The notes beneath the pieces were generated by a model. It had not been told where the DNA came from, did no database searches, and saw only the letters and a list, made by a program, of their open reading frames with translations. A stretch of 64,000 nt of DNA from positions 1-64,000 of the forward strand of contig NZ_SNZV01000004.1 of NCBI RefSeq assembly GCF_004364125.1, read 5' to 3'. The DNA is from Sphingobacterium paludis. Its GTDB lineage: Bacteria; Bacteroidota; Bacteroidia; Sphingobacteriales; Sphingobacteriaceae. Below are positions 1 to 64,000 of the stretch, piece after piece. Position 1 is the stretch's first letter, and the number at the start of each line of letters is the position of its first letter. The translations under genes and the position numbers were made by a program.

Positions 1-79
1 GCAACTTTACATTAGGTTTGGGGATAGACTCAAGCTCAATAGAGGCTTTTAGGGTTAGATTAATTATCCACTGACACAG

Positions 80-1270
80 TTGGAGTTACACTCCCGTGCG
101 GGGTCGTTGTTCGTCTATAATAATTTATACCTATTTATCCCCGGAGATTCCGTATCGGTAGATTTTGTAGAAAATCCCAGCAATACGTTTTTGAAAAATA
201 AACAGTTGACTACCCCGTATTTAGCCATCACGAATAGGAAAGTAAGTCCTTATGAACTGAATTTTTTCCACCACTTAAATCAGCATGGTAGGGTGGGTAT
301 CAATATGTTCACTTTCTATGTTAACAAAGATCCGAAAAATAAAATTGACCATTCCGCTATATCTCCGCAGCAAAGCTTTCAGCTCAGTGTAGATTATCTT
401 GATAGCTTAAAAAATAACGGCTTATTTGATTCGAAGACATATCCTATATATAAAAATTACTTGCTTTCCGCATATTACAATGCATTAATACAGAAAGCCA
501 ACGTAGATGACATAGATAAGAAATTTCTAATTCGACCAGATCTACTAAAGTATAGTTTCTATCGCTCCTTATTACACTCCTATGTGGAAAAAAGCCTGTT
601 ACGATCCGTAAACGCAAACACTATCAATTACGAAGAAGCTTACAGTGTAACAAAGCGGAAGTTCAGTAGTCAGGTGAAGGAATATTTGTTGACTTATTAC
701 CTATTAAAGATAAAGGAAAATAAACCTGAAGCGTTTCCCGCTCATCTCGCATTATTTAATGAAGATGTTAAGGACATGAATTACAAAGAGTATATTAACA
801 AAAATTTCAATAACCAACTTTTACATAGCGATACCGGACATACTTATATCATTAGTTCCGCAAATCAAGGGGCTAAGATAGACTACCAGGAATATTTAAA
901 TGGCTTGAAAGGAAAAGTTATCTATATAGATTTTTGGGCTAGCTGGTGTGTCCCCTGTAGAGAGGCGATGCCCGCATCCTTAAAACTTAGAAAAGATTAC
1001 GCTGATAAAGATATCGTATTTGTATATCTCTCCATAGACAATAAGTTGACTGCTTGGGAAAATGCAAATGAACAAGAGGCCCTTCATATGTACAAACACA
1101 GTTTTTTAATTCTCAACACAAAGCAAGACTTGTTCTTAAAGCAGTTGGGGTTAAAAACTATTCCCCGATATTTAATTTATGATAAAAGTGGAGTGTTGGT
1201 AAACAGTGATGCTCCGGGTCCGGATGATGCGAATTTGCAAAATTTATTAAATTACTATTTATCTAAATAA
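80..1270 (+). CDS. TlpA-like thioredoxin-fold protein, 5' end damaged or incomplete
   Basis: The last third is a thioredoxin/TlpA-type domain with the redox motif FWASWCVPC (Cys290 and Cys293, numbered from the TTG at 80), the signature of periplasmic disulfide-handling proteins of Bacteroidota. The first 250 residues resemble the helical N-terminal part of TlpA/AhpC-TSA family proteins that carry DUF4369-like domains, but no specific function can be named. No signal peptide is visible because the start is missing: the only in-frame start is a TTG at 80 without a ribosome binding site, with stops at 50-52 and 56-58. Another frame is open from 3 to 71 and would join this one after a one-base change between 59 and 71. 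It may be a frameshifted pseudogene, a sequencing error or a truncated gene. The redox domain call is firm; the start is not. Confidence 0.7.
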   Translation: MELHSRAGSLFVYNNLYLFIPGDSVSVDFVENPSNTFLKNKQLTTPYLAITNRKVSPYELNFFHHLNQHGRVGINMFTFYVNKDPKNKIDHSAISPQQSFQLSVDYLDSLKNNGLFDSKTYPIYKNYLLSAYYNALIQKANVDDIDKKFLIRPDLLKYSFYRSLLHSYVEKSLLRSVNANTINYEEAYSVTKRKFSSQVKEYLLTYYLLKIKENKPEAFPAHLALFNEDVKDMNYKEYINKNFNNQLLHSDTGHTYIISSANQGAKIDYQEYLNGLKGKVIYIDFWASWCVPCREAMPASLKLRKDYADKDIVFVYLSIDNKLTAWENANEQEALHMYKHSFLILNTKQDLFLKQLGLKTIPRYLIYDKSGVLVNSDAPGPDDANLQNLLNYYLSK

Positions 1271-1401
1271 CGACAACAAGCAGGATGAAATTCTCTTATT
1301 ACATTCAATGCAAGCTCGTATTCTTCATTGGAAGCAAAATACCTTTAACTAGAGCAAAACGCAAAAAAGATCCATAATTTTTATTAAATTGCAGGGTATA
1401 C

Positions 1402-2196
1402 ATGGAAAATTTCGACCTTAATATCTTTAGTGGATTTCGCCTGCTGGATGTCATCGATATCTTTTTGGTGGCCATCATCATATACTACGTTTACAGCTTA
1501 ATCAAGGGAACCATTGCTGTTAACATTCTATTGGGCATTGCCTTGTTTTACGGTATATACCTGGTGGTAAAGCAGATGGAGATGCGCCTCCTGACGGAGA
1601 TTTTTGGAGGCTTTATATCGGTCGGATCCATTGCACTGATTGTCGTTTTCCAACAGGAGATCCGTCGATTTTTAATTCATATCGGTAAAAATATCTCCCT
1701 TCGGCGGAAAAAATTCTTTTGGTCTTTTCTCGGAACGAAGAAAGCAACGCAGGTGGATAATAGTGAGCGCTTAAAACCCATTATTGATGCCTGTCGAAGT
1801 ATGTCAAAGTCCCGTACCGGTGCACTTTTGGTATTCTCGCGTTATTTTGATGAGGAATATTATCAGTCTAGCGGGGAGTATATTGATGCCCCGGTTTCCA
1901 AGCGTTTGCTGGAAAGTATTTTTTTTAAAAACAGTCCACTCCATGATGGTGCCGTGGTGATTGTTGATTTTCGTATCATGACGGCCAGTAGTGTTCTTCC
2001 GATCTCGGATAGCGAAGACCTGCCGCCACAATTTGGGCTGCGTCACCGCGCCGCTATCGGTGTGACCGAGGTTTCCGAAGCCATTGCCGTTATTGTTTCC
2101 GAGGAGACAGGGGAAATTTCTATGGCCAAAGATGGCAACGTTAATATGAACCTTAGCCCCGAGGAGCTTGATAAGTTGTTGCGGGAAGAGTTGTAG
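1402..2196 (+). CDS. cdaA: Diadenylate cyclase CdaA (DacA), c-di-AMP synthase
   Basis: Makes cyclic di-AMP from two ATP molecules at the inner membrane. At 264 aa it has the family's usual length and layout: about three hydrophobic helices in residues 9-75, then a DisA_N cyclase domain. The two catalytic signatures are intact: DGA at residues 182-184 (context LHDGAVVI) and RHR at 214-216 (context RHRAAIG). c-di-AMP typically controls potassium and osmotic balance and cell-wall homeostasis. The usual Firmicutes partners CdaR and GlmM are not beside it; it stands alone here, 131 bp after the thioredoxin-like gene and 337 bp before the next gene. The ATG at 1402 begins directly before the first hydrophobic segment. 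Confidence 0.95.
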   Translation: MENFDLNIFSGFRLLDVIDIFLVAIIIYYVYSLIKGTIAVNILLGIALFYGIYLVVKQMEMRLLTEIFGGFISVGSIALIVVFQQEIRRFLIHIGKNISLRRKKFFWSFLGTKKATQVDNSERLKPIIDACRSMSKSRTGALLVFSRYFDEEYYQSSGEYIDAPVSKRLLESIFFKNSPLHDGAVVIVDFRIMTASSVLPISDSEDLPPQFGLRHRAAIGVTEVSEAIAVIVSEETGEISMAKDGNVNMNLSPEELDKLLREEL

Positions 2197-2533
2197 TTTT
2201 TTTTAAAATTGGATTGTCCATCCCATATCCTTTCCGCCGCATGCCGCGGGAAGGCAAATACTTTTGTAGGGCAAACGTATTCAAAACCCCGTCGCTTATT
2301 TTTGTTGCATCCTTATTGGATTGTGCGAAGGCAAATGTATACAGATGCGAAAAAAACTGATGCGACATATCGTTGAATAAGGGTCAGAAGCGATAAAGTA
2401 AAGAATAACTCAGTTTATCGCACTACGCATTACTCGATACGCACATCTACATACGAAGTACTACAACCTATTCTCACTACGCACTACCAATATTTTCCTT
2501 ACCTTTATATAGTAAACCTTAATTTATTTTGTT
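2197..2533. other. 337-bp gene-free stretch with palindrome and promoter-like box
   Basis: No gene is seen here. An imperfect GC-rich palindrome lies at about 2229-2252 (arms CTTTCC and GGGAAG around GCATGC) and could end cdaA transcription. Matches to the Bacteroidota -7 consensus TAnnTTTG occur at 2259-2266 (TACTTTTG) and 2297-2304 (TATTTTTG), neither with a properly spaced upstream TTG. Short variants of GGCAAATGTAT occur three times between 2253 and 2338. The last 130 bp are G-poor with repeated ACTACGCA-like words; a similar stretch precedes gmd near 51430. Confidence 0.5.
2259..2266 (+). promoter_or_regulatory. Possible -7 promoter box (TACTTTTG)
   Basis: Exact match to the Bacteroidota -7 consensus TAnnTTTG, followed by GTAGGG as at many starts in this phylum. 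No TTG lies at the expected 19-20 bases upstream. It would give the dioxygenase/dehydrogenase pair a leader of about 260 nt. Confidence 0.35.
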
Positions 2534-3442
2534 ATGCATTTCGACGAACAAAAGCCATTGGATATCGTGCTCAACGATCTTTTTGACCAGTATAGCAAAC
2601 ATGTTGCTGATGTTTCTAAAATCACGAATGCGTTGCTCGAAAAAGCTGTGATCAACTCCCAGGAAGATATTGTAAATGATCATATCGCTTTCCGTACATT
2701 GGGGGTTTCTCATCTGGGCATACAATCATTTGAAAAGATTTTTCAGGCTTACGGTTACGAGCGTCGAGATCACTATTATTTTGAGGCGAAGAAGCTGGAC
2801 GCCTATTGGTATGCACCCCCTGCTCCGCACTATCCGCGGATTTTTGTTTCCGAACTACAGGTTAAGGCGCTGAGTGAGGAGGCGCAGCAAATCATTTATC
2901 GCTATACAAACCCGATCGTCGCCGATCCTGTGGCAAAGCTTGATCTGGCTGATGGGCCCGGGGTTGCCGCTTTTCTACAGCAGCCCTTATGGTCGCTGCC
3001 AACCGCAAAAGACTACGAACGCCTGTTGCAAGAAAGTGAATATGCGGCCTGGGTTATTTACAACCGCTATTACCTGAATCACTATACCATCAGCATCCAT
3101 GAGTTGCAAGCGGGATACAATACGCTGGAAGCATTCAATGCTTTTTTAGAAGGTATAGGCATCAAACTTAATACGTCGGGCGGAAAAATAAAAACCAGTG
3201 CGGATGGGCTGTTGCGGCAGAGCAGTACCGTATCCGCCCTGTACGACGCTACATTTTCAGACGGCCGCACCCTGCAAATTGCGGGTAGCTATGTCGAATT
3301 TGCCGAGCGCCTTCCGCTGCCGGCCTATCAACATCTTGACCCGCGGGAGCTCACAGCTGCGCACCGTAGGGAAGGCTTCGAGGCCAATAATGCAGACAAG
3401 ATATTTGAAAGCACATACACCCAACAAATACATAAAGGCTAG
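2534..3442 (+). CDS. DUF1338 (HglS-like) Fe(II) 2-oxoadipate dioxygenase/decarboxylase
   Basis: Member of the DUF1338 family, whose characterised member HglS of Pseudomonas converts 2-oxoadipate with O2 to D-2-hydroxyglutarate and CO2 in lysine catabolism. The residues expected for the metal and substrate site can be matched: His50 and Arg54 in HIAFRT, His183 in NHYTISIHEL and Glu255 in YVEFAERLP. At 302 aa it is shorter than HglS (about 460 aa) and matches the compact clade common in Bacteroidota. Sixteen bases separate it from the downstream FAD/Fe-S dehydrogenase, which is of the type that oxidises D-2-hydroxyglutarate, so the two may form one pathway. The substrate is inferred from family and neighbour, not read from the sequence. 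Confidence 0.82.
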   Translation: MHFDEQKPLDIVLNDLFDQYSKHVADVSKITNALLEKAVINSQEDIVNDHIAFRTLGVSHLGIQSFEKIFQAYGYERRDHYYFEAKKLDAYWYAPPAPHYPRIFVSELQVKALSEEAQQIIYRYTNPIVADPVAKLDLADGPGVAAFLQQPLWSLPTAKDYERLLQESEYAAWVIYNRYYLNHYTISIHELQAGYNTLEAFNAFLEGIGIKLNTSGGKIKTSADGLLRQSSTVSALYDATFSDGRTLQIAGSYVEFAERLPLPAYQHLDPRELTAAHRREGFEANNADKIFESTYTQQIHKG

Positions 3443-3457
3443 ATAAGAAGGTATACG

Positions 3458-6379
3458 ATGGATCGGCACTTAAAGCGACTGCAAAGGCAACTTGTAGGCG
3501 AGCTCTATTATGATAAAAAAATGCGGGCACTGTACGCAACCGATGCTTCGGCTTACAGGGAGTATCCGCTTGCCGTCGCTTTCCCGAAAGACGTGAGCGA
3601 TATCAACAGGCTTATCGGGTTCGCCCGTGAGCAGGGGACATCACTTATCCCACGGACCGCCGGTACCTCGCTGGCGGGGCAGGTGGTCGGTGCGGGCATT
3701 GTGGTTGACGTATCCAAGTATTTTACGGAGATATCCGAGATCAATGTGGAGGAGAAATGGGTGCGCGTTCAGCCGGGCGTTATCCGTGATGAGCTCAATC
3801 TCTTTTTGAAACCTTACGGTCTATTTTTCGGACCGGAAACGTCGACTGCCAATCGTGCAATGATCGGTGGAATGGTGGGCAACAACTCCTGCGGATCAAA
3901 CTCTTTGGTCTATAAAAGCACGCGCGAACATACGCTCGAAGTGGATGCGTTGCTCAGTGATGGGTCTTCTGTAACCTTTCGGTCGCTTACCTTCGAAGAG
4001 TTTTGCGAAAAATGCAATCTTCCTACTATGGAAGGGCAGCTATATCGCCAAATTCGAACGTTGCTGGGCGACTACGCTAATCAGGAGAGTATTCGCCGTG
4101 ATTTTCCGAAAAAGAAGATAGAAAGGCGAAACACGGGCTATGCCATAGACCTGTTGCTGGATACGGATCCCTTTACCGCTGGTGCTGAGCTTTTCAATTT
4201 TTGTAAGCTCATTTGCGGGTCAGAGGGAACGTTGGCCTTCATCACGTCAATAAAACTGCAAGTCGTCGATGCTCCACAGCAACAAAGTGCCTTGCTCTGT
4301 GCCCATTTTGCCTCCGTGGAGGATGCTTTACTGGCCAACTTGATCGCGCTGAAACATCGACCTTTGGTTAGTGAGCTGATGGATCGCTATATTTTGGAAT
4401 GCACAAAAAATAATATAGCGCAGCTTGAAAACCGCTTTTTTGTACAGGGTGATCCGGGTGCTATTCTAGTTGTGGAATACGCGGGCGAGACGATGGATGC
4501 CATTTATGAAAAAATTGGGGAGGTAGAGCAAGATATGCGCCAGCAAGGCATGGGTTACTATTTTCCTATTGTCGCTGGCGCGGATAAAAAACGCGTTTGG
4601 GATCTACGAAAAGCAGGGCTTGGTTTGCTAAGTAATACGCCCGGAGACTTTAAGCCCGTCGCCGTGGTGGAAGACACCGCCGTTGCCGTGGAAGACTTGC
4701 CGGCATACATTGCAGAATTTAATGAAATTTTATCCCGCTACGGGCTTTATTCTGTGCATTATGCACACGCGGCCACTGGCGAACTGCATCTGCGCCCCAT
4801 CTTAAATTTAAAAAATGAATCCGGCAGAACGCAGTTTCGGCTTGTGGCGACCGAAATTGCGAAGTTGGTAAAGAAATATGGCGGATCACTAAGTGGCGAG
4901 CATGGCGATGGTAGGCTGCGGGGGGAGTTTATAGCCCTTATGCTCGGAGAGCATAATTACGGTTTGCTGCAACAAATAAAGAAGCTTTGGGATCCGAAGG
5001 GTGTCTTTAATCCGGGAAAGATTGTCGACACCGCAGCGATGGATACCTTCCTTCGGTATGACGATACTCAGTCTTTTCGAAGCCAAATACCTTCTGTGTT
5101 CCGATACCAAGGACAACATATCTTGCAGCACATCGAGCAGTGTAACGGCTCCGGCGATTGCCGAAAGACCCAGCTTTCGGGCGGAACGATGTGCCCGTCT
5201 TATATGGCTACACGAAACGAGCAGGATACAACGCGTGCTCGTGCAAATATATTGCGGGAGATGCTTTCGACCTCGACGAAGAAAAATCCATTTGATCATC
5301 GAGAAATTAAAGACGTGCTGGATTTATGCTTGAGTTGTAAAGGCTGCAAATCAGAATGTCCGTCTAATGTGGATATGGCCAAGCTGAAGGCGGATTTTCA
5401 GCAAGCTTATTACGATGCCAATGGCGTGCCGCTGCGGAGTTGGTTGATAGGGCATGTGGAGCGAATGACTAAACTCGTACGGCCCATTTCGTCGATCTAT
5501 AACTGGTCTGTTGGACACCCTATGATTGGAACCGCTGTAAAACGATTGTTGGGTTTTGCGCCACAACGAGCGTTACCTACTGTTGCCCGACAAACCTTGT
5601 ACGATTGGTTTGTCGCGCGGAATACAGCTAGCCGCACAATCCATGAAAAACAAGTGTATTTCTTTTTTGATGAGTTCACCAACTATCATGATGTGGAGAT
5701 CGGGAAACATGCGATTCAATTGTTGGAAAAACTTGGTTATACGGTGAAGGCTCAGCGGCATCCTGCTAGCGGGCGAGCACTAATCTCCAAAGGCTTTTTA
5801 CGGGAAGCGCAAGGGGTGGCCAATCAGCAGGTGAGGCTTTTTGCCCCGCTGTTGGATACAACGCATTACCTCGTCGGTGTCGAACCATCCGCTGTTCTTG
5901 GTTTTCGCGACGAATACGTCGATTTGGTTGATGAAGACTTAATCCCCGATGCACATGCGGTTGCTGCTCGAGCGTTGACCATAGAAGAATTTCTGCACCA
6001 GGAGATGCTGGAAGGGAATTTGACGGCAGAACGTTTCGTTTCTGATACAAAGCATATTGCTTTGCACACGCACTGTCAGCAAAAAGTGTGGAGCCTACAC
6101 GATAAAGTCGCAGAAATATTGCGTTTGCCACGGCATTACACAGTCGATGTCATTCCTTCCGGATGCTGCGGCATGGCGGGGTCATTTGGGTTTGAAAAAG
6201 AGCATTATGCCCTTTCGCAGCGTGTAGGCGAGCTCGTGCTGTTTCCTTATTTGCGGGAAAAGGCCGCAGATACCGTGGTGGTGGCGTCGGGCACGTCCTG
6301 CCGGCAGCAGGTATGGGAGGGCGTTCATATCCGGGCCTTCCATCCCGTAACTATTTTGCTGGACGCTTTAAAAGAGTAG
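3458..6379 (+). CDS. FAD- and [4Fe-4S]-binding D-2-hydroxyacid dehydrogenase (YdiJ/GlcD-GlcF type)
   Basis: A 973-aa fusion: an FAD-binding PCMH domain (about residues 35-270, with PRTAGTSLAGQ), a FAD-oxidase C-terminal domain (about 280-525, with GEHGDGR), a ferredoxin-like region with two cysteine clusters (CNGSGDC near 560 and CLSCKGCKSEC near 625-640), and a CCG-type domain with PSGCCGMAGSFG near the end. The order matches E. coli YdiJ (about 1018 aa), reported to be a D-2-hydroxyglutarate dehydrogenase; D-lactate or glycolate is the main alternative. Electrons would pass through the Fe-S clusters to the respiratory chain at the membrane. All cofactor motifs look intact. It follows the DUF1338 dioxygenase by 15 bp, and its stop lies inside the arm of a convergent terminator. 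Confidence 0.88.
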   Translation: MDRHLKRLQRQLVGELYYDKKMRALYATDASAYREYPLAVAFPKDVSDINRLIGFAREQGTSLIPRTAGTSLAGQVVGAGIVVDVSKYFTEISEINVEEKWVRVQPGVIRDELNLFLKPYGLFFGPETSTANRAMIGGMVGNNSCGSNSLVYKSTREHTLEVDALLSDGSSVTFRSLTFEEFCEKCNLPTMEGQLYRQIRTLLGDYANQESIRRDFPKKKIERRNTGYAIDLLLDTDPFTAGAELFNFCKLICGSEGTLAFITSIKLQVVDAPQQQSALLCAHFASVEDALLANLIALKHRPLVSELMDRYILECTKNNIAQLENRFFVQGDPGAILVVEYAGETMDAIYEKIGEVEQDMRQQGMGYYFPIVAGADKKRVWDLRKAGLGLLSNTPGDFKPVAVVEDTAVAVEDLPAYIAEFNEILSRYGLYSVHYAHAATGELHLRPILNLKNESGRTQFRLVATEIAKLVKKYGGSLSGEHGDGRLRGEFIALMLGEHNYGLLQQIKKLWDPKGVFNPGKIVDTAAMDTFLRYDDTQSFRSQIPSVFRYQGQHILQHIEQCNGSGDCRKTQLSGGTMCPSYMATRNEQDTTRARANILREMLSTSTKKNPFDHREIKDVLDLCLSCKGCKSECPSNVDMAKLKADFQQAYYDANGVPLRSWLIGHVERMTKLVRPISSIYNWSVGHPMIGTAVKRLLGFAPQRALPTVARQTLYDWFVARNTASRTIHEKQVYFFFDEFTNYHDVEIGKHAIQLLEKLGYTVKAQRHPASGRALISKGFLREAQGVANQQVRLFAPLLDTTHYLVGVEPSAVLGFRDEYVDLVDEDLIPDAHAVAARALTIEEFLHQEMLEGNLTAERFVSDTKHIALHTHCQQKVWSLHDKVAEILRLPRHYTVDVIPSGCCGMAGSFGFEKEHYALSQRVGELVLFPYLREKAADTVVVASGTSCRQQVWEGVHIRAFHPVTILLDALKE

Positions 6380-6408
6380 CGCGCGCGATAGGGGTCAAGG
6401 CGCGCGCC
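6379..6408. terminator. GC-rich hairpin between convergent genes
   Basis: An alternating GCGCGCG arm (6379-6387) pairs with CGCGCGC (6401-6407) around a 13-base loop. It sits exactly between the convergent stops of the dehydrogenase and the DUF2911 gene, so it can serve both strands. T-tracts are weak on both sides. Confidence 0.55.
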
Positions 6409-6415
6409 AGATTTA

Positions 6416-7261
6416 TTATTTAGCAGCAGTTATTACCTGCGTATTTAACTTCACGTATTCTTCGTTGTTAGCTGATTTAGCCATGGCTACGCCTTCGGTC
6501 GCCGTTTTGATGGCACCCGCTTTGTCGCCGGCCTTCAGTTGGATTCTAGCTTTCCAATATTTGATATGTGGCGCCTTCGTGTTGTCTTTATCAGCTTCGT
6601 TTGCCCAAGCAAGTGCTTTATTAATATCTAAATCGTTATTGTAATAATACTGGGCAGCCTGGAAATACGGCTTCTTTTCGCCCTTCATTGCCTCATCGAT
6701 AGAGGCCATGATCTCTTTTGATTGATCTACGGCAATGTGGAAAGACACTTTGCTATTTTCCCAAGCAAGTGAAAGATCTGCTCCGTTGGGTTTCACATTT
6801 TCAAAAGCCATGGTGAACGTTTCGACTTTGTCGTTTAATTTTTTGGCTTTTGCCGGGAAACGAAGCAAATCTTCTTCCTGCTTATATTGATAGGCGCCCC
6901 ACTGGTTCGCGTTTTTGCTTAGAATAATGGTCCAGTCGCCGGTTTTCTTCGGAATGCTGAAGATTCCATACGTGCCGGCGGGAACTTTGCTGCCAGCGAT
7001 AGTGACTTCTTCTTCAAAGGTGATACTTGGGATATTATTCGCACCCGTTCTCCACACTTTATCATAAGGCTCCAGGCTACCGAAAATTACGCGCTCGTTT
7101 ACATTAGGGCGTTGGTATACTAAGGTCACTTTTTTAATACCGATGGCTTGCTCAATCTTTGTCGTGCTGCTTGACTGGGGAAACTTGACTTGTGCCTGTG
7201 TTTCTAATAAGCTTACGAAGATGATTCCAGCGGTAAGCAGGGCTAAAAATCTTTTTTTCAT
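6416..7261 (-). CDS. Secreted DUF2911 domain protein with TPR-like tail
   Basis: The only convincing minus-strand gene. The 281-aa product starts with a Sec signal peptide (MKKRFLALLTAGIIFVSLLETQAQ, cut near residue 24), followed by a DUF2911 domain (about 27-170) with the family's GTYGIFSIP segment. The last 90 residues are helical and TPR-like (AAQYYYNND, ALAWANEADKD). DUF2911 proteins are common periplasmic or outer-membrane-associated proteins of Bacteroidota with no established activity. The gene is divergent from rarA, with about 90 bp between the starts, and ends at a shared hairpin. The domain call is secure; the function is unknown. Confidence 0.85.
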   Translation of the reverse strand: MKKRFLALLTAGIIFVSLLETQAQVKFPQSSSTTKIEQAIGIKKVTLVYQRPNVNERVIFGSLEPYDKVWRTGANNIPSITFEEEVTIAGSKVPAGTYGIFSIPKKTGDWTIILSKNANQWGAYQYKQEEDLLRFPAKAKKLNDKVETFTMAFENVKPNGADLSLAWENSKVSFHIAVDQSKEIMASIDEAMKGEKKPYFQAAQYYYNNDLDINKALAWANEADKDNTKAPHIKYWKARIQLKAGDKAGAIKTATEGVAMAKSANNEEYVKLNTQVITAAK

Positions 7262-7341
7262 TGTTCTCTCTTTTTTATTGTTGTTAAAAATAAGGTTTTT
7301 TTATGTATATCTATGGGGTCAAAAGGAGCTGCATATTTGCT

Positions 7342-7349
7342 TATCTTTG
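7342..7349 (+). promoter_or_regulatory. -7 promoter box (TATCTTTG) directly before rarA
   Basis: Exact TAnnTTTG match ending three bases before the rarA ATG at 7353. If used, transcription would start at or beside the ATG and the message would be nearly leaderless. No TTG is seen at the usual -33 spacing. Confidence 0.45.
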
Positions 7350-7352
7350 TAT

Positions 7353-8633
7353 ATGGCAACAGCAATACCGTTAGCAGAGCGTATGCGTCCAAAAAGTATC
7401 GCCGATTACATTGGGCAGCAACATATTATCGGCGAGGATGCCGTACTTCGTAATGCAATCGCGCAGCAAAACATTCCCTCTATGATTTTTTGGGGGCCTC
7501 CCGGTGTGGGTAAGACCAGTCTCGCTTTTTTAATCGCAGGCGAACTCAACCGACCATTCTTCTCGCTCAGTGCTATACAATCTGGCGTTAAAGATATTCG
7601 GGAGGTCATCGATAAAGCGGAGAAGCTCCGTAATTTTAACCAAGAGCAGCCTATCCTGTTTATTGATGAGATCCATCGTTTCTCCAAATCACAGCAAGAC
7701 TCGTTGCTCGGCGCTGTGGAAAGGGGCTTGGTGACGCTCATTGGCGCCACGACTGAAAATCCTTCCTTTGAAGTTATCTCCGCGCTTTTGTCACGCTGTC
7801 AGGTCTACGTGTTGGAACATTTATCTGAACAGGATTTGCGTATTATATTGAATCAGGCTCTGGAGCGCGATGCTTATTTGAAAGATCATCCCATACAAAT
7901 TGAAGAATATGAAGCATTATTTCGCCTATCCGGCGGAGATGCCAGAAAATTACTCAACGTCTTTGAACTGGTAGTACATGCGGCCTTCGCGCAGAAGCAA
8001 CCCGTTACCAATGCATTTGTCTTGAAGCAGGTGCAGCAGAATATGGCGCTTTATGATAAAACGGGTGAACAGCATTACGATATTATATCCGCTTTTATCA
8101 AGTCCATTCGGGGCAGTGATCCGAATGCTGCGGTGTATTGGTTGGCGCGAATGATCGAGGGGGGAGAAGACCCATCATTTATTGCGCGTCGGTTGTTGAT
8201 CTTGGCTTCTGAAGATATTGGAAATGCGAACCCGAATGCTTTACTCTTAGCCAACAACTGTTTCCAAGTTGTAAATGTAATCGGATGGCCTGAATCACGG
8301 ATCATACTTTCGCAAACAGTCACCTATTTGGCCTCATCGGCAAAAAGCAATGCATCCTACGAGGCGATCAACAAAGCGCAGGCCCTTGTTCGTCAAACTG
8401 GCGATTTACCGGTACCACTACACTTGCGTAACGCGCCTACGAAATTGATGAAAGAATTGGATTATGGTACGCAATACAAGTATGCGCACGCCTTTCCAGG
8501 TAATTTCGTGCAACAGGAATTTTTACCGGATAAGCTAAGCGGCACCTTACTTTACGATCCCGGCGCAAACGCGGCAGAGAGCAAGTTACGGGAATCGCTT
8601 CAGAAAAAATGGCGAGATAAATATGGCTATTGA
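7353..8633 (+). CDS. rarA: Replication-associated recombination protein A (RarA/MgsA AAA+ ATPase)
   Basis: A 426-aa AAA+ ATPase of the clamp-loader-like RarA (MgsA, WRNIP1) family, acting at stalled forks. Visible are the N-terminal PLAERMRPKSIADYIGQ segment, Walker A GPPGVGKTS (residues 48-56), Walker B LFIDEIHRF (about 102-110), the sensor GATTENPSF and the C-terminal tetramerisation region with RLLILASEDIGNANP. An in-frame extension upstream to 7143 is open, but it overlaps the divergent DUF2911 gene and has no family similarity. The ATG at 7353 gives the canonical N-terminus and follows a -7 box immediately, so it is chosen as the start. Confidence 0.95.
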   Translation: MATAIPLAERMRPKSIADYIGQQHIIGEDAVLRNAIAQQNIPSMIFWGPPGVGKTSLAFLIAGELNRPFFSLSAIQSGVKDIREVIDKAEKLRNFNQEQPILFIDEIHRFSKSQQDSLLGAVERGLVTLIGATTENPSFEVISALLSRCQVYVLEHLSEQDLRIILNQALERDAYLKDHPIQIEEYEALFRLSGGDARKLLNVFELVVHAAFAQKQPVTNAFVLKQVQQNMALYDKTGEQHYDIISAFIKSIRGSDPNAAVYWLARMIEGGEDPSFIARRLLILASEDIGNANPNALLLANNCFQVVNVIGWPESRIILSQTVTYLASSAKSNASYEAINKAQALVRQTGDLPVPLHLRNAPTKLMKELDYGTQYKYAHAFPGNFVQQEFLPDKLSGTLLYDPGANAAESKLRESLQKKWRDKYGY

Positions 8634-8743
8634 GGTAATTTCAGTAGGATTAGGGGATTGCATTGCCGGGCTGGTTACCTGTCACGTTTAGGTTCGTGGC
8701 GGCTTACGGGGCGCGAAGAACTATAACATCCCATAAATTTCAC

Positions 8744-8751
8744 TATCTTTG
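8744..8751 (+). promoter_or_regulatory. -7 promoter box (TATCTTTG) before the exonuclease gene
   Basis: Exact TAnnTTTG match followed by TAG, 15 bases before the ATG at 8767. A -33 TTG at proper spacing is not visible. Confidence 0.5.
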
Positions 8752-8766
8752 TAGAAATATCACGGA

Positions 8767-9315
8767 ATGACCTTTACAGCGATAGATTTTGAATTGGCGA
8801 CCGCCGCCTATAACAGTGTGTGTGCAGTGGGTATCGTAAAGGTGGTAGACGGCGAGATCATCGAGCAGTTTCATAGCTTGGTTCGTCCACCCGATAACAA
8901 ATACATGTGGCAGACCACGCGCGTGCATGGTATAAAAGCAAAAGATACAGTAACAGCGCCCACCTTCGAAGAGCTCTTTCCCGTTATTGAGGGCTACCTA
9001 CAGGGCGCGTTCATGGTGGCGCACAATGAAAAGTTCGATCGGGAAGTGCTGATGAAAACAATGGCTCATTATGGGTTAGATTATAAGCAGCTCCACTTAT
9101 CTCCTACTTGGGACTGTACGAGCATCATTTACAGGGCAAAGGGTTTTAAGAAAACGAAGCTTTCCATTTGTTGCCGAATTATGGGTATTGAGCTTAATCA
9201 CCACGATCCGCTATCGGACGCAAAAGCGAGCGCACAGCTATACCTACTTCAAGAAAGTGTCACAACAGATTTGGTTCAAGCGCATTTTCCGGAGGAGGGT
9301 TCAAAAGCAAGTTGA
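8767..9315 (+). CDS. DEDDh 3'-5' exonuclease (DnaQ/epsilon-like)
   Basis: A 182-aa stand-alone exonuclease of the DnaQ fold. The catalytic acids can be placed: Asp7 and Glu9 in AIDFELA, the Asp of the Exo II motif in HNEKFDREV, and the Exo III His/Asp in HHDPLSDAKASA. Proteins of this size in Bacteroidota are usually annotated as DNA polymerase III epsilon-like or general 3'-5' exonucleases for proofreading, repair or RNA trimming; the sequence does not say which. It has its own -7 box and is separated from the polysaccharide locus by a promoter at 9380-9409, so it probably does not belong to that locus. Confidence 0.87.
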   Translation: MTFTAIDFELATAAYNSVCAVGIVKVVDGEIIEQFHSLVRPPDNKYMWQTTRVHGIKAKDTVTAPTFEELFPVIEGYLQGAFMVAHNEKFDREVLMKTMAHYGLDYKQLHLSPTWDCTSIIYRAKGFKKTKLSICCRIMGIELNHHDPLSDAKASAQLYLLQESVTTDLVQAHFPEEGSKAS

Positions 9316-9379
9316 TATTTTATAACCATTGGTTGTGGAATCGTTTACGTAACACGTTAATTTTTTTCAGAAAAAATTT

Positions 9380-9409
9380 TTGATCTTTTGAGGAAACGTT
9401 GTATTTTTG
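9380..9409 (+). promoter_or_regulatory. Promoter of the first polysaccharide locus (TTG-N19-TATTTTTG)
   Basis: TTG at 9380-9382, a 19-base spacer, then TATTTTTG at 9402-9409: a complete Bacteroidota sigma-A promoter, 33 bp before the ATG of the PHP phosphatase gene. Confidence 0.65.
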
Positions 9410-9441
9410 TCTTTCAAAAAGGTTTGAATATCACATAGATT

Positions 9442-10233
9442 ATGAAGTTCTGGGAGAGATTATTTGCTAAAAAAGAGGATACGGCAAAAATGCATGTTTT
9501 GGATTGGTTAAAGTGGGACATCCACAACCATATATTGCCGCAAATAGATGATGGAAGCCAAAGTATTCAAGAGTCTGTTAAGCTGATCAGAGGTTTGCAG
9601 GAAATTGGTATACAAGGCTGTGTGTGTACACCTCATGTGATGGCTGGTGTACATCCCAATACGCCCAACACCATAAGCACTGCCTATGAAGCGCTTAAAC
9701 AAGAGGTCGTTCGCCAAGGCCTTAAGTTTCATTTGGAGTTTGCAGCAGAGTATATGATTGATGAAGAGTTGGATGCGAAGATCAAAAGCCGGGAGCTGTG
9801 TTTACTACCTAATGGCCATATGTTGATTGAAATGTCATACCTCTCCGAGTCAAAATCTCTTTTTCACACGATCAAAGCTATTCAAAACAAAGGTTATCAG
9901 CCTGTGCTCGCTCATCCAGAGCGGTATAATTATTACCATCATAATTTCCAGATATTTAAAGATATCAAAAGCGCAGGTTGTTTGCTCCAGCTTAATCTGC
10001 TGTCTGTGTCCCGTTACTATGGACAGGGAGTTAAAAATCAAGCCCTGATGCTGATTAAATCGGGTATGTACGACTTTTTAGGTACCGACATGCATCATAG
10101 TAAGCATCTTGCCGCTATTAAGCAAGTATTGCAAAAGTATGATATCGAAGAATTATTAAAACCTTGTGACATAAAAAACGAATCACTTTTTATACAAAAA
10201 TCTGATATCTTGGCGTTGGAATTAGCGGTTTAA
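9442..10233 (+). CDS. PHP-family tyrosine-protein phosphatase (YwqE/CpsB/Wzb-like), copy 1
   Basis: A 263-aa metal-dependent PHP phosphatase of the CpsB/YwqE type, which in characterised systems dephosphorylates the tyrosine kinase (Wzc/CpsD) controlling polysaccharide chain length. All metal-site motifs are intact: DIHNH (Asp26, His28, His30), IDDG, CTPH, AAEYMIDE, LIEMSY, LAHPERY and GTDMHH. It opens the first locus behind a good promoter, although the Wzc partner lies 25 kb downstream. Closest in the window to the copy at 37259, sharing IDDGSQS, LIRGL and QLNLLS. The downstream dehydrogenase start is 70 bp away, so the two may be co-transcribed. Confidence 0.9.
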   Translation: MKFWERLFAKKEDTAKMHVLDWLKWDIHNHILPQIDDGSQSIQESVKLIRGLQEIGIQGCVCTPHVMAGVHPNTPNTISTAYEALKQEVVRQGLKFHLEFAAEYMIDEELDAKIKSRELCLLPNGHMLIEMSYLSESKSLFHTIKAIQNKGYQPVLAHPERYNYYHHNFQIFKDIKSAGCLLQLNLLSVSRYYGQGVKNQALMLIKSGMYDFLGTDMHHSKHLAAIKQVLQKYDIEELLKPCDIKNESLFIQKSDILALELAV

Positions 10234-10303
10234 CCATCTAGCGGATGTGGCTTGATATTTGTCGCAAAAAAAGATCACCGTTTCGCCGTATAGCAGATTT
10301 AGT

Positions 10304-11728
10304 ATGATAAAAACCATTGCAGTAATAGGACAGGGTTATGTGGGTTTGCCATTGGCGCTCGCTTTTTCACAACATTTTCCAGTAATTGGTTTTGATGTCG
10401 ACCAAAAACGCGTGGAGGCGCTTCAAAATGGAAAGGATTGGACAAAAGAGGTTGATGCGGTGCAGCTTTCTCTTGCCTATCGCGAACCGGGAAGCACATC
10501 CCCGGGTTACCGTGCCTCATCATTACTACGTGATATTGCCGATTCGCAAATTTATATCATTACGGTACCGACGCCCATCGATGCTTACAATACACCCGAC
10601 TTGCAATTTCTAAAACGCGCATCAGCGGATGTAGGCGAGGTGTTGAAAAAAGGCGATTTGGTAATCTATGAATCCACAGTCTATCCCGGCTGCACCGAAG
10701 AAGATTGTATTCCTCTTTTGGAATCGGTTTCTGGATTAACTTGTAACATCGACTTCGCCGTTGGGTATTCTCCAGAACGCATAAACCCGGGCGATAAAGT
10801 CCATACCTTAGCAAATACTATTAAGGTTACTTCGGGTTCTAATCCAGAGGCAGCAAAAGAAGTAGACGAGCTCTACAAACGAATTATTACTGCAGGAACA
10901 CACAAGGCGTCTTCCATTAAAGTTGCCGAGGCTTCAAAAGCCATTGAAAACGCACAGCGGGATGTGAACATTTCCTTTGTTAATGAACTGGCGCTCATAT
11001 TTGACCGCGTAGGCATTGATACACAAGAAGTGCTTGACGCGGCGTCCACCAAGTATAATTTCCTGAAATTTAAGCCGGGCCTGGTTGGTGGGCATTGTAT
11101 TTCTGTTGACCCTTATTATCTCGCGCACAAATCGTCACAGCTTGGTTATCACCCAGAGGTTATTCTATCGGGCCGCCGTATCAACGATCGTATGGCCGCG
11201 TTCATCGCAGGAAAGACGGTCAAGTTGCTGATCAAAAAAGGCGTAACGATCAAAGGTGCTCGAGCGCTTATCTTAGGCATTACGTTCAAGGAGAACTGTC
11301 CTGATATCCGGAATAGTAAAGTGGTCGACGTTTATCGTGAGCTCAAGGAATTTGGCCTTTCTGTGGATGTTTTCGATCCTTGGGCAAATCCTGAGATCGT
11401 AAAAAAAGAGTATGGCATCGCGTTATTGCCCGCTCTTCCTCCCGCTGAAATAGGCAATACAAAAGGCGTTATTGCAACAGCTTCGCAATCTCGCTTGGTG
11501 GATAATATTGAGGGCAAGACCGGTTTGGAAGTACCCTCCCTTCCAGATTTTTTTGACGATCAACATTCGCAAAGCAACGCGCATGGCGGCAGTTATGATG
11601 CGATCATTCTAGCAGTTGCTCATCAAGAATTTTTGAGTATTTCTTTTGATAGACTGAAAAAAGGCCCCGGCGTATTGTTTGACACCAAAGCCGTGTTGCC
11701 ACGCGAAGTAACGGACGCACGCCTATAA
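10304..11728 (+). CDS. UDP-N-acetylhexosamine 6-dehydrogenase (TviB/WbpO-like)
   Basis: Oxidises C6 of a UDP-N-acetylhexosamine to a uronate in two NAD-dependent steps. The Rossmann motif IGQGYVGLPLA opens the protein; VGYSPERINPGDK is typical of the TviB/VipA/WbpO group (UDP-GlcNAc or UDP-GalNAc), and the catalytic Cys265 lies in GGHCISVDPYYL. Because a WecB-type epimerase is encoded at 20878, UDP-ManNAc is a possible substrate too. The 474-aa product is longer than the usual 425 or so: about 45 extra residues sit in the C-terminal UDP-binding domain between LLPALPPAEIGN and YDAIILAVAHQEF. The ATG at 10304 starts directly before the Rossmann strand; an upstream TTG at 10259 is less likely. 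Confidence 0.87.
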   Translation: MIKTIAVIGQGYVGLPLALAFSQHFPVIGFDVDQKRVEALQNGKDWTKEVDAVQLSLAYREPGSTSPGYRASSLLRDIADSQIYIITVPTPIDAYNTPDLQFLKRASADVGEVLKKGDLVIYESTVYPGCTEEDCIPLLESVSGLTCNIDFAVGYSPERINPGDKVHTLANTIKVTSGSNPEAAKEVDELYKRIITAGTHKASSIKVAEASKAIENAQRDVNISFVNELALIFDRVGIDTQEVLDAASTKYNFLKFKPGLVGGHCISVDPYYLAHKSSQLGYHPEVILSGRRINDRMAAFIAGKTVKLLIKKGVTIKGARALILGITFKENCPDIRNSKVVDVYRELKEFGLSVDVFDPWANPEIVKKEYGIALLPALPPAEIGNTKGVIATASQSRLVDNIEGKTGLEVPSLPDFFDDQHSQSNAHGGSYDAIILAVAHQEFLSISFDRLKKGPGVLFDTKAVLPREVTDARL

Positions 11729-12324
11729 TAAATTTGCTACCTATCGGCTCTTCAAGCTGTTTTATTCGCTTAGTTATAAACACAGAGTTGCTATTGCCGT
11801 TCAGAACCAGTATTTTTGAAAAGATTGTAATGCCAATTCGCGTCTATGTAAGCTGAAAAACATGTGTTAAAACTCTTACAGTGCATTTTATTTTTGTTGG
11901 TGCTGGTGTGCTAGCATGCATCAGAAGACGCAAGGCTAACGGTAGGGGAAGAATTTCGAATTAACAAATTAGAAATAGGGAGTCATCGGGCGTTTTGGTC
12001 TTGTTACGCAATGTTGTACGGCATGTTATGTGTTATTTTTATCCCATAGGCTGCATAGTTTGGAACGAATTTTGATTACAAGGGGAAATGTTCAATGCGC
12101 GACAATCAACCATTCTCCCATCAGACGTTCATATCCTCACAGCCAGGCCGAATTACATCACGTATTACCTAGGCGGCAGGAAATTCGACAGAGGCATGAG
12201 CCGATCGTTATCGATCCAGTCGGTTTATACGTATCGCGTTATGGAATATCATATCGCAGAGGGACTTAGGTAGTATTGATGCGATAAATAATAAGAAGAA
12301 AAAAGAGATAAAAATATCAGTAAG
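11729..12324. other. 596-bp gene-free leader region before rfbB
   Basis: No protein-coding gene is recognised. A promoter can be placed at 11788-11818 and a second -7 match (TATTTTTG) at 11889-11896. The interval from 11900 to 12290 has mixed composition and short open frames without family resemblance. If the promoter is used, the rhamnose genes have a leader of about 500 nt. Confidence 0.5.
11788..11818 (+). promoter_or_regulatory. Promoter upstream of the rfb operon (TTG-N20-TATTTTTG)
   Basis: TTG at 11788-11790, a 20-base spacer and TATTTTTG at 11811-11818. This is the only complete promoter found in the gap before rfbB. Confidence 0.55.
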
Positions 12325-13377
12325 ATGAATAAAACCATTTTAATAACCGGCGGGGCAGGCTTTATTGGATCCCATGTCGTGCGTGAGTTTGTAAACAAAT
12401 ATCCCGAATACAATATCATCAATGTCGATGCATTGACGTATGCCGGGAATCTTGAAAATCTTAAAGATATTGAAGACAGGTCGAATTACAGCTTTGTAAA
12501 AGCGGATATTACGGACGCGTCACTCATCCTGAATATCTTTCGTGAGTATCAGCCAGATGGTATTATTCACTTGGCGGCTGAATCGCACGTAGATCGCTCC
12601 ATTACCAATCCTACGGCTTTTGTGATGACCAATGTCATCGGTACGGTCAATTTACTGAATGCCGCTAAAGAAATATGGAAGGACAATTACGAAGGTAAAC
12701 GTTTTCACCATGTCTCTACGGACGAGGTTTTTGGCGCCTTAGGCGAGACGGGACTCTTCACGGAAGACACCAAGTATGATCCGCATTCCCCGTATTCTGC
12801 ATCAAAAGCTTCTTCCGATCATTTCGTGCGCGCCTATCACGATACCTATGGCTTACCTATTGTTTTGACGAACTGCTCTAACAATTACGGTCCGAATCAT
12901 TTCCCGGAAAAATTGATTCCTCTGTGTATTCATAATATTCTAAACGAAAAGCCGCTTCCTATTTATGGAGATGGTAAGTATACAAGAGACTGGTTGTTTG
13001 TTATCGATCATGCGAAAGCGATTGATATGGTGTATCATCAAGGTAAAAATGGCGATTCCTATAATGTCGGTGGTTTCAACGAGTGGCAGAATATCGATTT
13101 GGTAAAAGAACTTTGCAAGCAAATGGATGAGAAGTTGGGTCGTGCTGCTGGCACTTCCGCTAAACTGATCACCTTCGTCAAAGATCGTCCCGGTCACGAC
13201 TTGCGGTATGCCATCGATGCAACGAAAATCAACAAAGAGTTAGGTTATAAACCATCTGTAACTTTTGAGCAAGGCTTATCTATCACCATTGATTGGTTCT
13301 TGAAAAATGAAGAATGGCTTAATAATGTCACTTCCGGAGATTACCAGAACTACTACGATACACAATACGAGGGTTAA
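12325..13377 (+). CDS. rfbB: dTDP-glucose 4,6-dehydratase
   Basis: Converts dTDP-glucose to dTDP-4-keto-6-deoxyglucose, the branch point for dTDP-L-rhamnose and for the 3-amino sugar made by the Fdt/Qdt-like genes downstream. At 350 aa it has the standard length and carries GGAGFIGSH (NAD site), ESHVDRSI, HVSTDEVFG and the catalytic YSASK. Its stop overlaps the rfbC start by one base, so the two are translationally coupled. Confidence 0.96.
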   Translation: MNKTILITGGAGFIGSHVVREFVNKYPEYNIINVDALTYAGNLENLKDIEDRSNYSFVKADITDASLILNIFREYQPDGIIHLAAESHVDRSITNPTAFVMTNVIGTVNLLNAAKEIWKDNYEGKRFHHVSTDEVFGALGETGLFTEDTKYDPHSPYSASKASSDHFVRAYHDTYGLPIVLTNCSNNYGPNHFPEKLIPLCIHNILNEKPLPIYGDGKYTRDWLFVIDHAKAIDMVYHQGKNGDSYNVGGFNEWQNIDLVKELCKQMDEKLGRAAGTSAKLITFVKDRPGHDLRYAIDATKINKELGYKPSVTFEQGLSITIDWFLKNEEWLNNVTSGDYQNYYDTQYEG

Positions 13378-13925
13378 TGAAAGCGACAGAAACAAAACTA
13401 AAAGGCTGTTTTATTCTGGAGCCAACGAAATTTGGCGATAGCCGCGGCTATTTTTTTGAAAGTTTTAATGAGCAAACGTTTAATAAACTTACAGGCGCGG
13501 AAACCCATTTTGTGCAAGATAATCAATCGTATTCCACGCGAGGCGTTTTACGTGGGCTGCATGCACAAGCTGGTGACCATGCGCAAGCAAAATTAGTTCG
13601 TGTACTAGAAGGAAAAGTAATTGATGTCGCCGTAGATGCGCGACCAGATTCGGAAACGTTCGGCCAACATGTTGCGATCGAACTGTCTGCCGAAAACAAC
13701 CTGCAGTTCTTTGTCCCCCGCGGATTTTTGCATGGGTTTGTCGTGCTAAGCGACACGGCAACCTTCTTTTACAAATGCGATAATTTCTACAATAAGGAAT
13801 CGGAATGCGGTGTAAAGTTTGATGATCCAGCGTTAGGAATTGATTGGGTAGTCTCTGCAGATGAACTTATTATCTCCGATAAAGATCAGGTGTTGCCTAG
13901 TTTCGATACGGTCTTTAGCAAGTAG
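13377..13925 (+). CDS. rfbC: dTDP-4-dehydrorhamnose 3,5-epimerase
   Basis: The 182-aa cupin-fold epimerase acts second in dTDP-L-rhamnose synthesis. The family motifs DSRGYFFE, RGVLRGLHAQ (active-site His), VDVAVDARPDS (seen as DVAVDARPDS) and PRGFLHGFVVLSDTA are present. It starts on the last base of the rfbB stop and is followed 12 bp later by rfbD. Confidence 0.95.
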   Translation: MKATETKLKGCFILEPTKFGDSRGYFFESFNEQTFNKLTGAETHFVQDNQSYSTRGVLRGLHAQAGDHAQAKLVRVLEGKVIDVAVDARPDSETFGQHVAIELSAENNLQFFVPRGFLHGFVVLSDTATFFYKCDNFYNKESECGVKFDDPALGIDWVVSADELIISDKDQVLPSFDTVFSK

Positions 13926-13937
13926 TCGACATATCCT

Positions 13938-14786
13938 ATGAAAATACTTATTACAGGTGCCAATGGTCAGTTAGGTTCCGAACTGAACGACGTATTTAAA
14001 GAACGTACCGGCTATGAGCTCTTTTTTTTAGATAGAAAGGAGTTGCCATTGGAGCAAACAAATCTTATCCAAGACATCTTGGGGATGTACCAACCTGATC
14101 TCATTATTCATGCAGCGGCTTACACGGCCGTTGATCGAGCAGAGTCAGAGCCAGCCTTAGCTGATCAGGTCAATCATCTGGCTTCTGAAGAGATTGCACA
14201 ATATTGCCGGCTACATGATGTTAAGCTTATTGCTATTTCTACAGATTATGTTTTTGACGGGAACTCCGCAAATCCTTTGAGCGAGGATGCTGCCGTAGCG
14301 CCGATAAATACCTATGGCCAAACAAAATGGAAAGGAGAATTGGCTATTCAAAAATGGGCACCCCATTATATTATTATTCGTACATCTTGGGTTTACTCCA
14401 CGTATGGCGCCAATTTTGTGAAGACCATGATCCGTTTAATGAAAGAACGCGATGAGATCTCCGTGATTGCAGATCAAATAGGTTCGCCGACCTACGCGCT
14501 TGATCTGGCGCAGGCAATCATGCTCATTGTGGAATCTGATAAATGGGAAAATGGCATTTACAATTTCAGCAATGAAGGTGAAATTTCTTGGTATGACTTC
14601 GCTGTCGCTATTCGCGACATAAAAGGATTGAATTGTAAAATCAACGCCATTCGTACGGAGCAATACCCGACGCCAGCCAAACGCCCAAAATATTCCCTGC
14701 TCGATAAGAACAAGATAAAAACGACGTTTCAGGTTGACGCGCCCAATTGGAGATATAGCTTGCTTGAAATGTTAAATAAACTATAA
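13938..14786 (+). CDS. rfbD: dTDP-4-dehydrorhamnose reductase
   Basis: A 282-aa short-chain reductase that completes dTDP-L-rhamnose. It has the N-terminal GANGQLGSEL nucleotide motif, AAYTAVDRAE, STDYVFDG, the catalytic YGQTK and the substrate-loop region RTSWVYS. The start ATG at 13938 lies 12 bp after rfbC. Confidence 0.95.
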   Translation: MKILITGANGQLGSELNDVFKERTGYELFFLDRKELPLEQTNLIQDILGMYQPDLIIHAAAYTAVDRAESEPALADQVNHLASEEIAQYCRLHDVKLIAISTDYVFDGNSANPLSEDAAVAPINTYGQTKWKGELAIQKWAPHYIIIRTSWVYSTYGANFVKTMIRLMKERDEISVIADQIGSPTYALDLAQAIMLIVESDKWENGIYNFSNEGEISWYDFAVAIRDIKGLNCKINAIRTEQYPTPAKRPKYSLLDKNKIKTTFQVDAPNWRYSLLEMLNKL

Positions 14787-14854
14787 ATGTTGGAGATTGT
14801 ATTCGCCGTTGCGTAACAACTTCCAGAAATATCACCTCATAGAAAAATAGCACA

Positions 14855-15733
14855 ATGAAAGGAATTATATTAGCCGGCGGATCCGGCACCCGTTTGCACC
14901 CACTGACATTAGCAGTATCCAAACAGCTTTTACCAATTTATGATAAGCCGATGATATATTATCCGCTTTCGGTATTAATGTTGGCTGGTATTAAAGAGAT
15001 TCTCATTATTTCTACACCACACGATCTTCCTAATTTTAAAAAACTTCTTGGCGATGGGGCTGATTTGGGTGTTTCTTTTGTTTACGCAGAGCAGCCCTCG
15101 CCTGATGGGTTGGCACAAGCATTTATAATTGGTGAAGAATTTATTGGGGGAGACGATGTTTGTCTCGTTTTAGGAGACAATATATTCTATGGCGCAGGAT
15201 TAAAGAAGCTGTTACATGATGCTGTAAGCACTGTATCCGAAGAGCAAAAAGCAGTTATATTTGGATATGCTGTAGATGATCCGCAGCGATATGGTGTGGC
15301 AAGCTTTGACGAAAAAGGAAACGTCTTAAGTATTGAGGAAAAGCCTGAAAAACCCAAGTCGAATTACGCAGTTGTTGGGCTTTACTTCTATCCAAATTCC
15401 GTCCTAGACATAGCACGATCCGTCAAGCCATCCTCGCGTGGCGAATTGGAAATCACGACGGTCAATCAAACCTATCTTACCGACAATAATCTCGCCATGC
15501 AGCGAATGGGGCGAGGACATGCATGGTTGGATACAGGAACACATGAATCCTTAACCGAAGCTACAGAATTTGTGAAAGCTATGGAAAAGCGGACGGGGCT
15601 TAAGATCGCCTGTTTGGAGGAAATCGCTGTATCACAAGGCTGGATCTCCAAAGAAACCGTAATGGCTCGTATAAATGATATGAAAGGCGATTATTACGCT
15701 TACTTACAAAAAGTGTTAAATTCAAAAAATTAA
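14855..15733 (+). CDS. rfbA: Glucose-1-phosphate thymidylyltransferase
   Basis: Makes dTDP-glucose, feeding both dTDP-sugar branches. The 292-aa protein has the signature [36 protein letters not shown] and the late motif [11 protein letters not shown]. It closes the rfb set in the order B-C-D-A and leads directly (4 bp) into the FdtA-like pair. Confidence 0.96.
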
Positions 15734-15737
15734 TAAT

Positions 15738-16139
15738 ATGGAAAAGCCGCGCGTTATAGCTTTACCTAAAATTATAGATAAACGGGGCAATCTCTCTTTT
15801 TTCGAAGGACAAAGGCAGATTCCATTTGATATTAAGCGAACTTACTGGATTTACGATGTTCCAGGAGGAGACATTCGAGGTAGTCATGCTTTCAAAAAGC
15901 AAAAAGAATTTATCGTGGCGTTGTCAGGCAGTTTCGATATCATCTTGAATGACGGTAATGATGAAGTGGTTTACTCTCTAAATCGGTCGTATACTGGTCT
16001 ATTTATTCCCGAAATGTATTGGAGGAGGATAGAGAATTTTTCAACAAATTCGTTGGCGTTGATCGTTTCAGATAGCGCGTATAGTGAAACTGACTACATT
16101 CGCGATTATGACGAATTTAAACTTTTAAAGAATGGCTAA
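15738..16139 (+). CDS. FdtA/QdtA-family sugar 3,4-ketoisomerase-like cupin, copy 1 (second active-site His missing)
   Basis: A 133-aa WxcM-like cupin of the family that isomerises dTDP-4-keto-6-deoxyglucose to the 3-keto sugar. The core RTYWIYDVPGGDIRGSHA is recognisable, but the usual HAH pair reads HAF here: His50 is kept and the second His is Phe52. The copy directly downstream has both His residues. The 8-base overlap with that gene implies coupled translation, and possibly a hetero-oligomer or a second sugar specificity. Catalytic competence cannot be judged from sequence alone. Confidence 0.8.
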   Translation: MEKPRVIALPKIIDKRGNLSFFEGQRQIPFDIKRTYWIYDVPGGDIRGSHAFKKQKEFIVALSGSFDIILNDGNDEVVYSLNRSYTGLFIPEMYWRRIENFSTNSLALIVSDSAYSETDYIRDYDEFKLLKNG

Positions 16140-16548
16140 AGCTACAATTTTCGAGTGTGCAGTATTAGATCTCGGGAAGATTAATTCAGAGAGCGGCAAT
16201 ATAACAGTTATTGAAAATAATGATTTTCCTTTCGAAGTAAAGCGAGTTTTCTATTTGTACGATATAGCTGGCGGGGAGAGTCGTGGAGCGCATGCTCACA
16301 AAGCTTGTCATCAATTTCTGGTAGCCGCCAGCGGTAGCTTCGAGGTCACGCTTGATGATGGGCGGTATAAGCGGCAGATTTTTTTAAATCGACCTAATAT
16401 TGGACTTCATATCCCCCCTGGTGTTTGGGCGAGTGAGGTCAATTTTTCATCAGGTGCAATTTGTTTAGTTTTCGCTTCCCATCATTACGATGAAAGAGAT
16501 TATATACGTGACTATTCGGCCTATTTAGATTACATTAAACATGACTAA
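16132..16548 (+). CDS. dTDP-4-oxo-6-deoxyglucose 3,4-ketoisomerase (FdtA/QdtA family), copy 2
   Basis: A 138-aa cupin with an intact active-site region: KRVFYLYD, then RGAHAHK with His54 and His56. It would produce dTDP-3-keto-6-deoxy-hexose from the RfbB product. FdtA gives the galacto isomer and QdtA the gluco isomer; the two cannot be separated by eye. It overlaps both neighbours by 8 bases, in a tightly coupled ketoisomerase-ketoisomerase-acetyltransferase-aminotransferase set. Confidence 0.86.
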   Translation: MAKATIFECAVLDLGKINSESGNITVIENNDFPFEVKRVFYLYDIAGGESRGAHAHKACHQFLVAASGSFEVTLDDGRYKRQIFLNRPNIGLHIPPGVWASEVNFSSGAICLVFASHHYDERDYIRDYSAYLDYIKHD

Positions 16549-17071
16549 AATTCATCCAACTAGTGATGTGCAATCCAGTAACATAGGTGAAGGAACCTGT
16601 GTTTGGCAGTACAGCGTTATTCTACAAGGTGCCATAATTGGAAGTAACTGCAACATTAACTTCAATGTTTTTATTGAGAATGATGTAATTATTGGAAACA
16701 ATGTTACGATTAAATCTGGTGTCCAAATCTGGGACGGAGTTACGATTGAAGACGACGCTTTTCTCGGTCCTAATGTGACTTTTACGAACGATTTAGTGCC
16801 TCGTTCCAAGCAGTATCCAGAATCTTTTGAGCGTACTGTTGTAAAGAAAGGGGCATCTATTGGAGCGAACTCAACAATAGTAGCAGGAAACACAATCGGG
16901 CAGTACGCTTTTCTAGGGGCGGGAAGTGTAGTAACGAAATCCATTCCAGATTTCCACGTTTACTACGGTAATCCCGCTAAACATCGAGGCTACATTACAC
17001 GAGAAGGGGTGTTACTTGATATGCATGGAAAAGATAAAAAAGGCAAACAATTTGACTTAGAAAAGTTGTAA
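16541..17071 (+). CDS. dTDP-3-amino-3,6-dideoxyhexose N-acetyltransferase (left-handed beta-helix)
   Basis: A 176-aa hexapeptide-repeat acyltransferase with a long run of I-G-x-N/x-V repeats (residues 10-140) and the C-terminal [12 protein letters not shown] typical of WbpD/WlbB/FdtC/QdtC enzymes. In this setting it should acetylate the 3-amino group made by the aminotransferase immediately downstream, using acetyl-CoA, to give dTDP-Fuc3NAc or dTDP-Qui3NAc. It overlaps the preceding ketoisomerase by 8 bases. Confidence 0.87.
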
Positions 17072-17072
17072 A

Positions 17073-18173
17073 ATGATAAAATTTTTAGATCTACAAAAGA
17101 TAAATTTACAATACCAATCAGAGATTGAAAGCAAAATTATTGACGTGTTCAGAAGCGGTTGGTATTTATTAGGAAATGAAGTTAAGCTATTCGAAAATAA
17201 TTTAGCTAATTATATAGGGGCAACTCATGCTATAGGTGTTGCGAATGGATTAGATGCTTTGCGTCTTATATTTCGCGCTTATATTGAGCTTGGAGTTATG
17301 CAGGTTGGTGACGAAGTTATTGTTCCATCAAATACCTATATAGCTTCGATTTTAGCTATATCTGACAATGGGTTGATTCCAGTATTGGTTGAGCCTGATA
17401 TGGAAACTTACAATCTTGACCTCGACAAAATAGAAGGAAATATTACGGAAAGAACAAAGGCTATTTTGTTAGTCCACCTTTATGGCGCAGCCGTATTTTC
17501 CAATGATTTAGTGGCGTTGGCCGATAGGTATGGTTTGAAAATTGTCGAAGATAATGCGCAAGCAATCGGTGCTGAATGGAAGGGGGTTAAAACGGGCAAT
17601 TTAGGTGATGCGGCAGGATTTAGTTTTTATCCAGGCAAAAATCTTGGAGCATTAGGCGATGCTGGCGCAGTAACTTGTAAGGATACTAACTTAGCAAGTA
17701 CCATTAGAGCGATAGCAAATTACGGCTCAAATCAAAAGTACGTTAATATGTATCAAGGGCTAAATTCGCGATTAGACGAGATAGAAGCGGCGGTTCTAGA
17801 TATTAAATTGAAGTACATTGATCAAGAGAACTCTGTTAGACGATCCATTGCCAAACGCTATATTAATGAGATTAAAAACGGAAATCTCATTTTACCGGCT
17901 TTGCCAAATAATGAAAATTCGCATGTTTGGCACTTGTTCGTTATTCGTTCTGCACAGCGAGATGATTTACAAAAATATCTACTTGACAACGACATACAAA
18001 CGTTGATACATTATCCAATCCCCCCTCATAAGCAGAAGGCATATGAAGAATGGAATGATTTAAGTTACCCAATTTCCGAACAGATGCATAATGAGGTTTT
18101 GAGTCTACCGATTAGTCCGGTTATGGAAGGAAGTGAAGTCGAAAAGGTGATTGATGTAGTGAATAATTTTTAG
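17073..18173 (+). CDS. PLP-dependent sugar 3-aminotransferase (FdtB/QdtB-like, DegT family)
   Basis: A 366-aa DegT/DnrJ/EryC1/StrS aminotransferase. Visible features are NGLDALRLI near the N-terminus, VHLYG and [11 protein letters not shown] (the PLP-stacking region), and the PLP lysine in [16 protein letters not shown]. It would transfer an amino group, usually from glutamate, to C3 of the keto sugar. It lies one base after the acetyltransferase and one base before wzx. Confidence 0.9.
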
Positions 18174-18174
18174 T

Positions 18175-19653
18175 ATGCCTAAGGATTCATCTTCATATAA
18201 GCAAATTTTCAAAGCAACTTCCATTTACGGTGGAGTGCAAGTGTTTCTTATTCTTATATCTATTGTGCGTTCCAAGTTAGTGGCCATTCTTCTTGGTCCA
18301 TTAGGGATAGGGGTAATGACCATGTTTACCTCCACAATAACATTGCTGACAGGATTTACAAGCTTCGGTTTAGGTACAAGCACTATCCGTGATATAGCTG
18401 AGGCCAATCAGAAAAACGATGAAGATGAATTGCATGAAACAGCATCAATAGTAGATAGATTATTTTGGATCACGGGATTATTTGGGGCACTTGTGACGCT
18501 GATTTTGTCTCCCTATCTTTCAAAGATAACGTTTGGAAACTATGACTACTCCTGGTCTTTTGCCATTTTATCCGTCACACTTTTGCTAGGACAGTTGACG
18601 CTTAGTAAAAATGTATTTTTACAAGGTATGAGACGGATTAAATTCCTAGCTTTATCGAATGTAATAGGTGCTGCAGTTTCTTTGGTAATCACGATTCCTC
18701 TCTATTACCTATATGGGCAAAACGGGATAGTGCCTGCTCTAATTATCACAGCGTTCGCAACCCTTGCTGTTACACAAGTCTACTATTCAAAATTAAGGAT
18801 AAAGATAAAGAGGATTGCCTTTAAAGAGCTGTTTAAGCAGGGAAGCAATATGCTGAAGTTAGGATTTATACTCGGTTTAAGTTCGCTTATGCTCGCCTTA
18901 TTCTCACATTTGATCCGATTATTTATTGCTCAAACTGGTAGTATGGTTGATCTCGGCTTATATAATGCGGGTTTTATGATCGTTAATTCGTATGTGGGAA
19001 TGGTTTTTACAGCAATGAGCACTGATTACTTTCCCCGCTTATCAGCTATTTCTGACAACTTGAAAGAAGCGAATACAGTAATTAATCAACAAGCTTTGAT
19101 AGGCGTGTTAATTCTTGCGCCCATATTATGTATTTTCGTGGTGGGAGTAAGATGGGGTATATTAATACTCTATACAAACGAATTTTTAAGTATGGATTCC
19201 ATGCTAATTTGGGCCGCTTTTGGTATGCTATTTAAGGTAGCTTCGTGGGCCATTTCTTTTATATTCATTGCTAAAGGGGATAGCCGTGTATTTTTTTGGA
19301 ACGAAACTTTAGCAAACGTTTATCTTTTGATTTTTAACTGTGCTGGCTATTATTTTGACGGGCTTCGTGGGTTAGGTATCAGTTTCTTTTTCATCTACGC
19401 AGTATACTTACTACAAGTTTCAATTGTTGCAAAACGCATCTACGGTATCCAGCTAAATGCTGAGTTTATGCGGATTTTTATAATACAATTATGTTGTTTC
19501 ATTCCTTGTCTTGTGATGATGATAGTAATTGAAAACTCTTACAAATACATATCTATCATTTTCGCTATAGCTTCTTTTGCATTTTCATTCAGAATCCTTG
19601 ACGCAAAACTTGGGATAGCAAATTTTATAAGACAAAAATTAAGACGCGTATAA
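18175..19653 (+). CDS. wzx: O-antigen/polysaccharide repeat-unit flippase (Wzx), locus 1
   Basis: A 492-aa polytopic membrane protein with about 12-14 hydrophobic helices, of the O-antigen translocase branch of the MATE/PST superfamily. The N-terminal IFKATSIYGGVQVFLILISI and LLGPLGIGVM are characteristic. It would flip the lipid-linked repeat unit across the inner membrane. It sits between the sugar-nucleotide genes and the glycosyltransferases. Confidence 0.92.
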   Translation: MPKDSSSYKQIFKATSIYGGVQVFLILISIVRSKLVAILLGPLGIGVMTMFTSTITLLTGFTSFGLGTSTIRDIAEANQKNDEDELHETASIVDRLFWITGLFGALVTLILSPYLSKITFGNYDYSWSFAILSVTLLLGQLTLSKNVFLQGMRRIKFLALSNVIGAAVSLVITIPLYYLYGQNGIVPALIITAFATLAVTQVYYSKLRIKIKRIAFKELFKQGSNMLKLGFILGLSSLMLALFSHLIRLFIAQTGSMVDLGLYNAGFMIVNSYVGMVFTAMSTDYFPRLSAISDNLKEANTVINQQALIGVLILAPILCIFVVGVRWGILILYTNEFLSMDSMLIWAAFGMLFKVASWAISFIFIAKGDSRVFFWNETLANVYLLIFNCAGYYFDGLRGLGISFFFIYAVYLLQVSIVAKRIYGIQLNAEFMRIFIIQLCCFIPCLVMMIVIENSYKYISIIFAIASFAFSFRILDAKLGIANFIRQKLRRV

Positions 19654-19660
19654 ATTTGCA

Positions 19661-20893
19661 ATGGATATGTTCCCGTTCAACTATAAAACAATAACATTTT
19701 TCTATCCAAGTAGATTAATTGGTGGAGCAGAAATGCTATTTTTACGATTAGCGCGTATTTTATCAGATACATTGCCCCCCGAAGTACAAATACACTATGT
19801 GGATTTCAAAGACGGTTTTGTATCACAAGAGATTTCGAATAATAATGATTCTATAAAAGTTATTTTCTACGACACATATAAATTTGTGCACCTATCAGAT
19901 GATGGTTTATTAATAACTCCTTTATCCTCTATCTTTGAAGTTGCCCGATTTTGTTTAGGGAATCCCCATGTGTTTCTTTGGTCTACGCATCCATTTGGAC
20001 TAAAAGAGATGGTGTTGGCAAATAATCATGCAGCTACGGCTGATACTTATCGACAGTACGGAACCAATTTGGAAAATTTCATCCATCTTAACGGAATCCA
20101 TTTTATGGATGGCCCGAATTTCCACATACAGAAAGACATATTCTACCTTTCACTTTTGGAGGTCGATTATCTTCCTATTTTTTCGCGATCTCCAAGGCTT
20201 TCTAAAAGCTATAATACTACGTTTAGTAAAAAATCGTATTCATTTGGTTGGGTGGGACGTTTGTGTGTAGAAAAGACCAATGCGTTGATAAATGTTATTA
20301 GACATAGCAACTCCTATTTGCGGAATCACCCTGAAGAAAGTATAACCTTTCATATTATTGGAGACGGTGATATGAAAGAAAGTGTTTTGCATGAACCCCA
20401 TGCTTCAAATTTGGAAATTATATTCGTAGGAATATTGTCGGGAGCGGAACTTGATCAATATTTGGTTGAGAACATTGATTTGATGTTCGCAATGGGCACG
20501 TCCTCGCTTGAATGCGCTTCTCTAAATGTAGCAACGGTATTGGTTGATTTTTCGTATTCTACTATTCCAGTAAGTAATAGGTTTAGATTCCTTTATCAGT
20601 CGGAAGAATTTTCAGTAGGCGATGAATATAAGATAGATGTGGATTATCCATTTGATATGAATGGTTTAATTTCTCTTCTTAAGAATGGAGAAATTGCAAA
20701 ACATGCGGAATTGTGTCTGCATTACTTCATGCAGTTCCATTCAGAGAGCAGCGTATCTACTAAATTTTTACAAGTTGCGCAAGAAGTACAGTTAACACTT
20801 TCAGATATTCGCGAATCAAAGTTCGGACAGGGAAGGGGAATTTACATATTAAAATCTATTTATTATAGTATTAAGAGATGGTTAAAAATTTAA
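19661..20893 (+). CDS. GT-B fold glycosyltransferase
   Basis: A 410-aa cytoplasmic protein with GT4-like features: an N-terminal YPSRLIGGAEMLFLRLA segment and a C-terminal half beginning with FGWVGRLCVEKTN, then HIIGDGDMKE and a membrane-loop region near SLECASLNVATVLVDF. Donor and acceptor are unknown. The 3' end overlaps wecB by 16 bases. The best-supported reading is one transferase of the locus 1 repeat unit. Confidence 0.78.
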   Translation: MDMFPFNYKTITFFYPSRLIGGAEMLFLRLARILSDTLPPEVQIHYVDFKDGFVSQEISNNNDSIKVIFYDTYKFVHLSDDGLLITPLSSIFEVARFCLGNPHVFLWSTHPFGLKEMVLANNHAATADTYRQYGTNLENFIHLNGIHFMDGPNFHIQKDIFYLSLLEVDYLPIFSRSPRLSKSYNTTFSKKSYSFGWVGRLCVEKTNALINVIRHSNSYLRNHPEESITFHIIGDGDMKESVLHEPHASNLEIIFVGILSGAELDQYLVENIDLMFAMGTSSLECASLNVATVLVDFSYSTIPVSNRFRFLYQSEEFSVGDEYKIDVDYPFDMNGLISLLKNGEIAKHAELCLHYFMQFHSESSVSTKFLQVAQEVQLTLSDIRESKFGQGRGIYILKSIYYSIKRWLKI

Positions 20894-21996
20894 TAGTATT
20901 CGGGACAAGACCAGAGGCAATTAAAATGGCTCCCCTTGTCAATGCGTTCAAAAGGGAAACAGAATTCGAAACTAAGGTATGCGTCACTGCTCAACATCGT
21001 GAGATGCTAGACCAAGTTTTGGCGTTCTTCGATATAACACCTGATTATGATCTTGATCTTATGAAGCCAGGTCAGAATCTCTACGATCTCACGGCCTCTA
21101 TCATAACTGAGATGCAGCCTGTATTGCAAGAATATAATCCAGACTATGTCTTTGTACACGGAGACACAACAACGACTATGGCAGCTAGTATTGCTTCATT
21201 TTATTCTGGAGCAAAAGTCTGCCATGTGGAAGCCGGCCTTCGTACAAACAAGAAATGGTCACCTTTCCCGGAGGAAATGAACAGGCAAATTACTGGTCGT
21301 ATCGCGGATCACCATTTTGCACCGACGGGTCAGTCAAGAGCTAATTTATTACAGGAAAACGTGCAGGAAAACACAATAGTTGTCACAGGAAACACCGTCA
21401 TAGATGCATTATTGTATAGCGCGGAACTTGTTGAAGATTTAGAAACGGATGAGATAACGGCGCTTAAACACATTACTGAGGGGCATGAAAAAATAATCTT
21501 GGTTACAGGGCATCGTAGAGAAAATCATGGCGACGGGTTTTTGAGCATATGCAATGCGTTAAAACGGATAGCAGCTTTACATCCTGATGTACAGATTATC
21601 TACCCTGTGCATTTGAATCCAAACGTCAGAGAGCCTGTTTATAACCTTCTTTCTGACCTGCCTAACGTACATTTGATAGCTCCATTATCTTATCCTGCAT
21701 TTGTTTGGTTAATGGCTCAAGCTTATATAATCATTACAGATTCCGGCGGCGTACAAGAAGAAGCACCAAGTTTAGGTAAACCCGTTTTAGTTATGCGAGA
21801 AGATACAGAACGTCCTGAAGCCGTGGCAGCTGGAACTGTTATTCTAGTCGGTACAGATGAGGAAAAAATAGTAAATGAAGCGGACAGCTTACTAAAAAAT
21901 AGCGAAAGGTATAAGCAGATGAGCCAGCTTCATAATCCATACGGTGATGGTCAGGCGTGTTCACGTATTATTAACTACATAAAGAATCTACGTTAA
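20878..21996 (+). CDS. wecB: Non-hydrolysing UDP-GlcNAc 2-epimerase
   Basis: A 372-aa epimerase interconverting UDP-GlcNAc and UDP-ManNAc. It shows FGTRPEAIKMAPLV, HGDTTTTMA, HVEAGLRT, TGHRREN and DSGGVQEEAPSLGKPVLVMR, all standard for WecB/MnaA. With the UDP-sugar dehydrogenase at 10304 it could supply UDP-ManNAc or UDP-ManNAcA to the repeat unit. It overlaps the preceding glycosyltransferase gene and abuts the next one with no gap. Confidence 0.94.
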   Translation: MVKNLIVFGTRPEAIKMAPLVNAFKRETEFETKVCVTAQHREMLDQVLAFFDITPDYDLDLMKPGQNLYDLTASIITEMQPVLQEYNPDYVFVHGDTTTTMAASIASFYSGAKVCHVEAGLRTNKKWSPFPEEMNRQITGRIADHHFAPTGQSRANLLQENVQENTIVVTGNTVIDALLYSAELVEDLETDEITALKHITEGHEKIILVTGHRRENHGDGFLSICNALKRIAALHPDVQIIYPVHLNPNVREPVYNLLSDLPNVHLIAPLSYPAFVWLMAQAYIIITDSGGVQEEAPSLGKPVLVMREDTERPEAVAAGTVILVGTDEEKIVNEADSLLKNSERYKQMSQLHNPYGDGQACSRIINYIKNLR

Positions 21997-23037
21997 ATGA
22001 TATTATTTCTAGCACCATATCCGGATTCGGACAATAGCAAAGAAGGCCTTTTTCAACGGGTTTCAAGCATCGATGCTTTAGTCGCCAACAGGGAGCGCAC
22101 ATATCTATCCATATCACTGCGATATTACAGGAAGAAATATCATCGTCATGAAGGGAATCTTAGCGTTTTTAGGTTAAATTTTTTTATACATTTTTTTCTA
22201 ATTACTCGTTTGTTTAGGCAGGCCACAAGCGCTTATATCCACTCTCTTTACTACGCAGGGGGGTGTCACTTCTTTTTTCTAAAATTTCTGCGTATACCCA
22301 TTGTTCTCGATCTGCATGGCGTTGTTCCGGAAGAAGAGGAGTTTTTAGGAAATAATCGATTAGCTCGCTATTTGTCACACGTTGAAAAGGCTCTGTTCCG
22401 AAAGAAATCTATTACGCTGGTTACAGTAACAGATGCAATGGCAAACTACTATAAGGAAAAATACCAAGGAATAGAATTTCCTTATGTTAAATATTGCATT
22501 TTTCCTAAACACTTGAGAGGAGTTGTCAATATGCCTAAGCCAATTACTGATACGGTAAATTTTGTTTATTCCGGAAATATGCAAAAGTGGCAAAATGTCG
22601 ATCTTATGTTAAGCGCAATAGCTAATCTAGTGCACGAAGAGAACTATCGGTTTTACATTCTTACTGGCGAACTCGATAAGATGAAGAAAGCCGTTCAGGA
22701 CAAGATTAGCGTAGTGTCCAATATTGAAATTATGAGTTTACCTCCGGATAAGCTGGGAGAAATATATGCCAAATGTCACTATGGTTTCATATTAAGAGAC
22801 GATATCATTGTGAATAGGGTTGCTTGCCCTACGAAACTTATTGAATACATGTTTTATGGAATGACTCCGATTGTGTTAGAAGAGAATATTGGGGATTTTG
22901 ATGCCTTAGGTTACGAATACCTCAAATTAGATCAATTGCATAATCTTCCAGCTCGTCGGAGCATAAAAAATATGAATATAATACAGAAGATGATGGCTGA
23001 TAATGCTTTAGCCGATATCGCTGGTATTCTTAAATAA
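21997..23037 (+). CDS. GT4-like glycosyltransferase
   Basis: A 346-aa GT-B protein. The N-terminal half includes DLHGVVPEEEEF, and the C-terminal half starts at FVYSGNMQKWQNVDLML with the donor-binding CPTKLIEYMFYGMTPIV segment (the E of an EX7E-like motif). The specificity is unknown. It starts on the base after the wecB stop, so it is operonic. Confidence 0.78.
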   Translation: MILFLAPYPDSDNSKEGLFQRVSSIDALVANRERTYLSISLRYYRKKYHRHEGNLSVFRLNFFIHFFLITRLFRQATSAYIHSLYYAGGCHFFFLKFLRIPIVLDLHGVVPEEEEFLGNNRLARYLSHVEKALFRKKSITLVTVTDAMANYYKEKYQGIEFPYVKYCIFPKHLRGVVNMPKPITDTVNFVYSGNMQKWQNVDLMLSAIANLVHEENYRFYILTGELDKMKKAVQDKISVVSNIEIMSLPPDKLGEIYAKCHYGFILRDDIIVNRVACPTKLIEYMFYGMTPIVLEENIGDFDALGYEYLKLDQLHNLPARRSIKNMNIIQKMMADNALADIAGILK

Positions 23038-23064
23038 GTCTTTTTTGTTAAATTTGAAAGAAAT

Positions 23065-23934
23065 ATGAACGAAATTTCAGTTGCGCTATGTACTTATAAC
23101 GGGGGGCGCTATCTGCGCAAACAGCTAGTTTCTATCGTAAATCAATCCTATCCGGTTTCAGAGATTATTATCGTAGATGATTGTTCCTCCGACGATACTA
23201 TTTCAGTTATTGAGGAATTTATGGCTAAATATAAATTTATAAAGCTTTATGTGAATGAACGCAATATGGGTTCCAACCAGTCATTTAGGAAAGCGATATC
23301 TTTGACTAACAATGATTTCATAGCTTTATGCGATCAAGACGATATTTGGATGACTTCGAAATTAGAATCTCAAATTAAAGAGATGTGCAAAATTCCTGAT
23401 TTTTCAACACCTACTGTGATTTTTCATGATTCATTGGTAATTGATAGTCATGATAACGTAATCGCGCCTTCCTTTTTAAAAATTCGTGGCCTTAGGCCGA
23501 CAGCCGTGACTTTCCGAAGTATATTATTAAACAACATTGTCACGGGTTGCACATGTCTAATTAATCGAGGAATGAAGGACGCCGTTTTGAAAAGTAATAT
23601 GGACAGAATTATTATGCACGACTATCTCATAGCATTAATAGCTTATGGTTTTGGTAAAGCGATATATCTGGATGAAAAGCTTATGAGCTACCGAAGTCAC
23701 TCCGCATCCGTCACTGAAAAAAACGTAATAACGCTTCGCAGCAGAGCTAAGGACTTTGTTAATCGGATAAGGAACAATTCATACCTAACACCTATGATTG
23801 AGCAAGGCATAAGCTTTCAAAAAGATTATGGCAAGTACGTTTTCGGCGGTAACGTCAAGGTATTAAATAACTTTGTTTCCCTGAGAAATGCATCTCTATT
23901 GAAGAAGATATGTTATCGATGGAGTCTTATTTAA
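23065..23934 (+). CDS. GT2 family glycosyltransferase, rhamnosyltransferase-like
   Basis: A 289-aa GT-A enzyme. ALCTYNGGRYLRKQL and VDDCSSDDT at the N-terminus bind the nucleotide; CDQDDIW near residue 93 is the metal-binding DxD region in the form seen in many bacterial rhamnosyltransferases. Since dTDP-L-rhamnose is made by this locus, transfer of rhamnose is a fair inference but not proven. Confidence 0.84.
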   Translation: MNEISVALCTYNGGRYLRKQLVSIVNQSYPVSEIIIVDDCSSDDTISVIEEFMAKYKFIKLYVNERNMGSNQSFRKAISLTNNDFIALCDQDDIWMTSKLESQIKEMCKIPDFSTPTVIFHDSLVIDSHDNVIAPSFLKIRGLRPTAVTFRSILLNNIVTGCTCLINRGMKDAVLKSNMDRIIMHDYLIALIAYGFGKAIYLDEKLMSYRSHSASVTEKNVITLRSRAKDFVNRIRNNSYLTPMIEQGISFQKDYGKYVFGGNVKVLNNFVSLRNASLLKKICYRWSLI

Positions 23935-23977
23935 TCAAAACACTTTTTAACAATAGGTTTACCATAGAGATGATAAT

Positions 23978-25255
23978 ATGGATTTGACATCAGGGTCAAG
24001 AAGTAGGGCGAAATTATTAACGGCATGGTGTATATTATTATTTTTATGCAACGTAGCCCCTTTTTCGTTGTATCCCGTTAAAGTATTAATTATGATTATT
24101 CTGGCTGTTGCGGGGCTTTCAGTAATCGTGCTTACTAAAACTGTCACCATACATCGATCAGTATTTATTCTGTACTTATTGCTCATTTTTTTTGGCATAT
24201 TCTACACTTTCGTTGGACTTATAAACCATCCTATGCAGATTGGAAATGTACTTAAGGCATCGACAGTAACGGTAATTTGGCCTTTCTTTTTTCTTTTCCT
24301 AATGCCGCTTTTTTCACAATGGGAAGATATAATGAAACCTATAAATAAGACATTGATCTACAGTGTGCTGTTTATAGGCGTTTACATGTTATTCGCTGCG
24401 TTGGCGTACCTACGTATATTGCCAATTCCGGTTGAATTATTCTTTAACACGAAACTTGTTGAAGGAAAGTATGATGCTTCAGTACAGCTTTTTGATCCTT
24501 CTATAACCTCCCTAATGTACTTATTACCTTTCTTGATTTGTTACTTATTACTAAAGCAAGGCAAGCAAGAGGGAAATTCCGTTTTCATATTGTTGGCGGG
24601 ATTGTTGGTAGGACTCATCGCTATGGTCGTCTCGGGACGAAGAGCTCTCATCCTAAACGTCCTTTTGGCGCCAGTCTTGCTAGTATTGTTTTTGACTTTT
24701 AAACCGTCCACTGTTTCTGCATCCCTTCGCAAGTCCCTAATTACAAATATTGCGCTGATGATAGGAGCGGTTTTTGTGTTAATGCTCCTATTAATACAGA
24801 CTCAAATTTTAAATTTTGACGCGTTACTTGATTCTTTTTTACAGGGTTTTGACACGCAACGTGATGAGTCATCACGTGTTCGCGGTAGCCAATCTGTTGG
24901 ATTAATTCAAAGCTTTTTTGACTATCCTATTTTTGGATCTGGTTTAGGGACAAGTAGTCAATATGTTATAAGAAGTTATGATACACCATGGATATACGAA
25001 TTGTCTTATTTGGCTATGCTGTATCAGACTGGGTTGTCAGGGATTATATATTACAGTACAATGCTTATTTGCATAGTATACTTTGCCGTATCATTGATAT
25101 CGAAAGGAGAAATCTCCTTACTGCCGCATTTAATTGGACTTCTATGCTTTTTAGTTGCGAATGCATCCAACCCATACTTAGCTGCTTTCGATCATCTTTG
25201 GCCCCTGTTTCTCATGCTGGGATTCACCAACTATACAAAGCTGAAAAAATCATGA
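23978..25255 (+). CDS. wzy: O-antigen polymerase/ligase-like membrane protein (Wzy), locus 1
   Basis: A 425-aa protein with about 10-11 hydrophobic helices and a large extracytoplasmic loop near residues 280-330 (DSFLQGFDTQRDESS, GSGLGTSSQYV), the layout of the Wzy/O-antigen ligase family. VSGRRALILNVLL follows the central helices, a typical position. It would polymerise flipped repeat units in the periplasm. The stop overlaps the next start in an ATGA arrangement. Confidence 0.85.
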   Translation: MDLTSGSRSRAKLLTAWCILLFLCNVAPFSLYPVKVLIMIILAVAGLSVIVLTKTVTIHRSVFILYLLLIFFGIFYTFVGLINHPMQIGNVLKASTVTVIWPFFFLFLMPLFSQWEDIMKPINKTLIYSVLFIGVYMLFAALAYLRILPIPVELFFNTKLVEGKYDASVQLFDPSITSLMYLLPFLICYLLLKQGKQEGNSVFILLAGLLVGLIAMVVSGRRALILNVLLAPVLLVLFLTFKPSTVSASLRKSLITNIALMIGAVFVLMLLLIQTQILNFDALLDSFLQGFDTQRDESSRVRGSQSVGLIQSFFDYPIFGSGLGTSSQYVIRSYDTPWIYELSYLAMLYQTGLSGIIYYSTMLICIVYFAVSLISKGEISLLPHLIGLLCFLVANASNPYLAAFDHLWPLFLMLGFTNYTKLKKS

Positions 25256-26172
25256 TAGCGATACTTATGAGCACATACAACGGTGCTAAATACATCAGAG
25301 AACAATTACAGAGCATCGTTGATCAAACAATAGTTGAGTGGAAACTATATATACGCGACGATTGCTCAACTGACGAAACCACTGATATCATTCGTGAATT
25401 TATGGCAAAAGATGACCGAATAATGTTGACGATCGGTAGTAGAAACCTTCGATCCTGTCAGAGTTTTCACGTATTGTCGGCGGAACATGTGGACGCAGCA
25501 CCTTACTTTATGTACTGCGATCAGGATGACATCTGGTTTCCCAATAAGATCGACGAAACGTTAAAGCAGATGTTGAAAATTGAAGGAAGTCATCAATACT
25601 GTCTTGTTTATAGCACGCAAAAATTAGTGGATGGTGACGGCTGCGAATTGCATAGGCCGTATCCTGACTATTCAAGGAAAAATTTTGATATAAAGCATAT
25701 TTTACTAGAAAACCCTGTGTATGGCTGTACGATGATGGTTAATCAAGCTTTATTAAAGAAAAGTATGCCCATAGCAAATTCTGCTGAAAATCACGATTAC
25801 TGGATTGTACTAAATGCTATTAGTTTAGGTGCAGCCATTTCATATATTGATAAAGCATTGATGTACTACAGGCAACACGAAAGTAACGTGTCGGGAAATG
25901 TACATCGATCATCCTTCTTTGGAAGAATGAATCGTTTGATAAAAAGTGATAAGGATTTACAATATTTTACACAGCGGAATATTATGTTTTCCGACTTTTT
26001 GATACATAGTAAGGATTGGATAAGTAAACAAAACAAAATTCTTATCCAAGACTACGTAAACCATACAAACAAAGGCGGGATTAGATCCATATTGTACCTT
26101 TGGAAAAACAGTTTTAGGAAAGAAAAGCTTATTCAGACACTTTATTTTTACACACTTATCTTACTAAAATAG
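25252..26172 (+). CDS. GT2 family glycosyltransferase, rhamnosyltransferase-like
   Basis: A 306-aa GT-A enzyme starting IAILMSTYNGAKYIREQL, with RDDCSTDET and the metal region CDQDDIW, and CTMMVN in the acceptor half. The reading frame is open further upstream to 24988, but that part lies inside wzy; the ATG at 25252 forms an ATGA overlap with the wzy stop and gives the canonical N-terminus. It resembles the transferase at 23065 and may also use dTDP-rhamnose. Confidence 0.86.
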   Translation: MIAILMSTYNGAKYIREQLQSIVDQTIVEWKLYIRDDCSTDETTDIIREFMAKDDRIMLTIGSRNLRSCQSFHVLSAEHVDAAPYFMYCDQDDIWFPNKIDETLKQMLKIEGSHQYCLVYSTQKLVDGDGCELHRPYPDYSRKNFDIKHILLENPVYGCTMMVNQALLKKSMPIANSAENHDYWIVLNAISLGAAISYIDKALMYYRQHESNVSGNVHRSSFFGRMNRLIKSDKDLQYFTQRNIMFSDFLIHSKDWISKQNKILIQDYVNHTNKGGIRSILYLWKNSFRKEKLIQTLYFYTLILLK

Positions 26173-26173
26173 T

Positions 26174-27184
26174 ATGACGCTTATAGATGCCATATTCATA
26201 AACAACGGCGGCGGAAAAGTACTCCTAGATTATCTAATTACTTCCCTATGCCGAGCTGATGAAAAGTCTACATTTACTTTTCTGCTTGATGAGCGACTTC
26301 GACATAGTTATGATATGAAAAAATTTACCAACCACAGTGTAATTTTTTGTAATGGATTTATTGATCGATCCAACTATTATAGAAAGTTTGGAAATAAGTT
26401 TTCAAAGGTGCTTTGTTTTGGAAATATACCACCAAACATTGGATTACCGGCTCAGGTTTATACATACTTTCATAACCCGATGTATTTAGCAATACCTAGG
26501 GAATTTGGCCTGGTGCAACGTTTGCTATTTGTCATTAAAACATGGATTCTACGAAGCGCTAAAAAAAACACGAATTATTGGCTGGTCCAAAACAACCGCA
26601 TAAAAGAAGGATTAGTGCAAAAATTTTCTTTGGCAGCAAGTAACGTGTGGGTAGTACCATTTTATCCTCCTTTAGATCCGGTTCAATCTCCAGATCGAGT
26701 TAAGGGGACCTTTATATACGTTAGCAATGCAACACCTCACAAGAACCATAAGTTATTGATAACCGCATTCTGTAAATACTTTGATGAGTTTCAGGAGGGA
26801 TGTCTTACAGTGACAGTCAATAACGATTATCCAGATGTTGTAGATATGATTTCTGCTAAAATTGAAGCCGGTTATCCTATCCGTAATATTGGTTTTGTGG
26901 ATAGAGCAAGATTATCACAAGCTTACGCAGAACACGAATACTTAGTGTTTCCCTCCTTAGCGGAAAGTTTCGGGTTAGGGATAGTTGAGGCTATAGAGGG
27001 AGGTTGCAAGGTGATTGGTGCAAATTTGCCCTACATGCACCAAGTTTGTACGCCAAGTCTGGTTTTCGATCCCCAGGATGAAGCCGACATCTATCAGAAA
27101 TTAGTCGAATCTCGAGGAAATGTTGCTGCAAGTGTACAAAAGATTCATAATCAAATAGAGGATATGGTAGATTTATTAAAATAA
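26174..27184 (+). CDS. GT4 family glycosyltransferase
   Basis: A 336-aa GT-B enzyme. The C-terminal donor domain is clear: FIYVSNATPHKNHKLL, NIGFVDRARLSQAY and the EX7E-type segment PSLAESFGLGIVEAIEGGCKVIG. The N-terminal acceptor domain is less conserved. One base separates it from the preceding transferase. The specificity is unknown. Confidence 0.85.
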   Translation: MTLIDAIFINNGGGKVLLDYLITSLCRADEKSTFTFLLDERLRHSYDMKKFTNHSVIFCNGFIDRSNYYRKFGNKFSKVLCFGNIPPNIGLPAQVYTYFHNPMYLAIPREFGLVQRLLFVIKTWILRSAKKNTNYWLVQNNRIKEGLVQKFSLAASNVWVVPFYPPLDPVQSPDRVKGTFIYVSNATPHKNHKLLITAFCKYFDEFQEGCLTVTVNNDYPDVVDMISAKIEAGYPIRNIGFVDRARLSQAYAEHEYLVFPSLAESFGLGIVEAIEGGCKVIGANLPYMHQVCTPSLVFDPQDEADIYQKLVESRGNVAASVQKIHNQIEDMVDLLK

Positions 27185-27190
27185 CTAAAA

Positions 27191-28201
27191 ATGGAAATAA
27201 AAGATAAAGTGTTATTAATAACCGGGGGCACAGGATCCTTCGGAACAGCTGTGCTCAATCGTTTTTTGGATACAGATCATTTTGCAGAAATTAGGATATT
27301 TTCGCGGGATGAGAAAAAGCAAGATGATATGCGGAATCTTTATAAAAACAATAAGATTAAGTTTTTTATTGGAGATGTCCGGGATTATACAAGTGTAGAG
27401 TACGTGATGAAAGGTGTGGATTACGTATTCCACGCTGCGGCTCTTAAACAGGTGCCATCTTGCGAATTTTTTCCCATGCAAGCTGTCCAGACGAATGTTT
27501 ATGGAACGCAAAATGTTATCCGTGCCGCAGCAGCGAATGATGTCGAGAAAGTGATATGTTTGTCTACTGATAAGGCTGCGTATCCTATCAATGCGATGGG
27601 TATTTCGAAAGCTATGATGGAGAAAGTGGCCGTTGCAGAAGCTCGCAATCTAAAAAATACGGTCGTCTGTTTGACTCGCTATGGAAACGTAATGGCGTCT
27701 CGAGGGTCGGTTATACCACTATTTCTTTCACAGATAGAAAAGGGAGAACCCTTAACCGTAACAGATGCAACCATGACAAGGTTCTTAATGTCTTTGGAGG
27801 AAGCCGTTGAATTGGTGCTTTTCGCGTTCGAGAACGGCAGACCTGGTGACTTGTTTGTTAATAAAGCGCCTGCTGCCACGATAGGGGATTTGGCTGCGGC
27901 GATATTAAGAATAACTGGTGCTGAAAATGATGTGAAGATAATTGGGACGCGTCATGGAGAGAAGCTTTATGAAACCCTTTGCACAAGAGAAGAAATGTTA
28001 AAGGCGGAGGATATGGGCGACTTCTATCGAATTCCAGCTGATAACCGCGATCTGAATTATGCAAAATATTTTTCTGAGGGCAAAGAAATTAAGGATGACG
28101 TAGAAGATTACAATTCGCACAATACAAAAAGAGAAGACATCGATGGAGTTATACGATTACTTCAAAAATTAAGCCTTTTCAGCAATTTAAGTAGCATATA
28201 A
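27191..28201 (+). CDS. UDP-GlcNAc 4,6-dehydratase/5-epimerase (CapE/FnlA/WbjB-like)
   Basis: A 336-aa short SDR of the FlaA1/CapE group that starts UDP-L-FucNAc synthesis from UDP-GlcNAc. It has GGTGSFGTAVL (NADP site), AAALKQVPSCE and STDKAAYPINAMGISKAMMEK, in which Met replaces the classical SDR Tyr, a known property of this subgroup. It is followed by the 2-epimerase and the reductase of the same pathway, 1 bp apart each. Confidence 0.9.
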   Translation: MEIKDKVLLITGGTGSFGTAVLNRFLDTDHFAEIRIFSRDEKKQDDMRNLYKNNKIKFFIGDVRDYTSVEYVMKGVDYVFHAAALKQVPSCEFFPMQAVQTNVYGTQNVIRAAAANDVEKVICLSTDKAAYPINAMGISKAMMEKVAVAEARNLKNTVVCLTRYGNVMASRGSVIPLFLSQIEKGEPLTVTDATMTRFLMSLEEAVELVLFAFENGRPGDLFVNKAPAATIGDLAAAILRITGAENDVKIIGTRHGEKLYETLCTREEMLKAEDMGDFYRIPADNRDLNYAKYFSEGKEIKDDVEDYNSHNTKREDIDGVIRLLQKLSLFSNLSSI

Positions 28202-28202
28202 T

Positions 28203-29321
28203 ATGAAGAAATTGAAAGTAGCCACTATACTAGGAACCAGACCAGAAATTATTCGTTTGGCCGAATGCATTAAGAAATGTGATACGTATTTCGAGCATGT
28301 TTTAATTCATACTGGACAAAATTATGATTACGAACTCAACGAAATTTTTTTTGAGAATCTAGGCTTACGCCGCCCAGATTATTTTCTAAGTGTCGCAGGA
28401 GCTCATCTCGGTGAAACTATAGGCAACGTTATCGCTAAGTCTTTCGATGTGTTGACGAAGGAGAAGCCAGACGCATTGCTTGTGCTAGGCGATACGAATA
28501 GTGTGCTAAGCACAATCGCTGCAAAGCGCCTAAAAATACCTATATTCCATATGGAGGCAGGGAATAGGTGTTTCGATCAGAATGTACCGGAGGAAATAAA
28601 TCGTAAAATATCGGATCATATTAGCGACATAAACCTGACTTACACAGAAAACAGTCGACGCTACCTGCTAAGCGAAGGCTTCCGCAAAGATCACGTTTTT
28701 GTCACTGGATCGCCACTCAAAGAAGTGCTCGATAAGTATAAAGACAGCATACAAAGTAGTAATATTGTATCTCAACTAAATCTGGAAGAGGGACGTTTTA
28801 TCGTAGTTAGCGCTCATCGCGAAGAGAATATTGATTTAGGTGACCACTTTGAGCAACTCGTTGAATCGTTAAATGCAGTTGCTGAGAAATTTAAGGTGCC
28901 ATTGATTTTCTCTACGCATCCCCGGACAAAGAATCGCATCGCGCTGAAAAACGTCAGCTTCCATCCACTCATCAAAAACGTAGCTCCCCTTGGTTTTTTT
29001 GATTATGTGAAGCTACAAAAAAGTGCAATGGTCGTTCTATCTGACAGTGGAACTATTAGTGAAGAGTCGGCAATGATGCAATTTCCAGCGGTGAGTATAC
29101 GAACCAGTACCGAACGACCAGAAGCAATTGATGCTGGCACGATTGTTTTGGGTGGCATATCAAAGGATCAAATGCTTAATGCGATCGACGTAGCTATGGG
29201 ATTGTTTGATAAATCTGCAAAACTGCCCTTTGAGTATGAAGTCACTAATACATCAGATCGAGTAATAAAGGCTATTATGAGCTATACCTCCATCGTAGAC
29301 AAAGTAATATGGGACAAGTAG
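28203..29321 (+). CDS. UDP-2-acetamido-2,6-dideoxy-hexose 2-epimerase (CapG/FnlC/WbjD-like)
   Basis: A 372-aa non-hydrolysing 2-epimerase, distinct from the WecB at 20878. LGTRPEIIRLAECI, LVLGDTNSVLS, HMEAGNRCFDQNVPEE and SAHREENID are typical of the FnlC/WbjD branch, which converts the reduced UDP-L-PneNAc intermediate into UDP-L-FucNAc. Its position between the CapE-like and CapF-like genes supports this. Confidence 0.9.
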   Translation: MKKLKVATILGTRPEIIRLAECIKKCDTYFEHVLIHTGQNYDYELNEIFFENLGLRRPDYFLSVAGAHLGETIGNVIAKSFDVLTKEKPDALLVLGDTNSVLSTIAAKRLKIPIFHMEAGNRCFDQNVPEEINRKISDHISDINLTYTENSRRYLLSEGFRKDHVFVTGSPLKEVLDKYKDSIQSSNIVSQLNLEEGRFIVVSAHREENIDLGDHFEQLVESLNAVAEKFKVPLIFSTHPRTKNRIALKNVSFHPLIKNVAPLGFFDYVKLQKSAMVVLSDSGTISEESAMMQFPAVSIRTSTERPEAIDAGTIVLGGISKDQMLNAIDVAMGLFDKSAKLPFEYEVTNTSDRVIKAIMSYTSIVDKVIWDK

Positions 29322-29322
29322 T

Positions 29323-30189
29323 ATGAAAAAAATACTTATAATAGGAATAAAAGGTATGGCTGGGCACATGCTTTACAATGTGTTACCAACGTTAAGCAAT
29401 TACGATGTTTATGGATTGGCACGTGGAGTTGTAGCTTCAGACTCGGTTTTCAACGTGGATGTAAGTGATACATCGGCATTAAAAAAAATCGTGCAGGAGA
29501 ATAACTTTTATGCCATCATCAATTGCATTGGGATCTTAAATGCAGACGCTGAAGATAACCCAAGTAAAGCGATATGGTTTAATAGCTATTTCCCCCACTA
29601 TCTTGAAGAGATTACTGCTGGTACCGAAACACGCGTAGTTCATATCAGTACTGATTGTGTATTTTCAGGGAAAGAAGGCAATTATACTGAACTAGATTTT
29701 AAAAACGGTGTGGGTTTCTATGCCCAATCCAAAGCTTTAGGAGAATTAGATAATAAAAAGGATGTGACCGTTCGAACATCTATCATTGGTCCGGAACTTA
29801 ACACTAACGGCATCGGGCTTTTTCATTGGTTTATGAAGCAATCAGAATCGGATACTATCAAAGGTTACAATAGAGCCTTTTGGTCTGGAATTACTACTTT
29901 AGAATTAGCCAGAGTTATTGATGAAATATTAAAGCAAGATATTTCAGGCCTAATTCAAGTTGCCCATGAAGAAAAGATTGACAAATACAGTTTACTGCAG
30001 CTATTTAACAATATATTTCGTGACGGATTTATGCAGATTGTGCCGTTTGATGGGTATCAGATTGACAAGAGCTTGCGAAGTGTTCGTGCTGATTTTAACT
30101 ATATTGTGCCATCCTATGAGCAGATGCTCAACGACCAACGTAGCTGGATGCTGCAAAATAGTCAGTTATACGACTACAAATTAAATTGA
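29323..30189 (+). CDS. RmlD-like SDR reductase (CapF/FnlB role inferred)
   Basis: A 288-aa NAD(P)-dependent reductase: GIKGMAGHMLYNVL at the start, CIGILNADAEDNP, STDCVFSGKEG and the catalytic YAQSK. In the FucNAc pathway the reductase CapF/FnlB acts after CapE. Characterised CapF proteins are about 370 aa with a C-terminal cupin domain; this one stops after the SDR part. It is therefore a shorter RmlD-like version. The pathway role rests on its place in the capE-capG-capF-like trio. Confidence 0.84.
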   Translation: MKKILIIGIKGMAGHMLYNVLPTLSNYDVYGLARGVVASDSVFNVDVSDTSALKKIVQENNFYAIINCIGILNADAEDNPSKAIWFNSYFPHYLEEITAGTETRVVHISTDCVFSGKEGNYTELDFKNGVGFYAQSKALGELDNKKDVTVRTSIIGPELNTNGIGLFHWFMKQSESDTIKGYNRAFWSGITTLELARVIDEILKQDISGLIQVAHEEKIDKYSLLQLFNNIFRDGFMQIVPFDGYQIDKSLRSVRADFNYIVPSYEQMLNDQRSWMLQNSQLYDYKLN

Positions 30190-31391
30190 TGCATATACTA
30201 ATTATTACTCAATATTTTTGGCCTGAAAATTTCAGAATCAACGATATCGCGTTAGGACTCAAGGAGCGAGGACATAAAGTGTCTGTGCTTACAGGAATAC
30301 CGAACTATCCTTCTGGAACTTTTTTTGATGGCTATACCGCCCAACCTTCTGACGAAATTTGGGAGGGCATCTATATTTATAGGAGTCGTTTGACACCCCG
30401 AGGTAAAGGTCGCGGGATTGATTTATTAAAGAATTATTTTTCATTTGCGTTTTCAGCATCGTTGAAAGTGTCTAGTATAAAAGAGAAAATAGATACAATA
30501 TTAGTTTTCGAGCCTTCTCCAATCACGGTAGGTATACCTGCGATGGTGGCTAAAAGAAAGTTTGGAGCGTCTTACTCTTTTTGGGTTCAGGATTTGTGGC
30601 CAGCTAGTCTAACAGCAGCGGGGGGCGTTAAGAATAAGTTTGTCCTACGTTTTTTTGATTGGCTAACCCGTAAGATTTATAATCATGCAAAGTATGTTTT
30701 AGTACAATCCCGAACATTTAAAGACTACATTCTGAACCAAGGCGTAAAAGGAGAAAAGATTCTTTACGTTCCTAACAGCACCGAGGGGTACTACCATCCG
30801 ATGGCAGCTTCGCCAAAATTTGCGTCATTGCTTCCAAAAGGATTTAAGATAATGTTTGCGGGAAACATAGGTGAAGCCCAAAGTCTAAATACAATGCTGG
30901 AAGCTGCCAAAATATTAAAAAATAAGGGCTACGTGATACAATGGGTAATGATTGGTGATGGAAGATATCGACCCATAATGGAGGAGCAGGTTAGGCGCTA
31001 TGATCTCTCGGATAGCATTCACTTTTTAGGTAAATTTCCTCCTGAAGAGATGAGTCATTTTTTTTCACATGCAGATGCTTTATATGTATCCCTAAGAAGA
31101 GATTACATTTTTTCTTTGACAATTCCATCAAAAGTACAGTCCTACCTAGCATGTGGTAAACCTATTCTTGCTAGTTTAGATGGTGAAGGAGCTAAAATAG
31201 TTGTTGAGTCAGGTGCCGGTTTAGCAAGTCCTGCTGAAGATGTGACAGGTCTTGTAGAAAATGTGATAGAGCTATATGAGCGTTCTGAAGGTCAACGAGA
31301 AGAACTAGGAAAACGTGGGTTACGATATTTTAACCGCGAGTTTGATAGGAACATCGTATTGAATAAATTGGAGGGAGCTCTCAAATTATGA
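30189..31391 (+). CDS. GT4 glycosyltransferase, WbuB-like (putative L-FucNAc transferase)
   Basis: A 400-aa GT-B enzyme. The start IITQYFWPENFRINDIA and the segment FWVQDLWPASLTAAG are typical of WbuB-type transferases, which often follow the fnl genes and add FucNAc. The donor domain shows MFAGNIGEAQSL and LGKFPPEEM, and ends with an IPSKVQSYLACGKPILA loop. The ATG at 30189 overlaps the preceding stop as TGATG; a TTG three bases earlier is not needed. It overlaps the next gene by 4 bases. Confidence 0.86.
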   Translation: MHILIITQYFWPENFRINDIALGLKERGHKVSVLTGIPNYPSGTFFDGYTAQPSDEIWEGIYIYRSRLTPRGKGRGIDLLKNYFSFAFSASLKVSSIKEKIDTILVFEPSPITVGIPAMVAKRKFGASYSFWVQDLWPASLTAAGGVKNKFVLRFFDWLTRKIYNHAKYVLVQSRTFKDYILNQGVKGEKILYVPNSTEGYYHPMAASPKFASLLPKGFKIMFAGNIGEAQSLNTMLEAAKILKNKGYVIQWVMIGDGRYRPIMEEQVRRYDLSDSIHFLGKFPPEEMSHFFSHADALYVSLRRDYIFSLTIPSKVQSYLACGKPILASLDGEGAKIVVESGAGLASPAEDVTGLVENVIELYERSEGQREELGKRGLRYFNREFDRNIVLNKLEGALKL

Positions 31392-32299
31392 AGATTATAA
31401 TAACCGGTGTCAGCGGTTTTGTTGGACAAAATCTAAGTGGCTTTCTTGCTAAATACAACTGGGACGTAAGCGGGCTTTCCCTCCGTTCGAATTGGAAAGA
31501 GCAGCTGGTGAGAAATGCGGATGCTGTTATACACTTGGCAGGTAAAGCACATGATACCAAAAATACGTCTGATCCAGAAGTATATTTCAAAGTAAATCGT
31601 GACTTGACAATGGAGTTATTTGATGAATTTTTGCAGTCAGATATACGAGATTTTTTTTATTTTTCTTCTGTTAAAGCGGTTGCTGATACAGTAGATGACG
31701 AACTTTTAGAAAATGTAATCGGGAATCCTCTCACGGCATATGGTAAGTCCAAGTGGGAAGCGGAAGCATACCTTTTGGGAAAGACAATTTCCGCCGGGAA
31801 ACGTATATTTATTATTCGTCCTTGTATGATTCACGGGCCGGGCAATAAAGGGAATCTTACCTTGCTTTACAAGGTTGTCCGGAAAGGTATCCCTTGGCCT
31901 CTTGCATCATTCGATAATAGAAGATCATTTCTCGGGATTGATAACCTTAATTTCATTATACATAAGATGCTTGAGCAACGTGATGTGCCTTCAGGTGTAT
32001 ATAATATTGCAGACGACGAATCGTTGTCTACTAACTCTTTAGTGGAATTAATGTCAAGAACATTGGGACTCGAGCCGAAGTTTTGGTATGTTCCCTCGAG
32101 TTTGGTGAAAGCTATTGCATCCTTAGGTGATAAGCTAAGGTTACCATTGAATACGGAGCGGTTAAAAAAGCTAACGGAGTCTTACGTCGTTTCTAATTCG
32201 AAAGTAAAGAGGGCGTTACGTATTGAAAAGCTGCCCAATACGGCGGCTTATGGATTAGAAAAGACAATTAAGTCATTCACTAACCCCAAATCTTTTTAA
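31388..32299 (+). CDS. NAD-dependent SDR epimerase/reductase (WbpV-like), partner of the initiating transferase
   Basis: A 303-aa SDR with TGVSGFVGQNL, HLAGKAHDT, FSSVKAV and the catalytic YGKSK. Proteins of this type next to a WecA/WbpL-like initiating transferase usually reduce UDP-4-keto-6-deoxy-GlcNAc (to UDP-QuiNAc, as WbpV) or epimerise UDP-GlcNAc, producing the first sugar of the repeat unit. The ATGA overlap with the upstream gene and the 1-bp gap to the initiator support co-translation. The exact reaction is uncertain. Confidence 0.8.
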   Translation: MKIIITGVSGFVGQNLSGFLAKYNWDVSGLSLRSNWKEQLVRNADAVIHLAGKAHDTKNTSDPEVYFKVNRDLTMELFDEFLQSDIRDFFYFSSVKAVADTVDDELLENVIGNPLTAYGKSKWEAEAYLLGKTISAGKRIFIIRPCMIHGPGNKGNLTLLYKVVRKGIPWPLASFDNRRSFLGIDNLNFIIHKMLEQRDVPSGVYNIADDESLSTNSLVELMSRTLGLEPKFWYVPSSLVKAIASLGDKLRLPLNTERLKKLTESYVVSNSKVKRALRIEKLPNTAAYGLEKTIKSFTNPKSF

Positions 32300-32300
32300 G

Positions 32301-33257
32301 ATGAATTACGCTATAGTTTTGCTTTTGCTTTTTGTTCTTGAAATACTTTATTTTCGTTTTGCTTCGCAATTCAATATTGTGGATAAGCCTAATCAGCGCA
32401 GCTCACACAGCACCGTTACTCTACGGGGGGGCGGCATTGTATTTTATTTCGCCGGGTTAGCATATTTTCTCGTATCTGGTTTCCTTTACCCATGGTTTTT
32501 CCTAGGATTAACCTTAATGACGATCGTGTCATTTTTGGATGATGTTTTCACGCTTTCTAACAAACTACGTCTGTTGATTCACTTCTCCGCTGTACTACTT
32601 ATGGCTTATGAATTGAATGTGTTTGAAATGCCTTGGTATGTATTACTTATTACGTTTATTATCATTGTTGGAGTAATCAATGCCTACAACTTTATGGATG
32701 GCATCAATGGCATTACGGCTTGCTATAGTTTGTCTATAGGAGCTTTACTTGTTTTGGCTAACCATAGCATACAGTTTATTGACCAGGATCTGTTGATTTT
32801 TACAATTCTTTCTGTTCTGGTGTTTGCTTTTTTTAACTTCAGGCGTAACGCCAGATGCTTTGCGGGTGATGTCGGCTCTGTAAGTATAGCTTTTATTCTA
32901 TTGTTTGCATTGGGGGCGTTGATATTAAAAACTGGAAACATAATCTATATGCTCTTCCTCTGTGTATATGGTATAGACACCGTTTGGACGATTATACAAC
33001 GTTTACGTCGAGGAGAAAATATTTTCAAAGCGCATCGCTCGCATCTATATCAGTATTTGGGCAACGAGGCAGGTGTAGATAAATTGCTCATTTCCTTTTC
33101 GTACGGAATGGCTCAATTTTTAATTGGTATGTCGGTCTTGTATTTTGCACAGCAAAGTTTTGCGTTACAGATTTTGGTTTCAGTTAGCCTGCTCTTATTG
33201 CTAAGTATAGCATATCTTATCGGAAAAGGCTATATAATAAAACGTTATGTACGCTAG
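32301..33257 (+). CDS. MraY/WecA/WbpL-family initiating phospho-sugar transferase, locus 1
   Basis: A 318-aa integral membrane enzyme with about 10 helices that transfers a sugar-1-phosphate to undecaprenyl phosphate. Signatures: DKPNQRSSHSTVTLRGGG, the Mg-binding FLDDV, NAYNFMDGINGI, CFAGDVGSVS and the HRSHLYQYL loop. It gives locus 1 an initiator unrelated to the WcaJ-type enzyme of locus 2. The donor is probably the UDP-6-deoxy-HexNAc made by the SDR upstream. Confidence 0.93.
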   Translation: MNYAIVLLLLFVLEILYFRFASQFNIVDKPNQRSSHSTVTLRGGGIVFYFAGLAYFLVSGFLYPWFFLGLTLMTIVSFLDDVFTLSNKLRLLIHFSAVLLMAYELNVFEMPWYVLLITFIIIVGVINAYNFMDGINGITACYSLSIGALLVLANHSIQFIDQDLLIFTILSVLVFAFFNFRRNARCFAGDVGSVSIAFILLFALGALILKTGNIIYMLFLCVYGIDTVWTIIQRLRRGENIFKAHRSHLYQYLGNEAGVDKLLISFSYGMAQFLIGMSVLYFAQQSFALQILVSVSLLLLLSIAYLIGKGYIIKRYVR

Positions 33258-33350
33258 AAAGAATTGGTATGATCACACCGAAACTATGGAGGGATTTTTG
33301 CTCAGTAAGCGAAAATTCATGACACAAAATATAACGCAGACCTTAAAAAG

Positions 33351-33776
33351 ATGAACATTATAAAAGGGGGAATAGCCCAGGATCAACGCGGACATATTCG
33401 CTTTGTAAACGACTTCGATATGAGTTTAGTAAAGCGTTTTTATATTATTAAAAACGCGGACACAGCCTTAATACGAGGTTGGCGTGCACATCGTATTGAA
33501 GACCGATGGTTTTATGTACTGGCCGGTGGTTTTTCACTTGATGTTGTTGAGATTGATGATTGGGAGAACGCATCCACAGGGCTTACCGTAAAGAAAATAT
33601 CATTGGTTTCCGAAGAGATGAACGTTATTCATGTGCCGGCAGGCTATGGTACTGCTTTTCAAGCCACCATGCCTGAGAGTGAGCTTCTCGTTTTTGCCAA
33701 TTATGGTATAGAACATGCCGCGAACGATGATTATACTTGGCCCATCGATTATTTTACTAAGCGGGAGTCATTGTAA
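33351..33776 (+). CDS. WxcM/FdtA-like cupin protein
   Basis: A 141-aa cupin resembling the sugar 3,4-ketoisomerase/3,5-epimerase-like WxcM family (RGHIRFVNDFD, KRFYIIK, RGWRAHRIEDRWFYVLAGGF, VPAGYGTAFQA). It is more distant than the two copies at 15738 and 16132: the His pair is not HAH but a single AHR context. It lies between the initiator and the Wza gene. It may modify or sense a nucleotide sugar, but the exact activity is unknown. Confidence 0.68.
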   Translation: MNIIKGGIAQDQRGHIRFVNDFDMSLVKRFYIIKNADTALIRGWRAHRIEDRWFYVLAGGFSLDVVEIDDWENASTGLTVKKISLVSEEMNVIHVPAGYGTAFQATMPESELLVFANYGIEHAANDDYTWPIDYFTKRESL

Positions 33777-33788
33777 TATAAAAAACGT

Positions 33789-33796
33789 TATTTTTG
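33789..33796 (+). promoter_or_regulatory. -7 promoter box (TATTTTTG) before wza-1
   Basis: Exact TAnnTTTG match 52 bp before the Wza ATG. The nearest upstream TTG (33771-33773) is only 15 bases away, shorter than the usual 19-20. Confidence 0.4.
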
Positions 33797-33848
33797 CGAG
33801 AAACTTTACTACAAAAAATAAATATTGATATATAATTATACCGTATTA

Positions 33849-34619
33849 ATGAAGAAATTTTTTTTGCTATTGGTGCTACTAGCCACATTAGCCTCCTGCG
33901 CTTCGAAGAAGAATATTGTTTACCTCCAGAAGTCCGGAACAATTTCTGATGAGATATATGAACAATTTGCTCCGAAAATTCAGCAAGAAGACTTGATTAC
34001 CATAGCCGTATCGGCCGCCGATATTAAGGCAACAATACCCTTTAACCAGCAGAATCCTTATCAGATGAATGCGGCTGCTGGCCAAGACTTTACTTTCAAA
34101 CCTACATATCTTGTAGATAATAAAGGCGAGATTGATTTTCCTGTATTGGGTAAGCTTAAAATCGGTGGGTTAACACGCTTGCAAGCTACAGATCTGCTTC
34201 GTAAAGAATTAAGTAAGTATATTGTTGATCCTGGTGTAAATCTGACCTTCGCTAACTTTAAAGTGACATTATTGGGGGAAGTAACTAGGCCTGGCAGCTA
34301 TACTCTTCCTCAAGAACGCGTCACCGTTTTAGAAGCGTTAGGACTCGCCGGCGATATGACTATTAGGGGGGTTCGAAGTAATGTACTTCTAATTCGAGAA
34401 ACAAACGGCGAGAAAAAAATGGAGCGTTTAGATTTAACATCTGATTCGCTTCTGGCATCTCCTTACTACTATTTAGCGCAAAACGATGTGCTATATGTGG
34501 AACCGAATGGTGCGCAAATTCGCAGTTCCAGCTTAGGTCAAAATACCAATGTATTAATCTCCGTGTCCAGCGTCATCATAAGTATTTTAACACTTGTTGT
34601 CACGAATAGCCGACGATAA
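33849..34619 (+). CDS. wza: Outer-membrane polysaccharide export lipoprotein (Wza/OPX), locus 1
   Basis: A 256-aa export protein. The signal peptide ends in the lipobox LASC, so Cys17 is lipidated. A polysaccharide export (PES) domain (about 45-130) and an SLBB domain follow (about 140-225: VTLLGEVTRPGSYTLP, LEALGLAGDMTIRG, QNDVLYVEP). The last 25 residues are hydrophobic, unlike E. coli Wza but common in Bacteroidota OPX proteins. The ATG at 33849 is chosen over the TTG at 33825 because it begins the signal peptide. It is paired with Wzc 11 bp downstream. Confidence 0.93.
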   Translation: MKKFFLLLVLLATLASCASKKNIVYLQKSGTISDEIYEQFAPKIQQEDLITIAVSAADIKATIPFNQQNPYQMNAAAGQDFTFKPTYLVDNKGEIDFPVLGKLKIGGLTRLQATDLLRKELSKYIVDPGVNLTFANFKVTLLGEVTRPGSYTLPQERVTVLEALGLAGDMTIRGVRSNVLLIRETNGEKKMERLDLTSDSLLASPYYYLAQNDVLYVEPNGAQIRSSSLGQNTNVLISVSSVIISILTLVVTNSRR

Positions 34620-34630
34620 TCTTTTTTTAT

Positions 34631-37033
34631 ATGAATATCCAACAAAAGAACGAACGTAAACCGGTCGCTGAAGAAGAGATTGATTTGAAGCAAATTGTGG
34701 AACAGTATGCCTATTATTGGAAATGGTTCTTAATCTCTATGGTCGCAACAATAACTGTCGCGGTCTTTTATTTATGGTATGCCACACCTTTGTATAAGGT
34801 AGATGCAAAAATTTTATTGGAAAACGAAGACCGAGCAACAGGGGAAATGGCAGGTCTAGCAGAGCTGAGTAATTTCCCTGGCGGCGGTGGGCCATCTGCA
34901 TTCGTAGTGGATCAGATTGACGTTCTCAAATCTAGGCGTCTTGCAAGAAAGGTTGTGCTTGACCAAGATTTATCTGTTTCTTACTACGTAAGTGAGGGAA
35001 TTCGTTCCGCTGAAGTTCTGAAAGATGATAGCCCAGTCCGTCTCGCTTTTGTTAACGGAAACATTACGTCCGCTTCAACCAAATTTATACTTTCAGTGGT
35101 AAACGGGAAAGTGACTTTTACTGATAGCCGCACTAAAGAGTCTGTAGACGGGTTGGCTTTTGGAAAGCCTGTTAAAACAGCTGCTGGAGTAGTTATCTTT
35201 ACGCCTAACGCTAAAGTCCTGAGTAAAGGCATAACGACTGTTGAAGTTCTAATTAATCCTATTGAGGAGGTCGTTGATGTATTAGGTAAAAGTTTAGTAA
35301 TTACACCGAATACGGAAAAGCAGTCTTATATCGTAAATTTTTCGATGACTAGTCCCCTAAGGGGCAAGGCTAGTGCAATAATTAACGGCCTTATCGAAAT
35401 GTACAATAGAGATGTCTCTGATGATAAAACAAAGGTAACGAAGGCTACCTCAACATTTATAAATGGCCGTTTAGACCTTATTGGGCGAGATTTGTCTAAA
35501 GCTGACCAACGTGTCGAAGACTTTAAGACATCAAACAGTTTGACCGATTTGCAGGCAGAAGCGGAAATGAACCTTCGCAATTTAACCGAAATTGATCGTC
35601 AAGTTTTAGATGCGCGCACCCAATTACAGTTGGTCGATTATATGCGCGAATCCATTGTAAATAATGCTGAACTACAATTATTACCATCTAACATAGGTCT
35701 TCAGGATCAGTCAATAGAAAAATCTTTAGTTGAATACAACCGATTGGTACTCGAGCGTGAAGACTTACTGCGAAGCTCAACAGAGGAAAATCCGGTTGTA
35801 AAAAACCTGACGCAGAACATTCGTGATTTTAACAAAAATCTAAACACCTCTTTAAACAACTATCGCTCAACTTTGCAGCTTTCGTTAAATAGCGTGCAAA
35901 GTAAAAAGAGTGAGATCCAAGGAAGGATTTCTAGTTCTCCTCGACAGGAGTTAGGCTTTAAAGACATATCCCGCCAACAGCAGATCGTAGAAACCATTTA
36001 TCTTTTTTTGCTACAAAAACGTGAGGAAAACGAAATTAAGGCTACGGCACGGCCGGATATTTTAAAAGTTATAGATGCAGCTTATAGCTCTAATCGGCCC
36101 GTTGCTCCAAAAAAGTCTATAATTCTTTTAGTGGCTTTAATTACTGGTGCAATTATTCCCTTGGGTATACTATACTTGAAATTTCTGCTTGATAATAAAA
36201 TTCACTCCAGGAAGGACATTGAAGCTAAATTCGCGGCGCCTATTTTGGGTGAAGTCCCTAGTTCCAAAGACCCTATCGTGCATGATAACGATCGCAGCTC
36301 GTTGGCTGAGGCATTCCGGATCTTACGAACTAATATCTCGTTTATGTTAGGTGCCAAACGAGAGTCGGCGATTATATTCGTTACCTCGACAACATCCGGT
36401 GAGGGAAAATCCTTTGTTTCGACCAATTTAGCGCGAATCCTTTCGATGTCGGGAAAACGTGTGCTTTTGGTAGGTGCCGATATTAGAAGCCCGAAAGTAT
36501 TAGACTATTTAGGCTTGTCGCATTTACAACATACAAATGTGGGCATCACACAGTATTTGATAAATCCGGAGATGGATATCAACAATATCATTATCAAACA
36601 ACCCGGTCAATACCAGTTCGACGTGATCTATTCCGGCTATGTCGCGCCAAATCCAGCGGAATTATTGATGAATGGACATTTCGATGATGTTTTGCAATAT
36701 GGCAAGGCACATTACGACTATGTAATAGTCGATACGGCTCCGGTAAGTTTGGTTACAGACACCCTATTAATTGCGCATAATGCCGATCTAACCGTATATG
36801 TTGCGCGAGCTAACTTCCTGGATAAGCGTTTATTGAATGTTCCAAAAGAACTATTTGAGGAAGGTAAGTTGAAAAATATGGCGGTTGTGATGAATGACGT
36901 AGATTTTGCTAAAGGTTATGGCTATGGCTACGGCTACGGTTATGGCTACGGTGATATGGGTAACTCATCCCTTAGAAAACGTTTGCTTTCCAAATTCAAA
37001 GGTGTCTTTAGAAAAAAACAGGATCGCTATTAA
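34631..37033 (+). CDS. wzc: Polysaccharide co-polymerase and BY-kinase (Wzc), locus 1
   Basis: An 800-aa fusion of a Wzz chain-length domain (two membrane helices, about residues 33-54 and 495-520, enclosing a coiled-coil periplasmic part) and a cytoplasmic tyrosine kinase. Walker A SGEGKS carries Lys593; Walker A' is GADIRSP, where family members usually read DLRKP; Walker B is VIVDTAP. Residues 762-774 form six Gly-Tyr repeats, the tail expected to be autophosphorylated and to control chain length together with the PHP phosphatases. A strong terminator follows. Confidence 0.94.
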   Translation: MNIQQKNERKPVAEEEIDLKQIVEQYAYYWKWFLISMVATITVAVFYLWYATPLYKVDAKILLENEDRATGEMAGLAELSNFPGGGGPSAFVVDQIDVLKSRRLARKVVLDQDLSVSYYVSEGIRSAEVLKDDSPVRLAFVNGNITSASTKFILSVVNGKVTFTDSRTKESVDGLAFGKPVKTAAGVVIFTPNAKVLSKGITTVEVLINPIEEVVDVLGKSLVITPNTEKQSYIVNFSMTSPLRGKASAIINGLIEMYNRDVSDDKTKVTKATSTFINGRLDLIGRDLSKADQRVEDFKTSNSLTDLQAEAEMNLRNLTEIDRQVLDARTQLQLVDYMRESIVNNAELQLLPSNIGLQDQSIEKSLVEYNRLVLEREDLLRSSTEENPVVKNLTQNIRDFNKNLNTSLNNYRSTLQLSLNSVQSKKSEIQGRISSSPRQELGFKDISRQQQIVETIYLFLLQKREENEIKATARPDILKVIDAAYSSNRPVAPKKSIILLVALITGAIIPLGILYLKFLLDNKIHSRKDIEAKFAAPILGEVPSSKDPIVHDNDRSSLAEAFRILRTNISFMLGAKRESAIIFVTSTTSGEGKSFVSTNLARILSMSGKRVLLVGADIRSPKVLDYLGLSHLQHTNVGITQYLINPEMDINNIIIKQPGQYQFDVIYSGYVAPNPAELLMNGHFDDVLQYGKAHYDYVIVDTAPVSLVTDTLLIAHNADLTVYVARANFLDKRLLNVPKELFEEGKLKNMAVVMNDVDFAKGYGYGYGYGYGYGDMGNSSLRKRLLSKFKGVFRKKQDRY

Positions 37034-37050
37034 ATAGCTACACCTATTTT

Positions 37051-37090
37051 AAACACGCATCATTTTCCATCGATGCGTGTTTTGTTTTAC
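37051..37090 (+). terminator. Intrinsic terminator after wzc-1
   Basis: An 11-bp perfect stem (AAACACGCATC at 37051-37061 with GATGCGTGTTT at 37072-37082) closes a 10-base loop, followed by TTTGTTTT-like sequence. It lies 18 bp after the wzc stop and probably ends the main operon of locus 1. Confidence 0.8.
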
Positions 37091-37258
37091 AGCGCTTATA
37101 TCCCTCGATTTTTCGTAGAAATGCTATTTGTAAACGCTAAACAAAAACCGGTTCGATTTTTGTAGCATGGTGGAATCGGGTTATTTTAAATATTTGCCAT
37201 TTATGTAGCGAATAGAGTTTGGCAGACGTTTTAATAGTGAACAAACGATATACTGTTT

Positions 37259-38062
37259 ATGGGTATTTTTACAAAACTATTTGGGACATCCAAAAGAGAT
37301 GTTAACATAAAAGTATTTAGCAAGCTGGCTTTTCTCGAGGTTGATATGCATAACCATTTGTTGCCAGCTATTGACGATGGCAGTCAATCGGTGGAGCAAT
37401 CTTTAAAACTTATTCGTGGTCTACATGACCTAGGTTTCAAAAAGTTTATAAGTACGCCCCATATTATGGAAGGTGTGCATCCCAATAGCCGAGAGACGAT
37501 TGCGCATGCCCATCAAGAACTGCGTTTAGGCTTGGATCAGAGTGATCTCTCTGTAGAAACGGTTGCCGCTGCTGAACATATGATTGATGAAGGGTTGGCC
37601 AAAATGATCGCCCACGATCGTCTTTGCGTTATGCCCGGCGGCTATGTTTTAATTGAAATGTCCTATTTAGCAGAATCTAACGCATTATTTAAGACAATAT
37701 ACGATATACAGATGCTGGGCTACAAGCCTATTCTCGCTCATCCAGAGCGCTACAATTATTATCACCATAACTTCGATATGTATAAGAAGATTAAAGATGC
37801 GGGCTGTCTTCTTCAGCTAAATTTGCTTTCTATAAGTCGGTATTATGGCACAGAGGTGAAAGTCGCAGCACTCACCATGATTAAATCGGGGATGTATGAT
37901 TTCGTTGGAACGGACTTACACCATGGCAAACATTTAGCTGCTTTGGAAGAGGTTGTTGCGAAATATCCGGTTCGTGAACTGTTGGACACCTGTCCTATAC
38001 GCAATGCATCCCTAGTGGATGAAATCGATAATGGTCGCTCTCATTACAATGCGATTGGCTAG
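37259..38062 (+). CDS. PHP-family tyrosine-protein phosphatase (YwqE/CpsB-like), copy 2
   Basis: A 267-aa intact PHP phosphatase: VDMHNH (Asp29, His31, His33), IDDGSQS, STPH, AAEHMIDE, LIEMSY, LAHPERYNYYHHN and GTDLHHGKH. It is very similar to the copy at 9442, so the two probably arose by duplication and bracket locus 1. It follows Wzc by 225 bp behind a terminator, so it should have its own promoter; none with a good match was found. Expected role: dephosphorylating the Gly-Tyr tail of Wzc. Confidence 0.9.
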   Translation: MGIFTKLFGTSKRDVNIKVFSKLAFLEVDMHNHLLPAIDDGSQSVEQSLKLIRGLHDLGFKKFISTPHIMEGVHPNSRETIAHAHQELRLGLDQSDLSVETVAAAEHMIDEGLAKMIAHDRLCVMPGGYVLIEMSYLAESNALFKTIYDIQMLGYKPILAHPERYNYYHHNFDMYKKIKDAGCLLQLNLLSISRYYGTEVKVAALTMIKSGMYDFVGTDLHHGKHLAALEEVVAKYPVRELLDTCPIRNASLVDEIDNGRSHYNAIG

Positions 38063-38256
38063 TGTCTCATAAATCGCAATACCAAGTTGATAACAATATC
38101 CTACGCTTGCTGCTAACCAAGCTCCCCGTTTAACGTAGTAGGTTTAGACGTTTTCTACTCATTAAAACGCTTTCCGTATGCTAGGGCTATGGCATCAGTT
38201 TTGCTTATAGAGAGCAATCAACTTAATTCAAAAATATAGTAAAGAATTCCCATAGA

Positions 38257-39222
38257 ATGAACAACGCACATCATAGTCCTATATTAGTTATCCTAGCCGC
38301 AGGTATGGCTAGTCGCTACGGTTCAGCAAAACAAGTCGATGGTTTCGGTCCAAATGAAGAAACAATAATTGATTATTCTATCCACGATGCTATCCGCGCG
38401 GGATTTGGCAAAGTGGTTTTTGTGATCCGCGAAGAGTTTTTGCCGGTGATGAAGAAAAGCTTTGATCGCAAGCTTCGCGGCAAAATCGATGTGGCCTATG
38501 CTTTTCAAGATTTCGATTTAAAGAAATTTGGAATCGATACGGTGGTGGAGCGTGAAAAGCCTTGGGGCACGGCGCACGCCGTGATGAGTGCGGAAAAAGA
38601 AATTGATCGACCGTTTTGTGTTATCAATGCCGATGACTTTTACGGCTATGATGCTTTCAAAAAAATGTATGATTTTTTAACTACGCAAGCCAATGACGAA
38701 GAAATGGCATTGGTCGGTTTTGAGATCGGCAATACGCTTTCTGAGCATGGCTACGTATCGCGCGGCGTTTGTGCAATGAATGATGCAGGATACATGGAGG
38801 GCGTTACCGAAAGAACAAATATTTACCGAGGTGCTGATGCCGATAGCGAAGCAATAGTTTATAAAGAAAACGAGCGGGAATATACTATTCCTGAACATAC
38901 ATTGGTTTCTATGAATTTTTGGGGTTTTACGCCAAAGATCATCGATGTCGCCCGTTCGCTGTTCCCAGATTTTGTCCAAAACAATAAGCACAATCCCAAA
39001 GCAGAGTTCTTCATTCCGTCGATTCCTGATTATATGGCAAAAATGGGATTAGCAAAGTTTAAAGTATTGCCTACTTCGTCGCAATGGTTTGGTGTTACGT
39101 ATAAGGAAGATAAGGAGGAGGTGCGCCAAAGCATCCGTAATCTTGTGTCAATAGGTGTCTACCCGTCGGTTTTATATCCAGCTGCACCTGTAGTAAATGC
39201 AGCACTTTATTTAGAGCAGTAA
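38257..39222 (+). CDS. Sugar-1-phosphate nucleotidyltransferase
   Basis: A 321-aa GT-A-fold nucleotidyltransferase with ILAAGMASRYGSAKQVDGFGP at residues 11-31 (a pyrophosphorylase signature variant), INADDFYG for the metal-binding Asp pair, and GVTYKEDKEEV near the end. Close homologues in Bacteroidota are annotated as NTP transferase or UTP-glucose-1-phosphate uridylyltransferase-like and are often near polysaccharide genes. The substrate is not evident. It has 194 bp upstream and 203 bp downstream without genes, so it may be a single transcription unit. Confidence 0.8.
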   Translation: MNNAHHSPILVILAAGMASRYGSAKQVDGFGPNEETIIDYSIHDAIRAGFGKVVFVIREEFLPVMKKSFDRKLRGKIDVAYAFQDFDLKKFGIDTVVEREKPWGTAHAVMSAEKEIDRPFCVINADDFYGYDAFKKMYDFLTTQANDEEMALVGFEIGNTLSEHGYVSRGVCAMNDAGYMEGVTERTNIYRGADADSEAIVYKENEREYTIPEHTLVSMNFWGFTPKIIDVARSLFPDFVQNNKHNPKAEFFIPSIPDYMAKMGLAKFKVLPTSSQWFGVTYKEDKEEVRQSIRNLVSIGVYPSVLYPAAPVVNAALYLEQ

Positions 39223-39356
39223 GCCATCTGGTCAGTGCTTAAAGCGTTTATTCTCAGCGTGATGTTCGCTTAAATTCTTCAAGTTAAGGTTCTCTTTTTT
39301 CGATAGGAGCCGATTAGCAGCAGGCGACTACATGAGCATAGCAACTTTATTTTAAA

Positions 39357-39376
39357 TCCCACCCTTTTGGGTGGGA
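39357..39376. promoter_or_regulatory. Perfect inverted repeat over the -33 region, possible operator
   Basis: TCCCACCC, a four-base TTTT loop and GGGTGGGA. It lies 20 bases upstream of the TAATTTTG box at 39397, where RNA polymerase would contact -33, and no T-tract follows it on the plus strand. Hence an operator or attenuator is likelier than a terminator. Confidence 0.45.
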
Positions 39377-39396
39377 AAACTTCCGTTATGGTGAGC

Positions 39397-39404
39397 TAAT
39401 TTTG
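39397..39404 (+). promoter_or_regulatory. -7 promoter box (TAATTTTG) before the LuxR-type regulator
   Basis: Exact TAnnTTTG match 21 bases before the ATG at 39426. No well-spaced TTG is seen; the inverted repeat occupies that place. Confidence 0.5.
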
Positions 39405-39425
39405 ACGATCACCTACTGAAGAACA

Positions 39426-40079
39426 ATGATTAATCTAACTACGAGCAGCATGGCTCTGATCGATAGTCGACCTATGTATCGGCAACGACTATCCGATTAT
39501 TTCAAAAAGTCAGCCAAATTCGATCCCATTACTTCAGCTAGCAGTGTAAGCGATTTTTACAATATCCTGGGGAGGAATGAGTACGATGTCGTACTGTGTG
39601 GCTTAACACCGGCTCAAGAAGCTGTGCAAACGTTGCTCAATGAACTGAAGAGCCGGTCTATAGCTACCAAAATCGTATTGCTCGCCCCACTAGAGCAGAA
39701 GAACACTATCTTTCAGGGGCTATGTCATGGTGCAACGGCCTTTATGCCTGAGCATTTACCTTTGCCTATTATGGAGCAGCGGCTTTCTTCCCATATGCAG
39801 GATAATTACTGGCTTAATCCAGAACTCGCCCGTCTTTTGTTACGCTATTTTGGTCGACGATATACGCAGGCCCGAAAAGACGCTCCTACATTGTCCGATA
39901 CGGAACGAGATCTATTAGAAATGGTTAGTGAAGGAGCTTGCCAGCGGCGTATCGCCGAAGAACAGAAAGCCGAAAAGAAGCATATCAGAGCCTTAGTTGG
40001 CGGTATATTAACTAAGTTACATAGCGTCCACCGCACAGAACAGAAATCAACTACGCCTCCTACCCTTCAACATATGTAG
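39426..40079 (+). CDS. LuxR/NarL-like regulator with a degenerate receiver domain
   Basis: A 217-aa two-domain regulator. Residues 8-125 have the receiver pattern (ALIDSRPMYRQRL, YDVVLCGLTP, KIVLLAPLEQK, HGATAFM), but only one Asp of the acidic pair is present (Asp13), the phosphoacceptor position is Gly59, and the conserved Thr and Lys are also replaced. Residues about 152-205 match a LuxR HTH (LSDTERDLLEMVSEG, ILTKLHSVHRTE). It therefore probably works without phosphorylation, through protein contact or a ligand. It stands 44 bp before a phosphatase-like gene that has also lost catalytic residues. The targets are unknown; the polysaccharide loci on either side are natural candidates. Confidence 0.72.
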   Translation: MINLTTSSMALIDSRPMYRQRLSDYFKKSAKFDPITSASSVSDFYNILGRNEYDVVLCGLTPAQEAVQTLLNELKSRSIATKIVLLAPLEQKNTIFQGLCHGATAFMPEHLPLPIMEQRLSSHMQDNYWLNPELARLLLRYFGRRYTQARKDAPTLSDTERDLLEMVSEGACQRRIAEEQKAEKKHIRALVGGILTKLHSVHRTEQKSTTPPTLQHM

Positions 40080-40123
40080 ACCCGATATTAGCCATTCATC
40101 CTAAAACCTAAACCCCAAACCCC

Positions 40124-40879
40124 ATGTTTTCTATCTTTAACCGCAAACCCCACTATCATGATCTTAGCTGGATGTCCGTCGACATGCATAGTCACCTTCT
40201 TCCAGGCCTCGACGATGGAAGCAGGTCTATCGATGAAAGTATCGTCATGATATCGCGCCTGCACAAACAGGGAATCAATCAGTTTTACTGCACGCCCCAT
40301 GTGCAGCAAGAGATCTATCCAAATAGTAACATGCAAATCCTTTCGGCTTACCAGGCATTGCAGCACGCAGCGCAGCTCCAACATGTACAGCTGGATTATG
40401 CGGCGCAATATGCCGTTGACAAAGCACTCCTGCAACAAGTCTTGACCCAAACGAATTCGCTGTTGCCGCTGCATGAAAACTATGTCCTTATTGGGATGGC
40501 GTACTTCAGCGAAAGTGTATTCATTAAACAGGTCATCAATGCATTAGTGATAAAAGGGTTTGTGCCGATACTAGCTAATGTTGAGCGCTACGTATATTAT
40601 CATTACGATAGCAGTCCGTTGAAAGCGTTTAAAGATCTAGGTTGTTTATTGCAGGTAGGATTGTTGTCCTGCTACGGCTACTACGGCTCCAAAGAAAAGC
40701 AGGTGGTTAAACACTTGTTAGATGCGGGTATGGTCGATTTTTTAGGAACTGACGTTCACTACGAACGGCATGTGAAAGCTATTGAACATTTTGTTGGAAA
40801 GCAAGACCTGTCACCGTACTTCGCCAATAAGATTAAAAATAAAACCCTTGTCACCGCTCGTCAGCGTGTAGACGCTTAA
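40124..40879 (+). CDS. Degenerate PHP phosphatase paralogue (probable pseudoenzyme)
   Basis: A 251-aa protein clearly homologous to the three YwqE/CpsB copies in this window and closest to that at 46393 (shared MF-IFNR start, GYYGS-EK, ERH end). The first metal motif DMHSH (Asp20, His22, His24), LDDG and CTPH59 are intact. Three ligand positions are changed: Glu to Gln95 (YAAQYAVD), Glu to Gly124 (LIGMAYF) and His to Asn152 (LANVERY). The reading frame is full length, so it is retained as a protein, probably a regulatory pseudophosphatase binding Wzc tails without hydrolysis. It could alternatively keep weak activity with fewer metals. Confidence 0.83.
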   Translation: MFSIFNRKPHYHDLSWMSVDMHSHLLPGLDDGSRSIDESIVMISRLHKQGINQFYCTPHVQQEIYPNSNMQILSAYQALQHAAQLQHVQLDYAAQYAVDKALLQQVLTQTNSLLPLHENYVLIGMAYFSESVFIKQVINALVIKGFVPILANVERYVYYHYDSSPLKAFKDLGCLLQVGLLSCYGYYGSKEKQVVKHLLDAGMVDFLGTDVHYERHVKAIEHFVGKQDLSPYFANKIKNKTLVTARQRVDA

Positions 40880-40923
40880 CGCGCATTATTTGCATCTTCA
40901 GGACAAACCAATCCTAATATATA

Positions 40924-41039
40924 GGCAGCTTCCTAGGGGGCTTGGTGTCTGTGGTGGGAGACTGTCCCCATTTATCAGAGCTGTCTTTCCTTTAGCACAT
41001 GGTCCTTCTGTTCCTAGAAAAGGAGGCCTGTGCTTTTTT
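40924..41039 (+). ncRNA. Putative structured RNA ending in an intrinsic terminator
   Basis: Nested pairing: GGCAGCT (40924-40930) with AGCTGTC (40979-40985), inside it GGGG (40936-40940) with CCCC (40966-40969), and inside that GTCT (40947-40950) with AGAC (40959-40962). Eight bases later comes a bulged hairpin (AGCACA at 40994-40999 with TGTGCT at 41029-41034, plus inner GG/CC and TCCTT/AAGGA pairs) followed by a T-tract to 41039. It may be a small RNA, a 3' element of the pseudophosphatase message or an attenuator. It matches none of the common RNA families recognisable by eye. Confidence 0.45.
40994..41039 (+). terminator. Intrinsic terminator
   Basis: Bulged 13-bp stem with outer arms AGCACA/TGTGCT and six consecutive T from 41034. 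It lies 115 bp downstream of the degenerate PHP gene. Confidence 0.7.
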
Positions 41040-41241
41040 ATTTCACTTTCCGCCATAATTCTCAGCTTCACTATGACAGCTGCTCGTCTAGCGTAGGTCT
41101 TTTAATGCGGCTTTCAGCGCCGATAGTGGGGTTCTTGCTACGCAACTTATTGGAGGCCATCTGTATGAGGTTGCAATTTACGTCTGGTGTATCTGTAAAT
41201 GTAATATTAAAGAAGGAAGAGCTAGAGAATTTTACCATATA

Positions 41242-41265
41242 AAAGGGCCGTTTTCACGACCCTTT
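41242..41265. terminator. Terminator-like hairpin
   Basis: AAAGGG-c-CG (41242-41250) pairs with CG-a-CCCTTT (41257-41265) around TTTTCA. It is roughly symmetrical and A/T-flanked, so it could act on either strand; no long T-tract. Confidence 0.5.
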
Positions 41266-41617
41266 CACTGCTTATGAAAATTATGTTTCCCGGGGAGAGA
41301 AACGATGCTTCAAATTTAGCAATTATTATTGACTAAAAGGTGATCTTTGTTATAATATGTTGTAACGTTTGTATTGTGTCCTAATGTATTATGTTCAATT
41401 AAGCCAAATCTAACTCAAGTGGATCAATCGCTTTATGAAACGGTATCTAATGAAGTAATACACCCTATACTTTAGTCTAGTTTTGTGTATGACATTCATC
41501 TTTAGCTTGTTAATTTGAAGAGCCCCATCTTGCCTTAGATGCCCGCCAATGAAGCCCTTCAGGGATTATGAGCGGATTACGTATCAGTATCAGTGGAAAG
41601 TTTTTTGAATTTTGTTG

Positions 41618-41647
41618 TTGAAGAGTCTCTGAAAAATTCTATTTTTG
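41618..41647 (+). promoter_or_regulatory. Promoter (TTG-N19-TATTTTTG) far upstream of the WcaJ-type gene
   Basis: TTG at 41618-41620, a 19-base spacer and TATTTTTG at 41640-41647, a full consensus match. The next real gene starts at 42296, which implies a leader of about 640 nt. Confidence 0.6.
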
Positions 41648-41694
41648 TGGCCATAATGCTACAAGCTTCTTATGAGTAGTCAAGGAGCGCCAAA

Positions 41695-41718
41695 ATGAAA
41701 AACAAGAATACCTGCTGA
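41695..41718 (+). other. Seven-codon open frame with a Shine-Dalgarno sequence (possible leader peptide)
   Basis: AAGGAG at 41682-41687 precedes an ATG by seven bases; the frame encodes MKNKNTC and stops. It lies about 45 nt after the predicted start of the 41618-41647 promoter. Good Shine-Dalgarno sequences are rare in this phylum. It may be chance. Confidence 0.25.
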
Positions 41719-42295
41719 GAAACGACTGTAACATAGACTTCAACGCCGAATGTTACAATATAACGAATCAAAAAAATATTTTTTATACCGTTTTTTATAT
41801 TAGAAATGCGGTTTTTGCACAGATAATATAGATTTAATATAAAATTAGTGATTATATAGCATAATGTTTACAAAATATAGCTATATTTGGGTCTACAATT
41901 TAAAGATTAACACCGAGTGGATTGAATTCCATGGGTAGTGTACGGCGAAAAACATCGATCTAAGCTATAATTATTGTGAATAGCTGTACTTATGAAAATT
42001 TGAAAAGAAATTAGTGTTTACTAAACTGAAAAACAAAAAAAACAGAGAATAATCATTTCGAAGGCATTCTTTTCGGGAAGAATCAAAAAGTGATATGTAA
42101 CGTGTTAAATTCGTGTTAACTATACATATGCGTTTTTGATTTGTTGATTTAGGCATTGTAAAAAAATGTCTGCGTGTCACCGTTTTGCCTGTATGTTAAC
42201 CTTTACGATTCTTGGTTTATTTATAGGACTTACTTTGTTTTTGTAGTTTTTTCATGTTCGTAAGCTGATGAAAAACATAATTAATCTTGTAGAAT

Positions 42296-43714
42296 ATGCA
42301 TAGATATGTCCAAAACCGCGTGTTAGCATTTTTAAAAATACTGCTCGTCATGACTGACGCCGTATGTTTAAACATTGCTTTTGTAGTTGCCTTTTCTTTG
42401 GTGACAGCCTATAGCCTGGTAGACGCAACAGAGGTAATGAGCAGTAACTACTTCTCCCTGTGGATGATGTTTAACCTTATTGCTGTGGTGTCGGCCATGT
42501 TTTTCAAGCTTTATGCAGATATCACGATCGAGCGGTTGGAAGGGGTTTTTAGGATGACTGTGCGCAGTGTCGTGACCTTGCTGATCATATTTACGGGATG
42601 TACGCTTATAGGGCATGCATTTTCCGGGGTTTACTATTTTCTAGGGGCAGTTTGGGCTAGCGTGTTTTTTTACGCTGCGCTTTCTCGATTCTTATTGACC
42701 TACGTTTATACAGTCCTTCCTCGACGACTTAAATGGAGTAAACGAGTCGCTTTGATTGGTCATAATACACATTTGGCGCCTTTTGCAGGTAACTTTTCAC
42801 AGAGTAATCCATTTTATAGTGTAGATACCATCCAATACCACGATGCATTGGAAACGGCTACTAAAGAGGAAAAGGTTGCCCAATTCAAACGCTATTTTGA
42901 AGAAGTATCAAAGCTGGGCATACATGATGTATTTCTTGTTAGCACACCAGATATGAGCAGTTTGAGTACCGAGTTAATAATGGCTGCAGACCATCAATGC
43001 TTGCAGTTAAACTTCGTTCCGGCCGTTACAGCCAGTATCAATTATGGTGCTGCCAACGCCGCGCCGGTCACTATGCAGCTTCCTGTATTGCGTTCCCATG
43101 ATGAATCTTTGTCCACTATGGAGAACAGGATAAAGAAACGTCTGGTTGATCTTTTTATCTCCAGTATGGTCATCATCTTTATTTTAAGTTGGTTAATTCC
43201 AATAATTGGCATCATTATCAAAATCCAAAGTCCGGGGCCGATTTTCTTTAAACAGCCACGTTCAGGGCGAAACAATAAGTCATTTGGCTGTTACAAGTTT
43301 CGCAGTATGGTGATCAATAAAGAGTCGGGAAACAAACAAGCGACCAAAGGCGATAAGCGCATTACACCAATTGGTGCTTTTTTACGAAAAACAAATTTGG
43401 ATGAGTTTCCGCAGTTTATCAATGTATTCTTGGGTCAAATGAGCGTTGTGGGGCCCCGTCCGCATATGTTGTCGCACACCGAGCACTACAGCCAACTTAT
43501 TCAACATTATATGGTGCGTCAGTTCGTGAAGCCGGGTATCACAGGATGGGCACAGGTTAACGGTTATCGGGGTGAAACTAAAGAGCCGGAGTTGATGGCG
43601 AAAAGAGTCGAGTTTGATATCGAATACATGAGCAACTGGTCAGCGATGCTCGATTTTAAAATTGTATGCATGACCGCAATCAATATGGTCAAAGGGGAAA
43701 AGAACGCATATTAA
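42296..43714 (+). CDS. WcaJ-type undecaprenyl-phosphate glucose/galactose phosphotransferase, locus 2
   Basis: A 472-aa polyisoprenyl-phosphate hexose-1-phosphate transferase starting the repeat unit of locus 2. Four N-terminal helices, a Rossmann-like middle (about 145-260), a membrane-dipping helix near 285-305 and the C-terminal catalytic domain are all visible: KRLVDLFISS, SPGPIFFKQPRSGRN, KFRSM, DEFPQFINVFLGQMSVVGPRPH, KPGITGWAQVNGYRGET. The order is that of WcaJ/EpsE proteins; the sugar is usually glucose or galactose. Confidence 0.93.
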   Translation: MHRYVQNRVLAFLKILLVMTDAVCLNIAFVVAFSLVTAYSLVDATEVMSSNYFSLWMMFNLIAVVSAMFFKLYADITIERLEGVFRMTVRSVVTLLIIFTGCTLIGHAFSGVYYFLGAVWASVFFYAALSRFLLTYVYTVLPRRLKWSKRVALIGHNTHLAPFAGNFSQSNPFYSVDTIQYHDALETATKEEKVAQFKRYFEEVSKLGIHDVFLVSTPDMSSLSTELIMAADHQCLQLNFVPAVTASINYGAANAAPVTMQLPVLRSHDESLSTMENRIKKRLVDLFISSMVIIFILSWLIPIIGIIIKIQSPGPIFFKQPRSGRNNKSFGCYKFRSMVINKESGNKQATKGDKRITPIGAFLRKTNLDEFPQFINVFLGQMSVVGPRPHMLSHTEHYSQLIQHYMVRQFVKPGITGWAQVNGYRGETKEPELMAKRVEFDIEYMSNWSAMLDFKIVCMTAINMVKGEKNAY

Positions 43715-43751
43715 AAAACCAGATACATTAAATACCTATTTAGAAATACCT

Positions 43752-44492
43752 ATGAAAAACAGATTTACTTATTTCGCTATGATGCTGATAAGCTTTCTGA
43801 CGTTCGCTGCTACCACCATGGCGGTCGCTTCGGAAGGAGAGCGGGACAGTATCCCGGAGTCGGCTTACGAGCATGGCTATCCGAATCCATTTGCACTGGG
43901 GGTGCACGTGGGAACCGCGGGCGTTGGGCTGCACATTTACCAGCCTTTAGGCAAACACTTTGGCCTTCGTTTAGGCGGCTCCATTATGCCTTTCAATACA
44001 CACATTACCGGCAACTACAGCAATCGTGATCTGCGATCTGACGTGTCTGCAAAAGCGAACAACGTATCCTTGATGGTAGGCTGGGCGCCATTTTCGCAGA
44101 ATCGTGGGTTCTTCCGCAGCTTTAATGTGCAAGTGGGTGGGGCATATTTCTTTGACCTAAATGGTAAATTGACAACACGCTTAGCAGAGCATTATACCTA
44201 CGGTGATATTCATGTAAACCCTGCCGTAGTTGGTGATATCACAACAAACATCAACTGGAAAGAAACCGTTAATCCCTATGCCGGCATTGGCTGGAGTAAC
44301 ATTGTCTTAGATAGCCGGTTTTCTGTGAGCATTGACTTGGGTGCTTACTACCTTTCAAAGCCAACGGTGACTATGGAGGCGACTGGCCTACTGGAAGAAA
44401 ACGTGAACAATGCGGCTACGATTCAAAACAATATTCAAAACTACCGCTATTTACCGCGTGTTGAGGTAGGTTTTAGCTACAGATTTTGGTAG
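43752..44492 (+). CDS. Outer-membrane beta-barrel protein of unknown function
   Basis: A 246-aa protein with a signal peptide (residues 1-27, ending near VASEG) and a body of alternating amphipathic strands rich in G/Y/N (LGVHVGTAGVGLHIYQPLG, FGLRLGGSIMPF, VSLMVGWAPF), ending in an aromatic residue (VGFSYRFW), the usual end of a BAM-assembled barrel. About eight strands could be fitted. It lies 37 bp after the WcaJ-type gene and 22 bp before a lipoprotein gene, so it is probably part of the surface apparatus of locus 2. No specific family is recognised beyond outer-membrane protein. Confidence 0.72.
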   Translation: MKNRFTYFAMMLISFLTFAATTMAVASEGERDSIPESAYEHGYPNPFALGVHVGTAGVGLHIYQPLGKHFGLRLGGSIMPFNTHITGNYSNRDLRSDVSAKANNVSLMVGWAPFSQNRGFFRSFNVQVGGAYFFDLNGKLTTRLAEHYTYGDIHVNPAVVGDITTNINWKETVNPYAGIGWSNIVLDSRFSVSIDLGAYYLSKPTVTMEATGLLEENVNNAATIQNNIQNYRYLPRVEVGFSYRFW

Positions 44493-44514
44493 GGGCATTT
44501 AAATTATCGTGATT

Positions 44515-46125
44515 ATGAAATTCAAGAAATTAGCAATATATACCATGGCGTTTACTCTTTTAGGAGCAGTGGCGTCATGTGAAAGTCCACTAAAGGACTT
44601 TAATCTGCAGATCAGTACCGAAGTGATTAAGCACTCGGCAGTTCTGCAGGTAGCGGGAGCAGATGGCTCAGATGTGGGCAGCGCCACGATTCGTTTAATT
44701 GGTGGCGATGTAGATGATATATACAATTTGGAAGGTAGGAAAACCTTTCAATTGACCAATGGTTTTGTAGAATTTGGTGTGAATCCAAACCGTGAGGTGA
44801 TGCCCGGTGCACCCGTTACTTTCCAAGTGGAGATTGCGGCAGCAGGGTATACTACACAAATAGTGACTGTAGCTATCAGCAATGTAAACAATGGTGTCCA
44901 AGCGGTGCGCTTAGTTAGGCCTATGAATCTTCCAGATGGTGCGGCTTCCAATACACAGACAGTTGCTTTGGGCGCTAATGGTGCAACCACCTCGGCAGTT
45001 ACTGTTGGCGCTTCCGATAATTCTTCCGGGGTCGAGATCAGTATCGCTATCCCAGCAGGCACACAATTCTTAGATGCTAATGGCAATGTTATCCAAGGCG
45101 GTACGTTGACCGTAAACACACTTGGATTCGACGCATTGAGCGAAGAAGCTTTGGCTTTATTTCCAGGTGGAAGTTTGCAGGCAGAAGGGGTGATCGGCCC
45201 GGACGGCTCTACAAGTTCCGGCACGTTTAATCCTGCAGCTGCGACAACCATCGATATGAATGTAGGCGGCGTAGCAGTTCGCCAATTCAGCCAACCGATC
45301 CAGATAACGATGGACGTTAGTCCAGACTTCCAGCTGAGCACAGGTGCAGCACTAAGCCCAACTACACAGCTTGTATCGTATAGCTTCACGCCATCAGATC
45401 CTGTTTGGACCTATCAGCAGACAGCGACGGTAACAGGTTCTGCGGGTTCAGGGTATAACTTGAGTTTTGCAACAGACCACTTAACAACCTTTGTGGGCGG
45501 AGAGTTTATCGAATCTTGTGCGGCTGTCAGCGAAATTACGTTTACGGGCGAATGGATTGCCCAAGGCTTTACCTATCCTGTTACGGTAGAAGCGTTGCAC
45601 CACGGACAGTTAATCAGTACACGTACATTCTCGGTAAGCCAAGGCAACCAAACTATTGCATTGCAAAATTTGCCTGCTAACGATGTGACAATTGTCGTGC
45701 GCAATACAAGCGGTACAGTCGTAGCGCAAGGACCGTTGGCCGCATGTGGTACCACGACCCAACTTGCGATACCAAATCCACCAGGCACCTTCGTAACCTT
45801 ACAGTTATATGTTCGCTGTCCAACGAATACTACGCCCATCACGTTATTACCAACATTCCAGATGGAGTACCGCGTAACCGGAACATCACGCTGGTCATAC
45901 TTGGGTGAAGTCAACAACGGATTCTTATCTACCACTCTTTTAAAAGCAGATGGAACGCGCTATGATTTCCGCGCGACATGGAAAAACAGAACGAAGGTTG
46001 TAGGTGCTAAAACCGTTACAGAAAGCAATATAGCAACGGTCGGTATACAGCCGGGTGATATCATCGGTGAGAAAGCAGGCGCTACAAACTTGGCGATCTT
46101 GACCGAGGAGTGTAAAGGCCTATAA
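44515..46125 (+). CDS. Large surface or periplasmic lipoprotein with beta-sandwich-like repeats
   Basis: A 536-aa lipoprotein: signal peptide with lipobox VASC, Cys22 when counted from the ATG at 44515 (a GTG two codons earlier is the alternative). The body is Thr/Val/Gly-rich and low in charge, with segments like Ig or carboxypeptidase-regulatory beta sandwiches (TFQVEIAAAGYTTQIVTVAIS, VSYSFTPSDPVWTYQQTATVTG, FTGEWIAQGFTYPVTVEAL). Four cysteines occur in the last third. Its position between the initiator/barrel genes and the phosphatase-wza-wzc set suggests a role in attaching or exporting the polysaccharide; no family was recognised. Confidence 0.68.
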   Translation: MKFKKLAIYTMAFTLLGAVASCESPLKDFNLQISTEVIKHSAVLQVAGADGSDVGSATIRLIGGDVDDIYNLEGRKTFQLTNGFVEFGVNPNREVMPGAPVTFQVEIAAAGYTTQIVTVAISNVNNGVQAVRLVRPMNLPDGAASNTQTVALGANGATTSAVTVGASDNSSGVEISIAIPAGTQFLDANGNVIQGGTLTVNTLGFDALSEEALALFPGGSLQAEGVIGPDGSTSSGTFNPAAATTIDMNVGGVAVRQFSQPIQITMDVSPDFQLSTGAALSPTTQLVSYSFTPSDPVWTYQQTATVTGSAGSGYNLSFATDHLTTFVGGEFIESCAAVSEITFTGEWIAQGFTYPVTVEALHHGQLISTRTFSVSQGNQTIALQNLPANDVTIVVRNTSGTVVAQGPLAACGTTTQLAIPNPPGTFVTLQLYVRCPTNTTPITLLPTFQMEYRVTGTSRWSYLGEVNNGFLSTTLLKADGTRYDFRATWKNRTKVVGAKTVTESNIATVGIQPGDIIGEKAGATNLAILTEECKGL

Positions 46126-46392
46126 TACAATATAAAAACGGCTCGTAAGAGCCAGCAAGATCTCAAGTGTTAAACTTGTAATTGTAGGGGAATATCCCGG
46201 CAGGTCGCTCCTGCCGGATATTTCTTACGATAAGCAGGGAAACGCTGGAGCCTGATCAGGATAGCATAGTGCTGCTTCGGCATAGGCTTCTCGAAAAAGT
46301 CGAGTAGACAACGTAAGCGTCCTATCGGTCTTAACAATTTTAAAAGTAAAGGAAGTCGCGCTAGGTGCGGACTCGCTTTAAAAAAAACAAAC
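46126..46392 (+). promoter_or_regulatory. Hairpin-rich leader before the phosphatase-wza-wzc-2 operon
   Basis: Separate inverted repeats: 46140-46153 (GGCTC-GTAA-GAGCC), 46164-46178 (CAAGT/ACTTG), 46191-46222 (13 bp with one bulge, core CCGGCAGG/CCTGCCGG), 46251-46260 (CCTGATCAGG), 46290-46304 (CTCGA/TCGAG) and 46354-46373 (AGTC-g-CGC/GCG-GACT). The first is close enough to the lipoprotein stop to be its terminator. The rest look like a folded 5' leader for attenuation or antitermination. No TAnnTTTG box was found. Confidence 0.45.
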
Positions 46393-47136
46393 ATGTTTAA
46401 TATCTTCAACCGAAACCCAAAAACCAATACGCTAGAATGGCTTCAGGTGGATATGCATTCGCATATTTTGCCGGGTATTGATGATGGGTGCAAAACGGCA
46501 GAAGATAGTTTGAGTTTGTTAAGCCGCTTATCAGCCTTAGGTCTGCAGACCTTCTATTTTACCCCGCACATCTATCAGGATATGTATCCAAATACGCACA
46601 GTAGTATAGATGGAGCTTATGCGACGCTGCAGCAAGGCAGCCCATCCGATAGTTTTGCTGGTTATGCTGCTGAGTATATGGTCGATGGTCATTTCGAACG
46701 TCGCTTAGAACGCGAAGAGGAACCCCTTCTTACATTGCCCGGCAAGCATGTGCTTATTGAGATGTCTTATATCCAAGAAAGCAAAAACATTGAAAAAGTC
46801 ATATTCGATTTACAGATCAAAGGATACCGGCCAATCTTGGCGCATCCTGAGCGTTATGTATTTTACCACGAAAATCCTAAAGCCTTAGAGCGTTACAAAG
46901 ATTTAGGCTGCCTCTTGCAGTTGAATATCTTGTCCATTTTTGGCTATTACGGATCACGTGAGAAAAAGACAGCGAAATATCTGCTGGATCGTGGACTTAT
47001 TGATTTTGTAGGGACTGATGCGCATCATGAAAGACATGTGCAGATGCTAGAAAGAGGTCTTAAAAAGGAAAACATCAAACCCTATTTTAAAAAGTGCAGT
47101 CTTAAAAATCAGCTGCTGATTCACTGCACAACATAG
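46393..47136 (+). CDS. PHP-family tyrosine-protein phosphatase (YwqE/CpsB-like), copy 4 (locus 2)
   Basis: A 247-aa phosphatase with all motifs intact: VDMHSH (Asp20, His22, His24), IDDG, FTPH, YAAEYMVD, LIEMSYI, LAHPERYVFYHEN and GTDAHHERH. It is the closest relative of the degenerate copy at 40124 and its active counterpart. It precedes Wza (46 bp gap) and Wzc, the normal phosphatase-export-kinase order, so it most likely acts on Wzc of locus 2. Confidence 0.9.
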   Translation: MFNIFNRNPKTNTLEWLQVDMHSHILPGIDDGCKTAEDSLSLLSRLSALGLQTFYFTPHIYQDMYPNTHSSIDGAYATLQQGSPSDSFAGYAAEYMVDGHFERRLEREEEPLLTLPGKHVLIEMSYIQESKNIEKVIFDLQIKGYRPILAHPERYVFYHENPKALERYKDLGCLLQLNILSIFGYYGSREKKTAKYLLDRGLIDFVGTDAHHERHVQMLERGLKKENIKPYFKKCSLKNQLLIHCTT

Positions 47137-47182
47137 CACAAATTTAATATACGACTACAACTACAATACAAGAATTATTAAC

Positions 47183-47974
47183 ATGAAAAACAATCCCGAC
47201 ACCAGAAAGTACTCCACCCTATGGTATGGCTTTATTGCCTTATTTTTTCTTAACAGTTGCGCCGTTAAAAACATTCCCTATTTTCAGGATTTGCCGGTTG
47301 ATTCTGCTCGCATCACAAAGCAAGCGGCAGCGTTTACCGAACCTGTTATTCAGTTTGACGACATATTAAGCGTAACTATCCAAACCATTGATCCGACAAC
47401 GGCAGCTGTAGCTAATCAGGCAATTAATGAGAGCGCGGCAAATGGCACATCGATACAGCAGATCACCGGATTTTTGGTGGATAAAAACGGAAGCATTCAA
47501 ATCCCCATGATAGGCTCCGTACAGGTTGCTGGATTAACAACCTATCAGGCGAGAGAGCGTATTCTAGAGCAGGCTAGACAGTTTTACAAAGAGCCCACCG
47601 TGCACGTTCGTTTTGCGAATTACAAAATAACCGTGTTGGGAGAAGTTGCTCGCCCGGCCGCTTACACCGTGCCGAATGAAAAGGTTTCCGTACTGGATGC
47701 AATCGGTCTAGCCGGAGATTTGACCATTTACGGAAAACGCGAAAATGTTCTGTTAATACGCGACAAAAGTGGAGAGAAAGAGTTGGTACGTTTAAATCTA
47801 AACGATTCGAAACTTTTTCAATCACCATACTTCTATCTAAAGCAAAATGACGTCATCTACGTGGAACCTGGTAAAGCAAGATCCGAGATGAATAATGCGT
47901 CCAGGACACAGACATTTGCTTTAATAACTTCTTTGGCGACAATAATCACGCTTGTTTTAACTCGCTTCTTTTAA
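47183..47974 (+). CDS. wza: Outer-membrane polysaccharide export lipoprotein (Wza/OPX), locus 2
   Basis: A 263-aa paralogue of the protein at 33849. The lipobox LNSC marks Cys26 as the lipidated residue. A PES domain (about 50-140, GFLVDKNGSIQIPMIGSVQVAGLT) and an SLBB domain (about 145-235, ITVLGEVARPAAYTVP, LDAIGLAGDLTIYG, KQNDVIYVEPG) follow, with a hydrophobic C-terminus. Partner of Wzc 51 bp downstream. Confidence 0.93.
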   Translation: MKNNPDTRKYSTLWYGFIALFFLNSCAVKNIPYFQDLPVDSARITKQAAAFTEPVIQFDDILSVTIQTIDPTTAAVANQAINESAANGTSIQQITGFLVDKNGSIQIPMIGSVQVAGLTTYQARERILEQARQFYKEPTVHVRFANYKITVLGEVARPAAYTVPNEKVSVLDAIGLAGDLTIYGKRENVLLIRDKSGEKELVRLNLNDSKLFQSPYFYLKQNDVIYVEPGKARSEMNNASRTQTFALITSLATIITLVLTRFF

Positions 47975-48025
47975 TATTAGCGTCAGCTTTTATCTATTGC
48001 AACACGTTGCATCTTAAGAAAATTT

Positions 48026-50398
48026 ATGAAGAATACTAAAATTGATTGGGAAGACGAAGTAGGGTCTGAAAGTCCAAAATCAGATAACAAAAAGCTCCAT
48101 ATTTTCGTTGGGAAAGTTTCTGCTAATTGGCATTGGTTTGTTTTGTGCGGTTTGCTCGGGTTTGCTTTAGCTTTTGCAAAAGCACGTTACAGCGTACCAT
48201 CATACAATGTACGCGCGAAACTCATCGTATCTGACGATCAAAAAGGGGGCGACCTTTCCTCTTCGGCATTAGGCGAACTGTCTGGGTTGATGAATACAAA
48301 GTCTTCCGTCGACAATGAAGTTGAAATTTTAAAGACGGGCGATTTAATGCGGGAAGTTGTATTGCAGGAGAAATCCTATATCAGCTATTTCCATGTGGGC
48401 AGCATACATAACGTGCCGGTCTTACAAACACCATATACCGTTGAATTGTTGAGTGATCCCGATTCTATCAAATCCGTCGTTGAAATAAAAGTTAGTGGCT
48501 TAGAAGGGGAAAACGTGCAGTTGTCACAGGGAGAGCGTACTTCGGAAATCGCGCTAAATGCCGTGTTTAGCTTGGACGGTGTTGGAAAAATGCGCATTAC
48601 CCGATCTTCCGCAAACCTGGAGAACCAGGAGGAATATTTGATTCGTATCGTGCCTGTAAGGTCTGCTGTGGCGGCGCTAAAGGCGTCGTTGAATGTGTTT
48701 GTCACCAATAAAAACGTTTCCACAATAGATTTAACGATGGTTCATCAAATTCCTTCTCGGGGAGAGAAATTGTTGAGAACCTTGATTGACAAGTATGTCG
48801 AGCGTAACCTTCATGACAAAAACGTCGTGGCCGATTCGACGCTATCGTTTATCAATGCCCGTTTAAGCCGAATCACAAGTGAACTTTCTGGTGTAGAAGA
48901 TCGCATATCGGGCTACAAAAGAAATACGCAATTGTCAGATATTGGAGAACAGAGCCGTATTTTGTTGGAAAACTCATCCGGTTACACGAAGAGCATTGCC
49001 GAGGCAGAAACACAACTTTCTGCTTTGGATGCCATCAGCTCCTATCTGGCAGATACGCGTAACCCTCGCGTCGTACCGTCTTCCGTTTTGTCACAAGACG
49101 GTACCTTCGCAGCATTGACAACAAAATACAACGAACTGGTCTTGCAGCGTGAACGTCTCTTATTGGCGAATACGGAAGACAATCCGCTGGTGATTAACGT
49201 TACCAATCAAATCGCTGGTCTACGGAATGACATGATTGCCAACGTAGCCTCGTCGCGCCGACAATTAGAATTAGCAAAACAAAACCAAGTTCAACTGTCG
49301 AATCGTGTCACATCACAGATACAACGCGTGCCAACCATCGAGCGCGGGTTTATCGACTTAGCCCGTTTGCAGCAAATCAAACAGGCGCAGTATATTTTTC
49401 TTCAAGAAAAATGGGAAGAGACAGCGATCAGTAGAACCGCCAATGTATCCAACTCGAAAATCATTGATTCACCAAAAGCAGACACCGCCCCTTTTGAGCC
49501 GAAGACAACGATCATGTATGTATTGGGTATTTTCTTTGGGTTACTTATTCCCGCATTGGTCATCTGGTTGAAAGATCTATTGAATGTGCGTATACGTAAT
49601 CTGGACGACGTAAAAGTATACAACCAGTTACCTATATTAGGTACCATATCGCACTCCGATGAAGCTGAGCAAATCGTTGTGACGAAGACATCGCGCTCGC
49701 CCATTACCGAACAGTTTCGCGCGATGCGAACCAATTTAGAGTTTGCACTAAATGGTGGGAAATCGATATTGTTTACCTCCTCCATGTCGGGGGAAGGCAA
49801 GTCCTACGTAGCACTCAACTTGGCGGTCACACTTGCACTACTTGATAAGAAAGTTTTGATTATGGAATTGGATTTAAGAAAACCATCCATCACGGCCAAA
49901 CTTGGACTGCCATCCGGCAAAGGTTTTTCGCACTACATTGTTCGTTCGGACATGCGTATAGAAGAAATCATTATGCCATCTGGAGCGCACGAAAATGTAG
50001 ACCTTATTCAAGCGGGAGCTATTCCTCCAAATCCAGCAGAGTTGTTAGTGCATAGCCGCATGCAAGAGCTCATGCAAGAACTTGATCAACGCTATGACTA
50101 TATATTGATGGATGCGCCGCCCGTAGGAATGGTGACTGATGCCCAACTTTTGGCACGTTATGCAGATTGCTGCCTGTACCTAGTGCGTCAGGGCTTTACC
50201 TATAAAGAGCAATTACGCATTCCTAATGACCTCGTTACCGCCAATAAAATACAGCCAATCCAGTTGGTTGTGAATGATGTACAGAAGAAAGGCGGTTACT
50301 ACAGTGGCTATGGTTACGGCTATGGTTATGGCTACGGCTACGGCGATTACGGGCAGGAAGGCAAGCGTAAGAAGCGTTGGCAATTTTGGAAAAAGTAA
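48026..50398 (+). CDS. wzc: Polysaccharide co-polymerase and BY-kinase (Wzc), locus 2
   Basis: A 790-aa Wzc. The Wzz part has helices at about residues 35-52 and 490-512; the intervening region is long and helical. The kinase carries Walker A SGEGKS with Lys592, Walker A' ELDLRKP and Walker B ILMDAPP. Near residues 760-775 a YYSGYGYGYGYGYGYGDYG tail gives more than six phosphorylatable tyrosines. It shows the canonical Walker A', unlike the locus 1 kinase. Nineteen bases separate it from fcl. Confidence 0.94.
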   Translation: MKNTKIDWEDEVGSESPKSDNKKLHIFVGKVSANWHWFVLCGLLGFALAFAKARYSVPSYNVRAKLIVSDDQKGGDLSSSALGELSGLMNTKSSVDNEVEILKTGDLMREVVLQEKSYISYFHVGSIHNVPVLQTPYTVELLSDPDSIKSVVEIKVSGLEGENVQLSQGERTSEIALNAVFSLDGVGKMRITRSSANLENQEEYLIRIVPVRSAVAALKASLNVFVTNKNVSTIDLTMVHQIPSRGEKLLRTLIDKYVERNLHDKNVVADSTLSFINARLSRITSELSGVEDRISGYKRNTQLSDIGEQSRILLENSSGYTKSIAEAETQLSALDAISSYLADTRNPRVVPSSVLSQDGTFAALTTKYNELVLQRERLLLANTEDNPLVINVTNQIAGLRNDMIANVASSRRQLELAKQNQVQLSNRVTSQIQRVPTIERGFIDLARLQQIKQAQYIFLQEKWEETAISRTANVSNSKIIDSPKADTAPFEPKTTIMYVLGIFFGLLIPALVIWLKDLLNVRIRNLDDVKVYNQLPILGTISHSDEAEQIVVTKTSRSPITEQFRAMRTNLEFALNGGKSILFTSSMSGEGKSYVALNLAVTLALLDKKVLIMELDLRKPSITAKLGLPSGKGFSHYIVRSDMRIEEIIMPSGAHENVDLIQAGAIPPNPAELLVHSRMQELMQELDQRYDYILMDAPPVGMVTDAQLLARYADCCLYLVRQGFTYKEQLRIPNDLVTANKIQPIQLVVNDVQKKGGYYSGYGYGYGYGYGYGDYGQEGKRKKRWQFWKK

Positions 50399-50416
50399 CG
50401 ATTTCACTTAGAGACC

Positions 50417-51370
50417 ATGATCAATAAAGAAACAAAGATATTTATCGCAGGCCATCGAGGCATGGTTGGCGGTGCCATCAAAAGAAATCTGGAACAAAAA
50501 GGCTATAGCAATTTGATCGTTCGCACATCTTCCGAATTAGATTTGCGCAACCAAGCCGATGTGGCCGCTTTTTTCGAAAAAGAAAAGCCGCAGGTAGTGG
50601 TGGATGCAGCGGCCCGCGTAGGTGGTATTTTGGCAAACAATAATTTTCCGTATCAATTTTTAATGGAAAACATGCAAATTCAGAATAATTTAATTGATGC
50701 CTCGTTAAAGACGGATGTGCAGAAGTTTATTTTTCTAGGTTCTTCCTGTATCTATCCAAAATTTGCACCTCAACCGCTTAAAGAAGACTATCTTCTAACA
50801 GATAGTTTAGAGCCTACCAACGAATGGTACGCCGTTGCCAAGATAACGGGTGTGAAAGCCTGTGAAGCTATTCGCAAGCAATTTGGTAAAGATTACGTAA
50901 GCTTAATGCCAACTAACCTTTACGGCACGTATGACAACTTTGATCTCCAAACATCTCATGTGCTACCTGCCATGATCCGTAAGTTTCATGAAGCCAAAGA
51001 AAGCGGCCACCTGCCTGTTACCCTTTGGGGCTCGGGCACACCGATGCGCGAGTTTCTTTTTGTCGATGACTTGGCGGAGGCTGTGGTTTTCGCTTTGGAT
51101 AATGCATTGCCAGATTATCTATATAACGTTGGAACAGGGGTCGATTTGACGATCAAGGAGCTGGCCGAAGTCATTCAAAAGGCCGTTGGCCACGAGGGCG
51201 AAATTATCTGGGATAGCAGTAAGCCGGATGGCACACCCCGTAAATTAATGGACATTTCAAAAATGCACGCTTTGGGTTGGAAGCACAAAGTCGAGCTGGA
51301 TGAAGGAATTGAAAAAACCTACGCCTGGTTCTTGCAGAACACACAAAATTATAAAGAAGTAAAGTTATAA
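50417..51370 (+). CDS. fcl: GDP-L-fucose synthase
   Basis: A 317-aa epimerase/reductase that converts GDP-4-keto-6-deoxy-D-mannose into GDP-L-fucose. Visible: AGHRGMVGGAI (NADP site), AARVGGILANN, LGSSCIYPK (active-site Ser/Cys), the catalytic YAVAK, and MPTNLYG. It is placed before gmd, which makes its substrate. No GDP-mannose-forming genes are in the window. Confidence 0.95.
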   Translation: MINKETKIFIAGHRGMVGGAIKRNLEQKGYSNLIVRTSSELDLRNQADVAAFFEKEKPQVVVDAAARVGGILANNNFPYQFLMENMQIQNNLIDASLKTDVQKFIFLGSSCIYPKFAPQPLKEDYLLTDSLEPTNEWYAVAKITGVKACEAIRKQFGKDYVSLMPTNLYGTYDNFDLQTSHVLPAMIRKFHEAKESGHLPVTLWGSGTPMREFLFVDDLAEAVVFALDNALPDYLYNVGTGVDLTIKELAEVIQKAVGHEGEIIWDSSKPDGTPRKLMDISKMHALGWKHKVELDEGIEKTYAWFLQNTQNYKEVKL

Positions 51371-51376
51371 AAAATA

Positions 51377-51406
51377 GCGCGTCATGGCGAAGCGTGTAGC
51401 GACGCG
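51377..51406. repeat. REP-like palindromic element
   Basis: CGCGTC (51378-51383) pairs with GACGCG (51401-51406) around a GCGAAGCGTGTAGC core. The wording resembles the dispersed GTCATxGCGAAGC..GCGACG palindromes found between genes in many bacterial genomes. Only one copy is seen in this window. Confidence 0.4.
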
Positions 51407-51479
51407 GAAATATCATAAAGTCAACATAGGAAGTATCTCAGTACGCATACTAACTACTACATACTAAAATACGAAAAAA

Positions 51480-52595
51480 ATGAAATCAGCACTAATAACC
51501 GGAATTACAGGACAAGATGGTTCTTACCTGGCAGAGCTATTGTTAGAAAAAGGGTACATGGTACATGGTATCAAGCGTAGGGCATCTTCCTTTAATACGC
51601 AACGTATCGACCACTTATACATTGATCAGCACGAACAACATGTACGGTTCAAATTGCATTATGGTGATTTGACGGATTCTACGAATCTAATCCGCATTAT
51701 TCAGGAAGTGCAGCCCGACGAGATCTATAACCTTGGCGCAATGTCACATGTGAAAGTTTCTTTCGATTCCCCGGAATATGTCGCCAACGTCGACGGTATA
51801 GGCACGTTAAGAATTCTGGAAGCGGTTCGCATCTTGGGCTTGGAGAAAAAGACCCGTATCTATCAAGCTTCTACCTCAGAGCTATACGGTGGTTTGCCTG
51901 AAAATAAAAATGAAAAAGGTTTCTATGATGAAAATTCACCGTTCTATCCACGCTCTCCATACGGTGTAGCCAAGATTTACGGTTTCTGGATTACTAAAAA
52001 CTACCGTGAAGCTTATAATATGTACGCTTGCAATGGTGTGTTATTCAACCACGAATCACCGCGTCGGGGCGAGACCTTCGTCACCCGGAAAATTACCATG
52101 GCTACCGCGGCAATTGCTTTAGGCAAACAGGAATGCTTGTACTTGGGCAACTTGAATTCATTACGCGATTGGGGCCATGCGAAAGATTATGTAGAAGCTA
52201 TGTGGCGCATTCTACAGCAAGATGTGGCGGAAGATTTTGTTATTGCTACTGGGGTAACCACCTCCGTTCGTGACTTTGTACGGATTGCCTTTGCCGAAGT
52301 GGGCGTTGAGCTGGCTTTTGATGGCGAAGCAGAAAACGAGGTGGCCACCGTTGTTTCTTGTTCAAACCCGGACTATCAGCTGGAAATCGGCAAAACCATT
52401 GTAAAAATTGACCCAACGTATTACCGGCCTACAGAGGTGGATTTGCTGCTGGGTGATCCTACAAAATCTAAGACAAAATTAGGCTGGGAACCACAGTATG
52501 ATTTAGCAGGGCTTGTCAGAGAGATGGTTGCTTCCGACCTGGAATTGGTGAAGAAAGAATCGTATAATGCTCAGTGGGAGCATATTGTCGGTTAA
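51480..52595 (+). CDS. gmd: GDP-mannose 4,6-dehydratase
   Basis: A 371-aa SDR catalysing the first step to GDP-L-fucose. It has [45 protein letters not shown] and the catalytic YGVAK, with [16 protein letters not shown] for substrate binding. With fcl it forms a complete two-step route from GDP-mannose. Confidence 0.96.
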
Positions 52596-52606
52596 AAAAA
52601 TGCATC

Positions 52607-52637
52607 TGCCGCGGCAGGCGGCATTAAAATATTTTAA
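52607..52637. repeat. Two adjacent palindromes between gmd and the aldolase gene
   Basis: A GC hairpin, TGCCGC-GGCAG-GCGGCA (52607-52623), is followed without gap by the perfect AT palindrome TTAAAATATTTTAA (52624-52637). It may partly terminate the fucose transcript or control the next module. Confidence 0.4.
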
Positions 52638-52655
52638 CACTTAATAGTATTCCCT

Positions 52656-54200
52656 ATGATAAAGATATTAGACTGTACACTGCGCGACGGAGGTTACTAT
52701 ACCAATTGGGATTTTAGTAAAGAGGTTGTCGATAACTACATCAAGCATACGAACAATTTGCCTATAGACTACTTAGAAGTAGGTTACAGAAGTAAGCCAA
52801 TCGATGGCTACCTAGGGAAGTACTTTTATATGCCCGTCTATGAATTGGCTCATATCAAATCCAATACGCAGAAAAAGCTTGTTATCATTTTGAATGAAAA
52901 AGATGTTCGCGTGGAAGATCTGGAGGAGTTGTTGAAACCTATTCAAGGCATCGTTTCAATGGTCCGCATTGCGCTGGATCCACAGCAGCTGCTGCGTGCA
53001 GTGCGACTAGCTGAAGCAATAAAAACCTATGGTTTCGAAGTGGGATTTAATGTGATGTACATGTCGAAGTGGAAACAGTATGACGATTTCCTAAACAATC
53101 TTGTGCATGTCAATGGTGTAGCAGATTATTTTTACATGGTGGATTCCTATGGCGGTGTTTTTCCGGCAGATGTCAAGGAAACGATCGCCCTGGTGCGCGC
53201 TAAGGTTGATGTGAAGCTAGGTTTTCATGGCCACAATAATTTGGAGCTAGCGTTGATCAATAGCTTGACAGCCATGGAAGAAGGCGTCGAAATTATTGAC
53301 TCCACCATTTTGGGAATGGGGCGCGGTGCCGGAAACCTAAAAACAGAACTCTTTTTAACGGCGTTAAATAGCCAGCATGGCCTTGATCTAAACTTCAACG
53401 CCCTAGGCGACGTGGTCGATGCATTTTCGGCATTGCATGAAAAATATAATTGGGGGACGAATCTTCCGTACATGATTTCTGGGGGAAACTCATTGCCGCA
53501 GAAAGATGTGATGGACTGGGTAACCACACGTTTTTACTCATTCAACAGTATTATTCAAGCGCTACAAAACCAGAAAGAAAAAGTAAAGGACAACGAGCAA
53601 CTTCCCGTATTCAAACCGCAGAGGCCAACAAAACGTGTGGTTGTGATTGGTGGCGGAAAAGGCGCATATGAACACGTTGACGCTGTCAAAGAGTTTATCC
53701 GCAACGATAAAGATGTGACTATCGTTCATGCCAGTTCGAAGAATGCATTAGCCTATCAAGATCTTGAAAACGAACAAATTTTTTGTTTAGTGGGCAATGA
53801 AGGCCATCGCATGGAAAAGGTGTTTGATGATTTGGGCAATTTTGGTGGCCAGACCATTTTGCCGCCATTTCCGCGTAAAATGGGAACGTATGTGCCTAGC
53901 TGCGTCAAAGACAATAGTTTCGAATTAGAAAGTGTGACCTTCACCGATAAATATCAAGATTCACATACCGCGCTAGCCCTACAGATCACGCATGACTTGG
54001 GAGCAGAAGAGATTTATTTGGTAGGCTATGATGGCTATAACGATTTTCCGATTGCTGAAAAGGAACGTCAATTGACAGCGGAAAACGAGTTTTTATTTAA
54101 TCGTTTCTTGGAATATAGCAACAAACAGGTACAAGCCATTACACCAACACGCTACGATATTCCTATGAACTCAGTTTACAGCATGATATATGACAAATAA
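52656..54200 (+). CDS. DRE-TIM (HMGL-like) aldolase fused to a Rossmann-like C-terminal domain
   Basis: A 514-aa two-domain protein. Residues 1-300 are a DRE-TIM metallolyase of the 4-hydroxy-2-oxovalerate aldolase/isopropylmalate synthase group: LDCTLRDGGY (Asp6, Arg10, Asp11) and GFHGHNN (His191, His193) supply the metal site, then GMGRGAGN. Residues about 327-514 form another domain beginning VVVIGGGKGAYEHVDAV, with DLGAEEIYLVGYDGYN, resembling the DUF115/GT42-type Rossmann fold. The aldolase half should join pyruvate (or an acyl-CoA) to an aldehyde or cleave such a product. The next two genes overlap and encode a CMP-sugar synthetase and a HAD phosphatase, so synthesis of a 2-keto-3-deoxy sugar acid is inferred. 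The substrate is unknown. Confidence 0.78.
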   Translation: MIKILDCTLRDGGYYTNWDFSKEVVDNYIKHTNNLPIDYLEVGYRSKPIDGYLGKYFYMPVYELAHIKSNTQKKLVIILNEKDVRVEDLEELLKPIQGIVSMVRIALDPQQLLRAVRLAEAIKTYGFEVGFNVMYMSKWKQYDDFLNNLVHVNGVADYFYMVDSYGGVFPADVKETIALVRAKVDVKLGFHGHNNLELALINSLTAMEEGVEIIDSTILGMGRGAGNLKTELFLTALNSQHGLDLNFNALGDVVDAFSALHEKYNWGTNLPYMISGGNSLPQKDVMDWVTTRFYSFNSIIQALQNQKEKVKDNEQLPVFKPQRPTKRVVVIGGGKGAYEHVDAVKEFIRNDKDVTIVHASSKNALAYQDLENEQIFCLVGNEGHRMEKVFDDLGNFGGQTILPPFPRKMGTYVPSCVKDNSFELESVTFTDKYQDSHTALALQITHDLGAEEIYLVGYDGYNDFPIAEKERQLTAENEFLFNRFLEYSNKQVQAITPTRYDIPMNSVYSMIYDK

Positions 54201-54885
54201 GGTAAGCTTTTTCCTGCCCACGCGTAAAGGGAGCCAACGCGTAATCGATAAAAATACCCGACCATTCGCGGGTAAGGATGGCGGTTTACTTCGCCATAAA
54301 TTGGAACAACTCCTGCAAATGAAAACGGTGCATGAGATCGTGCTTTCCACGAATGACGAAACGTGTATTGAAATAGCCACCTCCATACCTGGAAACTTGG
54401 AGAAGCTGGTCATTGACAGTAGGCCAGATCACCTTTGCTTGGATACAACCAATCTGAGTGATCTTATTGCCTATGTCCCTCATGTCGTCACAGGCGATCA
54501 CATCATTTGGGGGCATGTTACCACTCCCTTTGCAGATGCCCCTACCTACGATCGGGGAGTGACAAGCTACTTGGAGGGGCTGGAGCAGGGATTCGATTCG
54601 TTAGTAAGCGTCGAGAAATTCAGAAATTTTCTGTTGGACGAGGAGGGTAAGGTCGTAAATAATACTACACCGATACCCTGGCCACGCACGCAGGATCTGC
54701 AGACATTATATGAGATCAACCACGTTATGTTTATCACCAGCAAGCAAATCTATCAGCATGAAGGCAATAGGCTAGGTGCAAAACCTTTTCTTTTTGAGAT
54801 GGATAAGATGGAGTCTTTCGATGTGGATTGGGAAGAAGATTTTAAAGTTGCGGAATTAATGTATGGACATGTTCAAAAAGTATAA
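54190..54885 (+). CDS. NeuA/KdsB-like cytidylyltransferase (CMP-acidic sugar synthetase)
   Basis: A 231-aa acylneuraminate cytidylyltransferase-family protein. The N-terminal FLPTRKGSQRVIDKNTRPF is the CTP-binding signature (Arg12, Arg17, Lys20-like positions), and DVDWEEDFKVAE near the C-terminus is the metal-binding region. It should link CMP to the anomeric hydroxyl of a 2-keto-3-deoxy acid. It overlaps the aldolase gene by 11 bases and the HAD gene by 23, which couples the three. No neuB, neuC or kds gene is present, so the substrate is not ordinary sialic acid made locally. Confidence 0.84.
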   Translation: MTNKVSFFLPTRKGSQRVIDKNTRPFAGKDGGLLRHKLEQLLQMKTVHEIVLSTNDETCIEIATSIPGNLEKLVIDSRPDHLCLDTTNLSDLIAYVPHVVTGDHIIWGHVTTPFADAPTYDRGVTSYLEGLEQGFDSLVSVEKFRNFLLDEEGKVVNNTTPIPWPRTQDLQTLYEINHVMFITSKQIYQHEGNRLGAKPFLFEMDKMESFDVDWEEDFKVAELMYGHVQKV

Positions 54886-55492
54886 GGTTCTTCTTTGGGA
54901 TTTTGATGGCGTTATCATGGATTCCATGCCAATTCGCGATTTGGGATTCCTGGAAGTTTTGAAAGAATATCCGCAAGAGCAGGTTGATGCGCTTATCGCC
55001 TTTCATCAACGAAATGGGGGGCTATCGCGCTACGTAAAATTTCGGTATTTTTTTGAGCATATTCGGGGTGAATCCATCACAGATGACGAAGTGTTGCGTC
55101 TAGCTGGAAAGTTTTCAGAAGTGATGTTGTCCTTATTGATTAACAAAGACCTGTTAATCCAAGATTCCGTTCAATTTATCCAGGATAATCACCAAAACTA
55201 TGCGATGCATGTCGTATCAGGATCTGACGGACAAGAGTTGAATTACATCTGCGAGCAACTGGGGCTTGATAAATTTTTCCGATCCATCCATGGCTCACCT
55301 ACGCCGAAAAAGGATCTGGTTCGTCAGGTTTTATTGGATAACGGGTACAATCCTGACGAAGTGGTATTGATCGGAGATTCCGTAAATGACCATGAAGCGG
55401 CGCAGCATAATGCCATTGATTTTACAGGGTACAATAACGTACATCTGCATGGATTAGGAAGCTACGTAACGAGCTTTGATAGCTTAGTTTGA
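54863..55492 (+). CDS. HAD-family sugar phosphatase
   Basis: A 209-aa haloacid-dehalogenase phosphatase with a small helical cap. Motif I is WDFDGVIMDS (Asp13 nucleophile, Asp15), motif II VVSGSDGQ, the motif III Lys lies in PTPKKD, and motif IV is LIGDSVNDHEAA. By analogy to KdsC in Kdo synthesis and NANP in sialic acid synthesis it would remove the phosphate from the aldolase product before CMP activation. It could start at the ATG at 54863 or 54869; both overlap the cytidylyltransferase gene. Confidence 0.83.
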   Translation: MDMFKKYKVLLWDFDGVIMDSMPIRDLGFLEVLKEYPQEQVDALIAFHQRNGGLSRYVKFRYFFEHIRGESITDDEVLRLAGKFSEVMLSLLINKDLLIQDSVQFIQDNHQNYAMHVVSGSDGQELNYICEQLGLDKFFRSIHGSPTPKKDLVRQVLLDNGYNPDEVVLIGDSVNDHEAAQHNAIDFTGYNNVHLHGLGSYVTSFDSLV

Positions 55493-55531
55493 GCTAAACA
55501 GGAAGTTTAAATATTTTTAAAAACAATAAAA

Positions 55532-56548
55532 ATGAAGATTTTAGTTGAAAATTCGACTTGGAACAATGTCGGAGACGGTTGGTATCAATACTCCCTGTAT
55601 TTTCTGTTAAAAAAACTCTACCCAGATAGTAAAGTGATAATGGGCGAGGGGCCAATAAAACGATCATTCAGGATTCGTTCGGAAAAGCAACTAAGTAATG
55701 CCCTGAATCTTTTGGACTGGCAGGACGCCGACCTCCATGTTTTTTCGGGGCCGATGTTAAAATCATTGATTGCTGACTACGGAACGAAAATCAAAAAGAT
55801 AGTAGAGTCAGGAAAGCAGTATGCATTTATTAGTGTTTCTGGCGCCAATGAGGCATCCACTAAACAAACATTGGATGATGCAAAAGACTTCCTGAAAAAA
55901 TATCCACCCGTTTTCTTTTCTTCCAGAGACTCATTCACCTACAACATCTTTAAAGATGCTGTACCCAATGCATACGATGGGATCTGTACCGCTTTTCTTG
56001 TTGATTTGACGCTGGAGCTGGATACCTTCAAAATGGACAAACCATTTTTCGTAAGTTCTTTCTACATGGAAAATGAACCCGATTTTAATGTTGATCCATC
56101 AACGACCTTATCGATAGAAAATTTAGAAGTCAAGCATAGAAAGAATAAATGGGGTTTGCCCTTCAAATATGCTCGCCATTTAAATTACACCTTGCCACAA
56201 CAGGCAGAAGTAGGAGGTCATCAAATCGTTCGACTTATCCAGAACTTAAATACAAAATTCAACCACATCAATTTCGCTATGCCGAATAGCTTTATGAGTT
56301 TCAATCCCATTACCTATCTAGAGGTGATCAAATCGGCAGAATTTGTGGTTTCGGACCGTGTGCATGCATGCGCGACTTCTTTAGCATGTAATAAGCCTGC
56401 GAGGTTCCTTTTCGACACGCCGCGCGCCGTCATTTTTGATCGATTAGGATTTGACTATAAGTCGAATAAAGGCATCATGTATCCCAATATGGACAAAATT
56501 GCGGAAGAGAAATCGAAGCTTGAGGATAAAATCAAGCAGTATATTTAG
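55532..56548 (+). CDS. Polysaccharide pyruvyl transferase-family protein
   Basis: A 338-aa protein with features of the pyruvyl transferase/CsaB family: NVGDGWYQYSL near the N-terminus, FFSSRDSFTYNIF in the middle and VVSDRVHACATSLACNKPARF near the C-terminus. Characterised members add a ketal pyruvate from phosphoenolpyruvate to a sugar, though relatives with other roles exist. It follows the coupled trio by 39 bp. Whether it acts on the CMP-linked sugar or on another residue of the repeat unit cannot be told. Confidence 0.76.
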   Translation: MKILVENSTWNNVGDGWYQYSLYFLLKKLYPDSKVIMGEGPIKRSFRIRSEKQLSNALNLLDWQDADLHVFSGPMLKSLIADYGTKIKKIVESGKQYAFISVSGANEASTKQTLDDAKDFLKKYPPVFFSSRDSFTYNIFKDAVPNAYDGICTAFLVDLTLELDTFKMDKPFFVSSFYMENEPDFNVDPSTTLSIENLEVKHRKNKWGLPFKYARHLNYTLPQQAEVGGHQIVRLIQNLNTKFNHINFAMPNSFMSFNPITYLEVIKSAEFVVSDRVHACATSLACNKPARFLFDTPRAVIFDRLGFDYKSNKGIMYPNMDKIAEEKSKLEDKIKQYI

Positions 56549-56589
56549 AGGGCACGCTTTACAGGCACACAAGCTTAAACACAGAAACC

Positions 56590-57900
56590 TTGTCACTAAC
56601 AAAAAGAAATATCATTAAAAATGGGATATCCACCGCCGGGCAAAAAGGGGTTAGGATATTGGAACAATTATTCCTGGTACCCTTTTTTATTTCCCAGTGG
56701 GGAGCGGCATATTATGGTGAATGGTTGACGTTAACGATTGTTCCATCCGTTTTAGCATTTACCGATTTAGGGATGGGTTCAGCAGCAGCAAATGGATTCG
56801 TCCTCAAATACGCAGCCGGCGAACGGCAGGAAGCCAGAAATATGGGGTATACCGGCTTTTTGGTCGTGTCTGCTGTCATTCTCGTTTCTGTACTATTAGG
56901 GGCGATCGGCATCGCGCTGGCCTATCATTTCAATTGGTTGAAAAACTCACTCATCCCGCAAGATGAAGCGCTCACAGCCCTAGCTTTTATGATCCTGTCC
57001 AAGGTGTTGACCTTTTACATGGAGCTTTTTGAAGCCCGGTTCAGAGCCGCACGAAAAGCGGTGTTAGGTATCAATCTCAGTACGGTGAACAGTTTGCTGA
57101 ATATTGGAGTGGGGCTTACGGTGCTTATGCTCGGCTATGGTGTAGTGGTTTATGCAATTAGTCAGTTTGTGATTGCGCTACTCTACAACGTTCTTTATGC
57201 CTTCATCGCCAATAAAATCTTGGGCTTACGGAAGCAATTTAAAGCAACCTACAATGCCGTATACGCCAAAGCTATTTTAGCAAAAGGCCTAGGGTATATG
57301 ATGTCGCCATTGTGGCAAGCGGTTTTGTTTCAAGGCACCACCTTTGTGGTTCGGATTGCGTTAGGGCCTGAATCCGTTGCCATTTTCAATACCGTGCGGA
57401 CACTCTCTCGTTCGGTAAACCAAGTTTACAGCATTGTAAATGCGAGTATTTTTCCAGAGCTGCAATATGAGATTGGTGCTGGAAATTTGCCGAAAGCTAA
57501 GGGTATCCTAATGGGGTCGATGAAAGTCACGGCCATCCTTGCGGTGCTCGGTGTGCTTTTTATGTCTGCATTTGGTTTGCCTATATATAATCTATGGACA
57601 GATAACGCCCTCCAGCCATCCTATACCATGTGGTATTTCTTTATCGCCGCTACAGGCTTCAACGCCATATGGTGGACCTCGGCTGTCGTCTTTCGGGCCA
57701 CGAATAAACCCTATCAACTATCTTTTGCAGGGTTGATATTCTCCGTACTCGCGATAGGATTCACCTACGTTGGTGCTAAATTTTGGGGACTACAGGGAGC
57801 CGCTCTCGGAAGTTTATTGTTTGAAGTTTGTATGGCGGCTTATATCCTTCCAAAAAGCTTTTTATTAATCGAAGGTGCCAAACTAGAATTTACATCATGA
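56590..57900 (+). CDS. wzx: Polysaccharide flippase (Wzx), locus 2
   Basis: A 436-aa PST/MATE-type transporter with about 12 hydrophobic helices; the segments TFTDLG-like (FTDLGMGSAAANGFVLKYAAG) and RTLSRSVNQVYSIVNASIFPEL are typical. It uses a TTG start at 56590; no ATG or GTG gives the conserved KRNIIKNGISTAGQKGV start. It overlaps the next gene in an ATGA arrangement. Confidence 0.9.
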   Translation: MSLTKRNIIKNGISTAGQKGVRILEQLFLVPFFISQWGAAYYGEWLTLTIVPSVLAFTDLGMGSAAANGFVLKYAAGERQEARNMGYTGFLVVSAVILVSVLLGAIGIALAYHFNWLKNSLIPQDEALTALAFMILSKVLTFYMELFEARFRAARKAVLGINLSTVNSLLNIGVGLTVLMLGYGVVVYAISQFVIALLYNVLYAFIANKILGLRKQFKATYNAVYAKAILAKGLGYMMSPLWQAVLFQGTTFVVRIALGPESVAIFNTVRTLSRSVNQVYSIVNASIFPELQYEIGAGNLPKAKGILMGSMKVTAILAVLGVLFMSAFGLPIYNLWTDNALQPSYTMWYFFIAATGFNAIWWTSAVVFRATNKPYQLSFAGLIFSVLAIGFTYVGAKFWGLQGAALGSLLFEVCMAAYILPKSFLLIEGAKLEFTS

Positions 57901-59147
57901 AAAGAATTATCATAGCCCACGTATCAAAACAACATTCTTTTCACACGGCAGTTGCCTTGAAGAGGGCCGGTATGTTATCAAAGTATATAACAACGGTTTA
58001 CGACAAGCAAAGTTCGTTAACGGGGAAGGTGAAAAAACTTTTGAAAGGGGCTACTCTCAATAAAGCAAGTACCCGCCGCTCGGCCGAACTGGAGGACGAT
58101 TCTGTGCTTCTTATTGGCGAATTCTTCGGTTTGTTGCGCATCTTTTTAAGACGATTTAAAAAGATTAACATCGATGCTTTCGTCATGGACTATTTTGGAA
58201 GAAACGTAGCGAATTACGTCATCCAAGAAAAGCCCGATGCAGTTATTCTATACGATGGTGTGGGGAAAAAATACATCGATAAAATAAAGAAGAAATCTCC
58301 AAATACTAAGGTAATTATGGATGTCACCATCTCCTCACGCTTGTATATGAAAGAAATATTTGAGGAAGACATGAGGTTGTATGGGCATGATAAGTTTTAC
58401 AAGCAAGAAGCTAGTCTGTGGAATGAAGAACATCTACGCAATGTTCGCGACGACTTTCGGCATTGCGATTATTATTTTGTTCCTTCCGAGGTGGTCAAAA
58501 GAAGTTTGGTTGCGGCTAACGTACCGCTCTCTAAATTAGTTAAGATACCGTATGGCGTGTCTGTGCGCGATTTTTCCTTTCACGAGAAGCCTCAGAGACT
58601 TGCTACAGAGCCGCTGCGACTACTTTTCGTAGGTGGCGTAATGCATAGGAAAGGGATCCATCACCTTTGTGAGCTCGTCTCCATGTACAATGAGCAAGAG
58701 GTTATTCTAGAAATTGCCGGGGGGGTGGTAGCCTTTGAGGACACGCCGGAAAAATACCACGAGCGTAGTAACATAAAATTTTTAGGCTTTGTTACGCGCG
58801 ACCGCATCGCAGAGAAATTCAAGCATGCTGATGTGTTTATCCTTCCTTCTTTGGGAGAGGGCTTGGCCTTGGTTATTTTAGAAGCGCTAGCCACAGGCAC
58901 ACCTGTACTCACTTCGAATTTATCGGGAGGGAATGATGCCGTGATCAATTATGAAAATGGGATTGTGTATGATTACAACCAACTGGAACAATTGGCGCAA
59001 GCTATTGAATGGTTTAGATCCAATAGAGACAAGATTCCGGCAATGTCAAGAGCCGCTCGGCGGACCGTGGAAGAAGAATATTCATGGGAAAGATATTACG
59101 AAGATGTGGTTCGTAAAATGAATAATATTTTAGAAGTAAATCAGTAA
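57897..59147 (+). CDS. GT4 family glycosyltransferase
   Basis: A 416-aa GT-B transferase. It has RIIIAHVSKQHSFHTAVALKRAG at the start, LRLLFVGGVMHRKGIHHL at the donor-domain start, KFLGFVTRDRIAEKF and the EX7E segment PSLGEGLALVILEALATGTPVL. The frame is open 23 codons further upstream into wzx, but the ATG at 57897 overlaps the wzx stop as ATGA and gives a normal N-terminus. Sugar specificity is unknown. Confidence 0.88.
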   Translation: MKRIIIAHVSKQHSFHTAVALKRAGMLSKYITTVYDKQSSLTGKVKKLLKGATLNKASTRRSAELEDDSVLLIGEFFGLLRIFLRRFKKINIDAFVMDYFGRNVANYVIQEKPDAVILYDGVGKKYIDKIKKKSPNTKVIMDVTISSRLYMKEIFEEDMRLYGHDKFYKQEASLWNEEHLRNVRDDFRHCDYYFVPSEVVKRSLVAANVPLSKLVKIPYGVSVRDFSFHEKPQRLATEPLRLLFVGGVMHRKGIHHLCELVSMYNEQEVILEIAGGVVAFEDTPEKYHERSNIKFLGFVTRDRIAEKFKHADVFILPSLGEGLALVILEALATGTPVLTSNLSGGNDAVINYENGIVYDYNQLEQLAQAIEWFRSNRDKIPAMSRAARRTVEEEYSWERYYEDVVRKMNNILEVNQ

Positions 59148-59150
59148 CAA

Positions 59151-59942
59151 ATGGGGTTTTGGGAATATATGATAAAAAAAGATGCTCAGATTTGTTCGGG
59201 TATTGATTGGGCGTTGGGCGTTAAGGCTTCACTAAATCCTAAAGTGCAACATGTACTTAAACGCATGGATAAGTTGCCCAAAGCCGGGCCAGGACGGGAA
59301 GCATTAGTCATTCTAAATGGTCCATCGCTGAAGGAGCAAGATATCACGCAGATTCACGAGAATGTAGATTTGGTATTTGTTAATAGAGGATTTATGCATC
59401 AAGATTTTGCACGCGTAAAGCCGAGATATCATGTGTTTGTGGATCCTAAAATGCTGACAGGCGAGTGGTCGTTGACTTGGATTGATGATATTGTTGCTAT
59501 GGTGCCTGATATCACCATAGTGTTGCCGGTCACTTGGGCGTTTCGTCCCGAATTTAAACGGTTTATAGATAACAACACGAAAATACATTGGATTCCCGAT
59601 TTTAAAAAATGCTATTGTGTGGGCGTTTCGGGAAATTGCTTTGACTTCTTGGCCAGCCAAGATTACAAAACTATTTATTTCACGGGTTTTGATGCCAATG
59701 GTCTGCCGCTGGAGATGCTGAATGTTTCAAACAGTCATTTTTACGGAAAGAATGAGGAAAACTTAACGAAAACAAGCAAGGAGTATGTGCGGGATCTGTA
59801 TATGTTTTCCAGACACTTCGCCGATCTTAATAAGATGTCAAATTTATACAAAAAAAGAAATATCCGACTGGTTAACCTAACACAGGGTGGCTTGTTGGAT
59901 ATGTTTGAGCGAGAACATATACGTATTTTAGATAAAAGATGA
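59151..59942 (+). CDS. DUF115/GT42-like protein, putative CMP-sugar transferase
   Basis: A 263-aa cytoplasmic protein. ALVILNGPSLKEQDI (about residues 51-65), HVFVDPKML, GVSGNCFDFL, IYFTGFDANG and SNSHFYGKNEEN follow the order seen in GT42 sialyltransferases such as Cst-I/Cst-II and in DUF115 proteins. Because a CMP-sugar synthetase is encoded 4.3 kb upstream, transfer of that CMP-sugar is the attractive reading. It is an inference from a weak motif pattern. It overlaps the polymerase gene by 4 bases. Confidence 0.62.
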   Translation: MGFWEYMIKKDAQICSGIDWALGVKASLNPKVQHVLKRMDKLPKAGPGREALVILNGPSLKEQDITQIHENVDLVFVNRGFMHQDFARVKPRYHVFVDPKMLTGEWSLTWIDDIVAMVPDITIVLPVTWAFRPEFKRFIDNNTKIHWIPDFKKCYCVGVSGNCFDFLASQDYKTIYFTGFDANGLPLEMLNVSNSHFYGKNEENLTKTSKEYVRDLYMFSRHFADLNKMSNLYKKRNIRLVNLTQGGLLDMFEREHIRILDKR

Positions 59943-61201
59943 GCGTAATACTGATTTGGATTTATGTACTACTGAATGTATTCTTTATAGTTCGCTATTT
60001 CAGAATAAAGAGTGGCACGTTTCAAGCTCCATTTTTGATGGCGGGTGTCTCGCTGGGCGTATTGCTGCCACAGCTTACCACCTACTACCTCAGTCCGGTA
60101 TACGATAACGAACTGCTGTACTTACTATTGTTTGTCATGATAACAGGTAACGCCTCTTTCGTGTACGGCTTTGAACGCGGAAAATCCAGGGCAATTCCAA
60201 AATCCATCATGACGCTCAATATGAATGATACGCTTGTTTATCTCAACCTGTTCTTTGCTATTTTAGGCTGTCTCAGCGTTTTGATATACCGCGACGATAA
60301 TTCCGATTTTGTAATAGGGGCGTTTCTTAAAGCATTTGCACAATTCAGCTTTTTCACTTCGCTGATCCTTGTCGTCTACTACAAGCCCAATACTTTTGTA
60401 TACCTCGCTTTGATATTGTCCTTTGCGACCATCTTCAATTTTGCATTTCTAGTAAAAGGGTCTAGGTCAGACTCTTTACTGTTAGGTCTCGCGATCCTAT
60501 TGTTCCTCAATTTTTATAAGGGTTTTAATAAAAAAGTAAAATACTTCACTCTTGGCATGTTTCTTTTTGGCGCCGTGTTTAGTGCGAGTATCACCATGAT
60601 CCGAAATTATATTAAAGATGGTGAAGCTTTTGGTGATTCGTTCTATGAAAATTTTACCGAATCTTTCTCCGAGGATGGAACAGAGCAAACTTTGGGGATG
60701 GATATAGCAAATGCTGCGAAAGGAATAGCCTATTGTTGGGAAAACATGGAGTATGATTACGGCCTGCAGCTGTGGAATGGCTTTGTTTACAACTTTGTGC
60801 CGAAGAGGTTGGTCGGAGAGGACATAAAAAATTCGTTGACCTATGAAAATGGCTACACGCAAAAGCTTCCCACTTGGACACATGGCGTTACTACCATGAC
60901 GGGGTATGCCTCCGCTTTCGCATCCTTTTCCGTCTTCTCATTTTTATTCTTTTTCGCGGTAGGATACATCTATGGATGGATATGGAAATATTCGGCATAC
61001 TCCACGTACTACCTATTGCTCTATTTCTGGCAAGTCACCTGGTTGCACGCCTTCTTTTCGCACGGGATGCAATTGTTTTTCGGGCGCTTAGAAAGCTTTT
61101 TTATCTTTTTATTCCCCATTTTAATCTTATTTGGATGCCTACGGCAGCGGAAGATGGTTGCAAAAAGATCGCAGGCACGCGTACAATTAGAAATACACTA
61201 A
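59939..61201 (+). CDS. wzy: Oligosaccharide repeat-unit polymerase (Wzy), locus 2
   Basis: A 420-aa membrane protein with about 11-12 helices. FLVKGSRSDSLLLGLAILLFL matches the conserved central motif of the O-antigen polymerase family, and a long extracytoplasmic loop follows at about residues 220-310. It ends IFLFPILILFGC and a basic tail. It differs from the ligase-type Wzy of locus 1. It starts 4 bases before the end of the upstream gene. Confidence 0.85.
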   Translation: MSVILIWIYVLLNVFFIVRYFRIKSGTFQAPFLMAGVSLGVLLPQLTTYYLSPVYDNELLYLLLFVMITGNASFVYGFERGKSRAIPKSIMTLNMNDTLVYLNLFFAILGCLSVLIYRDDNSDFVIGAFLKAFAQFSFFTSLILVVYYKPNTFVYLALILSFATIFNFAFLVKGSRSDSLLLGLAILLFLNFYKGFNKKVKYFTLGMFLFGAVFSASITMIRNYIKDGEAFGDSFYENFTESFSEDGTEQTLGMDIANAAKGIAYCWENMEYDYGLQLWNGFVYNFVPKRLVGEDIKNSLTYENGYTQKLPTWTHGVTTMTGYASAFASFSVFSFLFFFAVGYIYGWIWKYSAYSTYYLLLYFWQVTWLHAFFSHGMQLFFGRLESFFIFLFPILILFGCLRQRKMVAKRSQARVQLEIH

Positions 61202-61261
61202 GATGAAAACAACCTCAGCGTATCACTCCAAATCATTCGCATCAATTCATTGCTCATTACT

Positions 61262-62344
61262 ATGGAAATAAAAGGATATTTAAGTAACAAGCTGAAGGTG
61301 TTTTCCTGTATAGCAACCTTACTCGTGCTCTATATACATTCTGGATTTCATCAAAAAGAAATACAGGGCATGGACATCAATTTCTACGTTCAAGCCATTA
61401 TCAGCGGTAAAATTGGAAGAATGGCTGTTCCATTTTTCTTTATAACCTCTGGGTTTCTATTTTTTCTAAAGGTTAATCAGCATATCCAATCCGTGTTTGT
61501 CAATCAAAGAAAGCGGGTCCGGTCTCTGCTCTTGCCCTATGTCTTCGCCTGTATTTTTTTCGTGTTAACCTATTCGCTGTCGATAATCCCTGCACTATCC
61601 AAATTCTTTAATGGCGCTCCAGATTATTTTTCGGAAGATTTTAATGTGTTTCGGTTCTTAAGAAGTGTTTTTTGGATGAACGAGGGGCGAGATTCGCCAC
61701 TCGCATTTCAATTATGGTATTTAAGAGATTTGATATTGTTGGTCGTTATCTCTCCCCTTATCTATTTGTTATTGCGGTATTTAGGCTGGTTGGTTATACC
61801 GCTTTTGATTTTTCTGCTATTTAGAGAGATCCATTTTCCCCATCTGCCAACAAGTATGTCCACATCATTCTTATGGTTTACGTTTGGCGGATTGATAGGG
61901 TTTAAGCATGTTAATATCAATTATTTCCGCACAAAGTGGTCATGGTTATTCATGCTGTTATTTATTTCAATCGGTATGATCGAGCTTTGTTTTCCGTTAA
62001 TCATTCATCTGCCATTCTACAGCGATAATGTGGTGATTTTACTGGGGATTATTGGCTGTTGGTTATTCTACGACTATGTAAGCCAAAACAGCGCCCTCGC
62101 GCCGAAGCATTCCCTGATCTTGCGGGCCAGTACATTTACCTTTTTCGTATATCTGTATCATGAACCCACCATTAATATTATTAGAAAACTCATCGTAATT
62201 GGAGTAGGAAAAACATCATTTGGCTATCTACTCTCTTACTTAATCTCTCCACTGTTGTTTTATCTTTTTGCAGCCATAGTTGCCATTTACTTAATAAAGA
62301 TTGTCCCTGCTTTCTATAGGTTGCTAACAGGAGGGCGCATTTAA
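61262..62344 (+). CDS. Acyltransferase family 3 membrane protein (sugar O-acyltransferase)
   Basis: A 360-aa protein of the AT3/OafA type with about 10 helices: KVFSCIATLLVLYIHSGFH holds the catalytic-type His, GRMAVPFFFITSGFLFF the conserved helix, and QLWYLRDLILLVVISP the third motif. It would O-acetylate or otherwise acylate the polysaccharide. The ATG at 61262 is preferred over the TTG at 61250. Confidence 0.88.
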   Translation: MEIKGYLSNKLKVFSCIATLLVLYIHSGFHQKEIQGMDINFYVQAIISGKIGRMAVPFFFITSGFLFFLKVNQHIQSVFVNQRKRVRSLLLPYVFACIFFVLTYSLSIIPALSKFFNGAPDYFSEDFNVFRFLRSVFWMNEGRDSPLAFQLWYLRDLILLVVISPLIYLLLRYLGWLVIPLLIFLLFREIHFPHLPTSMSTSFLWFTFGGLIGFKHVNINYFRTKWSWLFMLLFISIGMIELCFPLIIHLPFYSDNVVILLGIIGCWLFYDYVSQNSALAPKHSLILRASTFTFFVYLYHEPTINIIRKLIVIGVGKTSFGYLLSYLISPLLFYLFAAIVAIYLIKIVPAFYRLLTGGRI

Positions 62345-62351
62345 CATTGTT

Positions 62352-63500
62352 ATGAAGGACCGTATCCAAGTATCGCTATTAACATCATCCGTTTCACGAA
62401 ATGCCGGTGGGCTTTTTGACGCCCTGAAGGATATGTGTCTGGTGTTAAGAAACACAATCGATATCACCATCTTTTCGTACCGCGATGAGCATACGGATAG
62501 CGATATCCATCAATGGGAGGGTATTCCAATCAAACTCTTCGACGCTAAAAATTTCTTCCAGTACTCGGCAGAGATAAAGGAGGCTATACTGGCGCATAAC
62601 GCCGATATATTACACGTGCATGGGCTGTGGCGCTATCCGCACGCATTTATTTCCACATGGAAAAAGCACACCGGGAAACCCGTCGTTGTTACTCCGCATG
62701 GCATGTTAGATCCCTACATTTTGCAGAACCAAGGGCGTTTAAAAAGAATCGTTGGCGATGTGTTATTCGCAAAAAAGGCCTTTCGAAACAGCGATTATTT
62801 TCAGGCGCTATCGCAAAAGGAATGGGAAGACATTCGGGAATACGGATTAAAACAGCCGATCACAAAAATCCCGAACGGAATTAATCTACCGGCGGAAGCG
62901 GATGCGGTAGCTCCGTCCGATGGGCGTAAAAGCTTACTGTTTTTGGCTCGACTGCATCCCAAAAAAGGGGTAGACCTGCTGATTGAAGCTTTTGCGAAAG
63001 TCAGGGAAACCCATCCTGATTTAGTTCGTCATTGGGTGCTGGATATCGTCGGTTGGGCACAAGAAAATTTTGATGAGAAGCTAAAAGATCTTGTTAAACA
63101 ATACGAACTCGAGGGACAGGTGATCTTTCATGGAGGTCTTTTCGATAACGAGAAAAAACGGATGTATAGACAGGCATCCGGGTATATTCTTCCTTCCCAT
63201 GGAGAAGGTTTACCGATGACCATTCTAGAGGCATGGGCATACAAGCTTCCGGTTTTAATGACGCCGATGTGTAATTTGCCTGAAGGTTTTGAAAGCAAAG
63301 CAGCGTTGCAGATCGATACCGATGTGCACACGATCGCGAACGCTTTATCCACATTTTTTGCGATGCCAATCGAGAAGCGGCAAGAGATCGGGCAGCGTGG
63401 CTATCAGCTCGTGAGCGACCATTTCACTTGGGAAAGTTCCGCGAAGAAGTTGCAAGACCTTTATGAAATTATCGTGCGTTCGAGTAATAAAAAGATTTGA
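62352..63500 (+). CDS. GT4 family glycosyltransferase
   Basis: A 382-aa GT-B transferase: VSRNAGGLFDALKDMC, HVHGLWRYPHAFIST and VVTPHGMLDPYILQ in the acceptor half, LLFLARLHPKKGVDLLIEAF and the EX7E segment PSHGEGLPMTILEAWAYKLPVL in the donor half. It resembles the transferases usually paired with WcaF-type acetyltransferases, which is the next gene, 3 bp on. Confidence 0.88.
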   Translation: MKDRIQVSLLTSSVSRNAGGLFDALKDMCLVLRNTIDITIFSYRDEHTDSDIHQWEGIPIKLFDAKNFFQYSAEIKEAILAHNADILHVHGLWRYPHAFISTWKKHTGKPVVVTPHGMLDPYILQNQGRLKRIVGDVLFAKKAFRNSDYFQALSQKEWEDIREYGLKQPITKIPNGINLPAEADAVAPSDGRKSLLFLARLHPKKGVDLLIEAFAKVRETHPDLVRHWVLDIVGWAQENFDEKLKDLVKQYELEGQVIFHGGLFDNEKKRMYRQASGYILPSHGEGLPMTILEAWAYKLPVLMTPMCNLPEGFESKAALQIDTDVHTIANALSTFFAMPIEKRQEIGQRGYQLVSDHFTWESSAKKLQDLYEIIVRSSNKKI

Positions 63501-63503
63501 GAT

Positions 63504-64000
63504 ATGAGTGAACTGGACATTAAAGCAAATCGGAAAGATTTAAAGTATTCCAAATGGGTATATGTGAAACGGATATTATGGAGTTTCGCTAAGCCCTTTT
63601 TCAGGTATTCGCCGCGGACAGCGTTTGGCTATCGCAACTTTATATTAAGGCTATTTGGAGCTAAGATAGGCAAGCAAGTGCATATTTATGCCTCTGCTCG
63701 GATAACGTTTCCATGGAATCTCACCATCGGAGACTGGAGTGCAATTGGCGAACATGCATTTATATACAATCTAGGCCCAGTTACCTTAGGGGAGAAGGTA
63801 ACCATCAGTCATATGGCGCATGTGTGCGCTGGAACGCACGATTATACAGATCCTTCGTTGCCATTAATCCGGCCGGCTATAAAAATTGAAGACCAAGTTT
63901 GGGTGTGTGCATCAGCATTCATTGGGCCGGGGGTAACAGTAGCTGAAGGTAGCATCATTGGCGCATCCGCAGTGTTGACTAAAAACACCGAAAAATGGAG
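63504..64000 (+). CDS. WcaF-like hexapeptide acyltransferase (cut by the window end)
   Basis: The first 165 codons are present and the frame stays open to the end. The N-terminal region (residues 1-50) is followed by left-handed beta-helix repeats (RITFPWNLTIGDWSAIGEHA, LGEKVTISHMAHVCAGTHDYTDP, VWVCASAFIGPGVTVAEGSIIGASAV) in the form found in colanic-acid-type WcaF acetyltransferases; the His of AGTHDY is the expected catalytic residue. It would acetylate a sugar of the locus 2 repeat unit. Confidence 0.85.
   Translation, partial: MSELDIKANRKDLKYSKWVYVKRILWSFAKPFFRYSPRTAFGYRNFILRLFGAKIGKQVHIYASARITFPWNLTIGDWSAIGEHAFIYNLGPVTLGEKVTISHMAHVCAGTHDYTDPSLPLIRPAIKIEDQVWVCASAFIGPGVTVAEGSIIGASAVLTKNTEKW

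Follow-up and report, generated by a model that had tools for sequence, protein, structure and literature searches.

Kdo is synthesized by the enzymes KdsA, KdsC, and KdsB, the first of which is PEP-dependent, and sialic, pseudaminic, and legionaminic acids are produced by pathways that combine NeuB or PseI with NeuA or PseF. All routes to such acidic surface sugars known to us use irreversible PEP-dependent synthases. Here, we describe three genes in a 64,000-nucleotide stretch of Sphingobacterium paludis DNA (the window) that would follow the same logic with a different first enzyme. As in the Kdo pathway, their products would carry out C–C bond formation, dephosphorylation, and CMP activation of a 2-keto-3-deoxy acid; the cassette, however, lacks KdsA, and its phosphatase is not of the KdsC type. 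With the sialic, pseudaminic, and legionaminic acid pathways it shares a PseF/NeuA-like CMP-sugar synthetase and, in some related loci, GT29 or PF01973 transferase genes, but an aldolase of the HMGL fold takes the place of NeuB. Full-text searches of the literature available without subscription returned nothing on a cassette of aldolase, CMP-synthetase, and HAD phosphatase.

The three genes are consecutive on the forward strand and encode a two-domain aldolase (52656–54200, 514 amino acids), a CMP-sugar synthetase (54190–54885, 231 amino acids), and a HAD phosphatase (54863–55492, 209 amino acids). The reading frames overlap by 11 nucleotides (54190–54200) and 23 nucleotides (54863–54885), reproducing the positions and overlaps given in an earlier note on this DNA. 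The order of domains described there is likewise borne out by Pfam, with all three proteins above the respective cut-offs: HMGL-like PF00682 (85.3 bits, cut-off 29), CTP_transf_3 PF02348 (31.0 bits, cut-off 22.6), and HAD_2 PF13419 (55.1 bits, cut-off 23.8). The CMP-synthetase matches NeuA chains in the PDB, shares 94% identity with a protein of Sphingobacterium deserti, and reaches 65.2 bits with the PseF equivalog model TIGR03584, below its cut-off of 205.7. The HAD protein obtains 14.2 bits with the KdsC-type model TIGR01670, for which the cut-off is 106.95.

A domain scan of the neighboring genes supports the surface-polysaccharide setting proposed earlier, revealing a PF02397 initiating transferase, CpsB/CapC, Poly_export, Wzz/kinase, Fcl-like, Gmd, and PF04230 proteins, two GT4 glycosyltransferases, and an acyltransferase. 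Genes of the GDP-fucose type lie directly upstream of the trio (50417–52595, forward strand), comprising an Fcl-like gene (50417–51370; 474.6 bits, just under the model cut-off of 500) and Gmd (51480–52595; TIGR01472, 554.6 bits, cut-off 415). Downstream, also on the forward strand, the first gene encodes a polysaccharide pyruvyl transferase family protein (55532–56548; PF04230, 50.8 bits, cut-off 25.3), and a GT4 glycosyltransferase identified by Pfam follows at 57828–59147. The flippase and polymerase that had been assigned to the locus have candidates on the same strand, at 56590–57900 and 59939–61201, but these are recognized by their hydrophobic segments alone (six and eight, respectively) and neither matched in the Pfam scan.

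Neither NeuB nor KdsA is encoded in the trio locus. For NeuB (PF03102) this extends to the whole genome, which is 99.9% complete and contains no match, and no NeuC was seen among the proteins scanned. The earlier claim that Kds genes are missing holds for the locus, while KdsA (TIGR01362) is found on contig C1 with 381.7 bits, with a weak second match on C6; the window lies on C4. The sole other PF02348 protein of the genome, presumably KdsB, is also located on C1 and scores higher than that of the window.

The N-terminal DRE-TIM domain of the aldolase (residues 1–314; 52656–53597) belongs to the same family as the putative aldolase BVU_2661 (PDB: 3dxi), with 432 bits over this domain and 60% identity. 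In 3dxi, the N-domain alone was solved; the PDB title calls it an "N-terminal domain" and assigns no function. We found 5450 relatives of the aldolase, and the 120 listed, the window's own excepted, share 59–81% identity with it; the database names among these matches are only "aldolase catalytic domain-containing protein" or "4-hydroxy 2-oxovalerate aldolase". The 4-hydroxy-2-oxovalerate aldolases (HOA) DmpG and MhpE have the fold in common with it, along with the R-D and H-x-H residues. Residues R10, D11, W18, D163, H191, H193, R223, and N227 are invariant in all 79 aligned rows, so that Arg10 and the metal ligands D11, H191, and H193 are retained, and Ser164 aligns with Ser171 of 1nvm, which we take to be pyruvate-binding. 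The motif, however, is RDGGY instead of the RDGxH of HOA, in which the His is catalytic. Tyr14 occupies this position in 78 of 79 rows and His in one, so the base or the donor may differ. In addition, Arg223 stands where the GMGxGAGN motif has a small residue.

The HOA models TIGR03217 (92.4 bits, cut-off 286) and PRK08195 (106.2 bits, cut-off 229) score best among curated models, yet far below their cut-offs. In a quick tree, computed with long-branch warnings and after dropping 4 of 120 rows (L073, L119, L133, and L002), seven RDGxH rows fall on one side (98) and the 94-row group of the window's aldolase is separate (support 89). The cassette also lacks an acetaldehyde dehydrogenase, and its aldolase differs from DmpG and MhpE in having an extra C-terminal domain. 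A catabolic 4-hydroxy-2-oxovalerate aldolase is ruled out by the scores, the RDGGY motif, and the position outside the HOA clade; the tight clustering with such enzymes that had been named as a counter-argument is thus not seen in the quick tree. Pyruvate aldol activity is a prediction for the N-terminal domain.

The aldolase identification in the earlier note stands for the N-terminal domain but overlooked the second one, which spans residues 320–514 (about 195 residues; 53613–54197). In an alignment of the window's domain with 68 of the 77 usable locus domains, conserved residues include G334, G457-x-D459-G460-Y461, E476, Y500, and S506. Modeled alone, this domain has a pLDDT of 96 and adopts the fold of Maf (PDB: 5mu5) and CstII, at a sequence identity of 11–13%; the full-length model was only fair (pLDDT 79, pTM 0.55) and was set aside for this domain. 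Maf and CstII are transferases that use CMP-ulosonic acids. By structure comparison, the fold is common to HPPK, thiamine pyrophosphokinase, and SteA as well, and the model can be assigned to the same fold as the PF01973 MptE-like/Maf central domain. The window's domain scores 17.0 bits with PF01973, below the cut-off of 34.6; 37 of the 69 aligned domains reach E ≤ 0.1, with 6.4e-7 as the lowest value. Against PDB sequences, the domain profile gave no match under E 0.12, with CstII chains appearing from E 0.82 upward. The modeled fold suggests that the C-terminal domain may be a CMP-ulosonate transferase. The E. coli K15 capsule locus contains ORF4, a predicted alpha-Kdo transferase with a predicted Maf/CstII-like fold (PMC7387560); the likeness is one of predicted fold and type of locus, and ORF4 stands alone, whereas the C-terminal domain is fused to an aldolase.

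A separate candidate, which the earlier note did not list, is the gene at 59151–59942 (forward strand, 263 amino acids), a putative CMP-ulosonate transferase of the PF01973/CST-I kind. Its own matches to CST-I (GT42, PF06002; 15.5 bits, gathering cut-off 25) and MptE remain below cut-off. Of its 30 aligned relatives, among which an NGPSL motif is conserved, 25 match PF01973 at E ≤ 0.05 (best 5.2e-8), and a search of PDB sequences with their profile gave nothing at E ≤ 1. This profile matches that of the aldolase C-terminal domain weakly (probability 45.7%) and, in the locus set, picked up six reading frames at E < 1e-3, including the L071 aldolase itself. By eye, ten genomes appear to carry both a listed relative of this gene and one of the CMP-synthetase (120 listed for each), which suggests linkage.

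The trio is a real, conserved cassette and not a product of chance. Relatives of its genes adjoin one another in surface-polysaccharide loci of bacteria that are only distantly related. We counted the loci whose sequence continues for 2.5 kb or more beyond the aldolase (73 of 91) and added nine longer stretches, which gave 82 full-flank loci, or 80 distinct ones, as two pairs have identical aldolases. Of the 82, 77 have a CMP-synthetase gene no more than 3.5 kb downstream, and one further locus (L084) has an annotated one; a HAD gene is present within 5 kb in 58. Some aldolase and CMP-synthetase genes occur as pairs without HAD. Because polysaccharide loci are mosaic and rich in CMP-synthetases, the trio could be imagined as a chance neighborhood, and 35 of 377 control genes do lie near such a gene and 6 near a HAD gene. 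None of the 377, however, has both nearby, compared with 46 of 73 aldolases (three, L050, L055, and L060, have neither), and these counts lead us to reject coincidence as an explanation. Among 395 Bacteroidota genomes, all 10 near-full-length matches (covering about residues 2–510; nine genomes, the window included) are accompanied by both genes; a distant long relative, G323/L100 (27% identity, matched over residues 2–309), was excluded and has a HAD but no CMP-synthetase gene in its short flank. The neighborhood comparison called for earlier thus finds the genes together widely and far above the control, and not rarely, as would have spoken against a cassette. In the stretches displayed for five short or partial relatives from plasmids of Mesorhizobium, Priestia, Paraburkholderia, Legionella, and Desulfobaculum, for which the gene table is incomplete, no CMP-synthetase is annotated.

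The partner enzymes vary. Profile sorting, which replaced a motif-based sorting that left 21 of 88 CMP-synthetases unsorted, classed 41 of the 88, about half, as KdsB-like. At least 17 switches of the partner, from PseF-like to KdsB-like or back, are seen on the aldolase tree, which indicates that the shared trait is CMP activation. Some loci have optional neighbors of the 2-keto-3-deoxy-acid type: of the 82, nine carry GarL/HpaI-like (HpcH-type) aldolases and three carry KDG-kinase-like genes. NeuB occurs within 5 kb in 4 of 80 distinct loci (5 of 82 rows), and a GT29-like gene in 6 of 82, with PF00777 confirmed on one.

We propose, with a probability of roughly 0.6, that the cassette makes a CMP-activated 2-keto-3-deoxy sugar acid from pyruvate, instead of PEP, and a sugar aldehyde, probably a phosphate. 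The metal-dependent N-terminal domain would convert pyruvate to its enolate and join this to the aldehyde; the HAD enzyme would then dephosphorylate the product, although some loci may skip this step or perform it elsewhere. Activation of the 2-keto acid with CTP would fall to the PseF- or KdsB-like synthetase and would also draw the reversible aldol reaction forward. Transfer of the sugar to the polysaccharide under construction would be the task of either the Maf/CstII-fold domain fused to the aldolase or a stand-alone transferase of the PF01973 or GT29 kind, here for example 59151–59942. The earlier note had suggested such a route, and co-occurrence, the non-HOA clade, the lack of NeuB, the location of the Kdo genes elsewhere, and the optional neighbors argue for it. 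On the other side, the identities of donor, aldehyde, and product are inferred, 24 of the 82 loci show no HAD gene within 5 kb, and both the C-terminal domain and gene 59151–59942 had been overlooked. More tentatively, and with greater doubt, these elements could be combined into a third, PEP-independent route to CMP-ulosonic acids, in which a single polypeptide, a metal-dependent pyruvate aldolase with a Maf/CstII-like transferase fused to it, both makes the acid and hands on the CMP-activated sugar, with an interchangeable CMP-synthetase acting in between. Such a mobile cassette, spread over Bacteroidota, Pseudomonadota, Omnitrophota, Cyanobacteriota, and others, would feed an undescribed class of surface acids.

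Loci with a GT29 gene retain the aldolase C-terminal domain, which therefore need not be the transferase. It is plausible, though we lean against it, that this domain is instead a kinase like HPPK or thiamine pyrophosphokinase, acting on the aldehyde or another intermediate, with separate enzymes performing the transfer and the first three steps unchanged. In a further departure, Kdo or some other acid of outside origin would be the substrate of the CMP-synthetase, the aldolase serving a separate polysaccharide step. The host makes its own KdsA product, the additional HpcH-type aldolases could supply the acid where they occur, and nearly half of the partners look KdsB-like; nevertheless, a second, stronger PF02348 protein is already present on C1, and aldolase and CMP-synthetase genes stay together across the many switches of type, also as pairs lacking HAD, making this reading unlikely.

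A Claisen-type or other carboligase role for the DRE-TIM domain, with acyl-CoA or a different 2-oxo acid serving as donor and the product being an acid that is branched or modified, seems quite improbable to us. Isopropylmalate, citramalate, and homocitrate synthases do belong to the same superfamily, the Tyr14 and Arg223 replacements would be compatible with other chemistry, and a short relative (L134) adjoins RfbH and split transketolase genes. Against this, synthase models score 65 bits or less, below those of HOA, the RDGxQ motif is absent and the rows bearing it form a separate clade in the quick tree, and the optional neighbor enzymes are of the 2-keto-3-deoxy-acid type.

If the pyruvate-dependent route to a CMP-activated 2-keto-3-deoxy acid is correct, bacteria would be building an acidic surface sugar with a reversible pyruvate aldolase instead of an irreversible PEP-dependent synthase. 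A widespread family so far bearing only generic or HOA names would gain a function, the solved structure 3dxi would be accounted for, and undescribed 2-keto-3-deoxy acids in the polysaccharides of bacteria from sea, soil, and gut would have a genetic marker. Pyruvate aldolases that are stereoselective also have value as catalysts. Searches for carriers among E. coli genomes, phages, and plasmids yielded no sugar structure. With a Shewanella aldolase gene as query, E. coli genomes gave no match at the DNA level and phages gave two records, neither covering 80% of the gene. Among 238 plasmid records, one covers at least 80%, from Leisingera caerulea, and has the trio annotated alongside.

Three overlapping genes, all on the forward strand, make up the trio: a 514-aa aldolase (52656–54200; HMGL-like, PF00682), a 231-aa CMP-sugar synthetase (54190–54885; CTP_transf_3, PF02348) and a 209-aa HAD phosphatase (54863–55492; HAD_2, PF13419), each matching its domain family above the Pfam cut-off. 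The earlier note had described this arrangement, and its finding is real and better than stated. Among the matches listed, the aldolase shares 81% identity with a Sphingobacterium multivorum protein, and the CMP-synthetase 94% with one from Sphingobacterium deserti. The trio lies downstream of Fcl-like and Gmd genes and is directly followed by a PF04230 pyruvyl-transferase-family gene (55532–56548), for which the 80-locus set yielded no relative. The surroundings are those of a polysaccharide locus, as had been claimed, with genes for an initiating sugar transferase, for export and chain length, for GT4 enzymes and for an acyltransferase; the proposed flippase and polymerase are two membrane proteins recognizable by hydrophobic segments only, with no Pfam match.

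The association is not confined to the window. A genome scan supplied 80 loci, the best 80 of 564 confirmed relatives; with plasmid and other loci added, the aldolase reaches 470 aa or more in 91, and 73 of these extend 2.5 kb or further downstream. In 68 of the 73, a same-strand CMP-synthetase lies no more than 3.5 kb away; a HAD gene is found in 48, both in 46 and neither in 3. The control comprised 377 other genes of at least 300 aa, away from the aldolase and taken from these loci, of which 35 have a CMP-synthetase, 6 a HAD gene and none both. Nine longer stretches raised the set to 82 loci. Of these, 77 have a CMP-synthetase downstream (L084, among the five misses, has an annotated one), and 58 have a HAD gene, of one or the other of two kinds, within 5 kb. 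Among 395 Bacteroidota genomes drawn, nine, including that of the window, gave 10 near-full-length matches, all with both partners; the cassette is therefore rare per genome yet tightly kept. By organism titles, family members come from Bacteroidota, Balneolota, Pseudomonadota, Bacillota, Omnitrophota, Elusimicrobiota, Chloroflexota, Cyanobacteriota and Myxococcota, many as MAGs. One Bacteroidota genome (G112) holds two complete cassettes (L122 and L123) about 20 kb apart, with different kinds of CMP-synthetase.

We considered whether the aldolase is a catabolic 4-hydroxy-2-oxovalerate aldolase (HOA). Residues 2–313 match PDB 3dxi, titled “N-terminal domain of a putative aldolase (BVU_2661)”, at 432 bits, and no HOA structure exceeds 58 bits; HOA models score 92–106 bits, far under their cut-offs. 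Across 79 aligned rows, R10, D11, W18, D163, H191, H193, R223 and N227 are invariant, and Tyr replaces the catalytic His of HOA in 78. Ser164 aligns with Ser171 of 1nvm, a pyruvate-binding residue. A quick tree of 116 rows, which carried long-branch warnings, places the seven RDGxH rows on one side (support 98) and the window in a separate 94-row RDGG-type group (support 89), with two RDGG rows outside. Membership of the HOA family, which the earlier note had raised against its own reading, is rejected on score, motif and clade. Structure prediction shows a Maf/CstII fold for the second domain (residues 320–514). The corresponding domain of one relative (L012, residues 325–505) is 57% identical to that of the window, against 55% for the N-domain, which hints at domain exchange; other rows show the opposite trend, for example L033 (60% N, 32% C).

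The 88 CMP-synthetases comprise 43 PseF-like, 41 KdsB-like and four of a third, NeuA kind. Mapped on the aldolase tree with 81 rows, the kind switches 17 times or more, whereas 200 shuffles averaged 29 changes and never gave fewer than 24. What these unlike synthetases in one slot have in common is that they activate a 2-keto acid with CMP. Nine of the 82 loci have HpcH-type genes within 5 kb, and the top models for the three scanned were HpaI, GarL and 2-keto-3-deoxy-L-rhamnonate aldolase, all below cut-off. PfkB genes occur in three loci, all without a HAD gene within 5 kb; two were scanned, with a KHG/KDPG aldolase-sugar kinase fusion and KDG kinase as top models, also below cut-off. Six loci have GT29-like genes within 5 kb (PF00777 confirmed in L003). 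Judged from sequence, these neighbors point to a 2-keto-3-deoxy acid handed on by sialyltransferase-like enzymes. In loci of Omnitrophota and proteobacteria (L057, 11624–15000; L067, L069, L058 and L078), the cassette takes a variant form in which an LdpA-like ferredoxin-domain gene, another kind of HAD gene and an HpcH aldolase stand between the aldolase and a KdsB-like gene.

NeuB and Kds genes are missing from the locus, as previously claimed: NeuB is absent from the whole genome, and KdsA lies on another contig (C1) together with the sole other PF02348 protein, presumably KdsB. A genome search of the NeuB and KdsA families found no other ulosonate synthase to feed the window CMP-synthetase. 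Gene order, domains, conserved residues and co-occurrence are observed, and the fold of the second domain is predicted. We file the cassette as a variant of CMP-ulosonic acid biosynthesis, not as HOA; full-text searches of open papers returned no description of it. Pyruvate would serve as donor and a sugar aldehyde, or its phosphate, as acceptor; the HAD phosphatase would remove the phosphate, and CMP activation and then transfer would follow. Aldol reactions of pyruvate can run in both directions, so the drive that NeuB and KdsA draw from PEP may here come from coupling to the hydrolysis of CTP. Aldolase and KdsB-like pairs also exist without other adjoining sugar genes, for example in L029, and would fit a central metabolite as the aldehyde.

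Relatives also occur in other settings. A radical-SAM-like gene cluster, so labeled from reading the sequence, lies near the aldolase in seven loci (L055, L060, L062, L067, L071, L076 and L058), and in two Pelagibacter loci it adjoins an aldolase without a CMP or HAD partner. Short relatives with a single domain (L085 and L087), carried on plasmids of the rhizobial symbiosis type, have HAD-IA hydrolase and SDR genes nearby, and the one in Paraburkholderia also a phosphoserine aminotransferase. Finally, in Desulfobaculum (L134, 2837–7005), RfbH and two transketolase halves precede a short relative, as if it were part of a branched-sugar pathway.
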